In this document: in pieces, positions 1-53,070 of the stretch | Layout of the letters: the number at the start of each line of letters is the position of its first letter | Position numbering within the stretch: position 1 is the stretch's first letter | Origin: Persephonella sp. | GTDB taxonomy: Bacteria > Aquificota > Aquificia > Aquificales > Hydrogenothermaceae | Length of the DNA: 53,070 nucleotides | Assembly (NCBI GenBank): GCA_027030485.1 | Contig: JALVEY010000173.1 | Location: 1 to 53,070, forward strand | Direction: 5' to 3' | Notes under the pieces: model-generated | What the model saw: the letters and a program-made list of their open reading frames with translations, nothing else | What the model was told of the DNA's origin: nothing | Database searches by the model: none | Translations under genes and position numbers: made by a program

Positions 1-1158
1 TATCTTACCTTTTCTTCCTATTGATAATAGTCTGAGTTTACTTTCTTCACCAACTGCTACAACCGTTTCCTCTTTTAAATTTCCTGATACCGCCGCATAC
101 ATATTGTTTACTCCCTTAACGATCACAGGTATTTTTTTAAATCTTCCATCTGAAACAGTAAGAACATAACTCCCAGAGGAAGTATTTAAAACCGCCTTTT
201 TTGGAACTACAAACCCTTCAATTTCTTTAACGAAAGAAACATTTATGAGACTGTTTGAAATTACTCCTTCAGGCTTTTCTGTAAGTCTGATCTTTACAAC
301 TTTTAGATAATCAGATGATGATGGGTATACAATAGAAACTTTGTAATCTTTAACATTACCATTAAATCTTATCCTAACTGGATCTCCCTCTTTTACAGGG
401 TAATCTGACGGAACTTTAACAACAATTTCGTATCTTTTAGATTCTTCTATCCTCATGATAGGTTTTCCCGGTAAAACAAGATTTCCTTCTCTGAGAAATA
501 TGTTCTGAACGATGCCGTTAACGGGAGATTTAATTCTCAAATATAAAAGGCTGTTTTTTAGAGTACTTATTTCGTTACTTAGCTGTTTTATTCTGTTTTT
601 GGCAGACTGTATCTCAGTCTGAATATCTTCAAGCTGGGATTTTGCAGTGAGATAAGATGAATAGCTTTTTTCAACCTTTTCCTTTGATACAGCCTTTTTT
701 TCAAATAATCTTTTGTCTCTTTCGTAAGTGTTCTTTTTAGTAATAAGCAGAACCTTTGCTGCCTGTTCTCTGGTTTTTAGGGATTTTAACCTTAGTTCAA
801 GGTTTTTTAGATCTATCTGGAGATTTTTTATCTGATTTTTTATCTGGGTGTCATCAATCACGGACAAAATCTGTCCTTTTTTTACTTTCTGTCCGATTTT
901 GACGTAAAGTTTTTTTATGTAGCCTGATTTGTTTGAAGATACAAACACAACATTTTCAGGTCTAAATTCCCCTACAAAATCCCTCGTTAATAAGATAGTT
1001 CCTTTCTGTACACGACTCCCTTTGACTGTGTAGTATGGTTTTTCAGCTGTTGGGATCTTTGATATCTCTTCTTTCTTTTTTTGTATAAGTAAAACACCTG
1101 TAACAACCAGAACAGCAACAACCACCACAAAAACAAAAATTTTAATTATTTTGCCCAT
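1..1158 (-). CDS. HlyD/RND-type efflux periplasmic adaptor subunit (C-terminus truncated by window edge)
   Basis: Own reverse-strand translation from ATG at 1158: MGKIIKIFVFVVVVAVLVVTGVLLIQKKK... then a lipoyl/barrel-like GYIKKLYVKIGQKVKKGQILSVIDD, a coiled-coil hairpin, and SPVNGIVQNIFLREGNLVLPGKPIMRIEE. Absent from the ORF track because it runs off the window. Confidence 0.85.
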   Translation of the reverse strand, partial: MGKIIKIFVFVVVVAVLVVTGVLLIQKKKEEISKIPTAEKPYYTVKGSRVQKGTILLTRDFVGEFRPENVVFVSSNKSGYIKKLYVKIGQKVKKGQILSVIDDTQIKNQIKNLQIDLKNLELRLKSLKTREQAAKVLLITKKNTYERDKRLFEKKAVSKEKVEKSYSSYLTAKSQLEDIQTEIQSAKNRIKQLSNEISTLKNSLLYLRIKSPVNGIVQNIFLREGNLVLPGKPIMRIEESKRYEIVVKVPSDYPVKEGDPVRIRFNGNVKDYKVSIVYPSSSDYLKVVKIRLTEKPEGVISNSLINVSFVKEIEGFVVPKKAVLNTSSGSYVLTVSDGRFKKIPVIVKGVNNMYAAVSGNLKEETVVAVGEESKLRLLSIGRKGKI

Positions 1159-2422
1159 ATCTTTGCTCCTCTAATAAATACTTCAGGTAAAAAATGGCTA
1201 TCTCCCTGTTGTAAACAGAATCGTAGTATTCTGCCAGTGCAGAAAACCTCTCTGCTTTTGCATATAGATAGTTATACAGATCAGAAACCCCTTCTTCATA
1301 CTTTGCCTTCTCTGCCTCCTCAACAGATCGGGCATACTTGAGCTTTTTTTCAGAAGCTTTTATTTTTGCCTGATATGTTCTGATACGGTTTATAGCCTCA
1401 TCAATCTCTTTGATAAGCTCTAATTCTGCTTTTTCTTTCAGGATACTTTTCTTTCTTAGATCAAGTTTAGACTGTATGTACCTGTTTTTCCTAACACCAA
1501 AATCAAAAAGCCTGTAGTTTATAAGTATACCTATCTGCCAAAGATCTTTGTACTGACTGTTTCCCATATTCCTCTGGGCAGAAGCTTTAAAGTAAATTTC
1601 CGGCAGATACTCCCCTTTGACTGTAAGCATTTTTTGACGGGATATCTCTTTTGTTAGATCAATCTTTTTAATTCTCTTAAGTGTTTTTATCTTTTTAACA
1701 TAAAAATCCCTGTCCAGAATAATTTCTTTTGTAGGTTTGATATCTTCAAGGTTTGAAAGGTCTATGCCCTGATCTCCTACTAACGTTTTAACTGCAGATT
1801 TCAAGGTTTTTATACTGTTTTGTATCTTTTTTATTTTGTAGTTAATATCCTCAATTCTGTATTGAACCTTAAACAGATCCATTTCAGGCTTTCTTCCTAA
1901 ATTAACAGCTTCCTGAATGTCATTTTTTAGTTTTTCAAGGGAGGTTCTGTATGCCTTTGCTGAAATAAGCTGTTTTTCAAGGGAGAGGATTTTCAAATAT
2001 ACAGACCTTATGTTAAAAACAACCATCTGCTCAGTCAGTGAAAGATCAATCTCTTTTATCTTTTTTGATATCTTTGAGATCTGAACACTTCTTTTTATCT
2101 TAAAGCCTGTAAAAATTGGAACTGTGTATGATATACCTGCGATAATCTGATTTTCGGCTCCTGTCAAATTGTGTATATTAACAGGTGTTGAGATAGGATA
2201 CAGTATACGGGGATCCTCATACCTGTTAAACGAACCGAATAGATCAATCTGTCCGAATTTCTTCTTTTTTGATTTTTCTACTGTAACTTTTCCTATTTTG
2301 AGATCTATTCTTTTTTCTGTAATGTAAGGGCTGTTTTTCAAAGCTTGATTTATCAATGTATCTAAATCCATAGAAAAAGCAGTTTCCATAAATATAAGAA
2401 AAAATAAAAGTATCTTTCTCAT
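1142..2422 (-). CDS. TolC-family outer membrane efflux protein
   Basis: Signal peptide MRKILLFFLIFMETAFS, long alpha-helical repeats typical of TolC/OEP, and linkage to the HlyD-type adaptor. Confidence 0.8.
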   Translation of the reverse strand: MRKILLFFLIFMETAFSMDLDTLINQALKNSPYITEKRIDLKIGKVTVEKSKKKKFGQIDLFGSFNRYEDPRILYPISTPVNIHNLTGAENQIIAGISYTVPIFTGFKIKRSVQISKISKKIKEIDLSLTEQMVVFNIRSVYLKILSLEKQLISAKAYRTSLEKLKNDIQEAVNLGRKPEMDLFKVQYRIEDINYKIKKIQNSIKTLKSAVKTLVGDQGIDLSNLEDIKPTKEIILDRDFYVKKIKTLKRIKKIDLTKEISRQKMLTVKGEYLPEIYFKASAQRNMGNSQYKDLWQIGILINYRLFDFGVRKNRYIQSKLDLRKKSILKEKAELELIKEIDEAINRIRTYQAKIKASEKKLKYARSVEEAEKAKYEEGVSDLYNYLYAKAERFSALAEYYDSVYNREIAIFYLKYLLEEQRYGQNN

Positions 2423-2508
2423 GATCCACCTTTGTTATACTATTATAACTTTATTATAATAACGATGTTAGCAAAAGGCAAGATTTTCTATTAAATTAAT
2501 TAAAAAAA

Positions 2509-3114
2509 GTGTTTGGGAGAACTGCCGTGAAAAAAAGAAAAAGTGTTGAAGAGAGGAAGGAAGAGGTTTTTTACGTAATATCACAGATAATAGCAGAAAA
2601 AGGTCTTTCGGAGGTTTCAACCGTTGAGGTTGCCAGAAGACTGGGTGTTTCCCAGCCAGCTATTTACAAATATTTTAAAAACAAAGATGATATGATTGTT
2701 TATTATATTCAGCATCTAAAAGACAGCCTGAATGAAATAATAAAAAAAGCAGAAAAAGGCAAAACGGCAGAAGAAAAACTCAGGATAATTCTCTCAGAAC
2801 ATTTCAGGCTTCTTGAGAGAACCAAAATACTACCAAGGGTTGTATTTTCTGACATTATTTATGTGGGAAATCCTGAAAAAAAATCTAAACTAAAAGAAGC
2901 TGTTTTCCTTTACAGAAACGGTATAAAAAACATAATATCCGAAGGGATAAAAAATGGTGAGATAAAGGATATAGATCCTGAGTTTGGCGTCAGAGTTGTT
3001 ATAGGAGGTATCCTTTCCTCTACCCTTTTCTGGATGCTTGATGATATGAAATTCAGAATAATAGAGGAAGTGGACTTTCTTATGGAAAATATTAAGAGAA
3101 CTTTATTTAATTAA
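2509..3114 (+). CDS. TetR/AcrR-family transcriptional regulator
   Basis: N-terminal HTH: IAEKGLSEVSTVEVARRLGVSQPAIYKYFKNKDDMIVYY. Divergent from the efflux genes. Confidence 0.9.
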   Translation: MFGRTAVKKRKSVEERKEEVFYVISQIIAEKGLSEVSTVEVARRLGVSQPAIYKYFKNKDDMIVYYIQHLKDSLNEIIKKAEKGKTAEEKLRIILSEHFRLLERTKILPRVVFSDIIYVGNPEKKSKLKEAVFLYRNGIKNIISEGIKNGEIKDIDPEFGVRVVIGGILSSTLFWMLDDMKFRIIEEVDFLMENIKRTLFN

Positions 3115-3134
3115 GCCCCCGAAGGGGCTTTTTT
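3113..3134. terminator. Rho-independent terminator between convergent tetR and sucD
   Basis: AAGCCCC-CGAA-GGGGCTT stem-loop followed by a T-run directly after the tetR stop. Confidence 0.75.
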
Positions 3135-4010
3135 TTATTTTAAAACTTCTGCCACAGCTTCGCCTATAAAGGATATATTCTTTACAGTGGTCGCTCCTGC
3201 CGATTCAAGGGCTTTGTATTTTTCCTCTGCTGTTCCTTTTCCGCCTGCGATTATAGCTCCTGCATGACCCATTCTTTTTCCTGGAGGTGCCGTAACTCCT
3301 GCTATATATGCAACTACCGGCTTGGTAACATACTCTTTTATGAACTCAGCAGCCTCTTCTTCTGCTGTCCCTCCGATCTCACCTATCATAACGATCGCTT
3401 CCGTTTCTGGATCGTCCTGAAACCACCTGAGAACATCTGAGAAAACTGTTCCAGGAACAGGATCACCTCCAATTCCTATGACTGTAGACTGTCCTATATC
3501 CCTGTTTGAAAGCTGGAACGCCGCTTCATATGTTAGTGTTCCTGATCTTGAGACAATTCCCACTTTTCCTCTTTTGAATATGTGTCCCGGCATTATACCT
3601 ATCTTTGCCTCGTCTGGTGTAATAACCCCGGGACAGTTTGGACCTATCAAAACAGTGTCAGGGTAATAGGTTTTTATGTAATTTTTTACAGGTATCATGT
3701 CATTAACAGGAATTCCTTCTGTTATACAGATAACAGTTTTTATACCGGCATCAACCGCCTCTAACACCGCATCAGCTGCAAACGGAGGTGGAACAAATAT
3801 AAGAGAGCAGTCTGCTCCTGTTTTTTCAACAGCCTCTTCAACAGAATCAAAAACAGGCATACCTTCAACTTCCTGTCCACCTTTTCCTGGCGTTACTCCG
3901 CCAACAACCTGAGTTCCGTATGCCTTACACTGGGTAGCATGGAAGGATCCTTCTCTCCCTGTTATTCCTTGAACAATAACTTTTGTATCTTTATTTACTA
4001 ATACGCTCAT
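3135..4010 (-). CDS. sucD: Succinyl-CoA synthetase (ADP-forming) alpha subunit
   Basis: [41 protein letters not shown], and catalytic-His region [21 protein letters not shown]. Confidence 0.96.
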
Positions 4011-4034
4011 TTTCCTTTTCCTCCTTATTGTTAT

Positions 4035-4574
4035 TTACAGTACTCTTGAAAAATTAACTGTAAGCTTACAGTCGTTTACAGTAAATTCAAAGATTTCATT
4101 AACAGTTCCAAAAACTTTTTTATATCTGCCATTTTCAAGTTGGAAAATTTTTACATGTTTTCTATCTTCTGTCGGGTAAACTAAGCAGTAATACTCTACT
4201 CCTTCCCTTTCATAAAGTTCGTATTTAAGATGCTCATCCATTTTCACCGATGATGGAGATACCACTTCAAATATGATTTTGGGTGTTGTGGTAACTTTTT
4301 CTCCCGGATTTCCACAGATTACTACTACATCAGGTCTAACTACCGTATCTTCTGATACGTAGTAATCAATATCTGGAATAACTTCACAATTTTGAGTTTC
4401 GCAGTTTTTTATTCCTTTATCTAATTCAACTATTAAGTTCTTTATTACCCTTTGATGCTCAACAGAAGAAGACGCCAGAGCATAGGGAACTCCTTCAATC
4501 AGTTCCCAATCTCCTTGCCATTTATTTCTTTCCTCAACAGTATAATAAGGTAAATATCTATCTGCTAATCCCAT
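4035..4574 (-). CDS. Uma2-family (DUF820, PD-(D/E)XK-like) putative endonuclease
   Basis: Uma2-like architecture: WELIEGVPYALASSSVEHQRVI, VRPDVVVICG, PKIIFEVVSPSSVKMDEHLKYELYEREGVEYYCLVYP. Track start is 4607; ATG at 4574 (MGLADRY) avoids overlap with sucC. Confidence 0.8.
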   Translation of the reverse strand: MGLADRYLPYYTVEERNKWQGDWELIEGVPYALASSSVEHQRVIKNLIVELDKGIKNCETQNCEVIPDIDYYVSEDTVVRPDVVVICGNPGEKVTTTPKIIFEVVSPSSVKMDEHLKYELYEREGVEYYCLVYPTEDRKHVKIFQLENGRYKKVFGTVNEIFEFTVNDCKLTVNFSRVL

Positions 4575-4587
4575 ATAACCTTCCAGT

Positions 4588-5757
4588 CTATCCTGTTTGT
4601 TTTGCAAGTTCTACAGCTTTTTGGGCTCCTTCCCACATGGTATCAGCAGGAATAAGATCAAGCCCAGATTCTGCAAGCATCTTCTTACCAAGCTCCACAT
4701 TTGTTCCTTCCATTCTCACAACTATTGGAACATGGGGATTTACCTCTTTTGATGCCTGAATGATACCCTCAGCAAGTCTATCACACCTTAAGATACCGCC
4801 GAATATATTGATAAAAATAGCTTTAACGTTAGGATCAGAAAGTATAATCTTGAATGCATTTGCTATCTGCTCAGCATTTGCAGAACCTCCAACGTCAAGG
4901 AAGTTCGCAGGTTCTCCTCCGGCAAGTTTTATTGTGTCCATTGTTGCCATTGCAAGACCTGCACCGTTTACCATGCAGGCTATATTTCCATCAAGTTTTA
5001 TGTAGTTCAGGTTGTACTGTTTGGCTTTTACTTCAAGCTCAGATTCCTGTGTTGGATCTTCCATCTCCATTATGTCAGGATGTCTGAAAAGGGCGTTATC
5101 GTCAAAATCAACCTTTGCATCAAGAACAACAATATTTCCTTCTTTCGTCAGAACAAGAGGGTTGATCTCAACCATAGAGGCATCTTCTTTCATATAAACA
5201 TTGTAAAGCTTCAGGAAGACCCCTGCCACTTTGTTTATCAGGTTTTTTGGAAAGCCAAGCTTAAGGGCTATATTTCTTGCCTGGAAGGCTCGAAGTCCTA
5301 TAAATGGATCTATTTCTTCTGTTATAATAGCCTCTGGATTTGTGGCGGCAACCTCTTCAATCTCCATTCCACCTTCTGAAGATGCCATAATGATCAGTTT
5401 TGACTTACTTCTGTCTAATGTGATAGCAACATAGTACTCCTTGTCTATGTTTGTCCCTTCCTCTATGTATATCCTGCTGACCGGCAGACCTTCAGGACCT
5501 GTCTGAAATGTTATAAGAGTTTTCCCAAGTAGTTCAGCAGCATACTTCTGAACCTCATCAAGGTTGTTTGCAAGTTTTACACCTCCTGCTTTTCCCCTAC
5601 CTCCTGCATGGATCTGTGCCTTAACCACAACAGGAAATTTGCCAAGCTGCTGGGCAGCCTCAACCGCCTCCTCAACTGTAAATGCAGGATAACCTTTTGG
5701 TACAGGAAGTCCATATTTTGCGAATATTTCCTTTGCCTGATGCTCATGTACTTTCAT
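4588..5757 (-). CDS. sucC: Succinyl-CoA synthetase (ADP-forming) beta subunit
   Basis: [25 protein letters not shown]-grasp N-terminus; [32 protein letters not shown]. Confidence 0.96.
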
Positions 5758-5767
5758 CCTGTCCTCC

Positions 5768-6337
5768 TTATGGATCTATTTCAATTTTTCTGTAAATTTT
5801 TTGCCCTTCCTCAAAAACATCACCACCATACATGTCGTTAGCAACAATAACAGGAAAATCCTCAAAATAAAGTTTCCTGATAGCTTCTGGTCCTAAATCT
5901 TCGTAAGCTATAATCTCTGATGATTTAATATGTTTTGACAAAAGTGCCGCCGTCCCTCCAAAGGCGGCAAAATAAACAGCTTTGTATTTTTTTAGTGCTT
6001 CCTTAACCTCATGCCCTCTCCATCCTTTCCCTATAGTTCCTTTCAAACCAAGCTCAAGAAGCTTGGGAGTGTATTTATCCATCCTGTAAGCTGTTGTTGG
6101 TCCTGCCGAGCCTATAACCTGCCCCGGCTTTGGAGGGGTTGGACCAACATAATAAATAACCTGTCCTTTTATATCAAAAGGTAATTTTCCTGTTTTTTCA
6201 TATTCTTCAAGCATTCTTTTGTGGGCTGCATCCCTTGCTGTGTATACATAGCCATTTAACAGAACCCTGTCTCCTGCTTTAAGATCTTTTATCACCTCAT
6301 CAGTTAAAGGTGTTGCTATTTTTTTTATTTCAGACAT
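5768..6337 (-). CDS. Class I fumarate hydratase, C-terminal (beta) subunit
   Basis: [77 protein letters not shown]. Confidence 0.93.
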
Positions 6338-6420
6338 TCTGTTCTTCCTCTTGTATTAATTTTTCCAGGTTAAACATTACATTATCCATTTTCAAGCCCT
6401 TTTTATTATTGCTCATATTT

Positions 6421-7266
6421 TCATATCTCAATCTCGTTATGTCTGTTTGCATGGCACTGGATATTTACCGCAACAGGAAGAGAGGCTATATGAACAGGTG
6501 CAACCTCTATTTTTAGATCAATAGCTGTTACAGTCCCGCCAAATCCGAGAGGACCAACCCCAAGTTGATTTGCAAGGCTCAAAAGTTCCTCTTCAAGCAT
6601 TGCTATCCTTGGGTCTGAATGTCTCTCTCCTATCGGTCTGAATAAGGCTTTTTTTGCGAGAACAGCTGAATAATCAAACGTACCGCCTATTCCAACACCG
6701 ACAGTAAATGGGGGACATGCGTTTGGCCCTGCATTAGCTATAGTCTTCAGAACAAACTTTTTAACCCCTTCAAGCCCATCTGCAGGTTTTAGCATGATCT
6801 GTTTACTCTGATTTTCAGAACCTCCACCTTTTGCGGCAAACTTTATTTTTATCTTGTCTCCAGGAACAATATCAAAGTATATAAGTGCAGGGGTGTTATC
6901 TCCTGTATTTTTCCTCTCAAAAACAGGATCAAAAGCAAGTGAAGCTCTAAGGTATCCTTCCTTCGTTGCCTGTCTGACACCTTCGTTTATAGCATCCTTT
7001 ATATTTCCACCTGTGATGTGAACATCCTGACCTACCTCAATAAAAAAAACAGGGTATCCTGTGTCCTGACAGTAAGCCACCTGTTCTTTTGAAGATACCT
7101 GTGCATTCTGAAGAATAGTTTCTAATATCTCCTTTCCAGTTGGGGATTCTTCAAAGGCTTTTGCTGTGTCAACAGCTTTCACAAAATCATCTGGCAGATT
7201 GTATTCTGCGTCCATTACCATACTTTTGACTCTCTGAATTATAAGATCTACATGTATTTCTCTCAT
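6421..7266 (-). CDS. Class I fumarate hydratase, N-terminal (alpha, Fe-S) subunit
   Basis: Three cysteine motifs expected for the 4Fe-4S cluster (AYCQDTGYP, GPNACPPFTVGVG, IQCHANRHNEIEI) and the GGGSENQSK motif. Confidence 0.94.
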   Translation of the reverse strand: MREIHVDLIIQRVKSMVMDAEYNLPDDFVKAVDTAKAFEESPTGKEILETILQNAQVSSKEQVAYCQDTGYPVFFIEVGQDVHITGGNIKDAINEGVRQATKEGYLRASLAFDPVFERKNTGDNTPALIYFDIVPGDKIKIKFAAKGGGSENQSKQIMLKPADGLEGVKKFVLKTIANAGPNACPPFTVGVGIGGTFDYSAVLAKKALFRPIGERHSDPRIAMLEEELLSLANQLGVGPLGFGGTVTAIDLKIEVAPVHIASLPVAVNIQCHANRHNEIEI

Positions 7267-7267
7267 T

Positions 7268-8266
7268 CTATATAAGCCCCAGCTCTTTAATTCTTTCTAT
7301 TCCAGATTTTACAGATTTAACAGAAGATTCCCATAATTTTTTTTCTTCTTCTGTAAAATCAAGCTTTATAACATCCTCAACCCCATGAGCACCAAGTTTA
7401 ACAGGAACACCTATACATATATCGTAAGCTTTGTAATGATTGGCATCTTCACCATCAAGGTATACTGAACATGGAAGTATCTCTTTTTTGTCGCTCAGTA
7501 TAGCGTCCACCATTTCAACCACAGATGCTCCGGGAGCATGGTATGCTGAAGTACCCATAAGGGAAACTATCTCTCCTCCGCCAAACTTTGTTCTTTCAAC
7601 TATCTCTTTTAATCTATTTTCAGGAATAAGTTTGGTTAATGGCTCTCCACCTACATTGGAAACAGAAAGAAGAGGAACCATATCATCACCATGACTTCCT
7701 AAAACATAAGCATTTATATTTTTAACAGAAACCTTAAGCTCCATAGATAGAAACGCTTTAAATCTTGCAGTATCAAGAACACCTGCCATTCCCATAACCT
7801 TTTCTTTTGGGAAACCTGTTAGCTTAAAGGCTGCATATGTAAGAACATCTACAGGATTTGAAACTACGATAACAACCGCATCAGGTGCAAATTGTGCAAT
7901 TCTTTCTGAAACGGTTCTTATTATTCCAACATTCTTTGAAAGAAGGTCATCCCTGCTCATCCCAGGTCTTCTGGGAAAACCTGCAGTAACAACTACTATA
8001 TCTGAACCTTCAAGAGGCTCATATCCTTCACCATCAGGAGATACTGTAAAACCTTCAACCTCAACATCACAATCAATAGCAGCAGCCATCTGTTTTATAT
8101 CAAGGGCTTTTCCTTTTACTATCTCATATATTTTATCTCCCTCTTTTCTTGAAAGATCAAACATCCTGACATTTGCTATCTCTTTTATCGCTATAAGATT
8201 GGCAACATGCTCTCCAACATTGCCGGCTCCAACTACTGACACAACTGGTCTTTTGTACTCTCCCAT
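7268..8266 (-). CDS. mdh: Malate dehydrogenase
   Basis: Rossmann VSVVGAGNVGEHVA; SNPVDVLTYAAFKLTGFPKEKVMGMAGVLDTARF; VLGSHGDDMVPL. Confidence 0.94.
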   Translation of the reverse strand: MGEYKRPVVSVVGAGNVGEHVANLIAIKEIANVRMFDLSRKEGDKIYEIVKGKALDIKQMAAAIDCDVEVEGFTVSPDGEGYEPLEGSDIVVVTAGFPRRPGMSRDDLLSKNVGIIRTVSERIAQFAPDAVVIVVSNPVDVLTYAAFKLTGFPKEKVMGMAGVLDTARFKAFLSMELKVSVKNINAYVLGSHGDDMVPLLSVSNVGGEPLTKLIPENRLKEIVERTKFGGGEIVSLMGTSAYHAPGASVVEMVDAILSDKKEILPCSVYLDGEDANHYKAYDICIGVPVKLGAHGVEDVIKLDFTEEEKKLWESSVKSVKSGIERIKELGLI

Positions 8267-8296
8267 AGCTGCCTCCGGTTGTTTATTGACTAAATT

Positions 8297-8325
8297 AGTC
8301 TATAATTTATGTAAAACTTTGTCAA
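8297..8325 (-). promoter_or_regulatory. Candidate sigma70-type promoter for the mdh-fum-suc operon
   Basis: Minus strand TTGACA (8325-8320), 17-nt spacer, TAGACT (8302-8297); ~30 nt upstream of the mdh start. Confidence 0.5.
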
Positions 8326-8357
8326 ACAGTGTTTGATTTTTTATTATTAATTATATT

Positions 8358-8759
8358 ATGGATATTCTTGAAGGTTTTATAAAAAAGCTTGAGCATGAGA
8401 TAAGCAAGGAAAGAAAAGAGCTATCTTTTATTGAGCAGGAAATTGCCAGTCTGAGAGCAAAACAGAATTTATTATCACAAAGATACACTGAACTTGAAAA
8501 TTCAGATTACTCAGATCTTTTATCTCTTTCTTTAAAAAACAGCAGTATGCTGAGCATACTAAATCAGATAAAAGGTATAGAAAAAAAAGTGCTAAAATTA
8601 GAAGAAAAAGCAGAAAAGCTCCGCTTAAAAATAAAACAAAAAAATGCCGAAAAAAAAGCAATAAAAAACTACCAAAAAAAGATCAAAAAAGAGAAAGAGA
8701 TTGAGGACATTAAGAAAGAGACACAGCTTATTGATGAAATTTTTAATAGGAACAATTAG
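8358..8759 (+). CDS. FliJ-like coiled-coil flagellar export chaperone (tentative)
   Basis: 133-aa Lys/Glu-rich coiled coil with FliJ-like layout, immediately upstream of and overlapping a MotE-like gene. Confidence 0.45.
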   Translation: MDILEGFIKKLEHEISKERKELSFIEQEIASLRAKQNLLSQRYTELENSDYSDLLSLSLKNSSMLSILNQIKGIEKKVLKLEEKAEKLRLKIKQKNAEKKAIKNYQKKIKKEKEIEDIKKETQLIDEIFNRNN

Positions 8760-9204
8760 CCTTTTTTTTCTTGTTTCAACATCAAAGGGAGAACCAGAAA
8801 CTAAATCTCCATCAAAATTAGAGTTAGAGAGAGAAATACGAAGACTTGAAAAACTTAGGGAAGAAATAAAGTCTCTGATCTCAAAAAATCAGGAAATACT
8901 GAAAAAAATTGAGCAGGAAAAGAAAGAAGTAGCCGAAGAAAGAAAAAAGCTTATAGAAGAAACAAAAAAAATACAAAAAGAAAGATATAAAAAACTTGCA
9001 AAAGTTTTTGAAAAAGCGGTAGATGAAGATCCTGAACTTGCGGCAGAAAGAATATCCAAGATAAAAGACCCTGTTAAAGCGGCTTACATTATTTATAACA
9101 TGAAAGAAACTAAAGCAGGAATATTAATGGATTATATAGACCCAAAAATGGCAGACAAGATAGTAAAGATCATATCCCAGATAAAAAATCAGGAGAAAAA
9201 ATAA
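8734..9204 (+). CDS. MotE/MgtE_N-like periplasmic coiled-coil protein
   Basis: Start at MKFLIGTISLFFLVSTSKG (signal-like; track start 8701). Coiled coil followed by KVFEKAVDEDPELAAERISKIKDPVKAAYIIYNMKETKAGILMDYIDPKMADKIVKII, which resembles an MgtE_N/MotE C-terminus. Confidence 0.65.
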   Translation: MKFLIGTISLFFLVSTSKGEPETKSPSKLELEREIRRLEKLREEIKSLISKNQEILKKIEQEKKEVAEERKKLIEETKKIQKERYKKLAKVFEKAVDEDPELAAERISKIKDPVKAAYIIYNMKETKAGILMDYIDPKMADKIVKIISQIKNQEKK

Positions 9205-9245
9205 TAATTTTCTGCTAAAATTAATAAAAAATATGGAGGCTTATT

Positions 9246-9776
9246 ATGGCTTATATAAAGCTGCCTGAACTTGAGGATATGGATCCTGAAATACAAAAAC
9301 TTGCCAGAGAGATTCTTGAGAAAACAGGAAAGTTAGGGGAAATTTTTAAACTGCTTGCAATAAGAAAGGATATTTACTTTATGACAGACAACTGTGTTAA
9401 AACACTCCTCCTAAACGAAACAGAGCTTCCTTACTCAACAAAAGAAAGAATAGCTTTGCTAATATCAAAGGAAAATAACTGTCCTATGTGTGTTGATGTT
9501 CACAAGAACATTGCAAAAATGCTGGGAATGTCTCAGGAACAGATAGAGGAAACCCTTAAAGGTGTAGATCAGATAAATACATCTGAAGAAGAAAAAGAAC
9601 TTTTAAGGTTCTGTATCAGAGCATCAAGGAAAGACAACTATAAGATAACAAAAGAAGAACTTGATAGGATACTAAACTTAGGATACACAATAAGCCAAGT
9701 TTTTGAGGCTATTACGATAACCGCTTACTTTAATTATATAAACACCTTATCAAATGTTTTTGGTTTAGGAAAGTGA
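9246..9776 (+). CDS. Carboxymuconolactone decarboxylase / AhpD-like protein
   Basis: CxxC-xx-H motif NCPMCVDVHKNIAKMLG with the all-alpha AhpD-like pattern. Confidence 0.85.
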   Translation: MAYIKLPELEDMDPEIQKLAREILEKTGKLGEIFKLLAIRKDIYFMTDNCVKTLLLNETELPYSTKERIALLISKENNCPMCVDVHKNIAKMLGMSQEQIEETLKGVDQINTSEEEKELLRFCIRASRKDNYKITKEELDRILNLGYTISQVFEAITITAYFNYINTLSNVFGLGK

Positions 9777-10820
9777 GCCTTTTTTCCTGTAAATTTTTGC
9801 AAGGATTTTTGCTATGGCAACATAGAACTTTTCCGGTATAAACTCCCCTACCTCTACACTTGAATATAAAGCTCTTGCCAGGGGTGGATCCTCAACTACA
9901 GGTACATCATTTTTTTTAGCTATATCTTTTATCTTTTGGGCAAGTAGATTTTTCCCTTTTGCAATAACCTTAGGTGCATTCATCTTTCCTTTTTCATAAA
10001 GAAGTGCAATGGCATAATGATCAGGGTTTGTGATAACAACATCAGCCTTAGGAACTTCTGCCATCATTCTCATCATGGCAAGTTCTCTTTGTTTTTTCTT
10101 AATTGCTGCTCTTATCTGAGGATTTCCCTCATACATCTTTCTTTCTTCTTTTATTTCATGTTTGGACATCTTCAGATTTTCTTCATACTCCCATTTTCTA
10201 TAAATAAAATCTATAACCGCTATTGGAATAGATATAAGAGCAAAGGCAAGAACCAGCATTATAGTATATTTGAGCAAAAAGTATATCTCATGATTTATAG
10301 GTATAAAGGACATATTAAAAGACTCATTTATGATTTTCATAACGAGAAAATATCCGACAGCAGATGCAAAAATAAGTTTTAATAGATTTCTTACAAGCTC
10401 AAAAAATGTTTTCAATGAAACAAGTCTTCCAAAACCTTTAACAATATCAAGCCTTTCTATTTTTGGTGTTATTGCTTTTCCAGAAATTAAAAACCCAAAC
10501 TGTGCAACATTTGATATAATCCCTGTCAAAAGAAGAACCCCAAAGACCGGAAAAACTAAAAAACTAATAACCTTAATCGTATACATAACAAAGCTTCCGT
10601 TGTCTTCAGGAAGAAGATATAAAGGATCAGAAAAAGTATATCTGAAATATTCAGAAAGTATATTATAGGAGTATGGTATATATGCTATCAAAACAAGAAA
10701 TGTAATAAACAGGGTTGCGGCTATAGGAATATCCTGACTTCTTGCTACCTGTCCTTCTTCCCTTGCTTTTTGTCGCCGCCGTGGGGTGGCTTTTTCCGTT
10801 TTGCTTGGATCTTTTGCCAT
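9765..10820 (-). CDS. flhB: Flagellar export apparatus protein FlhB
   Basis: DPSKTEKATPRRRQKAREEGQVARSQD N-terminus, TM helices, and NPDHYAIALLYEKG at the autocleavage-site position. Confidence 0.96.
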   Translation of the reverse strand: MAKDPSKTEKATPRRRQKAREEGQVARSQDIPIAATLFITFLVLIAYIPYSYNILSEYFRYTFSDPLYLLPEDNGSFVMYTIKVISFLVFPVFGVLLLTGIISNVAQFGFLISGKAITPKIERLDIVKGFGRLVSLKTFFELVRNLLKLIFASAVGYFLVMKIINESFNMSFIPINHEIYFLLKYTIMLVLAFALISIPIAVIDFIYRKWEYEENLKMSKHEIKEERKMYEGNPQIRAAIKKKQRELAMMRMMAEVPKADVVITNPDHYAIALLYEKGKMNAPKVIAKGKNLLAQKIKDIAKKNDVPVVEDPPLARALYSSVEVGEFIPEKFYVAIAKILAKIYRKKGSLS

Positions 10821-11597
10821 TTATTTTCCCATTATGCCGATAGCTTTTAAATAACTTTCGGCAAAATGGTTTATAACTGAAACAGAGAAATACAGTATAA
10901 ATGACGCTCCTATTGCAAGTGCTGCAAGTCCCACAAAAATCTGAAGTGGAAGCCCCACAATAAAGACATTTATCTGGGGAATTAATCTATTGATAAGGGC
11001 TAAAGCAACATTTATCATAAAAAGGATAAGTACAAAAGGGAAAGCTATCTTAAAGGCAAAGTAGAATATATACGGGGATTCTTTTAATACATAAAAAAGG
11101 GTATCAAAGTTAAAGCTAAGTGTTCCAACAGGAAGAATTTTGAAACTCATAATGATCCCACCTAAAACCATCTGATACGCACCTGTGATAAAAAAAAGCA
11201 AATAAAAAAGGAGTATAAAAAATCTGTCAAGTACAGATATTTGCCCAAATGTTGGATCAAAAACATTTGCTATTGTGAAACCCATAAAATAACTTATCAG
11301 CTCAGCAGCATAGGAAAAAGCAGATATAAAAATGTTTACAATAAGACCAAGCAAAAAACCTATAAGAAGTTCTCTCAGAATAAGCATCGTATAACTAATT
11401 ACAGAAAAATTTTCTGTTGAAACGGTAATATCCTGCATAGAAATGAAGAAAAATGAGAAAGCAACAACAAGCATCACCCTTACGTTTAAAGGAATTAGGG
11501 CTGTGTTCAATACAGGAAATCCTAAAAACATTCCTACCATTCTTGACATAACGAGTCCAAAAGCTACAGCCATTTCTGGTGTTATTAATGGTTTCAT
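10821..11597 (-). CDS. fliR: Flagellar export apparatus protein FliR
   Basis: Multi-TM protein between FliQ and FlhB; LRELLIGFLLGLIVNIFISAFSYAAELISYFMGFTIANVFDPTFG. Confidence 0.93.
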   Translation of the reverse strand: MKPLITPEMAVAFGLVMSRMVGMFLGFPVLNTALIPLNVRVMLVVAFSFFFISMQDITVSTENFSVISYTMLILRELLIGFLLGLIVNIFISAFSYAAELISYFMGFTIANVFDPTFGQISVLDRFFILLFYLLFFITGAYQMVLGGIIMSFKILPVGTLSFNFDTLFYVLKESPYIFYFAFKIAFPFVLILFMINVALALINRLIPQINVFIVGLPLQIFVGLAALAIGASFILYFSVSVINHFAESYLKAIGIMGK

Positions 11598-11598
11598 A

Positions 11599-11868
11599 TC
11601 AGGATATATAAACTATCAAGTTTTTGAGTAATTCCTGAGTAAAATCAATAAGTTTTCTGAATATCCATGATCCAAATATTATAAGAGCAATTATAGTCGC
11701 AACGATTTTAGGTATAAAAGTAAGGGTCATCTCATGTATCTGTGTGGCAGCCTGAAATATACTGATCATAAGACCAACTATAAAGGCTATAAGAATGACA
11801 GGAGCTCCAACTATCAGAGCTGTATAAAGCATATTCTGTACAAGTGTGATAGCCTGATCTATACTCAT
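11599..11868 (-). CDS. fliQ: Flagellar export apparatus protein FliQ
   Basis: MSIDQAITLVQNMLYTALIVGAPVILIAFIVGLMISIFQAATQIHEMTLTFIPKI; two TM segments. Start revised from 11931 to MSIDQ. Confidence 0.94.
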   Translation of the reverse strand: MSIDQAITLVQNMLYTALIVGAPVILIAFIVGLMISIFQAATQIHEMTLTFIPKIVATIIALIIFGSWIFRKLIDFTQELLKNLIVYIS

Positions 11869-11869
11869 T

Positions 11870-12616
11870 TTACCACCTATATCCCTGAATAAGTGCTTTT
11901 GTAAGAAGTTCAAAACCATCAGCAAGAACAAACAAAATAAGTTTAAAAGGCAGCGATATGAGCATAGGAGGTATCATCATCATTCCCATAGACATCAAGA
12001 TACTTGCAACAAGCAGATCTATTATCAAAAAGGGAAGAAAAATTATAAAAACTATTTCAAAAGCTGTTTTTATCTCACTTATCATAAATGCTGGAATTAA
12101 GGTGATCATGCTAAGATCTTCAGGTTTTTCAGGTTTTTCACCTGATATATCTAAAAATAGCTTTAGATCCTCTTTTCTTGTATTGTTAAGCATAAACTTT
12201 TTGACTGGCTCTTTAGCTTTTTCAAGAGCTTCCATATCACCTATCTCTTTTTTCAGGTAAGGCTGAAGGGCATTGTTATTTATGTCATCAAACACAGGCT
12301 TCATAACAAAGAAGGTTAGAAAAAGGGATAAGGCAATAATTACCTGATTTGGAGGGGACTGGGGAATGCCCAGGGCGTGTCTCAGCAGAGAAAGAACTAT
12401 AACTATTCTTACAAAAGAGGTTAATGCTATTAGTATTGATGGTGCAAGACTGAGTATAGTAATTAAAAATAAGATCTTTAATGTTATATCAAGGTTGTTA
12501 AGCTGTGAAAGTGTATCTGTTAAAGCATCTCCATATGAAATGTCTGTTATTATAAAAAGATTAATTATTATCAGGATTTTTTTCATCTTTTTGGGGCTTC
12601 TCTCCCTTTTCATCAA
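11870..12616 (-). CDS. fliP: Flagellar export apparatus protein FliP
   Basis: TSFVRIVIVLSLLRHALGIPQSPPNQVIIALSLFLTFFVMKPVF; C-terminal MGMMMIPPMLISLPFKLILFVLADGFELL. Actual start may be 12586. Confidence 0.96.
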   Translation of the reverse strand: MMKRERSPKKMKKILIIINLFIITDISYGDALTDTLSQLNNLDITLKILFLITILSLAPSILIALTSFVRIVIVLSLLRHALGIPQSPPNQVIIALSLFLTFFVMKPVFDDINNNALQPYLKKEIGDMEALEKAKEPVKKFMLNNTRKEDLKLFLDISGEKPEKPEDLSMITLIPAFMISEIKTAFEIVFIIFLPFLIIDLLVASILMSMGMMMIPPMLISLPFKLILFVLADGFELLTKALIQGYRW

Positions 12617-12875
12617 GACTATCCCACTTTTCTATTATACTTACATTTTTCTCGTCAAATGAGAGAAAGTAGTATTTATTATTGGCTTTTACCACTGTAA
12701 GACCTTTATTTTTACCCAGATATTTAATATCTACTATCTGTATTACCCCTTTTTGTCCCGGCAGGATACCTTTTCCGTATCTGTTGATCAGGTAGTATAT
12801 TGAATATATCAAAACCACAACAATAACAAATGATGAGAAAACCCTCAAAAGATCTGAATAATCAAGCAAGATCAA
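12561..12875 (-). CDS. fliO: FliO-like flagellar biosynthesis protein
   Basis: Single N-terminal TM, then GQKGVIQIVDIKYLGKNKGLTVVKANNKYYFLSFDEKNVSII (FliO pattern); position between fliN and fliP. Confidence 0.8.
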   Translation of the reverse strand: MILLDYSDLLRVFSSFVIVVVLIYSIYYLINRYGKGILPGQKGVIQIVDIKYLGKNKGLTVVKANNKYYFLSFDEKNVSIIEKWDSLDEKGEKPQKDEKNPDNN

Positions 12876-13137
12876 CTACCCTGACAGCGTATTTTTCGTT
12901 AACTACTACAAGTTCTCCAATTGCAAAAAGCTGTCCTCTTAGATAGATCTCTATATAATCTTCAAGATTTTTATCTAACTTTATTATATCCCCTTCTTTC
13001 AGTCTCAAAATATCTATAAAATTTTTCTTTGTTCGCCCAACCTCACCGGTTAGTTTAAGATTTATATCATGGAGAAACTGGAGATCAAGCTCTTCTTGTA
13101 TCGTACCATTAAGCTGTTCTTCTTTTTTTTCATCCAT
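12862..13137 (-). CDS. fliN: FliN family C-ring protein (short paralogue)
   Basis: SpoA/FliN domain: LKLTGEVGRTKKNFIDILRLKEGDIIKLDKNLEDYIEIYLRGQLFAIGELVVVNEKYAVRVVDL. Confidence 0.88.
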   Translation of the reverse strand: MDEKKEEQLNGTIQEELDLQFLHDINLKLTGEVGRTKKNFIDILRLKEGDIIKLDKNLEDYIEIYLRGQLFAIGELVVVNEKYAVRVVDLA

Positions 13138-13138
13138 A

Positions 13139-13648
13139 TCATGCAGTCTGTATTACGAAATCTGTAAAATACACATTTTTTACTCCACCTAATGGGAGGA
13201 TCGCATTAACTCTTCTAAGTATCTCCTCTTTTAGTTTTTCAACACCTTCTGCTGTTTTTAGTTCCCTTGATGTTTTCGTAAATAAAAGGGTTGTTATGCT
13301 ATCTTTTATTTGGGGAAGTCTCTTTTCTACCTCCTGTTTTACCTGTTCATTTTCTATCTCAAGGATAACAGTTACTTTCAGGTATCTGTCAGCATCTTTG
13401 TCGGCAAGATTAACAACAAAAGTACCTACCTCAAACATTATTCCTATATTCTCAACATTCCTTATCTCTTCCTGTATCTTCTCAGCTTTATTTTCCTGTT
13501 TATCACTCTGTTTATCAAGTACGAGAAATTTATAAGCAGCTCCACCTCCACCACCCAGAAGCAATAAAAGAACAGCAAGGAGGATTATTAGCTTTTTTTT
13601 CCCTCCTCCCTGCTGCTGTTCTTCTTGCTCTTTATTCTCCTCTGCCAT
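13139..13648 (-). CDS. fliL: Flagellar basal body-associated protein FliL
   Basis: Single TM LIILLAVLLLLLGGGGGAAYKF; FVVNLADKDADRYLKVTVILEIEN; C-terminal VYFTDFVIQTA. Confidence 0.92.
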   Translation of the reverse strand: MAEENKEQEEQQQGGGKKKLIILLAVLLLLLGGGGGAAYKFLVLDKQSDKQENKAEKIQEEIRNVENIGIMFEVGTFVVNLADKDADRYLKVTVILEIENEQVKQEVEKRLPQIKDSITTLLFTKTSRELKTAEGVEKLKEEILRRVNAILPLGGVKNVYFTDFVIQTA

Positions 13649-13683
13649 TTATATCTCCATAGGGACTTTTTTTACATTATAAC

Positions 13684-15267
13684 TTATCTCTTAATGTTCA
13701 TCGTTTCTTGAAGAACCTGATCAGAGGTTGTTATCGTCCTTGCATTTGCCTGATATGCTCTTTGGGCTGTGATCAGGTTTATAAACTCCCTTGAGATATC
13801 TACATTAGAAAGCTCAAGAAATCCACTTCTTATTTTTGATATTACACCTCCAGGAACAATTATAGGGGTGTAAGTCTGACTGTTTGGCAGATAAAGGTTA
13901 TTTCCTTTTCTTACAAGTATCTCTTTATCTTTAAATGTGGCTATCGCTATTCTTGCAATATCTTTGACCTGTCCATTAGAATAAACCCCTTTAACTACAC
14001 CATCCTCACTAACAGCAACAGACAGAAGGTCTCCTTTAGCATATCCGTCCTGCTGTGCATAAAAAATGAAATCTGAGGCAACCTGTCTTATCTCTTTGAA
14101 GTTTTCTGTTGTTGTTAGAGGAACTGCAGCACCGTTATTTGGATCGTACCCTGAAAATTTTACCTGCGTAGGATTTACAGGTGTAGAACCTGCTGTCTCA
14201 TTGTAGAGGTAATCAACGGTTATCTGATCCCCGCCTGCTGAGTTTTCAAGGAGGGGAATTCTAATCTCTCCTGTTGTGTAGTCAATCACTGTTCCAACAA
14301 TATTCCCATTTTCATCAAGTATGTTTCCAGCACCGTCATCATGCCAGTTAACAATATATGTATCACCCCCTGTTGTGTAAGACTTTATATGTATGCTACC
14401 TCTTGTTGGAGGATTGGCAAGGGTAAAACGACCGTCAGTTGCCAGTGTGTCTGTTTGTGTTTCATCAGATGCAAGAGTAACTTGTATATCCGCTGTGATA
14501 TTATTAACATCCAGTGTTCCGTCAGGGTGAAACTGGAGTTTTACAGATTTGTACAATGTTCCACCTACATCAACAGGGGATATAGTTCCGTCTATCAGTT
14601 TATAAACATTCCATGTGTTTGTTCCTGTTCTCTGGAAATAATAGGAAGTTATGTGGGGGTTTCCAAGTGAGTCATAGGTTGTGAAAGAATTTACATAACT
14701 GAATGTTGTTGAGTCTCCAGGGTTAAAAGCTGCTGTTATCACATTAACCCTTGAGTCAAGGTTCGTTGGTTCTTTGAATGTTATCTGTGTCGTCTGTGAA
14801 GGATCCATTGAGTTAGGAATGTTTATTCCCTGAATAGCTCCTGATATATTTCCGTTTCTATCTAGTGCCCAACCGAGAAGTTTCTGTCCGTTAAGATTGA
14901 TTAGATCCCCTTCTGCGTTGGTTCTGAACTGCCCAGCTCTGGTATAGTAGGTAAGTCCCTGATTATCCTGCACCATAAAAAAGCCTTCTCCATCAAGGGC
15001 AAGATCTGTTGGAGTGTTGGTGTTCATTAAAGAACCCTGAGAAAAATCCTTTGTTGTTGAACCAACATAACTTCCACCGCCAACTTCGTAATTCTTCGGT
15101 GATCCATTTGCATAAGTTGTAAGACTTTTTGATATCAGATCTTCAAAGTTTGCTCTTTCTGCCTTGAAACCGACTGTGTTGACGTTGGCAATATTGTCTG
15201 AAATGATTGAAAGCCACTCTCTATTCGCACCTAATCCGGCGTTTCCTGTGTAAAATGATTGAATCAT
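13684..15267 (-). CDS. flgE: Flagellar hook protein FlgE
   Basis: N-terminal rod/hook motif SDNIANVNTVGFKAERANFEDLIS, DLALDGEGFFMVQD, C-terminal SNVDISREFINLITAQRAYQANARTITTSDQVLQETMNIKR. Confidence 0.95.
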   Translation of the reverse strand: MIQSFYTGNAGLGANREWLSIISDNIANVNTVGFKAERANFEDLISKSLTTYANGSPKNYEVGGGSYVGSTTKDFSQGSLMNTNTPTDLALDGEGFFMVQDNQGLTYYTRAGQFRTNAEGDLINLNGQKLLGWALDRNGNISGAIQGINIPNSMDPSQTTQITFKEPTNLDSRVNVITAAFNPGDSTTFSYVNSFTTYDSLGNPHITSYYFQRTGTNTWNVYKLIDGTISPVDVGGTLYKSVKLQFHPDGTLDVNNITADIQVTLASDETQTDTLATDGRFTLANPPTRGSIHIKSYTTGGDTYIVNWHDDGAGNILDENGNIVGTVIDYTTGEIRIPLLENSAGGDQITVDYLYNETAGSTPVNPTQVKFSGYDPNNGAAVPLTTTENFKEIRQVASDFIFYAQQDGYAKGDLLSVAVSEDGVVKGVYSNGQVKDIARIAIATFKDKEILVRKGNNLYLPNSQTYTPIIVPGGVISKIRSGFLELSNVDISREFINLITAQRAYQANARTITTSDQVLQETMNIKR

Positions 15268-15271
15268 GGCT

Positions 15272-15916
15272 TTAACCTCCTATTTGAACAATTGAATTTA
15301 AATCTATCTCATTGTTATGAATTACAACCTTAATACCTTCTGTGGTTCTCATTACGCTTTCGGCTATACCTTCAGATATTAAAGTTGCTTTTACAGTTTT
15401 GTTATCCTTTTTTGCCTCCACATAAACAGTGTAATACCCATCTGATAATGAAGGGTTATCTATTTCAAAGGGGTACTCCTTATTTCCTTCGAGGTTTGAG
15501 AAGTTCTCTTCTTCTACCACATTCCCGCTTTGATCCAGAACGGTAATTTTAACAATATCGGCATTATCCTCTAATTTAAACTTAACCTTTGATTTTCCAT
15601 TTTCAATATATGTATAGATACCTTCATAGAAAACTTTTTTCCCAATCAGATTAGATGCGTAAAGTAGTGAGTTTACTTCGCTCGCCTCCTCTAACATTTT
15701 GACTGTCTGTTGGAAATCATTAAGTACTTCCATCTGCCTTAATTTTACAGTGTTGTTTATAAAGTCAGATATATCTTTAGCATCAAGCGGGTCCTGCCAT
15801 GCCAAATCTGCAAGAAGAACTTTTAAAAAGTCTTCATTTTCCATCTTTGAATTATCATAACCTGCCTGAACTATCTGAGGTTTTTTTAGGTATTCACTGA
15901 TCCCAGTTAATTCCAT
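15272..15916 (-). CDS. flgD: Flagellar hook capping protein FlgD
   Basis: NEDFLKVLLADLAWQDPLDAKDISDFINNTVKLRQMEVLND matches the FlgD N-terminal pattern; between flgE and fliI. Confidence 0.9.
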   Translation of the reverse strand: MELTGISEYLKKPQIVQAGYDNSKMENEDFLKVLLADLAWQDPLDAKDISDFINNTVKLRQMEVLNDFQQTVKMLEEASEVNSLLYASNLIGKKVFYEGIYTYIENGKSKVKFKLEDNADIVKITVLDQSGNVVEEENFSNLEGNKEYPFEIDNPSLSDGYYTVYVEAKKDNKTVKATLISEGIAESVMRTTEGIKVVIHNNEIDLNSIVQIGG

Positions 15917-17222
15917 AGCTTAATCCCTCTTTTCTTATTTTTTCTATAAGATTTTCAAGCTGTTCAACACTTTCTTTAAAGTTTACTTTTAGATTCATGT
16001 CTTGCTTTATAAACTCCTCCATATCTCTGTGCATTTTTATAGCAAGGTCTATCTTTGGCGTTGTTCCTTTTTTATACAACCCTAAGTTAATCATGTCTTC
16101 AGACTCTCTGTAGGTTGTTTCCAGATCCATAAATATCGCCTGATATTTTAATATATCGTCATCAACAAGCTGTGGCATTAATCTGCTAACACTTTTTAAA
16201 ACATCTATAGCAGGAAATATTCTCTTATTTGCCAGTTCTCTTGACAGAACTATATGACCGTCGAGAAATCCCATAGCTGCATCTGCTACAGGATCCATAC
16301 TTATATCATCTCCCTCAACAAGAACAGTATATATCCCTGTGATGCTGCCTCTGTTAATAAAGTTTCCTGCTTGTTCTATAAACTTAGGAAGAAGAGCAAA
16401 TACAGATGGTGTATAACCTTTTGTTGTTGGAGGTTCTCCTACAGCAAGTCCTATCTCCCTCTGTGCCATAGCAAGCCTTGTAAGGGAGTCAACTAAAAAC
16501 AGGACATCTTTACCCATATTTGAGAAGTAGTTTGCTATAGCTACCGCTGTATAAACGGCTCTTATCTTCGCAAGGGGAGGTTGATCTGATGTGGCAACCA
16601 CGACTACAGATTTTCTCAAACCTTCATCACCAAGATTATCCTCAATAAATTCTCTTACCTCTCTTCCTCTTTCTCCAACAAGCACAATAACATTAACGTC
16701 TGCTTCTGTATATCTTGAAATCATACCAAGCAGTGTACTTTTCCCAACTCCTGCCCCTGCGAAGATTCCTATTCTCTGTCCTTTTCCTATTGTTAAAAGG
16801 GCGTTTATTGATCTTATTCCTACATCAAGAGGTTGTGTTATTCTTGCCCTTTTTAATGGGTTTACTATCTCATTTTTCAGGTAGTACTGGTAAGAGGCAA
16901 CAAAATCATCCCTATTTAAAGGTTTTCCAAATGGATCGACAACACAACCTAAAAGGTCTTCTCCTACTCCTATACTGACAGGTTCTTGGCTCGACTCTAT
17001 CCAGCTTCCAACAGAGATCCCTTTTGTGTCGTCATAAGCCATAAGCAAGGTTTTTCCCTCTTTAAATCCCACTACTTCAGCCTCAATCTTATTTTCCAAA
17101 ATACATGAATCACCGATAGATACCTTTGGAAGATATGCTTCAATGATGGGTCCTGTTACTCCTGTTATCTTTCCTTTTATCTTATAACGGGGAATTCTTT
17201 TTAATCTCTCTTTTAATTTCAT
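15894..17222 (-). CDS. fliI: Flagellum-specific ATPase FliI
   Basis: Walker A GIFAGAGVGKSTLLGMI; VLVGERGREVREFIED; LFLVDSLTRLAMAQREIGLAVGEPPTTKGYTPSVF. Confidence 0.97.
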   Translation of the reverse strand: MKLKERLKRIPRYKIKGKITGVTGPIIEAYLPKVSIGDSCILENKIEAEVVGFKEGKTLLMAYDDTKGISVGSWIESSQEPVSIGVGEDLLGCVVDPFGKPLNRDDFVASYQYYLKNEIVNPLKRARITQPLDVGIRSINALLTIGKGQRIGIFAGAGVGKSTLLGMISRYTEADVNVIVLVGERGREVREFIEDNLGDEGLRKSVVVVATSDQPPLAKIRAVYTAVAIANYFSNMGKDVLFLVDSLTRLAMAQREIGLAVGEPPTTKGYTPSVFALLPKFIEQAGNFINRGSITGIYTVLVEGDDISMDPVADAAMGFLDGHIVLSRELANKRIFPAIDVLKSVSRLMPQLVDDDILKYQAIFMDLETTYRESEDMINLGLYKKGTTPKIDLAIKMHRDMEEFIKQDMNLKVNFKESVEQLENLIEKIRKEGLSYGINWDQ

Positions 17223-17856
17223 CTTTCAAAATATTCACTTTTTCTTTAAATCTACTCTCAAACTGGACATTTTCAATCTTTACTGTGAAATCCCCCCCTT
17301 CAAAATCCTTTCTTTCTACTATTTTTATATTTTCAACCTGAAAATCTATGAAGGATTTTAATTGCGGCGAAACCTCAACTGTTATTTCAGGTGCTATTTT
17401 TAGATCTTCTATGATTTTTTTTATTTCTTCTGATACATATTCAGCATTTTCAGGATTTATATAAAGATATTCCATTATTTCTTCTAAAACTGAGAGTATA
17501 AGTTCATCAATAAACTCTATATGTTTCTTATATCTGTCTTTTACTTCTTTTAAGAATGTTAACACCTGTTTTTTTACTTTTTCCTGTTCTATTCCATATT
17601 CCCTCTCTTTTTCTTCTAATGCTTTCTTTAACCTATCCTCAAACTCTGCTGTAAGGGTTTTTTCTACCTCTTCACTTGCTTTTTTATAACCTTCCTCAAA
17701 ACCTTTTTCGTATGATTGTTGTATCTTTCTTTCAAAATCTTTTTCTAATTTTTTTATCTGATCCTGGTAAAATTTTTCCAATTCCTCTTTTGAAAGTTCT
17801 TTTGAGTTAGGTTTGTTTAAAGATCTTCCAAAATCTTCAAGATCAAGGGATGGCAT
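17182..17856 (-). CDS. fliH: FliH-like flagellar assembly protein
   Basis: Glu/Lys coiled coil with FEEGYKKASEEVEK, C-terminal FliH/HrpE-like region, between fliF and fliI. Confidence 0.82.
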   Translation of the reverse strand: MPSLDLEDFGRSLNKPNSKELSKEELEKFYQDQIKKLEKDFERKIQQSYEKGFEEGYKKASEEVEKTLTAEFEDRLKKALEEKEREYGIEQEKVKKQVLTFLKEVKDRYKKHIEFIDELILSVLEEIMEYLYINPENAEYVSEEIKKIIEDLKIAPEITVEVSPQLKSFIDFQVENIKIVERKDFEGGDFTVKIENVQFESRFKEKVNILKDEIKREIKKNSPL

Positions 17857-17857
17857 A

Positions 17858-19441
17858 TCATCTACCTTCTTCTTTTAGCCATTTACTAACGAGATCGGCT
17901 ATAAGTTCTGGTGATTCTTCTGCAATTTCAATAAGTTTCTGAAATGCCGGTTCCTTTTCAAGTCTGTACTCTTCCCCCTTCTCATGCATCGCATAAACAC
18001 CTGCTGCCATCTCTGGAGTAACCCCTGGTGGTAAAACCATTTCCTCTTTTTTCTTTTTCTTTAATGTTTTCAATACCATAAAAACTGCAACTATTAGTAT
18101 AAGCAGAACAAGAACAGCTATTCCACCGATTATTATATAATTCTGAATTGGTGGTTTTTCTTCTTTTTTCTCGGATTTTACCTCAAAAGGAACACTTACC
18201 ACTGTGATCTGATCTCCTCTTTTAGGATCATAGCCTATGGCACTTTTTATTAAAGTTTCGTATGTTTTTATCTCTTCTGGAGAGCGGGGGATAAACTTGT
18301 ATGATGTGTTTCCTTCTTTATCTATCTGTTTTTCATACTTTCCGTCTATAAGAACGCCTACGCTCAGCCTTTTTATTTTAAACACATTTTTGTCAGTGCT
18401 TATGTAGCTTTTCGTTATTTCATAATTTTTTGTCTGATCTTTTTTGGAATTATTTCTCGTAAGAACGGTCTGGCTTCCCTGCATTACGGGAGGAACATTT
18501 GTTGGTGTTCCCGGTGGTGTTACAGCAGGGGTTTCTGTTTCCTGTATCTTTTCCTGAATTTTTCTTTCACTTACAACAGCAACTTTATCAGGATCAACTA
18601 TCTCATCTTTTTGCTGAACCTTTCCTATCTCAAGCTCTACAGATGCTCTTACAACAACTTTGTCTGATCCGAGAGCTTTTGCAAGCATTGACTGGACATT
18701 TCTTTCTATCTGTTTTTCCAGTCTTTTCTTTAGCTGAACAGTTTTGTCTGTGGCAGCAAGCTGTGATTCCTCATCAAGCAGATCAGAAAGTACTCTTCCC
18801 CTATTATCAACTACTGTAACATTTTCTTTTTTTAATCTGGGGACGGCGTGGGAAACGAGAAAAACGACAGCTTTCACCTGCTCTTTTGTAAGGTCTTTTC
18901 CAGGCCAGAGTTTAAGAACGACTGATGCTTTTGGTTCTTCTTCTTCCCTAACAAATATAGATTCTTTCGGAAGGGCTATGTTAACTCTGACATCCTGAAC
19001 AGGATCAAGTTGTCTTATGGTTCTTGCGAGCTCTCCTTCTAATGCCCGTAGATAATTGACATTCTCCTGAAACTGGGTTATCCCCATCTTTGGTTCTTCG
19101 AATATCTCGAAACCGACTGTCTGACTTGATGGCAAACCTTTGGCTGCGAGTTTTAATCTAATTTCATGGACTTTGTCTTTTGGAACCATTATGATGCTTC
19201 CGTTTCCTTCTACCTTGTAAGGAATGTTTTCTTCCTGAAGAACGGTAAGTATCCTGCCTGCATCATCTGGAGATAGGTTGGTGTACAAAACTCCGTAGTT
19301 TATTGATGTTGTTGTCCTGTATGCCACATAACCAAGTATAGAGATAAGTAAAAGGCCAGCGGTTATCAGAGCTATATTTTTTGGTGTTGCGTACTTTTTT
19401 CCTAAGTTTAAAGCCTTTTCTTTAATACTGTTTATGTCCAA
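17858..19441 (-). CDS. fliF: Flagellar MS-ring protein FliF
   Basis: YGVLYTNLSPDDAGRILTVLQEENIPYKVEGNGSIIMVPKDKVHEIRLKLAAKGLP; ALEGELARTIRQLDPVQDVRVNIALPKESIF; two TM helices. Confidence 0.97.
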   Translation of the reverse strand: MDINSIKEKALNLGKKYATPKNIALITAGLLLISILGYVAYRTTTSINYGVLYTNLSPDDAGRILTVLQEENIPYKVEGNGSIIMVPKDKVHEIRLKLAAKGLPSSQTVGFEIFEEPKMGITQFQENVNYLRALEGELARTIRQLDPVQDVRVNIALPKESIFVREEEEPKASVVLKLWPGKDLTKEQVKAVVFLVSHAVPRLKKENVTVVDNRGRVLSDLLDEESQLAATDKTVQLKKRLEKQIERNVQSMLAKALGSDKVVVRASVELEIGKVQQKDEIVDPDKVAVVSERKIQEKIQETETPAVTPPGTPTNVPPVMQGSQTVLTRNNSKKDQTKNYEITKSYISTDKNVFKIKRLSVGVLIDGKYEKQIDKEGNTSYKFIPRSPEEIKTYETLIKSAIGYDPKRGDQITVVSVPFEVKSEKKEEKPPIQNYIIIGGIAVLVLLILIVAVFMVLKTLKKKKKEEMVLPPGVTPEMAAGVYAMHEKGEEYRLEKEPAFQKLIEIAEESPELIADLVSKWLKEEGR

Positions 19442-19444
19442 ATT

Positions 19445-19729
19445 TTATACCTGCATTCTCATTATTTCTTGATAGCTTTCAAGTGCTTTATTTCTTATCT
19501 CTGTAATAAGTCTTAATGATATATCAGATTTGGCAATCTGGTACATAAGATTTTCAAGATTTTCAACTTTCCCTTCTGCTATCAGTTTTTCTGCCTGCTT
19601 GGCATTCTTCAGATCTGTGTTAACATCTGCAATAAATTCCTGAAGAAGTTCACCAAATGATCCAGATTCTTTGTGTTCTTTCTTCTGGGTGGTAAGCTGC
19701 CCAAAATCCTGAAGTCCTTCTATTCTCAT
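19445..19729 (-). CDS. fliE: Flagellar hook-basal body protein FliE
   Basis: Small protein SFGELLQEFIADVNTDLKNAKQAEKLIAEGKVENLENLMYQIAKSDISLRLITEIRNKALESYQEIMRMQV. Confidence 0.93.
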   Translation of the reverse strand: MRIEGLQDFGQLTTQKKEHKESGSFGELLQEFIADVNTDLKNAKQAEKLIAEGKVENLENLMYQIAKSDISLRLITEIRNKALESYQEIMRMQV

Positions 19730-19745
19730 GATTTCACCACCTTAT

Positions 19746-20165
19746 TTAAACTTTAATTAACTCAAGGCTTTTAATTAACATATCTTTGTGGGTATTAAAT
19801 GCTGTCAGATTTGCCTCGTATGTTCTGATTGCAGACATCATATCAACCATTTCTCTCAGAGGATCAACATTTGGAAGTCTGACATAACCATCTGCTCCAG
19901 CATCTGGATGTTTTGGATCATATCTCATTTTATAAGGGGAAGGATCTGGTATAACTTTCGCAACCCTAACCTGATAAACACCAGATTCTTTGTCTAAAAT
20001 GGCTTGAAAAACTGGCACTTTTCTTCTATACGGCTGTCCGTTTTCAGCTCTTGTTGAGTTAACATTGGCAAGATTTGAAGATGATATATCTATTCTTATT
20101 CTCTGGGCTGCCATACCTGTTATGGCTGTTTCAAGACCTTTGAATATCATAGCAACCTCCCTCAT
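19746..20165 (-). CDS. flgC: Flagellar rod protein FlgC
   Basis: RIDISSSNLANVNSTRAENGQPYRRKVPVFQAIL and NVDPLREMVDMMSAIRTYEANLTAFNTHKDMLIKSLEL. Confidence 0.95.
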   Translation of the reverse strand: MREVAMIFKGLETAITGMAAQRIRIDISSSNLANVNSTRAENGQPYRRKVPVFQAILDKESGVYQVRVAKVIPDPSPYKMRYDPKHPDAGADGYVRLPNVDPLREMVDMMSAIRTYEANLTAFNTHKDMLIKSLELIKV

Positions 20166-20539
20166 CTACCAGAGATGGCATATTTAAGCTTTGCCATCTC
20201 TTTCTTCATTGATTCAAGAAGGGTTTTGTACATTATTGAGCTTTCTGCAAGTTTGGCTAACTCCTCCTCAACATTAACCCTATTCTGATCGTATCCTGCA
20301 AAATTTTTCGTGTAAAATTTTTCAATTTTGACCTTTTTTTCAGGAAAAGGATCTAAATGTTTAGGGTGTGTTGTTTTTAGCTTTACCTGCCCTGTCAGGA
20401 TTTTTTCAAACTTCAGATCAACCGGTTTATAAAACGGGGTGTCTGCATTTGCTATGTTACCCTGTATCACTTTGGTTCTTTCAAGAAAATAGGAAGCTTT
20501 TTCTTCAAGAATATTTATATGTGAAAAAAGCTCACTCAT
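20162..20539 (-). CDS. flgB: Flagellar rod protein FlgB
   Basis: RTKVIQGNIANADTPFYKPVDLKFEKIL; NRVNVEEELAKLAESSIMYKTLLESM. Confidence 0.94.
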   Translation of the reverse strand: MSELFSHINILEEKASYFLERTKVIQGNIANADTPFYKPVDLKFEKILTGQVKLKTTHPKHLDPFPEKKVKIEKFYTKNFAGYDQNRVNVEEELAKLAESSIMYKTLLESMKKEMAKLKYAISGR

Positions 20540-22502
20540 TTTCTTTACCTCTTGTTATTTTATAACTTTCAAAGATATTGGTCGCAACTATACTCCATTC
20601 TGTATTACACTTATTTATTTTTTCTGTAATCCTTTCTGCTAATTTATAATTACCTGTTCTTACAGCAGCTATTACTATCCAACTGTTTATATCACAATCT
20701 TTTTTAAGTTTTTCGGATAAAGGGATTAATATCTTTAAAGCTTCACTATACATTCTTTTTTCAAAAAGAATGTAAATAAATTTTCTAAGGAAGATTTTGC
20801 CTAATACTGTTTTTATGTAATAATCTGGAAAGTTTTCTTTTATCTGTTCAACAGTAGTAAAAGCTTTTTCAACCTCTCCTGTTTCTGCATAAACAAAAGC
20901 TTTAAGGAGATTTTTTTCTACAGTTTTTTCTTTACAATAAGTATCTAAGTCTATGGCCAGTTTTTTCTGAATTTTTTTTAAAAAAATAAGGTCTTTTGTA
21001 AGGATTATGTAATACTCACAGTTCCTGTTTTTTATTTTGTTCAGTACTTCAATAGATTGACTGTAATCTTCAAGATTATAATATGCGTCTGCAAGGATCA
21101 GGTATGATCTGTTATCTTTCCATTTTTTTGTAATAAACTTTGCTATTTTAAGGGCGATGTGGTATTTACCACATCTTTTTAATCCGCTATAAAAGTATTC
21201 TATAGTGTCCCGATCAAAAACATCAAAGAAAAACTTCTCATTCGATACAAAAAGTTTACATAGTTTTACACCATTGAGTTTTTTTATTTCAGGTTTCCAT
21301 AACTGGATTAAAAGCTCTTTATGCTCATACTTTAATCTGCTAACATTTACCAAAGAAAGCTCCCATGTTAGTTTTTCAAAAAGTTTTTCAGATTTTGTAT
21401 CTAAAACCAGAAATCCAAAATCTGCAAGGGCGAAAAAACCAACATAATTGTTCCTATTTGATACGAGAGTTCTCAGTACAAAAGGAAGGGGATCTTTGAA
21501 ATCTTTATCCTTCGAAACAAGTAATCTTGCCTGTATCTCTCTATCTTTTTTACCTAAAGCTATCAGTTTTAGTTTTGCTACTATTGATTCTTTAGATTTA
21601 GGGTATTTTTTTAAAAGCTGGTAATAGTAGTTAAAGGCAAGAATTCTGTCCCCTTTTTTCAAGGCTATATCACCTAATCTTAAAAGGGATCTTCTTATTA
21701 CCGATTCGTCTTTAACTATACTTATTATTCTTCTGAAAATCTGTTTTGCAAAATCATATTTTCCAAGTCTATATGCATTTTCTCCAACAATCAGGTAATA
21801 TTCAGGGTTTTGTATAAGATACTCTTCATAACTTTTATAAACAGGAATTAGATATTTTATAGCCTCTTTATAATTTCCTTTCCTGAACTCAACAAGACCT
21901 TTAACAAACTCAAACTCTTTTTTTTCTTTTTCTGAAAGCTGTTCAAGATTAACAAGTACTATATATCTTGTAACTATATCCATATTTTTTAGCCATGCTG
22001 CGGTTCTTAAAATTGCCACTACCGTTTTAAACTGTTTTTTTGGATCGTCAGCTTTGGAGAATGCCATTTTGTAAGATGCCATAGCCATTTCGTACATAAA
22101 CAGATTTTCGTATATATTTCCTTTTGTATAATAAAACTCCCAGTTATATGGATCTTCCACAGTGTACGAATATGTGTTCAGGTAGTACATAGCCTTTTGA
22201 AGAAACTCTTTTAAACCTGTTTTAACTCCAAGATGAAGGTATATTTTCGCTGTAATAAAAAGAGCTTTACCATAAAATGGATTATTCCGATCAGAAAGGA
22301 TGTTTGAAAGTATGTTAAGTGCCGAATAATAAGAACCTCTTCTATACATCTGGACAGCCAGATTGTATCTTTCCTTTAAGATTTCTATCTCTTTTTTTGT
22401 GTATATCTTTCTGTTTTTATATTCCTCTAATTTTTTTTCTTCTGAAAATGAAAAAATTGAAATTAAAACAAGCGAAAGAATAACAATACTAAGCCTTAAC
22501 AT
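20532..22502 (-). CDS. Secreted/periplasmic TPR-repeat protein of unknown function in the flagellar cluster
   Basis: Signal peptide MLRLSIVILSLVLISIFSFS; repeated TPR-like helical pairs (AVQMYRRGSYYSALNILSNIL; GENAYRLGKYDFAKQIFRRIISIV; LGDIALKKGDRILAFNYYYQLLKKYP; LADAYYNLEDYSQSIEVLNKI). Confidence 0.75.
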   Translation of the reverse strand: MLRLSIVILSLVLISIFSFSEEKKLEEYKNRKIYTKKEIEILKERYNLAVQMYRRGSYYSALNILSNILSDRNNPFYGKALFITAKIYLHLGVKTGLKEFLQKAMYYLNTYSYTVEDPYNWEFYYTKGNIYENLFMYEMAMASYKMAFSKADDPKKQFKTVVAILRTAAWLKNMDIVTRYIVLVNLEQLSEKEKKEFEFVKGLVEFRKGNYKEAIKYLIPVYKSYEEYLIQNPEYYLIVGENAYRLGKYDFAKQIFRRIISIVKDESVIRRSLLRLGDIALKKGDRILAFNYYYQLLKKYPKSKESIVAKLKLIALGKKDREIQARLLVSKDKDFKDPLPFVLRTLVSNRNNYVGFFALADFGFLVLDTKSEKLFEKLTWELSLVNVSRLKYEHKELLIQLWKPEIKKLNGVKLCKLFVSNEKFFFDVFDRDTIEYFYSGLKRCGKYHIALKIAKFITKKWKDNRSYLILADAYYNLEDYSQSIEVLNKIKNRNCEYYIILTKDLIFLKKIQKKLAIDLDTYCKEKTVEKNLLKAFVYAETGEVEKAFTTVEQIKENFPDYYIKTVLGKIFLRKFIYILFEKRMYSEALKILIPLSEKLKKDCDINSWIVIAAVRTGNYKLAERITEKINKCNTEWSIVATNIFESYKITRGKENE

Positions 22503-24276
22503 TTATTTCTCTATATGATCCTGTAATTTTTTTATCTATTTTTTTTGAATCCGACGAGTAATTTATCTCCCGTTCTTTATTTTTTATTCTAAGGAAGTAG
22601 TTCTCAATACCGCTGTCCTGAATTATGTGGGAGATCTCATCTCTCATACTATAGAGGGACTGGTTTGTCAGATTATGCATCATTAAGACAATATTCATCT
22701 TACTACCTGAATACCTTGCAGACAGGCTAATATCTCCAAACTTAAGGTTAAAAGTTAGCGTCCTGTTAAAACTGTTGTTCTGGTTTATATCTGTATTTTC
22801 CCTGTTTTGTTCAGAGGGTGTGTGCTGGTCAGATTTTTCTGAAAATTCTGAGGCTGCATCTGGGAACTTGTTGATTACAGTGTTTTGAATAGAATTATTC
22901 TGATTTTGTTTAAACTGTTTTTCAATTTTTTGATCTTGTAAATCTAATAGGCTCTGAGAGAGACTGCTTTTACCTGAATTATCTGGATTTTTAGCTAAAT
23001 TTTCTAAAGTATTGCTTTCTTTTACCTGATTGCTGAAACTTGGCTGAAAATAGGGCTTTTTTTCCTTTTTAGATATACCAAAATGATCTATCCTCTCTGG
23101 ATCTTTCCTGATCCTATCTGTACCTTTTTGAGTATGTGGATTTTCTGATATAAAACTTTTTTCTGTAGGCCTTGTATCTCTAAATTCTGATGGAAAACCG
23201 TTTCTTTCTGAGTGTTCTTTAGGAAGGTTATTTTTTTTCTTATCTGTCAACACATTTTTTGATATGTTATTTTCTTTATTGTTCTGTACAAATATCTGGG
23301 GTGAAATGGTAATAGATTTTCTGACTTTATTACTTTCTTCGATTTTAGTTAATAAAACATCAAAAGATTGTGTAGGTTCTTCAGATTTTTGTCTTTCTTT
23401 TTGAACATGGTTTATATCATTAAATAGGATAGGGATAATTTTTTCCTGTCTATTTGTTGGGATGGTTTTTCCAAAAATTAAGCTTTGTACAATCGGTCTA
23501 TCTTTTTTATTTTGGTTAACTGAAAATTCTATGATTATAGTTTTTTCTTCTATATGATTTTCTTGATTTTTTTCAACAGGGTTTTTTAAAAAATCAGATT
23601 CTTTCTTTTGATTTTGCTTTTCAACCGTTGATCTCTTAAGATTATTTTTTATTTCACCTTCAGAGTAAATTAATAGATTATCTTCTCTTTTCTCTAATTT
23701 GTAATGACCTGTTTTCTTAAGATCTATTTTTCTTCCGGATAAGTTCTCCATAGAAAAAGGAATGGATTTTGATCTGTTAATTAATATATTAAAAGTGATT
23801 TTTTCTTTCCTGTGATCGGTAGTTTTAAAAAAGTTATAATCTGTATGGTATGTAAAAAGCTTTTCTGGCTGGAATAAAACTGATTTTCTAATATTTTTGT
23901 TGTAAGTAGGTTTTGGATTTTCTGAAATCTTTATTATGTCTCTTACAGTGTTTGTATCAATAGGAGAGTTTTTTTGATTTGATCTTTTCAAACTATTCAG
24001 ATTATTTTCATCTTCCTTTACTAACTCTAAAGGATTTTCATAATTTGGTTTGTAGGTAGCTTTCGTTATTATGTTTTCCTTCAATGGGTAATAAAAAAAA
24101 GGTGATATTTTCCCAAATGTGGTTTTTTCATTTTTTATTTTTTCAGATGGTTTATTTTTTTGGTATGTGTGTTCTTTCATAGACTCAAATATAGAAGCAA
24201 AAATATCACTTCCTTTTCCAGATTTTTTTACTTTCTTATGGTGAAGCCATTTACCATAAATCTTTGCTATCTGCAT
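22489..24276 (-). CDS. fliK: FliK-like flagellar hook-length control protein
   Basis: Long low-complexity Asn/Lys/Glu/Ser-rich region, then a C-terminal domain (LTFNLKFGDISLSARYSGSKMNIVLMMHNLTNQSLYSMRDEISHIIQDSGIENYFLRI) resembling Flg_hook/FliK-C; cluster context. Confidence 0.65.
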   Translation of the reverse strand: MQIAKIYGKWLHHKKVKKSGKGSDIFASIFESMKEHTYQKNKPSEKIKNEKTTFGKISPFFYYPLKENIITKATYKPNYENPLELVKEDENNLNSLKRSNQKNSPIDTNTVRDIIKISENPKPTYNKNIRKSVLFQPEKLFTYHTDYNFFKTTDHRKEKITFNILINRSKSIPFSMENLSGRKIDLKKTGHYKLEKREDNLLIYSEGEIKNNLKRSTVEKQNQKKESDFLKNPVEKNQENHIEEKTIIIEFSVNQNKKDRPIVQSLIFGKTIPTNRQEKIIPILFNDINHVQKERQKSEEPTQSFDVLLTKIEESNKVRKSITISPQIFVQNNKENNISKNVLTDKKKNNLPKEHSERNGFPSEFRDTRPTEKSFISENPHTQKGTDRIRKDPERIDHFGISKKEKKPYFQPSFSNQVKESNTLENLAKNPDNSGKSSLSQSLLDLQDQKIEKQFKQNQNNSIQNTVINKFPDAASEFSEKSDQHTPSEQNRENTDINQNNSFNRTLTFNLKFGDISLSARYSGSKMNIVLMMHNLTNQSLYSMRDEISHIIQDSGIENYFLRIKNKEREINYSSDSKKIDKKITGSYREINVKA

Positions 24277-24382
24277 AATATTTCTTTAGATTAAATTTAA
24301 TAATGTTTCGTCTATTTGCAAAACTTAATTAATGTTGAAAGTTTAAGGATACTGCAGATATTTATGAAAGAAGGGTGAGAAT

Positions 24383-24691
24383 ATGAACAGAATTATGATG
24401 TTATCTATACTTGCTGTTATCTTTTTTAGTATTGGAGGTCTATCTTATTATCTGTATGAAAGTCTTTACAAAAAACAATACAAGTATTATAAAGGGGAAA
24501 TAAGGAAAACGCCGAAATACTATAAAGCAAAACCTGAAAAAGCTCCTAATTACTACAAGGGTTCATTAAAAAAAGTTCCTAATTATTACAAAAAGGATAT
24601 AAGGGATCTTCCTAACTACTATAGACCTGAAGGTTCTGTAAAAAAATCAGACAGAGCTTCAAAATTGAAAAGCCTTAAAGAGAACTGGTAA
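24383..24691 (+). CDS. Small N-terminally membrane-anchored protein with tandem 11-residue YYK repeats; unknown function
   Basis: MNRIMMLSILAVIFFSIGGLSYYLYESL hydrophobic N-terminus, then YYKGEIRKTPK / YYKAKPEKAPN / YYKGSLKKVPN / YYKKDIRDLPN / YYR. AGAAGGGTGAG upstream could act as RBS. Confidence 0.75.
   Translation: MNRIMMLSILAVIFFSIGGLSYYLYESLYKKQYKYYKGEIRKTPKYYKAKPEKAPNYYKGSLKKVPNYYKKDIRDLPNYYRPEGSVKKSDRASKLKSLKENW
24485..24625 (+). repeat. Tandem 33-nt (11-aa) coding repeats, four full plus partial
   Basis: Tyr-Tyr-Lys every 11 codons starting at 24485, each unit ending Pro-Lys or Pro-Asn. Protein-level repeat; DNA copies are diverged. Confidence 0.85.
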
Positions 24692-24694
24692 TTT

Positions 24695-25318
24695 TTAATA
24701 AACAAAAAGGGATTTAAGTTTTTTTATAGCCTCTGCCTTTATCTGTGAAACTCTTGAAACAGATACATTTATCTCACTGGCAACAGATTTAAGATCTCTT
24801 TCTTCAAAATAAAGCATCTGAAGTACTTTTTTTTCTTTTTCTGAAAGGAGATTTACCGCCTGCAAAAGTTTTTCTTTTTGATCTTCCCTGATAACTTCTT
24901 CTTCAGGTGTTTCCTTTTCTGAAACGAGAGTATCAACGATTTTCAGGCTATCATCTGATGAAAGGGCTTTTTCTATACTTACCATAACGGCTGTGTTTGA
25001 TAGGGGAACTGTTTTTCCTTCCTCTAATGGGGTCTCTTTTTTTATCTTATCCCTAACGGTTCTTGGGACTATATCAAGGCTTCTCAAATAATCAAGTATT
25101 TCTCCTCTTATTTTGATGTAAGCATAAGTTGAAAATTTGGCTTTGTCCTTGTCGTACTTTTGTATAGCTTTCATAAGACCTATGACTCCAACATTCACAA
25201 GATCATCAAACTCTATATCCCCCTTTGGCAATCTGTAGTATATTTTGCTTGCAACCTTTTTCACAAGAGAGATATTGTCAAGGATAAGTTTTTCTCTTTC
25301 TTTTTTTTCCATTTTCAT
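24695..25318 (-). CDS. fliA: Flagellar sigma factor FliA (sigma-28)
   Basis: LVKKVASKIYYRLPKGDIEFDDLVNVGVIGLMKAIQKYDKDKAKFSTYAYIKIRGEILDYLRSLDIVPRTVRDKIKK; region 4 EKEKKVLQMLYFEERDLKSVASEINVSVSRVSQIKAEAIKKL. Start revised from 25351 to MKMEKKER (ATGA overlap with flhG). Confidence 0.95.
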   Translation of the reverse strand: MKMEKKEREKLILDNISLVKKVASKIYYRLPKGDIEFDDLVNVGVIGLMKAIQKYDKDKAKFSTYAYIKIRGEILDYLRSLDIVPRTVRDKIKKETPLEEGKTVPLSNTAVMVSIEKALSSDDSLKIVDTLVSEKETPEEEVIREDQKEKLLQAVNLLSEKEKKVLQMLYFEERDLKSVASEINVSVSRVSQIKAEAIKKLKSLFVY

Positions 25319-26166
25319 TCTTTTTTCAAAAAGTTTACCACTTTTTCCCAAAAGCTTTCTTTTACAGGGGGAGGTGGTTCCCCTAATTCCTCTGAAGCTA
25401 TTTTTTTTAGCTGTAAAACAAACTTATCTGAAGGATAAACTTCAGATATTATCTGTTTTTTCTTGACAGTTTTTTGTATATTCTTTGTATGACCTAAAAC
25501 GCCTCCTAACTGGAGATTTATACCCAGAAACTTGTCTACTGAGGATTTTAGTCTGTTAAAGGTTTCAAGACCCTCTTCTTCACTTTTTACCATATTTACA
25601 ACTACCTTAAAATCAGAATAATCATAAAGCTTTTTCATAGATTTTATTAGAGCATACGCGTCCATAATTGCTGTAGGTTCAGGTGTTGTAATAACATAAG
25701 TTTTAGAGGATGCTCTTATAAAGGATATTACCTTGTTATCAATTCCTGCTGCGGTATCAATAATGATATAATCGTATTTTTCTGAAACATCATTCAGATT
25801 TTGAACAAATCTGAAAACGGCAGTATCGTCAACCTCATTTATCGCATCAATACCAGAAAATCCAGGAAGAATATCGATCCCTCTGGTTGAGAAAATGATG
25901 TCTTCAATCTTTTCACCGCTGAGTATATTTTTTAGCGTTTTCTTTGTGTTGACATTTACCAGTATATGGACATTCGCCATCCCTATATCAGCATCTATTA
26001 AAAGGACTTTTTTTCCAAAATCATTAGCCATCAAGTAAGAAAAATTAACGGCAAAATTTGTTTTCCCTACTCCTCCTTTACCGCTTGCAACTGCAAGGAA
26101 TTTTGTGTTTCTGTCTATCTTTTTTTCATTGATAAGTTTTAGAAGTCCTTTTGCCTGCTCCTCCAT
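25315..26166 (-). CDS. flhG: MinD-like ATPase FlhG (FleN/YlxH)
   Basis: Deviant Walker A ASGKGGVGKTNFAVN; LLIDADIGMANVHILV; directly downstream of flhF. Confidence 0.94.
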   Translation of the reverse strand: MEEQAKGLLKLINEKKIDRNTKFLAVASGKGGVGKTNFAVNFSYLMANDFGKKVLLIDADIGMANVHILVNVNTKKTLKNILSGEKIEDIIFSTRGIDILPGFSGIDAINEVDDTAVFRFVQNLNDVSEKYDYIIIDTAAGIDNKVISFIRASSKTYVITTPEPTAIMDAYALIKSMKKLYDYSDFKVVVNMVKSEEEGLETFNRLKSSVDKFLGINLQLGGVLGHTKNIQKTVKKKQIISEVYPSDKFVLQLKKIASEELGEPPPPVKESFWEKVVNFLKKE

Positions 26167-26177
26167 AACAACCTCCG

Positions 26178-27320
26178 TTAAGAACTGATTAAATAAGAGG
26201 CAACAGTTTCCGGATTAAGAATTTTCAGGTCTTCAGGAACTCTTTGCCCTGTGCTCAAATAAGAAACAGGCAGTTTAGTCTCTACAGGAAGATTAACAAG
26301 AAGCCCCGGCTTTAATGTTTCATCTATTTTTGTAAAAAATAAAGAATGTATCGGGAAAAATGTTTGGTACTTATAGATAACCTCCATCGCATCATCATTT
26401 TTAAAATTGCAACTGATAGTAAGAACATGTTTTATCTCTTCTTCCAGACTGCTTAGGATCTCTTTTATTTCTCCTAATCTCCAATAATCATAATGGCTTC
26501 TTCCCACAGTATCTATCAAAATAAAATCAAACTCTCTGAGCTGTTCAACAGTGTTCTTTAGTTTTTTTGATTCTGATATTGAATAAAATGGTATATTCAG
26601 AATGTTTGCATAGGTTCTTGCCTGATGGGATGCTCCAACTTTAAATGTGTCCGTGCTTATAACAGCCACCTTTTTCTTTTTATCTATTACAAGCTGTGAT
26701 GCTATTTTAAAAAGATTTGTGGTTTTCCCAACACCGGTTGGACCAATAAAAGCGATTATCTGAAGACCTTCTCTATCATTCTCAAAACTACCTGTAAATT
26801 TCATATACCTTTTTATCCCCTTAATAACAGCATCTTTTGTAGTAATTGTGTTTAGATCCCATTTGTTTGTGTCTATATCAAGCCCACATCCTTCAGTAAC
26901 AATTTTTTTTGCAACATCAGGAAGAACATCTTTTTCAAGCAACTGTTCTACAAGATGAAGTGCATCTCCGGTAAATTCATTAAGGATGTTTGATCCTTTT
27001 GAACCGATTTGAACATGCGGGGGGAGGTTTTCTGGATTTGCCAGTCCCTGTGCGTATTTTGGCAAAGAATTTCTTATTTTTTTGTCTATAAGATCCTCCA
27101 CTTTTTCAAGGAGTTCTTCAAATTTCAGAACAGGTTCTGAAAGCTCCTGATCATCAACAGGTTCAACAAAAAGTCTGTACTTTTTTTTGCCTTTGAAAAA
27201 CAAAAATTTCTTTTCCTCAATAGTTTCATAATGGAGAATCTTTATGTCTTCTCCAAGTTCGTCTTTTGCCTTATCAATAAGCTGCTCAAGATCATAACCT
27301 TCGTATATTTTAATCTCCAT
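26178..27320 (-). CDS. flhF: SRP-like GTPase FlhF
   Basis: GPTGVGKTTNLFKIASQLVIDKKKKVAVISTDTFKVGASHQARTYANILNIPF; DFILIDTVGRSHYD; KIDETLKPG. Confidence 0.95.
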   Translation of the reverse strand: MEIKIYEGYDLEQLIDKAKDELGEDIKILHYETIEEKKFLFFKGKKKYRLFVEPVDDQELSEPVLKFEELLEKVEDLIDKKIRNSLPKYAQGLANPENLPPHVQIGSKGSNILNEFTGDALHLVEQLLEKDVLPDVAKKIVTEGCGLDIDTNKWDLNTITTKDAVIKGIKRYMKFTGSFENDREGLQIIAFIGPTGVGKTTNLFKIASQLVIDKKKKVAVISTDTFKVGASHQARTYANILNIPFYSISESKKLKNTVEQLREFDFILIDTVGRSHYDYWRLGEIKEILSSLEEEIKHVLTISCNFKNDDAMEVIYKYQTFFPIHSLFFTKIDETLKPGLLVNLPVETKLPVSYLSTGQRVPEDLKILNPETVASYLISS

Positions 27321-29397
27321 GAGGATCTACAACTCCAAGAACATTTACTTTAACTTTCGGATCTATCTCAGCATAAGATAATACAACATAATCAGGAAGG
27401 TAAGGTTCTATTATTTTCTTTACAAATCTTCTTGTTGCAGGTGAAGTAAGAAGAACAGGTGTTGCCTGATGGAGAACAAACTGCTGTGCTTTTTCTGTTA
27501 GCTGGTGAACTAACTTCTGAACGAATGTTGGTTCAAAAGGAGGAAGTGTTCCGCCATTCTCTTGAACTTTTTCCATAATGTAATTTTCTGTCTTGGGTCC
27601 CAAAGTTAAGGCAAAAAGGGTGTTATTTTTCTGGTAAATAGAGGTTATCATTCTGTTTAATGCCTGTCTTACAAACTCTGTTAAAATTTCTGGATCATTT
27701 GTTTTCGTTATGTTATCTGAAAGGGTTTCTATAATTGTTAAAAGATCTTTAACGGGTATCCCTTCTTTAAGCAAGTTCTGAAGAACTCTATGAACGATAT
27801 TCAATGGAACCTGTTCGGGAACAATCTCTTTTACAACTGGATATTTTGCTGAAAGTGAATCCACAAGCTCTTTTGTTTCGCTTCTACCAAGAACCTCATC
27901 AGCATGTTTTTTTATTATCTCAGACAGATGGGTGATAACAACTGTTGGTATATCAACAACGGTGTATCCAAGCATCTTTGCCTTATCTTTGAGTGATTCA
28001 TCTATCCAGTACGCATCAAGACTGAATGCAGGCTCTTTTGTTTTTATTCCTTCTATTTTTCCTTTTGTTGTTCCTGTGTCTATAGCAAGAAGTTTATCAG
28101 GGTGTATCTCACCTCTTCCAACCTCTATGTCTCTTATTAATATCCTGTATTCTCCAGGTTTAAGCTCAAGGTTGTCTTTGATATGAACAAGAGGAATTAT
28201 AATACCAAGATCTTTTGATAACTGTTTTCTTAGGGATCTTATCCTTTTAACTATTTCACCGTTCTGTGATTCGTCAACATAAGGTATAAGAGCGTATCCT
28301 ATCTCAAATGTTATTAGCTCGGGCTGGGGAATGATTTCTTCAGGTTTTTCTTCTTCTTCAGTTGTTTTCAAGAGCTCCCTCGCTTTTTCTTCTGCCACCT
28401 CAACCTCTCTTTTCTTAAGCAGCTGGTTCATCATAAATGCTGTTATTCCAATGAGAGCTGACAAAAGCATAAAAGGAATAAAAGGCATTCCCGGAACTAT
28501 GCCCATTGCAAAGATTGAAAAAGAAGCCATATACAGTGCCTTTGGAAAGCTTGTAAGTTGTTGAAAAACTTCTTTTCCTAAATTCTCCTCAGAAACAGCT
28601 CTCGTTACCATTAAGCCGGCAGCGGTTGACGTTATCAATGAGGGTATCTGGGAAACAAGCCCATCACCGACAGTAAGAAGGGTGAAGTTCTGGAGTGCTG
28701 ATTGTACATCCATGTTATGTTGCAGAATACCTATCGCTAATCCACCGATTATGTTTACTATCGCTATAATTATTCCTGCAACAGCATCCCCTCTTATGAA
28801 CTTTGATGCACCGTCCATAGCTCCATAAAAATCAGATTCCTTCTGTATCTGCATTCTTCTTCGCTGGGCCTCTTTTTCATCAATTATTCCGGCATTCAGG
28901 TCAGCGTCTATTGCCATTTGTTTTCCCGGCAGAGCATCCAGTGTAAACCTTGCAGCAACCTCTGATATTCTTTCTGTACCTTTTGTTATCACTATGTAGT
29001 TGATGGTTACAAGTATGACAAAAACTATAGCTCCTACAATATAACTCCCCCCAACTACAAATTCTCCAAAAGCCTGTATAACATGCCCTGCCGCATCTGA
29101 CCCTTCATGTCCATGAAGTAATATTCTTCTCGTTGTGGCAACATTAAGAGATAGCCTGAAAAGGGTGGCTATCAATAGTAGTGATGGAAATGAGGATAAC
29201 TGGAGTGGATTTTGGACATACAGGGTTGTCATTAGTATAACGATAGAAAATGTGATACTTGCCGTAAGAAGAATGTCAAGTAAAAAAGGGGGGACAGGAA
29301 GAACCATAGCCCCTATAATCGTTATTATCAGGACTACTACAATGGCATCAGAATACTGGTTTAATCTGTTAAAGATTGAGTTTAGGGTTTCTCCCAT
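27310..29397 (-). CDS. flhA: Flagellar export apparatus protein FlhA
   Basis: PPFLLDILLTASITFSIVILMTTLYVQNPLQLSSFPSLLLIATLFRLSLNVATTRRILLHGHEG; RFTLDALPGKQMAIDADLNAGIIDEKEAQRRR. Confidence 0.97.
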   Translation of the reverse strand: MGETLNSIFNRLNQYSDAIVVVLIITIIGAMVLPVPPFLLDILLTASITFSIVILMTTLYVQNPLQLSSFPSLLLIATLFRLSLNVATTRRILLHGHEGSDAAGHVIQAFGEFVVGGSYIVGAIVFVILVTINYIVITKGTERISEVAARFTLDALPGKQMAIDADLNAGIIDEKEAQRRRMQIQKESDFYGAMDGASKFIRGDAVAGIIIAIVNIIGGLAIGILQHNMDVQSALQNFTLLTVGDGLVSQIPSLITSTAAGLMVTRAVSEENLGKEVFQQLTSFPKALYMASFSIFAMGIVPGMPFIPFMLLSALIGITAFMMNQLLKKREVEVAEEKARELLKTTEEEEKPEEIIPQPELITFEIGYALIPYVDESQNGEIVKRIRSLRKQLSKDLGIIIPLVHIKDNLELKPGEYRILIRDIEVGRGEIHPDKLLAIDTGTTKGKIEGIKTKEPAFSLDAYWIDESLKDKAKMLGYTVVDIPTVVITHLSEIIKKHADEVLGRSETKELVDSLSAKYPVVKEIVPEQVPLNIVHRVLQNLLKEGIPVKDLLTIIETLSDNITKTNDPEILTEFVRQALNRMITSIYQKNNTLFALTLGPKTENYIMEKVQENGGTLPPFEPTFVQKLVHQLTEKAQQFVLHQATPVLLTSPATRRFVKKIIEPYLPDYVVLSYAEIDPKVKVNVLGVVDPHGD

Positions 29398-29694
29398 TTA
29401 TTCTCCAGCGGAGTATTTTTCATAAGTTTTAATCGCATCAAGTATGTACTGTTTTAAACCTAACTTATCTGATGAAGCGATCGCCTCTGCAATCTGCATA
29501 TCAAACATATCCATATACATTTTATATGAAAAAGAACTTGAGAATATACCTCCATCAAGAGTTTTTCTGAACTCTTTCATTAAAATTCTAACAAACATCG
29601 TTTCAAATTCTCTTGCAACCTCTTCAGGTTCCTTTATCTGTGAAAGGTCTTTAATCTCCCAGTAAGGTTTTATCTTCACGTCGGGGTTAAACAT
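29398..29694 (-). CDS. flgJ: FlgJ N-terminal (rod-binding) domain protein, no muramidase domain
   Basis: EEVAREFETMFVRILMKEFRKTLDGGIFSSSFSYKMYMDMFDMQIAEAIASSDKLGLKQYIL resembles the FlgJ rod-binding domain; downstream of flgI. Confidence 0.82.
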   Translation of the reverse strand: MFNPDVKIKPYWEIKDLSQIKEPEEVAREFETMFVRILMKEFRKTLDGGIFSSSFSYKMYMDMFDMQIAEAIASSDKLGLKQYILDAIKTYEKYSAGE

Positions 29695-29708
29695 AATTTA
29701 TACCTTTT

Positions 29709-30800
29709 TTACATTATTACTATCTTTGCATGGAGCTTTCCTGTGTTTTTTATTGCTTGAATTATCGCTATTAAATCCCTTGGAGATACCCCAATATCGT
29801 TGAGAGCCTCAACGAGGTCTTTAAGTCTGGGCGATTGTATTGCAAATATTCTACCTTTCTCTTCTACTACGGTTGTTCTTACTTCTTCTGTTTGAACTGT
29901 TTCACCTCCAGAAAGTGGAGGAGGTTGCGATATTACAGGCTTTTTCTCAACAGAAACATATATATTCCCGTGGGAAACATATATAGGAGCATCTATCTTT
30001 ATATCCCCGCTCATTATAACCGTCCCTGTTCTTTCGTATATAACAACTGTAGGTTCTGAATCTGTTTTTATATCAAGGCTGAGTATCTCTCCGGCAGTTT
30101 TCACCTTATCTTTCCCTTGAGGAAAAGATACCTTTACAGTTGTTGCATCCACGGCCTTTGCTATTTTTTTGCCAAAATGGTTGTTTATCACATCCTGTAT
30201 CTGGATTGCCTTCGAAAAATCAGGTCTTTTTAATGTTAAAATCAGATGTTTCATTTTTGAAAAATCAAAGGGGAGATCCTTCTCAACAATCCCACCATCA
30301 ATGATTACTCCTGTTGTAGGGAAGTTTTTAACTACTTTTCCTCCTTTGTTAGATTCAGAAAAACCTCCTCCAGTGGAAACAGATCCCTGTGCAAACCCAT
30401 AAACCTTTCCATCAGGTCCAAAAAGAGGAGTTCTGATCAAAACACCATTTCCTATGTCCTTTGCATCACCCATAGATGCAACTGTAACATCAAATCTCAT
30501 CCCTGTTTTCGCAAAAGGAGGTAGTTTCGCCGTTACCATAACTGCAGCAGAATTTTTGGTCTTTACCTGTGCAGGGTCTATATATATACCCATTTTCTTC
30601 AGCATATTAGCTATACTTATTAGTGTGTATCTTGTTGTTGTACCATCTCCCGTTCCTTTCAGACCTACAACAATTCCATAACCTATGAGATAGTTTGTTC
30701 TTAAACCAACAACGTCAACTTCATCTCTGATCTTTACAACATTACCGGCAAATGAATAACCAAAAATAAATAAACTTAGAAGGATCGCTCTCAAAATCAT
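29709..30800 (-). CDS. flgI: Flagellar P-ring protein FlgI
   Basis: VKIRDEVDVVGLRTNYLIGYGIVVGLKGTGDGTTTRYTLISIANMLKKMGI; FDVTVASMGDAKDIGNGVLIRTPLFGPDGKVYGFAQGSVS. Confidence 0.97.
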   Translation of the reverse strand: MILRAILLSLFIFGYSFAGNVVKIRDEVDVVGLRTNYLIGYGIVVGLKGTGDGTTTRYTLISIANMLKKMGIYIDPAQVKTKNSAAVMVTAKLPPFAKTGMRFDVTVASMGDAKDIGNGVLIRTPLFGPDGKVYGFAQGSVSTGGGFSESNKGGKVVKNFPTTGVIIDGGIVEKDLPFDFSKMKHLILTLKRPDFSKAIQIQDVINNHFGKKIAKAVDATTVKVSFPQGKDKVKTAGEILSLDIKTDSEPTVVIYERTGTVIMSGDIKIDAPIYVSHGNIYVSVEKKPVISQPPPLSGGETVQTEEVRTTVVEEKGRIFAIQSPRLKDLVEALNDIGVSPRDLIAIIQAIKNTGKLHAKIVIM

Positions 30801-30809
30801 CCTTTCCTC

Positions 30810-31508
30810 CTAAAAAGGCCAGATTTTTGCAAGGAATTGTGCGAGCCATCCCGGGCGCTGATTATCTGCGATAAATCCTTCACCATTGTATTCTATATAC
30901 ATGTCTGATATTTTAGAGGATAATATAGAATTATCCTGGTCTATGTATGTAGGCTCAACTATACCAGAAATTCTTAGTATCTGCTCGTCCTCATTAATTT
31001 TTATGATTTTTTTACCAACTATAAATAGGTTTCCATTGGGATAAACCTTGACAACTCTTGCTGATATTGTTGCTATAAGTCTTGCTTTTCTATCAGTTTT
31101 CCCCGTTCCTTTAAAGTTATTTTTTGAACCTGCTTTCATCCCGGCTATCGGAGATTTGTTAATAAGTGGTTTTCCCATAAGTGTTGGTGAAGGAAAATCA
31201 AGATCTACTGATGTATCCCTTGAAGACTGACTGTTCGCACTTCCTGAGCCTGATATGTTCTCTATAACTTTAACAGTGATTACATCTCCTACCTGATAGG
31301 CTTTATCGTCTGAAAAAAGGTTTGTTGTGGTGGTTTCTGTATATAAAGATCCGGGAGGTGAAACAGGTCTTTCAGCTACTATCTCAGGTGGTTTCGGATC
31401 AAATGGTTTTAAGGTCTGTTTTTTTTCGGCACATGAGAAGAGAAGAAAAAAAGGTAGTATTAGAGCCCACCTACATATAAAACTGTATCTTTTCCTATTA
31501 CTTTGCAT
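30810..31508 (-). CDS. flgH: Flagellar L-ring lipoprotein FlgH
   Basis: Lipobox FLLFSC; LFSDDKAYQVGDVITVKVIENISGSGSANSQSSRDTSVDLDFP; PNGNLFIVGKKIIKINEDEQILRISGIVEP. Confidence 0.94.
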   Translation of the reverse strand: MQSNRKRYSFICRWALILPFFLLFSCAEKKQTLKPFDPKPPEIVAERPVSPPGSLYTETTTTNLFSDDKAYQVGDVITVKVIENISGSGSANSQSSRDTSVDLDFPSPTLMGKPLINKSPIAGMKAGSKNNFKGTGKTDRKARLIATISARVVKVYPNGNLFIVGKKIIKINEDEQILRISGIVEPTYIDQDNSILSSKISDMYIEYNGEGFIADNQRPGWLAQFLAKIWPF

Positions 31509-32407
31509 GGCAGTATCTTCCCTGTTGATTGGTTTTTTACCTTTATTATCTGCCCTGTAATTCCATTTTCAAGGGCTATTCCTGTGATCTCTATCTTTAT
31601 TCCATTTCGGTCGTAAATTACTTTTACATAACTTCTTCTTTTCACAGGATAATCTGGTATTATCATACTTGGTTTCACAGGCTTTCCTTTTTTTAAAGTT
31701 GTTCTAACCACAGCACCTAACAGAACCTCTTTGTTTGTAATTACCCCCCTCTGTGCAGGTACTTTTTTTATCTCAATATCCTCCTCTTTTATTATCTGTC
31801 CTCTTAAAAGATCTTTTTTGGGAACAGGAGCATTTACCATCTGTCTGTATTTTACTGAGATGTTTATTTTTTTCTGCTTGTCTTTCCAGATTATAAAAGC
31901 TGTCAGGTATAAACGGGAAGATGTTTTAGACCTTTCTTTTATCTTTATTGTATATTCTGAGCTTGATTTAAAAGGTTTAAGGTTAAGATCTATGCTTTGA
32001 ATATGGATGTTTTTGTATTTTTTATTCAGGTATTCTTTCACTTTTTCTTCTAAGGTCTGTCTTGATATTATTACTTCTTTTCTTTTTAGTGTTATTCTGT
32101 CTCCGATAATTTTTACAGAGTTTGGATCAACATAGTTTTTTTTGAGAATATTTTTAATATCCTCTTTTGTTAAAGTAATTTTTTTACCTGGTTTTAAATT
32201 TTTTACTACATTTATGCCTGATAAAAACTCTAAAAATCGTTTATTCTCTGTTTTTATATCTGCTATCTGGGAAAGATTAAGGTCGGATTTTTCTGTTTCA
32301 ATATATCTTTTTAGCTTAATAACCGTTTCACCATAACTGAAAGAAAACAGCAAAAAGAATAGAAACAGGTTAAGTCTTAAGTGATCCAACAGTTCTGAGC
32401 ATCTCAT
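31460..32407 (-). CDS. flgA: P-ring assembly chaperone FlgA
   Basis: SAF-like region VPKKDLLRGQIIKEEDIEIKKVPAQRGVITNKEVLLGAVVRTTLKKGKPVKPSMI; C-term VKNQSTGKILPCKVIG. Confidence 0.9.
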   Translation of the reverse strand: MRCSELLDHLRLNLFLFFLLFSFSYGETVIKLKRYIETEKSDLNLSQIADIKTENKRFLEFLSGINVVKNLKPGKKITLTKEDIKNILKKNYVDPNSVKIIGDRITLKRKEVIISRQTLEEKVKEYLNKKYKNIHIQSIDLNLKPFKSSSEYTIKIKERSKTSSRLYLTAFIIWKDKQKKINISVKYRQMVNAPVPKKDLLRGQIIKEEDIEIKKVPAQRGVITNKEVLLGAVVRTTLKKGKPVKPSMIIPDYPVKRRSYVKVIYDRNGIKIEITGIALENGITGQIIKVKNQSTGKILPCKVIGKDTVLYVGGL

Positions 32408-33170
32408 CTGCCGTTATAATACCTTTTGAGTTTATCTCATATGCTCTCTGGGCAACGATTAGATTAACCATCTCCTCAACTATGTTAACATTTGATGCTT
32501 CTAAAAATCCCTGTGCCAGTTTTCCAAAACCATCGGTGTTGGGATCTCCTTCAACAGGATCACCTGATGCTTCTGTCTGTACAAAAAGGTTCTCTCCTAT
32601 GGCTTTTAATCCTGCAGGATTTATGAATTTGTACAGTTTTATATCTGTTAGTTCCTCGACGGTTTGTTGTCCACCCTCATTCCTAACAAGATACACTTTT
32701 CCATTGGGACTTATATTAATACTTATAAGGGTTTCTGGAGAAGAAATCTGTATGTTTGGGGATAATTTATACCCGTTTGGTGTAACAACATACCCTTCAT
32801 TATCAACTTGGAAATTTCCAGCTCTGGTATAAGCTTCTCCTCCTCCAGGAAGTTCTATTTTGAAAAAACCTTCTCCTTGAATTGCAATATCAAGGGGTTT
32901 ATCTGTTTTCATAAGACTTCCCTGTGTAAATATCTTGGAAACATCAGACAGTTTCACACCCAAGCCTATCTGTATTCCTGAGGGAACTCTTGTTTCATTT
33001 GAGCTCATAACTCCCGGATCTTTCAGATCCTGATAGATCAGATCCTCAAAGTTTGCTCTACTTCTTTTAAATCCCACTGTATTTACATTGGCTATATTGT
33101 GGGATATAACATCAAGATTTGTTTGCTGTGCTTGCATTCCTGAAGCTGAAGTCCATAAAGCTCTAATCAT
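32370..33170 (-). CDS. flgG: Flagellar distal rod protein FlgG
   Basis: MIRALWTSASGMQAQQTNLDVISHNIANVNTVGFKRSRANFEDLIYQ; SNVNIVEEMVNLIVAQRAYEINSKGIITADEML. Confidence 0.95.
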   Translation of the reverse strand: MIRALWTSASGMQAQQTNLDVISHNIANVNTVGFKRSRANFEDLIYQDLKDPGVMSSNETRVPSGIQIGLGVKLSDVSKIFTQGSLMKTDKPLDIAIQGEGFFKIELPGGGEAYTRAGNFQVDNEGYVVTPNGYKLSPNIQISSPETLISINISPNGKVYLVRNEGGQQTVEELTDIKLYKFINPAGLKAIGENLFVQTEASGDPVEGDPNTDGFGKLAQGFLEASNVNIVEEMVNLIVAQRAYEINSKGIITADEMLRTVGSLKT

Positions 33171-33185
33171 TTTATCTCACCTCTT

Positions 33186-33917
33186 TTAAGCTCTTCCTAT
33201 CTCATTGCTTTTTTGTTCCATCTGATCAAGGCTTCTCATAAGGTTTCCATATATCTCAAACCTTCTCTGGGCATTTATAAGTTCTATCATAGCCTGTATT
33301 CCATTAACATTTGACTGTTCTAAATATCCCTGTTTTATTGAAAATTTGGGGGGGATTTCCTGTGCATTTTTTTGTTGATCCGGTACGTAGTAGCTCTCTG
33401 AATCAGGCTTTACAGCTGTAAAGTTTTTTATCATGAGCTTTCCTACTGGCTGGTTGCCTACATATATACTACCGTCCTCAAGGATTACAACCTTTGATTT
33501 TATGTCTGTTATCTGTATTCTTCTACCCTGATCATTAAGGAGATAATTACCGTTTGAGTCTACGAGGAAACCTTTTCCATCCCTTAAGAAATGTCCGTTT
33601 CTGGTGTATTTAATCCCGTTAGGTGTCTGAACACCAAAAAATCCATCACCAAAAATAGCAAGATCAAAGGGAGCATCTGTCCTTATGAGGTTTCCTTGTG
33701 TTGTTATCACAGGGGTATCATTAAACCTTGGAAAAACAAAAAGGTGGGATGTATCCCCTTTGTTCTCAGGAATATACTGACTCATCTCTCTGAGAAGCAG
33801 TTTTTTAAATCCAGGGGTGTTTACATTCGCAAGGTTGTTTGTAGCCACATTAAGCTTTTCAAGAGCTCTCTCTCCGCCTGATGCCAGAACGTATATTGGC
33901 TGAAAATTGAGAGCCAT
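33186..33917 (-). CDS. flgF: Flagellar rod protein FlgF (FlgF/G family)
   Basis: LNVATNNLANVNTPGFKKLLLREMSQY; DLAIFGDGFFGVQTPNGIKYTRNGHF; ELINAQRRFEIYGNLMRSLDQ. Confidence 0.87.
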   Translation of the reverse strand: MALNFQPIYVLASGGERALEKLNVATNNLANVNTPGFKKLLLREMSQYIPENKGDTSHLFVFPRFNDTPVITTQGNLIRTDAPFDLAIFGDGFFGVQTPNGIKYTRNGHFLRDGKGFLVDSNGNYLLNDQGRRIQITDIKSKVVILEDGSIYVGNQPVGKLMIKNFTAVKPDSESYYVPDQQKNAQEIPPKFSIKQGYLEQSNVNGIQAMIELINAQRRFEIYGNLMRSLDQMEQKSNEIGRA

Positions 33918-33967
33918 TTTAGTACCTCTGTTGTTTTATTTATTTTTCGGATCGTTTGAAAAAATCT

Positions 33968-34525
33968 TTATGATTCTTCTGCAGTTAGCAGTTTCATCCT
34001 TTCCTGAACAGTGATAATACTTGTTATTTTAATACCAAAGTGATTCTCAACAGTATACAGTTCTCCTTTAGCTATAAGCTTTCCATTTACCTTTATATCA
34101 ACAGGTTGATTTATGTATCTGTCCAGTTCAACAATACTGTTAGGGTTAAGTTTGAGAACTTCTTCAAGTGGCATTGTTGTGCTACCTATTTCTACAGATA
34201 TTTCAAGGGGGATGTCCATTAGGAGATCAAGTTTTTCCTTCTCTATCAGATCTGTGGGAGGGTGTTCTATAACCTGTTGAGGTTCTTCTTTTTTTTCTTC
34301 CTGTGCCATCTGAGCCCATTCTTCAGCAAGTTTTTCCTGATCTATTTCATCACTTTCTTCTTCTTGTTGAGTTTCCTGTGCCATTTTTTCCCATTCTTCA
34401 GCTAATTTCTCCTGATCTACTTCTTCAGACTGTTCCTCTGCCATTTTTGCCCATTCTTCTGCAAGCTTTTCCTGATCAACCTCTTCGCCTGTTTGCTCTT
34501 CTTTTTTTTCCTCTTCTGACATCAT
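33968..34525 (-). CDS. fliN: FliN-family C-ring protein with triplicated N-terminal DQEKLAEEW motif
   Basis: C-terminal SpoA domain LLMDIPLEISVEIGSTTMPLEEVLKLNPNSIVELDRYINQPVDIKVNGKLIAKGELYTVENHFGIKITSI; N-terminal acidic repeats; adjacent to fliM. Confidence 0.9.
   Translation of the reverse strand: MMSEEEKKEEQTGEEVDQEKLAEEWAKMAEEQSEEVDQEKLAEEWEKMAQETQQEEESDEIDQEKLAEEWAQMAQEEKKEEPQQVIEHPPTDLIEKEKLDLLMDIPLEISVEIGSTTMPLEEVLKLNPNSIVELDRYINQPVDIKVNGKLIAKGELYTVENHFGIKITSIITVQERMKLLTAEES
34298..34486 (-). repeat. Three coding repeats (E[VI]DQEKLAEEWxxMAxE) in the N-terminus of FliN2
   Basis: EEVDQEKLAEEWAKMAEE, EEVDQEKLAEEWEKMAQE, DEIDQEKLAEEWAQMAQE, spaced 20 and 25 residues apart; recurring ...CCATTCTTC...TCCTGATC in the plus-strand DNA. 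Confidence 0.9.
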
Positions 34526-35481
34526 TACTCCTCTTCAAAAACCGGTTTTGTTATCATTGCTGCATATTTCTCATTTATTTTTCCAAGTTTTGCAAAAAAT
34601 TTGTGTTTATCTTCAACAAATAGCCTGAACTCCTGATCAGGTGAAACAAAAAGATTGATCTGTGTTCCTTCTTCCCAGGAAAGTATATCTTTGATTTTCA
34701 TTTTCACTTTTGTAAGTTCAAATTCTATCTTGACATTGATCTTTTTCACTTTTTCCTCAATGTTTTTCTTCCATACAGGATCTTCAGCGAAAGCAACCTG
34801 GGAGTAAACTATATCCTTTATAGGAAAAAACATACTTTGGGGAAAACAGAAAAAGAATGGAGCCTCATAACCTTCTATATCTATCTTACACTCTACTATG
34901 ATAACTTTTTCGTTTGGAGAAACTATTCTTGCAAGACTTGGATTTAATTCTATAGATCTTACTTCAACCATAACTGGATAAAAGGCATCCCAAACCTGCT
35001 CAAACGTTTTCAAAGCAGAGTTAATAAAATCATCTATAACTTTCATCTCAAGCTTGGTGAATTCTCTTCCTTCTACTTTAAAAGGTTTTGCAGGACCTCC
35101 AAAAAGAACGCTTATAACTGTAAAAACAAGTCTTGAGTCAACAACCAAGAGGGCATTTTCCTTTAAAGGTCTCATCGAAAAGATAGTATAGCTTGATGGA
35201 AGGGGGATTTTGAATATAAAGTTTTGAAATCTTGATATGTAAATATTTTCTTTTGTTACCATGTTTATCTGAGGAAGAATTTTCCTTGATTCGTCCCGGA
35301 AAACCTTTATCCATCTTTCAAATATTAGTTCAAAACCGGGAAGTCCTCCCTTCTTTATGTGTTCAACTTCAGAAAAATCAAAAGGTGTAATATCAGATTT
35401 TTTTTCTTCCTCTTTTTCTTCTTCTTTTCCACTTCCTAACAAAGCGTCTATTTCTTCTTGGGAAAGAAATTCCTCTGACAT
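34525..35481 (-). CDS. fliM: Flagellar motor switch protein FliM
   Basis: N-terminal CheY-binding-like FLSQEEIDALLGSG; central CheC-like domain; C-terminal FliN-like domain. Confidence 0.95.
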   Translation of the reverse strand: MSEEFLSQEEIDALLGSGKEEEKEEEKKSDITPFDFSEVEHIKKGGLPGFELIFERWIKVFRDESRKILPQINMVTKENIYISRFQNFIFKIPLPSSYTIFSMRPLKENALLVVDSRLVFTVISVLFGGPAKPFKVEGREFTKLEMKVIDDFINSALKTFEQVWDAFYPVMVEVRSIELNPSLARIVSPNEKVIIVECKIDIEGYEAPFFFCFPQSMFFPIKDIVYSQVAFAEDPVWKKNIEEKVKKINVKIEFELTKVKMKIKDILSWEEGTQINLFVSPDQEFRLFVEDKHKFFAKLGKINEKYAAMITKPVFEEE

Positions 35482-35491
35482 AACAAAACCT

Positions 35492-36517
35492 CTAAATCAT
35501 TTCTTCTCCAGCACCATACTCAATAACACCTTTTTCTATAAGACCTTTAATTGTAGCGATGATCTTTTTTCTTGCATTTTCAACATCGGACTTTTTAACA
35601 GGTCCGAGAATTTCCATATCCTCAAGGAACATCTGTGCAGCTCTTTTTGACATGTTAGACAGGAACTTATCCATAATCTCTGGAGGAGCTCCTTTAAGGG
35701 CGATAAGTAGATCATTCTTATCAACGACTTTAAGTATCTCAATAATAGCCCTGTTGTCCAGCTTGACAATATCTTCAAATTTGAACATTTTTTCTTCAAT
35801 CGTATCAGCAAGGGATGGGTTTTCTTTTCTGATCTCTTCAAGGATCTCCTGCCCTAATTCTTTTGGTAATACATTAACAATTTCGGCTGCAATGTCAACT
35901 CCGCTTAATGTTTCTTCTTTCCCTGCTCCTATGGTAAGGAGTTCTTCTTCAAGGGTGTTGGCAACCATTTTCAGCATATCGCTTGATATCTTCTCTATGG
36001 AGGCTATTCTTTTTATTACTTCTTCCTGAACGTTTGTTACACCAAGCCTTTTTGGGAGAAACTGTATTATTTCTGCTGCCTTTACAGGTTTTAATTGGGA
36101 AAGTATTAGGGCGATAACCTGCGGATGTTCATTCTGGATAATATTTGCAACAAATTTTGGATCCATCTTTTCAAGCTCTCTGAATATAGCTTTCCCTTCC
36201 TCAACAGTCAACGTATCTGCAAGAAGTTTTTCTAACTTATCAGGGGGAAGTGCTTGCTCTAATATTTTTTTTAGATTTTCAGGGGCAATTTTAATAGGTG
36301 CTATTTCCTTTAAAGCTTCAAAGGCTTCCTCAAGTATCTGCTTTGCAGTTTCTTTTGATGGAGGCTCTACAGCAAGAATTTGTTTTATAAGTCTTTCTAT
36401 TTCATGTTCTTTTAAGTGTTTGAATATTGTAACTGTTGCTTCTTCAGGGAGAAGCGAAAGGAGTATAGCTGCTTTTTCAGGACCTTTAAGACTTTTTTCT
36501 TTTTTTTCTTCTGGCAC
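35492..36517 (-). CDS. fliG: Flagellar motor switch protein FliG
   Basis: LKGPEKAAILLSLLPEEATVTIFKHLKEHEIERL; NEHPQVIALILSQL; LDNRAIIEILKVVDKNDLLIALKGAPPEIMDKFLSNMSKRAAQMFLEDME. Confidence 0.97.
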   Translation of the reverse strand: MPEEKKEKSLKGPEKAAILLSLLPEEATVTIFKHLKEHEIERLIKQILAVEPPSKETAKQILEEAFEALKEIAPIKIAPENLKKILEQALPPDKLEKLLADTLTVEEGKAIFRELEKMDPKFVANIIQNEHPQVIALILSQLKPVKAAEIIQFLPKRLGVTNVQEEVIKRIASIEKISSDMLKMVANTLEEELLTIGAGKEETLSGVDIAAEIVNVLPKELGQEILEEIRKENPSLADTIEEKMFKFEDIVKLDNRAIIEILKVVDKNDLLIALKGAPPEIMDKFLSNMSKRAAQMFLEDMEILGPVKKSDVENARKKIIATIKGLIEKGVIEYGAGEEMI

Positions 36518-36520
36518 GAT

Positions 36521-37174
36521 TTATCCTGCTTCATTAATTATTTTTTCAGATACTTTAATATATTTCCTTATGATATAATTTATCAAGTTTAAATTTGTTT
36601 TTGTAATTTTTCCTCCTAAAAACTCGTATCCTTCCCTTTTACCAAGATGTAGTATCTCTATCTCTACTTTAAAGTCTTCATCTGTATTTTTTACAGTTAT
36701 TCTGTCTCCTACCTTCAAAGAACCTATACAGGAATTTATTACACCAAGCCCTGATCTGCTGAGTTCAAAAACACAGGCACCTTCACACATAATCTTGTCA
36801 TCCTTTTCTATAATAAAACTTCCTAAATCTTTGCAACAAAAATAAAATCTGTGAAATCTTCTTTTTTCTTCTATTGGGGTTGGTTCTTCAGCCTGGAAGA
36901 TTAGTTTTCTTTCTGAAATGTCTTTTACAAGGGCTTTAAGATTATAGGCTGTGGTATCACTGTTTAAAAAAAGTGTAAATCTATTTTCTTTTTTAAAAAA
37001 CTTTAAGATAGGAGATGGATTTATTGAATGAAGAATGAAGACATTTTCGTCAGATATATTCACAATTCCACTAAATACAAGGCTAAAATCCATGTCAATA
37101 CCGTATTTTTCACAGAACCTTTTAATCTTTATTTCTCCAGAATATCTTTTGCCGTCGCTTAAAGGAAGATTCAT
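36521..37174 (-). CDS. PilZ-domain protein (putative c-di-GMP-binding, YcgR-like architecture)
   Basis: RxxxR motif RRFHR followed by ELSRSGLG at the (D/N)xSxxG position; N-terminal domain precedes PilZ. Confidence 0.7.
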   Translation of the reverse strand: MNLPLSDGKRYSGEIKIKRFCEKYGIDMDFSLVFSGIVNISDENVFILHSINPSPILKFFKKENRFTLFLNSDTTAYNLKALVKDISERKLIFQAEEPTPIEEKRRFHRFYFCCKDLGSFIIEKDDKIMCEGACVFELSRSGLGVINSCIGSLKVGDRITVKNTDEDFKVEIEILHLGKREGYEFLGGKITKTNLNLINYIIRKYIKVSEKIINEAG

Positions 37175-37178
37175 TGTT

Positions 37179-38915
37179 TTAACCTCTACTTATGCTGTCT
37201 AAAGTATTAAGAATATATAAGATCTCATCTTTAAGCTTTTTTAATACTTTTTCCTTTTTATTCTCAGAAGATACAGAATTTATCTCTCTGTCTATCTGGT
37301 GTATATACTTCAAAATATCCTGGTATGTATCTTCTGATATTTTTCCATACCTTTTGAGATCATTTTTTAACCATTTGTAAAGTTCTGTATCTTCAAGGGG
37401 AAATGGATCGTTTTTTGTTATACGGGATAATACCCAATGTGTAAAAAGGATTTTTCCTTTTTGTATAATATCATTTTCCATATAAATCTTATCTGTTAAA
37501 GCCATTACACTTTTTTTAATTTCTTCAGAACTGTTTTCAACATGCTTAAACTTTAATCTATACATCTCAACATTTCGGTTTAGATCTATTATCTCTTCTT
37601 TAATTATATTGAGGGATTCTTCCTGTTCTTCAACCAGCAGTACAATTTCTTCAGCTATATCTGTTATCATTTTTATGTTGTTTTTTACCACTTTTGTTGT
37701 ATATCCTGAAAACTCCATCAGTTTCTGTACTTCTGCGGCTTTTTCAGATTTCTTCTGCAATTGCTTTGCAAAATTTTTCATAGAGTTTGAGATAGAATTA
37801 ACCGTATCTTCTATTTCTTCTGTTGCCCTTTTTGTTTTATTGGCAAGAACCCTAACTTCATCAGCAACAACACCAAAGCCTTTACCGTATTCACCTGCCC
37901 TTGCAGCTTCTATCGCAGCGTTTAAAGCAAGAAGATTTGTCTGTTCTGCTATAGATTTTATAGTATTTACAATATCTTTTATCTTTTCAGACTGCTCTGT
38001 TAGGATATTTACATTATCCTTTAGAGAAACCACTTCACCTGTAAGCTTTTTTACTTCGTCTATAGAGGAGACTATAGTTTGTGATCCTTCTACAGCCTTT
38101 TTTTCAACGTTTTTCATATCTGAATAGACATTTTTTACATATCTGTTCAGGTTATCTATGGATATTGAAAAAATCTCAGAAGACATTGCAAGATCTAAAA
38201 CTTGTGTTTGAACAGCTTTATTCCTGTTTTTTGAATCCAAAAGATTGATTAGAAGAGAGATCATTTCTCTGTTTAGCTCATCAAAACTCTTTACTAATTC
38301 TGCTGTGTATTCTTCTGTTCTTTCAAGATATTTATCTAATTCTTTTTCAATATGTTCTATCTTATAGCTATCGTTGGATGAAAATTTGAGATCTTTTTTA
38401 ATTAGTATTCTTATTCTTTTTATAATCTCTTTAAAAATTGAAATGAAAGATCTGTAAACTGTAATTTTTCCAAACAGACTTACCAAAAAACCAAAAATAG
38501 GGATAAGGATCAGGATAGCCAGTGCTTTTTGCAAAACCTGATTAGCATCCCTGTTAATCTTTATCAATAAATCTTTGAGCTCTTTTTTGGCAATTAATAA
38601 ATTTTCTTTGTTTTGAGTTGATAGACCATGATTAATTAATACTGTTATTTCATTCAGTTTTTTTGTGTGTTTTTTTTGGGGAAGATTTTTTAACAGATTT
38701 TCATACTGTTTTGTTAGTGATCCTTTATTTATCTCTTTCCTGTTTTCAATTAGTGCTGAAGCGGTTTGAACAGAGTAATACAGTTTTCTTCCAATCTCCT
38801 CAAGGATAGATATCTCTCTATATTCTTTTATCATTAGATAAACATACTGGGAAAGTAAAAAAAGAACAGATACTTCCACTATAAGTGCTACGATAAGTTT
38901 TGCCTTTATTCCCAA
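37179..38915 (-). CDS. Membrane methyl-accepting chemotaxis protein with degenerate C-terminal CZB-like region
   Basis: Two TM segments (N-term; [18 protein letters not shown]); signalling hairpin [47 protein letters not shown]. Confidence 0.92.
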
Positions 38916-38926
38916 AATTATTCCTT

Positions 38927-40756
38927 TTAACTTATAAATACCTGGTAAAGTTTTACCAGAATATCTGCGATACTTCTCGAAAGTTCAACCAGCTTATCAA
39001 CCTTATCCTGTGCCTCCTGATATTTTCCTTCCCTGTAAAGCTTTACAGCTTCTGAACCGGTCTGGTGGAACTCTAAATGTATACTCTCGAGATCTTTTAT
39101 TAACTGGGTTGCTTCTGTTCCATACTTTTGGGCTTTCTGTAATCCTTCTGAATAAAGCCATTTTCCAAGATTACAGCGGGAGTGATCTGTAGGCTCAAAA
39201 CTGATTTTTCCCTCCATAGCCCTTATGATGTTTTCCACGTATTCGGCATGCTCTATTATTCTTGTAAGAAGGCTGAATGAATCATCTTTTTTAATCTCAG
39301 TGAACAGCCTCCACACATCCTCACCGTTCTTAAATGTTGAACTTGCTATCTGATCAAGATCAATAGCTATATCCAACAGATCCTCAATGCTACTGATCAG
39401 TGTGTTGGCATTTTCTGAGACAGATTTTATCATCTTAGACTGTTCTTCTGTTGACGCGGTCTGTTGCATAATCATATCTGTAATTTTTCTGCTCGCTTCC
39501 TGTATCCTATCAAATATCTCATCTATCTCTTCTGAGTATTCCGCACCCTCATTTATAATGTCTCTAACATTGCTTACTTCTGCTTCTGTTTTTTCCATTT
39601 CTTCCATTATTGATGTAACAACATCCCTTATTTCATTTGCACTTTTTGATGTTTTTTCGGCAAGTTTCCTTACCTCATCTGCAACAACAGCAAATCCCCT
39701 TCCTACTTCTCCTGCCCTTGCAGCCTCAATAGCCGCATTTAATGCAAGGAGGTTCGTCTGCTCTGTTATCTCAAGTATAACATCAAGTATGTGTTCTATA
39801 CCTGATATTCTTTTCCTCAGTTCTGCTGTAGAGTCTGTAAGTCTTGTTATAACATTAACAGACTGCTTTATGTTTGATACGGATTTTTCTATAGATCTTG
39901 CACCTTTCATTACCAGTTCATTAATGTTTTCCTGGGCTGATTGAACGTCTGATATGGAGGATGCTAATTGTGATATAGCTGAGCTTATCTGGTTGACAGA
40001 GCTTACAATATCTTCAAGATTATCTTTGAATAACCTCATTTCTTCTCTTATTTTATAGGCGCTTGCACCTATAAGAGATGTTTCGTAAATCGTCAGAGAC
40101 AATTCTGGTGAAGCCTCTTTCATAATTCTATCAATATTCCTCTCTGCTGTTACATCCTTCCATGTTGATGCATACCCTATTATATTTCCGCTTGAATCTG
40201 CAATGGCGAATCTGTAAGACTGGATAATATGATTTCCTACTACTATATCAGCATTTTTTTTCAGTTCACCAGGTTTTAAGGACTTTAAAAGTTCCTTAAC
40301 CTTCTCAGGATCTTTATGAAATTTATGGATAGAGATTCCTATTGGATTTTCCCAATTAATGGTAAAACCGTAAACTCTGTTTATATCCTCTCCTAATTCT
40401 TTAAGAATTTGCTTTCCTCTTTTATTTACATAAATCAGCTCGTTTCCTTCATTTCCAGGTTTAAAATCTGGTGAAACGATAAATACTCCTTCTTCCTGAA
40501 GATAATCCAAAATGCTCCAACCTTCTTCAGCTTTACTCTTTAGATCGTTAACTTGAGATTGTATCTCTGAGAGTTCTTTACTAAATTGGGAAATCTGGGA
40601 ATCTTTTTTCTGCACTTCTTCTTCCAATTTATGTATTTGTGTATCCTTCTCTTTAACAATAGTTCTCAATTCCTTAATCAGTCTATCTTTGTTTTCAAGT
40701 TCTTCTTTGAGTTTCTCCACAGCCTTATAAACATCTTTGCAACCAAACAGTCCCAT
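38927..40756 (-). CDS. Soluble chemoreceptor: coiled coil - PAS-like - MCP signalling - CZB zinc-binding domain
   Basis: No TM; PAS-like [15 protein letters not shown]...[72 protein letters not shown]...[15 protein letters not shown]...[15 protein letters not shown]. Confidence 0.93.
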
Positions 40757-40775
40757 TTTTTAACCTCCTGTAATC

Positions 40776-41171
40776 CTATTTTTTCATTGCAGAAAAAATC
40801 TTCTCAATTTTCTCTTTCAAAACTTCCGCTGTGAATGGTTTTACTATGTAATTGTTCACTCCTGCTTTTATAGCAAGAAGTACATTTTCTTTTTTAGCTT
40901 CTGCCGTAACCATAAGGACAGGTAGATGCTTTAAATCAGGGTCTTTTCTTATTTCCTGAACGAGTTCAAGACCTGTCATGTTAGGCATATTCCAGTCTGT
41001 TATCACAAAGTCATAATTACTTGACTTTAATTTTTGAAGGGCTACTTTTCCATCTTCAGCCTCATCTATATTTTTGAAACCAAGCTGTTCAAGAAGACCT
41101 TTAATAATTCTTCTCATTGTAGCCATATCATCTACTACAAGTATTTTTATTTCTCTATCAGGGAGAGCCAT
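40776..41171 (-). CDS. cheY: Chemotaxis response regulator CheY
   Basis: Single REC domain: [56 protein letters not shown]. Confidence 0.95.
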
Positions 41172-41172
41172 C

Positions 41173-42141
41173 TCATTCCTCCTTTTTCTTTATTGCATAT
41201 TTATGTACAAGCTTAAGTAGATCAGGCGCATCAAATTTTACGAGATGGGCGTCTGCATTAACGAATTTTGCTTTATCAACAGTTGCTTTATCACTCAAAG
41301 ATGTGTTTATAATCACAGGTATTTTACTAAATTCAGGATGTTCTTTTATTTTTCTGGTGAATGTCAGCCCATCCATTCCGGGCATTTCTATGTCTGAGAC
41401 AATAAGTTGTACATAATCTGTGATGTCTTTACCTTCTGATGCTGCTTTCTGAAGAAAGTTGTTAAGTATATCCAAGCCTTCAAGACCGCTTGAAGCTTCA
41501 ATAACGGTATGACCGTCTTTTTCAAGGATACCTTTGATAATCTTCCTTGCAACAGGAGAATCATCAAGAATAAGTATTGAAAAATGCCCTTTTCTATCTA
41601 TCTCTTCAGGCAGTTCCTCTTCAACTCCAAATATCTTAATCATACCCAGCTCATCGAGAATTCCTTCAAAGTCAAGAAGGAGAAGTAAATTTCCATCCTC
41701 TATTTCTATTACCCCTACAATCTTTCCTCCCAATCTTTCCTCTATACTGGGTGGTGGTTTTTTAATATCAGCCCATTTAATTCGTCTAATTCTTTTTGCT
41801 TCATGAACTATAACACCTACTATTTCTCTGAGAAATTCCATAACGATAACATACTTTCCTGCTCCTTCAGGTTCTTTTATTTTCATCCATTTAGCAAGGT
41901 TAACTATGGGAACAATCTCTCCTCTAATTTTGGCTATTCCTTCTACTTCAGGTGGAGAACCTGGAGACTTTACTATATTCTCTGGTCTTCTTGTGACTTC
42001 TCTAACCTTTGCAACATTAACTCCCAAAATCCATTCGTATATTTCATTATTTTGAAGTACTTCATACATTCTGAAATCTATAATCTCAAGTTCATTTGCT
42101 CCCGTCTCAAGTATCTTCGGAAGATAGTCCTTTTTAGCCAT
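41173..42141 (-). CDS. cheV: CheV (CheW-like + receiver domain)
   Basis: N-terminal CheW-like domain ([21 protein letters not shown]) followed by a REC domain ([42 protein letters not shown]). Confidence 0.94.
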
Positions 42142-42154
42142 CTAATTCCTCCGT

Positions 42155-42649
42155 TTATAAGTTCTCGGTTCTGAATATTTTCTTTATGTTTAGCAAAGTT
42201 AATAGCTCCTTTTTTCCAGAGCCGTTTTCTATCATTATCACACCATCTATGAAATCAGGATCAATCCCTATAGAGTTCATTGGGGGTGGCTGTATCTCTT
42301 CAGGGTTTATGTTTATTGCTCCCTCAACTTTATCAACAGTTATTCCTATATGTCCTAAATCTGTTTCAACAACAACGATCATTGGATGTTCAAGATTATC
42401 TTCCCCATTAAGGTTAAACTTTTTCTTAAGGCTTACGACCGGAATTATGTTTCCTCTAAGGTTCATTACACCTAAGATATAATCTTTTGTTTTAGGAACA
42501 GGTGTAATATCCATATCCTTCGTTATTTTGATCACATCTTTTATATTCACACCTATAAGTTCATCATTAAGGTAAAATGTTATTAGCCTTTCTTCTGTTG
42601 ATACCTCTTTTTTTATTTCCCTAAGTCCTAAGACCTCTATTTCTGACAT
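42155..42649 (-). CDS. cheW: Chemotaxis coupling protein CheW
   Basis: LITFYLNDELIGVNIKDVIKITKDMDITPVPKTKDYILGVMNLRGNIIPVVSLKKKF. Confidence 0.95.
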   Translation of the reverse strand: MSEIEVLGLREIKKEVSTEERLITFYLNDELIGVNIKDVIKITKDMDITPVPKTKDYILGVMNLRGNIIPVVSLKKKFNLNGEDNLEHPMIVVVETDLGHIGITVDKVEGAININPEEIQPPPMNSIGIDPDFIDGVIMIENGSGKKELLTLLNIKKIFRTENL

Positions 42650-44616
42650 TACAGCACCCCTACAAGTTGTGATTTTTTGTCATTTATTAATGAATTTGTA
42701 TCAACAATTAGAACAACTCTTCCGTCTCCTGTTATTGTTGCTCCCGCAATTCCCTGAACATTTTCAAGAAGCTTTCCAAGTGGTTTAATAACAATTTCCT
42801 CTTCTCCAAAAAGTTCCTCAACACTGATTGCGATATTTTTTTCACCTACTCTCACTATCACGATAAACTGTTTTTCATTCTGATCTGGCATATCAAAAAG
42901 TTCATTCAGACTGAACATAAGATAAACTTCTTCCCTGAGCATAAAGGACTTAAACTGACCGATATTTTTTACTTTGTCAGGTTCATATCTGACTATTTCC
43001 ACGACAGAGTATAGGGGGATGGCAAAAATTCTGTTGTTAGCTCCAACCATTAATGTTCTTATGATTGCAACTGTCAGAGGGAGTTTCATAATGAATTTTG
43101 TACCTTCTCCAAGTTCGCTCTCAACTTCTATTGTTCCCCTTAAGGAGTGTATTGTTGATGCAACCACATCCATACCAACTCCCCTTCCGGACACATCACT
43201 TACCTGCTCTGCTGTTGAAAATCCCGGCATAAATAAAAGCTCAAATGCCTCTTTATCACTGATATTTTCTGCCTGCTCCGGCGTTATTAGACCTTTTTCA
43301 ATAGCCTTTTTCTTTACCTTTTCAACATCTATCCCTTTTCCATCATCTTCTATAGCTATGATTATTCTGTCTCCTTCTTGATATGCAGAAAGTTTTACTG
43401 TACCAATTTCTGGTTTCCCAGACTTAACTCTTTCTTCAGGTGGTTCTATCCCATGATCGATAGCATTTCTTACAAGATGAATTAGAGGATCTTCAAGTTT
43501 GTCAAGTATTGATCTGTCTATTTCTGTATCTTCTCCCTCAAGCACAAGATTTACTTTTTTGTTCAATTTTTTGGCAAGATCCCTTACTATGCGGGGAAAT
43601 TTGCTGAAAACTTTTTTAACAGGTTGCATCCTCAATTTCATAACTGCATCTTGAAGATCGCTGACCGTTCTGCTCATCCCTGTTATTGAGTCTAAAAGTT
43701 CTTCTATAGTTTCTGTACTATTGCAGGATGTTTCAAGTCCAGAGGCAAGCTTTACAATTCTGTTCCTGTCTAAAACAAGTTCACCAACAAGATTCATTAA
43801 TACCTCAACCCTTTCAACATCAACCCTTATAACCTCTTCTTTTTTCTCCGTTTTTTTCTTTTTTGTGATCTCACTCTTTTCAGCTGTTTTGGGTCTCTCT
43901 TCTTTTTGCACAGGTTTGCTTTCTTCTATTTCAGGTTTGGATTTCTGTTCTTCCCCTTTCTGTTTTATTAGATCTTTAACATCTTTTCCTTCAGATATGA
44001 TTTTTTCCAATTTTTCTATAACTTCTATAGATGGTCTCTCATCCGGAGGAAGAAGAATAAGTTCCTCAAGAATTTCTCCGAGATCCTTTCCAGGATACTG
44101 CAAAATAAGATTTTTTATATCCTCATCTACACTTTCTACAAACTGTATGTCCGTACCTATTTCGCCTTGAGATTCATGGTTATTGTTAACTATCTCTGCT
44201 TCCAGAACCTCACCACCTGAAAGGACAGACTCAAGTTTTATCAATAGATCTTTTATATCCTCTTCATCAGGAATTTCCTCGCTTTCTTTTATCATTTCAA
44301 TGGATTCTTTTAGTTTATCAACACCTTCAAAAATAATATCCATCATTTCTGAAGTAAGTTTTAATTCATCATTCCTGAGTTTATTGAAAATATCCTCTAT
44401 CTTATGGGCAATCTCAACAACAGATGTAAGTCCTAAAAAACCTGCTCCCCCTTTTAGGGTATGCATACCCCTAAATATTTTGTTAAGAAGTTCTTTATCA
44501 TCAGGATTTTCCTCAAGTTCTATTAGATCCTGATCAAGACCTGATAGTATTTCATCAGCCTCAATCAAAAATTCTTCAAGTATTTCTTTCATATCCTCTG
44601 GAAAATCTAACTTCAT
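42649..44616 (-). CDS. cheA: Chemotaxis histidine kinase CheA
   Basis: Hpt RGMHTLKGGAGFLGL; dimerisation/ATPase MRMQPV-like MKLRMQPVKKVFSKFPR, HLVRNAIDHGIE, DDGKGID, GFSTAEQVSDVSGRGVGMDVV; C-terminal CheW-like domain. Start revised from 44640 to MKLDFPED. Confidence 0.96.
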   Translation of the reverse strand: MKLDFPEDMKEILEEFLIEADEILSGLDQDLIELEENPDDKELLNKIFRGMHTLKGGAGFLGLTSVVEIAHKIEDIFNKLRNDELKLTSEMMDIIFEGVDKLKESIEMIKESEEIPDEEDIKDLLIKLESVLSGGEVLEAEIVNNNHESQGEIGTDIQFVESVDEDIKNLILQYPGKDLGEILEELILLPPDERPSIEVIEKLEKIISEGKDVKDLIKQKGEEQKSKPEIEESKPVQKEERPKTAEKSEITKKKKTEKKEEVIRVDVERVEVLMNLVGELVLDRNRIVKLASGLETSCNSTETIEELLDSITGMSRTVSDLQDAVMKLRMQPVKKVFSKFPRIVRDLAKKLNKKVNLVLEGEDTEIDRSILDKLEDPLIHLVRNAIDHGIEPPEERVKSGKPEIGTVKLSAYQEGDRIIIAIEDDGKGIDVEKVKKKAIEKGLITPEQAENISDKEAFELLFMPGFSTAEQVSDVSGRGVGMDVVASTIHSLRGTIEVESELGEGTKFIMKLPLTVAIIRTLMVGANNRIFAIPLYSVVEIVRYEPDKVKNIGQFKSFMLREEVYLMFSLNELFDMPDQNEKQFIVIVRVGEKNIAISVEELFGEEEIVIKPLGKLLENVQGIAGATITGDGRVVLIVDTNSLINDKKSQLVGVL

Positions 44617-44629
44617 TTCATCCACCCCT

Positions 44630-45142
44630 TTACATTCCAAACTGTTTTAATATGTCATCAACATCTTTTTGGGATACTTCCTTTTTCCACTCAAGCTCTT
44701 CCAATTTTTCTTTTAATTCTTCTCTTTTTTCATCTGATTTTTCTTCACTGATCCCAAATAAAAGAAGAATTTTAAGTATTTCTTTTTCAAGATCGGTTAT
44801 AAACCCTGAAATTTTTAGAAGCCTCTGGGACAAAATATCCTGAAATTCAAGAAGGGTTAGAGATTCTGTAAGCAATCTCATTATTTTCTCAAGATCATCT
44901 TTAAATTTTCTTTGATCATCTTGAGTAAGCTGTTCAAGGACTCTTTTTAATATTTTCGTCGTTTCCATTATGTTATCGATAAGCTTTTTTGTAGCTTCCT
45001 CGCTCTCTTTTATGGCAAGCTCAATATGCTGATTTACACTTTTTAAACCTTCCCTTTTAGTTCCTAAAGTTTCCACGTCCTTTTTGTACTCTTCAATAAT
45101 TCCAAGAAGCTTTTTAACTTCCTGAAGTAAACCCTCTGTCAT
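44630..45142 (-). CDS. cheZ: CheZ-like chemotaxis phosphatase
   Basis: Catalytic-helix-like SLTLLEFQDILSQRLLKI and C-terminal CheY-binding-like SQKDVDDILKQFGM; upstream of cheA. Confidence 0.85.
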   Translation of the reverse strand: MTEGLLQEVKKLLGIIEEYKKDVETLGTKREGLKSVNQHIELAIKESEEATKKLIDNIMETTKILKRVLEQLTQDDQRKFKDDLEKIMRLLTESLTLLEFQDILSQRLLKISGFITDLEKEILKILLLFGISEEKSDEKREELKEKLEELEWKKEVSQKDVDDILKQFGM

Positions 45143-45477
45143 TCTTGCCTCCTAAAATACTAATGATTTTAATAATTAATTTCGTAAAAAATTTTTTTGG
45201 CTTGAAAAAAAGATATAAAAAACATTGTCAATAATAATTCTTCAGAAAAAAATCTCATCCTTGTTTGTCTCCAAAAAAATAAATAGATATTAATATAATA
45301 ACATTCATATTAAAAAATATCTCAACTTAATAATACAATCTAATTTATAAAAAACAATAAGAAAAATCTGGAAAGTTTATGAAAGATACTACTGATTTTA
45401 AATTTTTAATGTGGAAGAATTTTTATGATTGTATTAATATTATAATTAGTAAATTATTTTAAGGATTAAAAATTGCA

Positions 45478-45837
45478 GTGATGAACAAAAGAATAAATAG
45501 GCTACTTGACGAACTTATCAAAAAACTTGAAGAAGAAAAGGAGCTTATTATCACTACTATTAAAGACACTGAACAGGTGGAGAGGCTAAATAGTGTAATT
45601 GAAGATAAAAGAAAAATATTATCTGAGCTTGCTAAATACAATGTAGAAGATTTTAAAGGTTTTGAAGAGCAGTTAAACCAGATTAAAAGCCTTAGTCAGA
45701 TAAACTTAACATTAGCAGTAGGAAATGCCCAATTTATAGAGGATATTTTTTCTTCTATTTTTGATGAGCCTCAGAAATATGATCAAAAGGGGACTGTAAA
45801 GCAGTCCCAGAAAGGATTTTTTAACAAAAAAATCTAA
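45478..45837 (+). CDS. FlgN-like flagellar chaperone (tentative)
   Basis: 119-aa helical protein LLDELIKKLEEEKELIITTIKD...EDKRKILSELAKY...INLTLAVGNAQFIEDIFSSIF with FlgN layout; next to the che/flagellar cluster. Confidence 0.55.
   Translation: MMNKRINRLLDELIKKLEEEKELIITTIKDTEQVERLNSVIEDKRKILSELAKYNVEDFKGFEEQLNQIKSLSQINLTLAVGNAQFIEDIFSSIFDEPQKYDQKGTVKQSQKGFFNKKI
45790..45808 (-). terminator. Hairpin, probable terminator of the minus-strand transporter transcript, located inside the plus-strand FlgN-like coding end
   Basis: GGGACTG-TAAAG-CAGTCCC; reading the minus strand it is followed by CTTTTGATC. Confidence 0.45.
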
Positions 45838-47168
45838 ATACCAAAGATAGCATATTTGAGCCACAGCAATCCCAAGGCAACAATTACCGTAACTACTGTT
45901 ACGGGTGTTCCCTGTTTTACAAAATCAAAAAACTTTATTGGATATCCCTCCCTTTCAGAAAGCCCAGCTGCAACAACGTTTGCAGATGCACCTATTATTG
46001 TAAGGTTTCCACCAAGACATGCACCAAGGGCAAGGGCCCACCAGAGAGGTTCCACATCAAATGCTGCTGTTTTTGCAAGATCAATAAGAACATAAGACAT
46101 AGCCATTGTAAAAGGAATGTTGTCAACTATCCCTGAGATAAAAGCTGAAAGTCCTCCAAGAATAAGTATTCCTGACATGGGATCTGTAATAACTCCTGCA
46201 ACAAGATGGGCTGCGTCCTCAAACACACCTGAATGTTCAAGGCCACCTATTACAACAAATAGACCTAAGAAAAACATAAGGGTTGTCCATTCAACCCTTT
46301 CAAAAATCTTTTCCGGACTTTCTTTAGCCCATATCATCAAGACAGATGCCATGAACAGTGCTATTGTTCCAGCTTCAAGATGCAAAATATGGTGAAGGAA
46401 AAATAGGATAACCGTTATTCCAAACACAATTAAACCTTTTCTCATCAGGATAACATCATACTCTACTTTTTGTTCTTCAATTATCCTTTTCAACTCCTTT
46501 TCATCGGTCAGCTTAACTTCCAGATGTCCCTGGTACTTCATCATACCTATAAAAATGATTGTACCTATAATGTGGGTAACAACAACTATGGGAGCAAGAT
46601 TAACTATAAAATCCATAAATGTAAAACCGCCCAGAGAACCGATAATAATGTTAGGAGGATCTCCGATAAGTGTAGCTGTTCCTCCAATATTCGAAGCAAG
46701 AACCGTGGCTATTACATAAGGAACCGGTTTAAGCTTTAATTTAGATGTTATTGATATTAAGATTGGTACCATAAATAATACTGTGGTAACGTTGTCAAGA
46801 AATGCAGATAATACAGCGGTAAGCAGAGTAAAAGTTAAAACTATCTTAAAGGGATCTCCTTTAGTGATCCTGAGTGCCATAGATGAAAGTATCGAGAAAA
46901 ATCCGCTTTCAATAAGCACGGAAACAATAATCATCATACCTATAAGGAGAAACATCGTATTGTGGTCAATCGCTTCCCATGCTCCTTCAGGTGTTACCAC
47001 CCCAAGAAAGATAGCAAATGTTCCTCCTAATAGTGCAGCCGGAACCCGATGGAAAAATTTTTCCAGTATTATCATTGCGTAAGTTCCGGCAAATAAAAGA
47101 ATGGAAATCCAGTAAAGATTTTCTTTTGACCCTAATCCGATCATACTTAAAATTGTTTGATGTTCCAC
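45834..47168 (-). CDS. ArsB/NhaD-type (IT superfamily) Na+/H+ antiporter or anion permease
   Basis: Multi-TM; FLDNVTTVLFMVPILISI, ASNIGGTATLIGDPPNIIIGS, SGIVDNIPFTMAM, GACLGGNLTIIGASANVVAAG. Confidence 0.87.
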   Translation of the reverse strand: MEHQTILSMIGLGSKENLYWISILLFAGTYAMIILEKFFHRVPAALLGGTFAIFLGVVTPEGAWEAIDHNTMFLLIGMMIIVSVLIESGFFSILSSMALRITKGDPFKIVLTFTLLTAVLSAFLDNVTTVLFMVPILISITSKLKLKPVPYVIATVLASNIGGTATLIGDPPNIIIGSLGGFTFMDFIVNLAPIVVVTHIIGTIIFIGMMKYQGHLEVKLTDEKELKRIIEEQKVEYDVILMRKGLIVFGITVILFFLHHILHLEAGTIALFMASVLMIWAKESPEKIFERVEWTTLMFFLGLFVVIGGLEHSGVFEDAAHLVAGVITDPMSGILILGGLSAFISGIVDNIPFTMAMSYVLIDLAKTAAFDVEPLWWALALGACLGGNLTIIGASANVVAAGLSEREGYPIKFFDFVKQGTPVTVVTVIVALGLLWLKYAIFGI

Positions 47169-47170
47169 CT

Positions 47171-47953
47171 TTACGCCCCTTCTTCGTCTTTAAATATTCC
47201 TACTGACATTTCTGAATTTTCTATGTAAGAATCCTTATCATTAATATCTTCATTTATAATGAGGAGATCATATTGGTGTTTTCTTGCGTAATATGGGATT
47301 TCTTTCTTTGGATCTCCTTTTGCAACTATCAGTTCTACCTCTTCCCCTTCAAGTGATCTTGCTATTTTTTCTTTGACAGCATCAAGATGCTCCTTAAATA
47401 GTTCTGCCACAAGTTGTTTTGCCTCTTCATCTGGATGAGTTTTTCTTAATCTGTTTTCATAAAACACCTCGTAAAAAGATGTTATCATTTTGAAGTCAAC
47501 ACCCAGTTTTTTTGCAAAAGTATAGGCTGACTTTATGTAATAAAGGGTTGCTGTTTCTTTATCTACATTAATGAGAATCTTTTCTATTTTGTTGCAGTCC
47601 TCTTGAAGAAGCAAAATATCAATATACTCAAATCCTTTAATAAATCTTTCTGATGATGTGATTTTAAAAATATGTTCAAAAGGTGATATTTTTTCTCTGG
47701 TTATTATAAAAAGATCTGGTTTTTCTGCCTTTATTTCTTCTTTAGCCTCTCCATACTCAATCTGATTTCTAATTTCAAAATCTATGTTCAACGAAAAAAG
47801 TTGATCTTTAACTTTCTCTTTTTGATTTTCTGGAACTTCAATCAAAAAAAGAACAAGTTTTTTTTGTAATTTTTGTGATATGAATGATGCCACTTTAAGA
47901 TTATTAAAATTTACATTCCCTTTTTGTAAAAATACGATCTTATTTACAGGCAT
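47171..47953 (-). CDS. Universal stress protein-like protein
   Basis: KILINVDKETATLYYIKSAYTFAKKLGVDFKMITSFYEVFYE...VELIVAKGDPKKEIPYYARKHQYDLLIINED is a Usp-type alpha/beta fold pattern. Confidence 0.6.
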   Translation of the reverse strand: MPVNKIVFLQKGNVNFNNLKVASFISQKLQKKLVLFLIEVPENQKEKVKDQLFSLNIDFEIRNQIEYGEAKEEIKAEKPDLFIITREKISPFEHIFKITSSERFIKGFEYIDILLLQEDCNKIEKILINVDKETATLYYIKSAYTFAKKLGVDFKMITSFYEVFYENRLRKTHPDEEAKQLVAELFKEHLDAVKEKIARSLEGEEVELIVAKGDPKKEIPYYARKHQYDLLIINEDINDKDSYIENSEMSVGIFKDEEGA

Positions 47954-48018
47954 ATTAAAATCCCCTTCACTTCCATTTTTAATAATTTATCGGAAGCAAA
48001 GGGGATAAGTTTATATCT

Positions 48019-48885
48019 TTATGCCTGCCCGTATTTTTTTGCAAGCTCGTAAAGTCTTCTGATTCTTTCTTGAGTTGGAGGGTGGGTTGAGAAAAGTGAG
48101 GCTATAGCAGAACCTCTGAGGGGATTTACTATCATCATATGTGCTGTTCCTGGATTTACCTCTCTTTCAGCCACAGGAGCAAGCTGATTAGCTGCCATTT
48201 CTAATTTTTCAAGGGCTTTAGCAAGGGAGAGGGGACATCTGCATATTTCTGCTCCTGTAGCATCAGCAGCGTATTCCCTCGATCTTGATATAGCCATTTG
48301 AACAAGCATTGCTGCTATAGGCGCAAGTATAAATAAAAGAAGTGAACCTATAATACCCCCAATAGGATTATCTTCATCATCTCTGCCAAATAGACTTGAC
48401 CAGAATGCCATTTCTGCCAGCATTGAAATCGCTCCACCAATTGTAGCAGCTATAGATGAGATCAGAATATCTCTGTTCTTTATATGAGCTATCTCGTGGG
48501 CAAGAACTCCTCTAAGTTCTTCAGGGGAAAGTATATTAAGTATCCCGGATGTCACTGCAACAACAGCATTTTTAGGGTTTCTCCCTGTAGCAAACGCATT
48601 CGGAATGTCAATCGGTGCAAGATATACTCTGGGCTTGGGTATGCCTGCATTTCTTGCAAGCTGCTCTACCATATCGTGAAGCCATGGGGCTTCTTCATAC
48701 GAAATCTCCTTAGCACCGTACATTTTTAACGCTAATTTGTCTGAGAACCAGTAGGCAAAGAAGTTCATTGCCATCGCAAATACAAAAGCGATTACCATAC
48801 CTGTCTGTCCACCTAATATCTTACCTACCACAAGAAACAGTCCTGTTAATATTCCAAGCAACAGAACTGTTTTAATAGTATGCAT
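48019..48885 (-). CDS. htpX: Membrane zinc metalloprotease HtpX (M48)
   Basis: [10 protein letters not shown] zinc motif; [29 protein letters not shown] segments. Confidence 0.95.
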
Positions 48886-48961
48886 GCCGCTAACTACCTC
48901 CCTATATTTTTAGGAATGATATATTAAGTGTATATTGTGAAAAATCAGTGAAGAAGATCAT

Positions 48962-48985
48962 AAAAAAGCCCCTTAAAGGGGCTTT
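48962..48985 (-). terminator. Rho-independent terminator downstream of dnaK
   Basis: Near-perfect palindrome AAAGCCCCTT-A-AAGGGGCTTT with a T-run on the minus strand. Confidence 0.8.
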
Positions 48986-48989
48986 GATC

Positions 48990-50858
48990 TTAATTGACTT
49001 CGGGTTCTATTACATCTTCATCAGGACCTTTTTTTCCACCGGCAGATCCTTCTGACTGGTATAACTTTTGAGCAATTTTATTAGCAACGGTGGTAACTTT
49101 ATCTATAGCAGATTGTATTTTTTCCCTTTCATTTGAGGCAAGTGCTTCTTTTCCTTCTTTTATAGCCTCTTCTGCTTCTTTTTTCTCTTCTTCTGACAGT
49201 TTTCCTTCATTTTCTTTAACTGTTTTTTCCAGACTGTAAACTATTGCATCAAGCTGGTTTCTCAACTCAACAGTTTCCTGAAACTTCCTGTCTTCATCTT
49301 CATGCTTTTTAGCTTCTTCAATAATCTTGTTGATCTCTTCCTCTGTAAGGCCTGAAGACTGCTGTACAGTTATAGACTGGGATTTTCCTGTAGCTTTATC
49401 AGTTGCTGTAACATGGAGTATTCCGTCGGCATCTATATCAAAACAAACCTCTATCTGTGGAACTCCTCTTGGGGCAGGTGGGATGTCTGTCAGGAAAAAT
49501 CTGCCGAGAGATTTATTTTCTTTTGCCATTTTTCTTTCACCCTGAAGAACGTGTATCTCAACCTGTGTCTGGTTATCAGCTGCTGTTGTGAATATCTCAC
49601 ATTTTTTAGTTGGTATCGGGGTATTTCTTGGTATAAGGGTTGTCATAACACCGCCTAATGTTTCAATTCCAAGGGATAGTGGTGTCACATCAATAAGGAG
49701 AACATCTTTAACCTCACCGGCAAGAACTCCTCCCTGAATTGCAGCCCCAACAGCAACAACCTCATCTGGATTAACCCCTTTGTGAGGCTCTTTTCCAAAA
49801 AATTCTTTTATCTTTTGCTGAACGAGAGGAATTCTTGTAGATCCTCCTACAAGAACAACATCATCTATATCATTAGGTGTTAGTTTTGCTTCTTCAAGAG
49901 CTCTTTTTACTATATCCATAGTTCTATCAACAAGATCTTTTATCATTTCCTCAAGTCTGGCCCTTGTCAGCTTTTTCTCAAGATGCAGTGGTTGGTTTGT
50001 GTTCGGATCTATTGTGATAAATGGAAGATTTATCTCTGTCTCCATCTTGAATGAAAGCTCTTTCTTTGCCTGTTCTGCAGCCTCTTTTAATCTCTGGAAT
50101 GCTGTTTTATCATTTCTCAGATCAATTCCATGCTCTTTTTTGAATTCCTCCACAAGCCAGTCTATAATTCTCGCATCAATATCAGAACCACCAAGATGTG
50201 TATCTCCGTCAGAAACTTTAACCTCTATTACCCCTTCTCCTCCTTCAAGAATGGAAACATCAAATGTTCCTCCACCAAAGTCATAAACCAGTATCCTTAC
50301 ATCAGACTTTTTATCAAGACCGTAAGCAAGTGCTGCAGCTGTAGGCTCGTTTATTATTCTTTTAACTTCAAGTCCTGCGATCTTTCCTGCATCTTTAGTT
50401 GCCTGTCTCTGTCTTTCGTTGAAATAAGCAGGTACTGTTATTACAGCTTCCGTTATTTTTTCACCCAGATAAGATTCTGCAGCCTCTTTTAATTTTTTTA
50501 AGATCTGTGCTCCCACCTCTTCAGGTCTGACAATTTTTCCTGCGTTAGGAACATCAAAGGCAGCATCACCTTTTTCATCTGCAACAACTTTATATGGAAC
50601 ATGTTTTACCTCTTCTTTAACCTCTTCATACTTTCTTCCGATAAATCTTTTTGATTCGTATATTGTGTTTTCAGGATCAAGGACAGCCCTTCTTTTTGCA
50701 GGATCGCCAACAAGTATTTCTCCTTCTTTTGTCCATGAAACAACTGATGGTGTAGTTCTAAACCCTTCCTGATTGGCTATGACAATAGGTTCTCCTCCTG
50801 ACATCACAGAAACAACCGAGTTAGTTGTCCCAAGGTCTATTCCTATAACTTTTCCCAT
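48990..50858 (-). CDS. dnaK: Molecular chaperone DnaK (Hsp70)
   Basis: [76 protein letters not shown]. Confidence 0.98.
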
Positions 50859-50890
50859 TTCTCTACCTCCATCTCAAATCTTTTTATTAA

Positions 50891-50919
50891 AATATAATAT
50901 TTTAGTTTACTATTGTCAA
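50891..50919 (-). promoter_or_regulatory. Sigma70-type promoter of dnaK
   Basis: Minus strand TTGACA (50919-50914), 17-nt spacer, TATATT (50896-50891), upstream of dnaK with GGAGG RBS. Confidence 0.65.
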
Positions 50920-51009
50920 TATTTTTGATAAAGGTAAATATAAATTTATAGTTAAATCATTTTCCCTTTTTTCCGAAAAGATCTCAAAATACTACCCCAG
51001 GAGAAAATC

Positions 51010-51549
51010 ATGAAGATAGCGTATATAAATTTTTACTCTATTTCTAACAGGTATAGGGCTGGAGCACTTATAACAGACAGTAGTACAAGACCTGTTGAGT
51101 TCAGAATCACATCTGATCTGAATATTGACAAACTTCAGGAAATTTTATATGGTGAAGCTCTTCAGGAGGTTCTTTATAAGGAAAAGTTCACCGTTCAACT
51201 TCTAAAATCGATGCAGGAAGATTACGACATTGTCCTTATAAAAGAGAAAAATCTTATGTCTATTAGACAGGAAATAAACAAACCTGTGGTTCATATTCAA
51301 AAGTTTGATCAGTTTATGCCTTTAAATAGACTGAGCCACAAGATAATAAACATTCACGACAGATATGAACCTTTGTATATTACTGTAAACAAAGAGGATG
51401 AAAAGAGGCTTATTAGCATCTCACACTTTCTTCAGGAGATGTACAGGAACTTTAACATAATGGAACCATTCAAAAGAATAGAAAACGCAATAAAATACAT
51501 AATGGAGAACAGCCTTGAGACTGAAAGAGCAGATATATGTATCAGATAA
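51010..51549 (+). CDS. Uncharacterised 179-aa protein coupled to SNF2 helicase
   Basis: ORF with AGGAG RBS (CCCAGGAGAAAATCATG). No recognised domain. Overlaps the downstream SNF2 frame. Confidence 0.75.
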   Translation: MKIAYINFYSISNRYRAGALITDSSTRPVEFRITSDLNIDKLQEILYGEALQEVLYKEKFTVQLLKSMQEDYDIVLIKEKNLMSIRQEINKPVVHIQKFDQFMPLNRLSHKIINIHDRYEPLYITVNKEDEKRLISISHFLQEMYRNFNIMEPFKRIENAIKYIMENSLETERADICIR

Positions 51550-53070
51550 TCTAATTAATCCTCTGAAGATAAACACACAGCTACTTTTTATCGATGAGTC
51601 CTTTTGCTTTGTTTCGAATAATCTCTTAAAAGAAATACCAACAGTTTCAAACTCTGGAAAACTTTTTATAAAAAAGGTTGACATAAATAAAGTTTTACGG
51701 GAAGAAACAAAAAGGAAAGAAGAAAAAAAACAGCCAAAAAATTACAGCATATTTGACCTTCTTAAACCGATACTTATGCCCTCAATAGATTTTGAACTGC
51801 CAAAAAGTATACATTTTCCCCATAAACTGTTTAATTATCAGGTGGAAGGTATAAAATTCCTGATCTCAAAAGAGTTTGCACTCCTTGCAGACCAGATGGG
51901 AACAGGTAAGACAGTAATGTCTATAACAGCGATGAGAATACTTTTTTTAAAGGGAAAAATAAAAAAAGCTGTGGTGGTTGTTCCCTCAAACCTTATCTCT
52001 GTCTGGGAAGATCACCTCCTTAAATGGTCTCCTGAACTTGTCTTTTTAACTCTTAATGAAAATAAAATAAGTAGAAAACAGCTTTACACAAAAGATGCCC
52101 ATATATACCTTATAAGCTACGACACACTAAAAAATGATTACAAGTTTTCAAAAGACATTTTAAAAAATTTCTCAAAAGATTTAGATCTGATTATCCTTGA
52201 TGAAGCACACAACATTAAGAACCCGGATGCCTTAAAAACAAGAGCCGTAAAATTTGTATCAAAAAACTCCAAAATAAGATGGGCGCTAAGCGGAACACCA
52301 CTTCAAAATAATTTGAAGGAACTTTTATCCCTTTATGAGTTTTTAAATCCTCAGTTTAAAATAGAAAAAAAACTAACTGAAGAAGAGGCTAAAGAACTGA
52401 TAAAACCTGTGATGCTTAGAAGATTGAAAAAAGATGTTCTGAAAGATCTTCCTGAAAAACTGCCCCCTGAGATTGAAAGGTTTGATCTATCACCTCTACA
52501 ACAGGCAGAGTACGATTATGTTTTAGGAAAAGAAACTGAAAGACTTCAGGAGATTTACGACAGATTCAGGGGGGATAAAAACTTCAGATTTATCATGAAG
52601 CAAAACCTTATCCAGTCAATCCAGAAACTGAGGCAGATATGCAATTTCCCAACAAAAGGAATAGACAGCCCAAAGATGGAAAGGTTAAGGGAGATGGTTG
52701 TTGAGCTAATAAAAGACGGAGAAAAGATTGTTGTTTTTACAAACTTTGTCAAAGCAGGTGTTGAGAAAATAGTAAAGAACCTATCCTTTTATATAAATCC
52801 AGATTACATAGTCACATACCACGGGAGTATGAAACCTGAAGAAAAAAAAGAGGCTGTTAATCAGTTTAGGAACAATAATAAAAAATATGTGTTTATAGGA
52901 ACATTGGGATCGGCAGGTGAAGGGCTGACCCTTGTTGAATCAAGTTACGCCGTATTTTTTGATCTACACTGGAATCCTGCAAAAATCTGGCAGGCTGAAG
53001 ATAGGGTTCACAGAATAGGTCAAAAAAATAAAGTTAATATATACAGTTTTGTTATGAAAAACACCGTTGA
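51515..53070 (+). CDS. SNF2/RapA-like DEAD-box family ATPase/helicase (C-terminus cut by window edge)
   Basis: Own translation, absent from ORF track: NYQVEGIKFLISKEFALLADQMGTGKTVMSI (Walker A), LIILDEAHNIKNPDALKTRAVK (DEAH), WALSGTPLQNNLKELLSLYEFLNP, and FDLHWNPAKIWQAEDRVHRIGQKNKVNIYSF. TTG start at 51515 preceded by GGAG at 51504. Confidence 0.92.
   Translation, partial: MRLKEQIYVSDNLINPLKINTQLLFIDESFCFVSNNLLKEIPTVSNSGKLFIKKVDINKVLREETKRKEEKKQPKNYSIFDLLKPILMPSIDFELPKSIHFPHKLFNYQVEGIKFLISKEFALLADQMGTGKTVMSITAMRILFLKGKIKKAVVVVPSNLISVWEDHLLKWSPELVFLTLNENKISRKQLYTKDAHIYLISYDTLKNDYKFSKDILKNFSKDLDLIILDEAHNIKNPDALKTRAVKFVSKNSKIRWALSGTPLQNNLKELLSLYEFLNPQFKIEKKLTEEEAKELIKPVMLRRLKKDVLKDLPEKLPPEIERFDLSPLQQAEYDYVLGKETERLQEIYDRFRGDKNFRFIMKQNLIQSIQKLRQICNFPTKGIDSPKMERLREMVVELIKDGEKIVVFTNFVKAGVEKIVKNLSFYINPDYIVTYHGSMKPEEKKEAVNQFRNNNKKYVFIGTLGSAGEGLTLVESSYAVFFDLHWNPAKIWQAEDRVHRIGQKNKVNIYSFVMKNTV

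Follow-up and report, generated by a model that had tools for sequence, protein, structure and literature searches.

YYK, a constrained family of repeat-bearing membrane proteins in the Hydrogenothermaceae, and its place in the flagellar cluster of one genus

The locus and the encoded protein

The stretch of DNA that we analysed (the window) is 53,070 nts of a Persephonella genome. It includes a flagellar cluster, and from position 9765 to 45142 all main ORFs are on the minus strand with the single exception of a short gene that we refer to as YYK. YYK runs divergently from the ORF at the fliK position, from which it is separated by 106 nts, and convergently with fliA, whose ORF ends at 24695, so that 3 nts lie between the two stop codons. 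In Table 1, we report the positions of YYK, of its parts and of the neighbouring features discussed in the text.

Table 1. Features of the YYK locus, in window coordinates.
Feature	Position	Strand	Remarks
YYK CDS, 102-aa YYK-repeat membrane protein	24383..24691	+	homologues, selection
Hydrophobic transmembrane / signal-anchor segment, residues 4-22	24392..24448	+	Kyte-Doolittle 2.1, AF2 helix
Repeat 1, YYKGEIRKTPK	24485..24517	+	
Repeat 2, YYKAKPEKAPN	24518..24550	+	
Repeat 3, YYKGSLKKVPN	24551..24583	+	
Repeat 4, YYKKDIRDLPN	24584..24616	+	
Closing fifth dyad, YYR	24617..24625	+	
Basic amphipathic C-terminal tail, RASKLKSLKENW, conserved	24653..24688	+	pN/pS 0.19; predicted helix 88-101
Intergenic element TTTCGW-N6-GCAAAA-(H)TT(D)ATTA, conserved	24306..24331	.	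upstream of fliK
ORF at the fliK position, 595 aa	22489..24276	-	
TPR-repeat protein, 656 aa	20532..22502	-	signal-like N-terminus

The YYK ORF starts with an ATG shortly downstream of a GGGTGA-like ribosome site and encodes a small protein with a pI of about 10 and one transmembrane segment by both Kyte-Doolittle hydropathy and AF2. The repeats begin at residues 35, 46, 57 and 68, and the YYR at residue 79. When residues 27-102 are shuffled 100,000 times, a run of five YY dyads with a period of 11 never arises, and at most three dyads are reached (22 cases). In the 72 intact 11-mers of the family, the two tyrosines are conserved at 96% and 94%, the lysine that follows at 93%, G/A at position 4 at 74%, and P10 and N11 at 81% each, for a consensus Y-Y-K-[GA]-[DNS]-[ILMP]-[KRE]-[KN]-x-P-N. 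Nearly all members retain four repeats (five aromatic dyads), and four members from the genus that we label g5 have one 12-residue unit. In the AF2 model, the disordered arm lies between an N-terminal helix (residues 2-42, with pLDDT 75-85 across the first 30 residues) and a second helix at the C-terminus (88-101); the mean pLDDT is 59, and the model was run with a two-row alignment and is of low confidence. Because Pro and Gly recur inside each repeat and at its end and the arm is disordered in the model, we set aside a reading of the array as 11-mer amphipathic helices of the apolipoprotein/synuclein type.

The protein at the fliK position has no match among Pfam and NCBIfam models, and within the genus its sequence changes very rapidly (about 32-58% identity over short stretches), in a cluster where the neighbours are mostly 75-95% identical. 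The TPR-repeat protein that follows is an unnamed, conserved flagellar-cluster protein: it is found between fliK and flgB family-wide at 35-68% identity, and it weakly matches SctY, a model of a type III secretion chaperone (E 1e-4). In one congener, G002 (L049, C142, 4931-6132), the flhA-flhF-flhG block abuts other genes and flhG has neither fliA nor YYK beside it, which indicates that the flagellar cluster is split there.

A constrained family within the Hydrogenothermaceae

Using one-sequence and profile searches, we find YYK in 19 of the 41 Hydrogenothermaceae genomes (18 besides the window's own), with profile E values from 1e-23 to 1e-45. The carriers belong to four genera: 11 of the 14 genomes in the window's genus (g1), one genome in g3, two in g4 and five in g5. 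A Persephonella MAG record has a protein 87% identical to that of the window. Outside the Hydrogenothermaceae, no match better than 5e-4 appears in the 136 genomes of the phylum Aquificota that we searched, and none was found in plasmids and phages. Neither the window protein nor 17 aligned members have a credible family match in Pfam, NCBIfam or PHROGs, and the best E values of the YYK profile against the PDB are 0.11-0.63. The Extensin_1 Pfam model is grazed by two members (E 0.002), a compositional hit. We found no relevant literature on the repeat or the locus. YYK is previously unnamed, and undescribed in the libraries searched.

The family is real and constrained, and it is confined to the Hydrogenothermaceae among the genomes searched. 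Across 10 congeners, pN/pS is 0.32 for the whole protein, 0.15 in the repeats and 0.19 in the last 12 residues, and it rises to 0.53 in residues 1-26 and to 0.76 in the linker: the repeats and the tail are under strong purifying selection while the anchor and the linker drift. At the DNA level, the four repeats are just 45-67% identical to one another. Between congeners, repeats of the same index are 83% identical and repeats of different index 48%, which argues for an old array of fixed number and not for a recent duplication.

The original prediction for this DNA fares well on all of these points. Its description of a 102-aa ORF with a hydrophobic segment, four 11-residue repeats and a closing YYR is correct in every checkable detail, as is that of the only plus-strand gene in the flagellar cluster, divergent from fliK and ending 3 nts from the fliA stop. 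Its proposal that the register persists through selection on the protein agrees with the diverged repeat DNA, the low pN/pS of the repeats and a period kept across members. It recognised no family, and our searches of Pfam, NCBIfam, PHROGs and the PDB yielded none either; where it named missing homologues or a drifting register as grounds for dismissal, we find 19 positive genomes and a conserved register.

Genomic neighbourhoods of YYK

In every g1 carrier YYK adjoins fliA, and in all cases where the contig covers the whole site it has fliK on its other side. In g3, g4 and g5 it is never at flagellar loci. The fliA gene is found directly beside the fliK-position ORF, with no YYK, in g3 and in two g5 genomes (which have YYK elsewhere), and also in the non-carriers g2, g7 and g8. 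The closed junctions in two carrier genera identify the seat in the flagellar cluster as a later relocation: this position is derived, and confined to g1. Here the original prediction is not supported in the flagellar link that it suggested, as the linkage across carrier genera is limited to g1.

The conserved intergenic element has an exact match once per genome, only at this site, in six genomes of the window's genus. In g3 it is recognisable before fliK at the junction without YYK (L114, about 5600 to 5640), so the gene that it most likely serves is fliK, not YYK, and it would predate the insertion of YYK; possibly it is a promoter or a regulator site of the fliK operon. A sigma-28 or shared promoter for YYK was considered for this element and rejected, since at 3 mismatches it is no commoner than a reversed control, and since it is present in g3 in the absence of YYK.

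The other homes of YYK are of two kinds. In g3 and g4, YYK is the second of four co-directional genes, which encode an A-adding tRNA nucleotidyltransferase (PAP; DHH-CBS-PolyA_pol), YYK, an OmpR/PhoB-type response regulator (RR) and a histidine kinase (HK); in g3 the PAP and YYK genes overlap by 4 nts. In g5, YYK either comes after two genes for CNNM/CorC-type membrane proteins (transporters) or, in G017, is near hydrogenase genes. The g3 and g4 lineages are not sisters in the nucleotidyltransferase tree (one of the forks that separate them is weakly supported), and on the simplest reading the order that they have in common is the ancestral one; by synteny, the PAP-RR-HK operon is probably the original home of YYK. 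PAP, RR and HK are adjacent with no YYK in between in G003 (g1), in G017 and G030 (g5) and in G109 (g8). The set (L055 4060-4300; L039 8119-11748) is broken up in several g1 genomes other than G003.

The presence of YYK on the nucleotidyltransferase tree requires at least 4 changes, and the best reading of its distribution is an ancestral gene with losses. No diverged YYK is seen at the CNNM2 site in the non-carriers g2, g6, g7, g8 and g10. The G034 contig stops some 40 bases beyond CNNM2, and the absence of YYK there is probably an assembly gap.

Topology, proposed function and alternatives

Most members have 0-2 Lys or Arg before the membrane segment, 2-4 within the 15 residues after it, and 15-23 after it in total; the flank after the segment is at least as basic as the N-tail in most members. 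Both g4 members have 5-6 Lys or Arg at the N-tail, which clearly favours N-in/C-out. As the flanking charges give no clear signal in most members, a periplasmic topology is plausible rather than proven, and we lean modestly towards N-in with a periplasmic arm.

Our tentative proposal, for which we claim somewhat less than even confidence, is that YYK is bitopic in the inner membrane and carries a flexible arm, of basic and aromatic character, that binds an envelope polymer and/or modulates a kinase. The N-terminal anchor would retain the protein in the inner membrane, and the proline-punctuated arm would reach into the periplasm. There, the evenly spaced Tyr-Tyr-Lys sites may bind an anionic or glycan polymer of the envelope (peptidoglycan, LPS or a surface polysaccharide) multivalently, and the tail may dock on the membrane or on a partner. 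YYK could then act as an envelope tether and/or as an accessory protein that informs a neighbouring sensor kinase of the envelope type. No recognisable peptidoglycan- or LPS-binding fold or motif is found in Pfam or the PDB, and the arm is disordered in the AF2 model. In a bolder form of the proposal, which we regard as improbable, YYK would represent a previously undescribed class of ligand-presenting arm in the periplasm of thermophilic Aquificota, whose five dyads on an 11-residue ruler read an envelope polymer multivalently and report to a sensor kinase through the membrane.

The layout of YYK is like that of TonB-type arms, which have an N-terminal anchor, an extended Pro/Lys spacer and a conserved C-terminal element; YYK differs in that it is far shorter, has Tyr-Tyr dyads at a strict 11-residue period, and has no match to the TonB C-terminal domain. 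Mussel foot proteins and extensins likewise adhere, or bind to the wall, through short Tyr-, Lys- and Pro-rich tandem repeats, but YYK is not homologous to them, and it is bacterial and membrane-anchored with four individually conserved repeats.

The arm could instead be cytoplasmic (N-out, C-in), where it would bind nucleic acid, ribosomes or anionic lipid, or have its dyads phosphorylated on tyrosine. In its favour are the high pI, the overlap in g3 with the gene of an RNA-modifying enzyme, and the distribution of charge: with 0-2 basic residues ahead of the membrane segment and 15-23 beyond it in most members, the positive-inside rule would suggest C-in. Yet the charges right beside the segment are nearly balanced, the g4 N-tail is strongly basic, and short starts of MK followed by hydrophobic residues are typical of signal anchors, all of which make a cytoplasmic arm unlikely.

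The link to the sensor kinase is a lead. An orthologue of the kinase is found in 17 of the 19 carriers and is absent from the non-carriers g6 and g10; the two carriers where it was not found are fragmented drafts, the window's own genome (83% complete) and G007 (71% complete). In every between-genus carrier pair except one, conservation is higher in TM1 of the kinase than in its core, and where the core is about 0.5 identical, the sensor region is 0.38-0.47 identical between the carriers g5 and g3, and 0.28 between g3 and the non-carrier g9, in a comparison that includes few lineages, with pairs that are non-independent and confounded by phylogeny. The kinase is also fairly conserved (55%) in the non-carrier g2, and this intermediate case, together with the dependence between pairs, leaves kinase conservation as a lead and not a proof.

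Sensor kinases are known to have small modulators that span the membrane once, such as MgrB (PMC8404706, PMC10576120) and MzrA (PMC2727453). YYK is, like MgrB, SafA and MzrA of the Enterobacteriaceae, a small single-pass inner-membrane protein, and in two genera its operon also encodes an OmpR/PhoB-type RR and an HK; this candidate modulator differs from them in having no sequence match, in its four 11-residue repeats and in its relocation off the two-component system in g1 and g5. That YYK is nothing but a dedicated modulator of the neighbouring kinase, with no structural role of its own, draws on this precedent, on the operon in g3 and g4, and on the occurrence of the kinase in carriers and the conservation of its TM1 and sensor there. 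We judge it unlikely, because in g1 the two-component system genes are located away from YYK and in g5 they are also unlinked, because no kinase is found in the two fragmented carriers, and because five evenly spaced dyads resemble a multivalent polymer binder more than one docking site.

YYK is probably not a flagellar part. FlhA is present in all 19 carriers and in 15 of the 22 non-carriers (Fisher p 0.0098, uncorrected for phylogeny), and the genus g9, next to g3 on the tree, has neither flagella nor YYK; the 15 FlhA-positive genomes without YYK make the motility link weak. These observations, with the constant position beside fliA in g1, are what a genuine flagellar accessory part or regulator (a motor tether, a peptidoglycan anchor or an export factor) has in its favour. 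Such a role is improbable when set against the absence of YYK from flagellar loci in g3, g4 and g5, the closed junctions in two carrier genera, its strand opposite to that of the flagellar genes, and an intergenic element that most likely belongs to fliK. No sequence match to a known flagellar family is found in Pfam, NCBIfam or the PDB. Finally, a spurious ORF or decaying low-complexity sequence, as a repetitive composition and the lack of a family in Pfam, NCBIfam, PHROGs and the PDB might suggest, is refuted by the 19 genomes, three kinds of neighbourhood, the repeat pN/pS and the kept period.

YYK illustrates how a flagellar role suggested by the synteny of a single genus can fall away in a wider comparison, here one that includes empty junctions in carriers. 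The operon of tRNA nucleotidyltransferase, RR and HK provides a direct handle on the function of YYK. Unnamed, constrained and built on a fixed repeat ruler, YYK is a clean small target for the envelope biology of deep-branching thermophiles.
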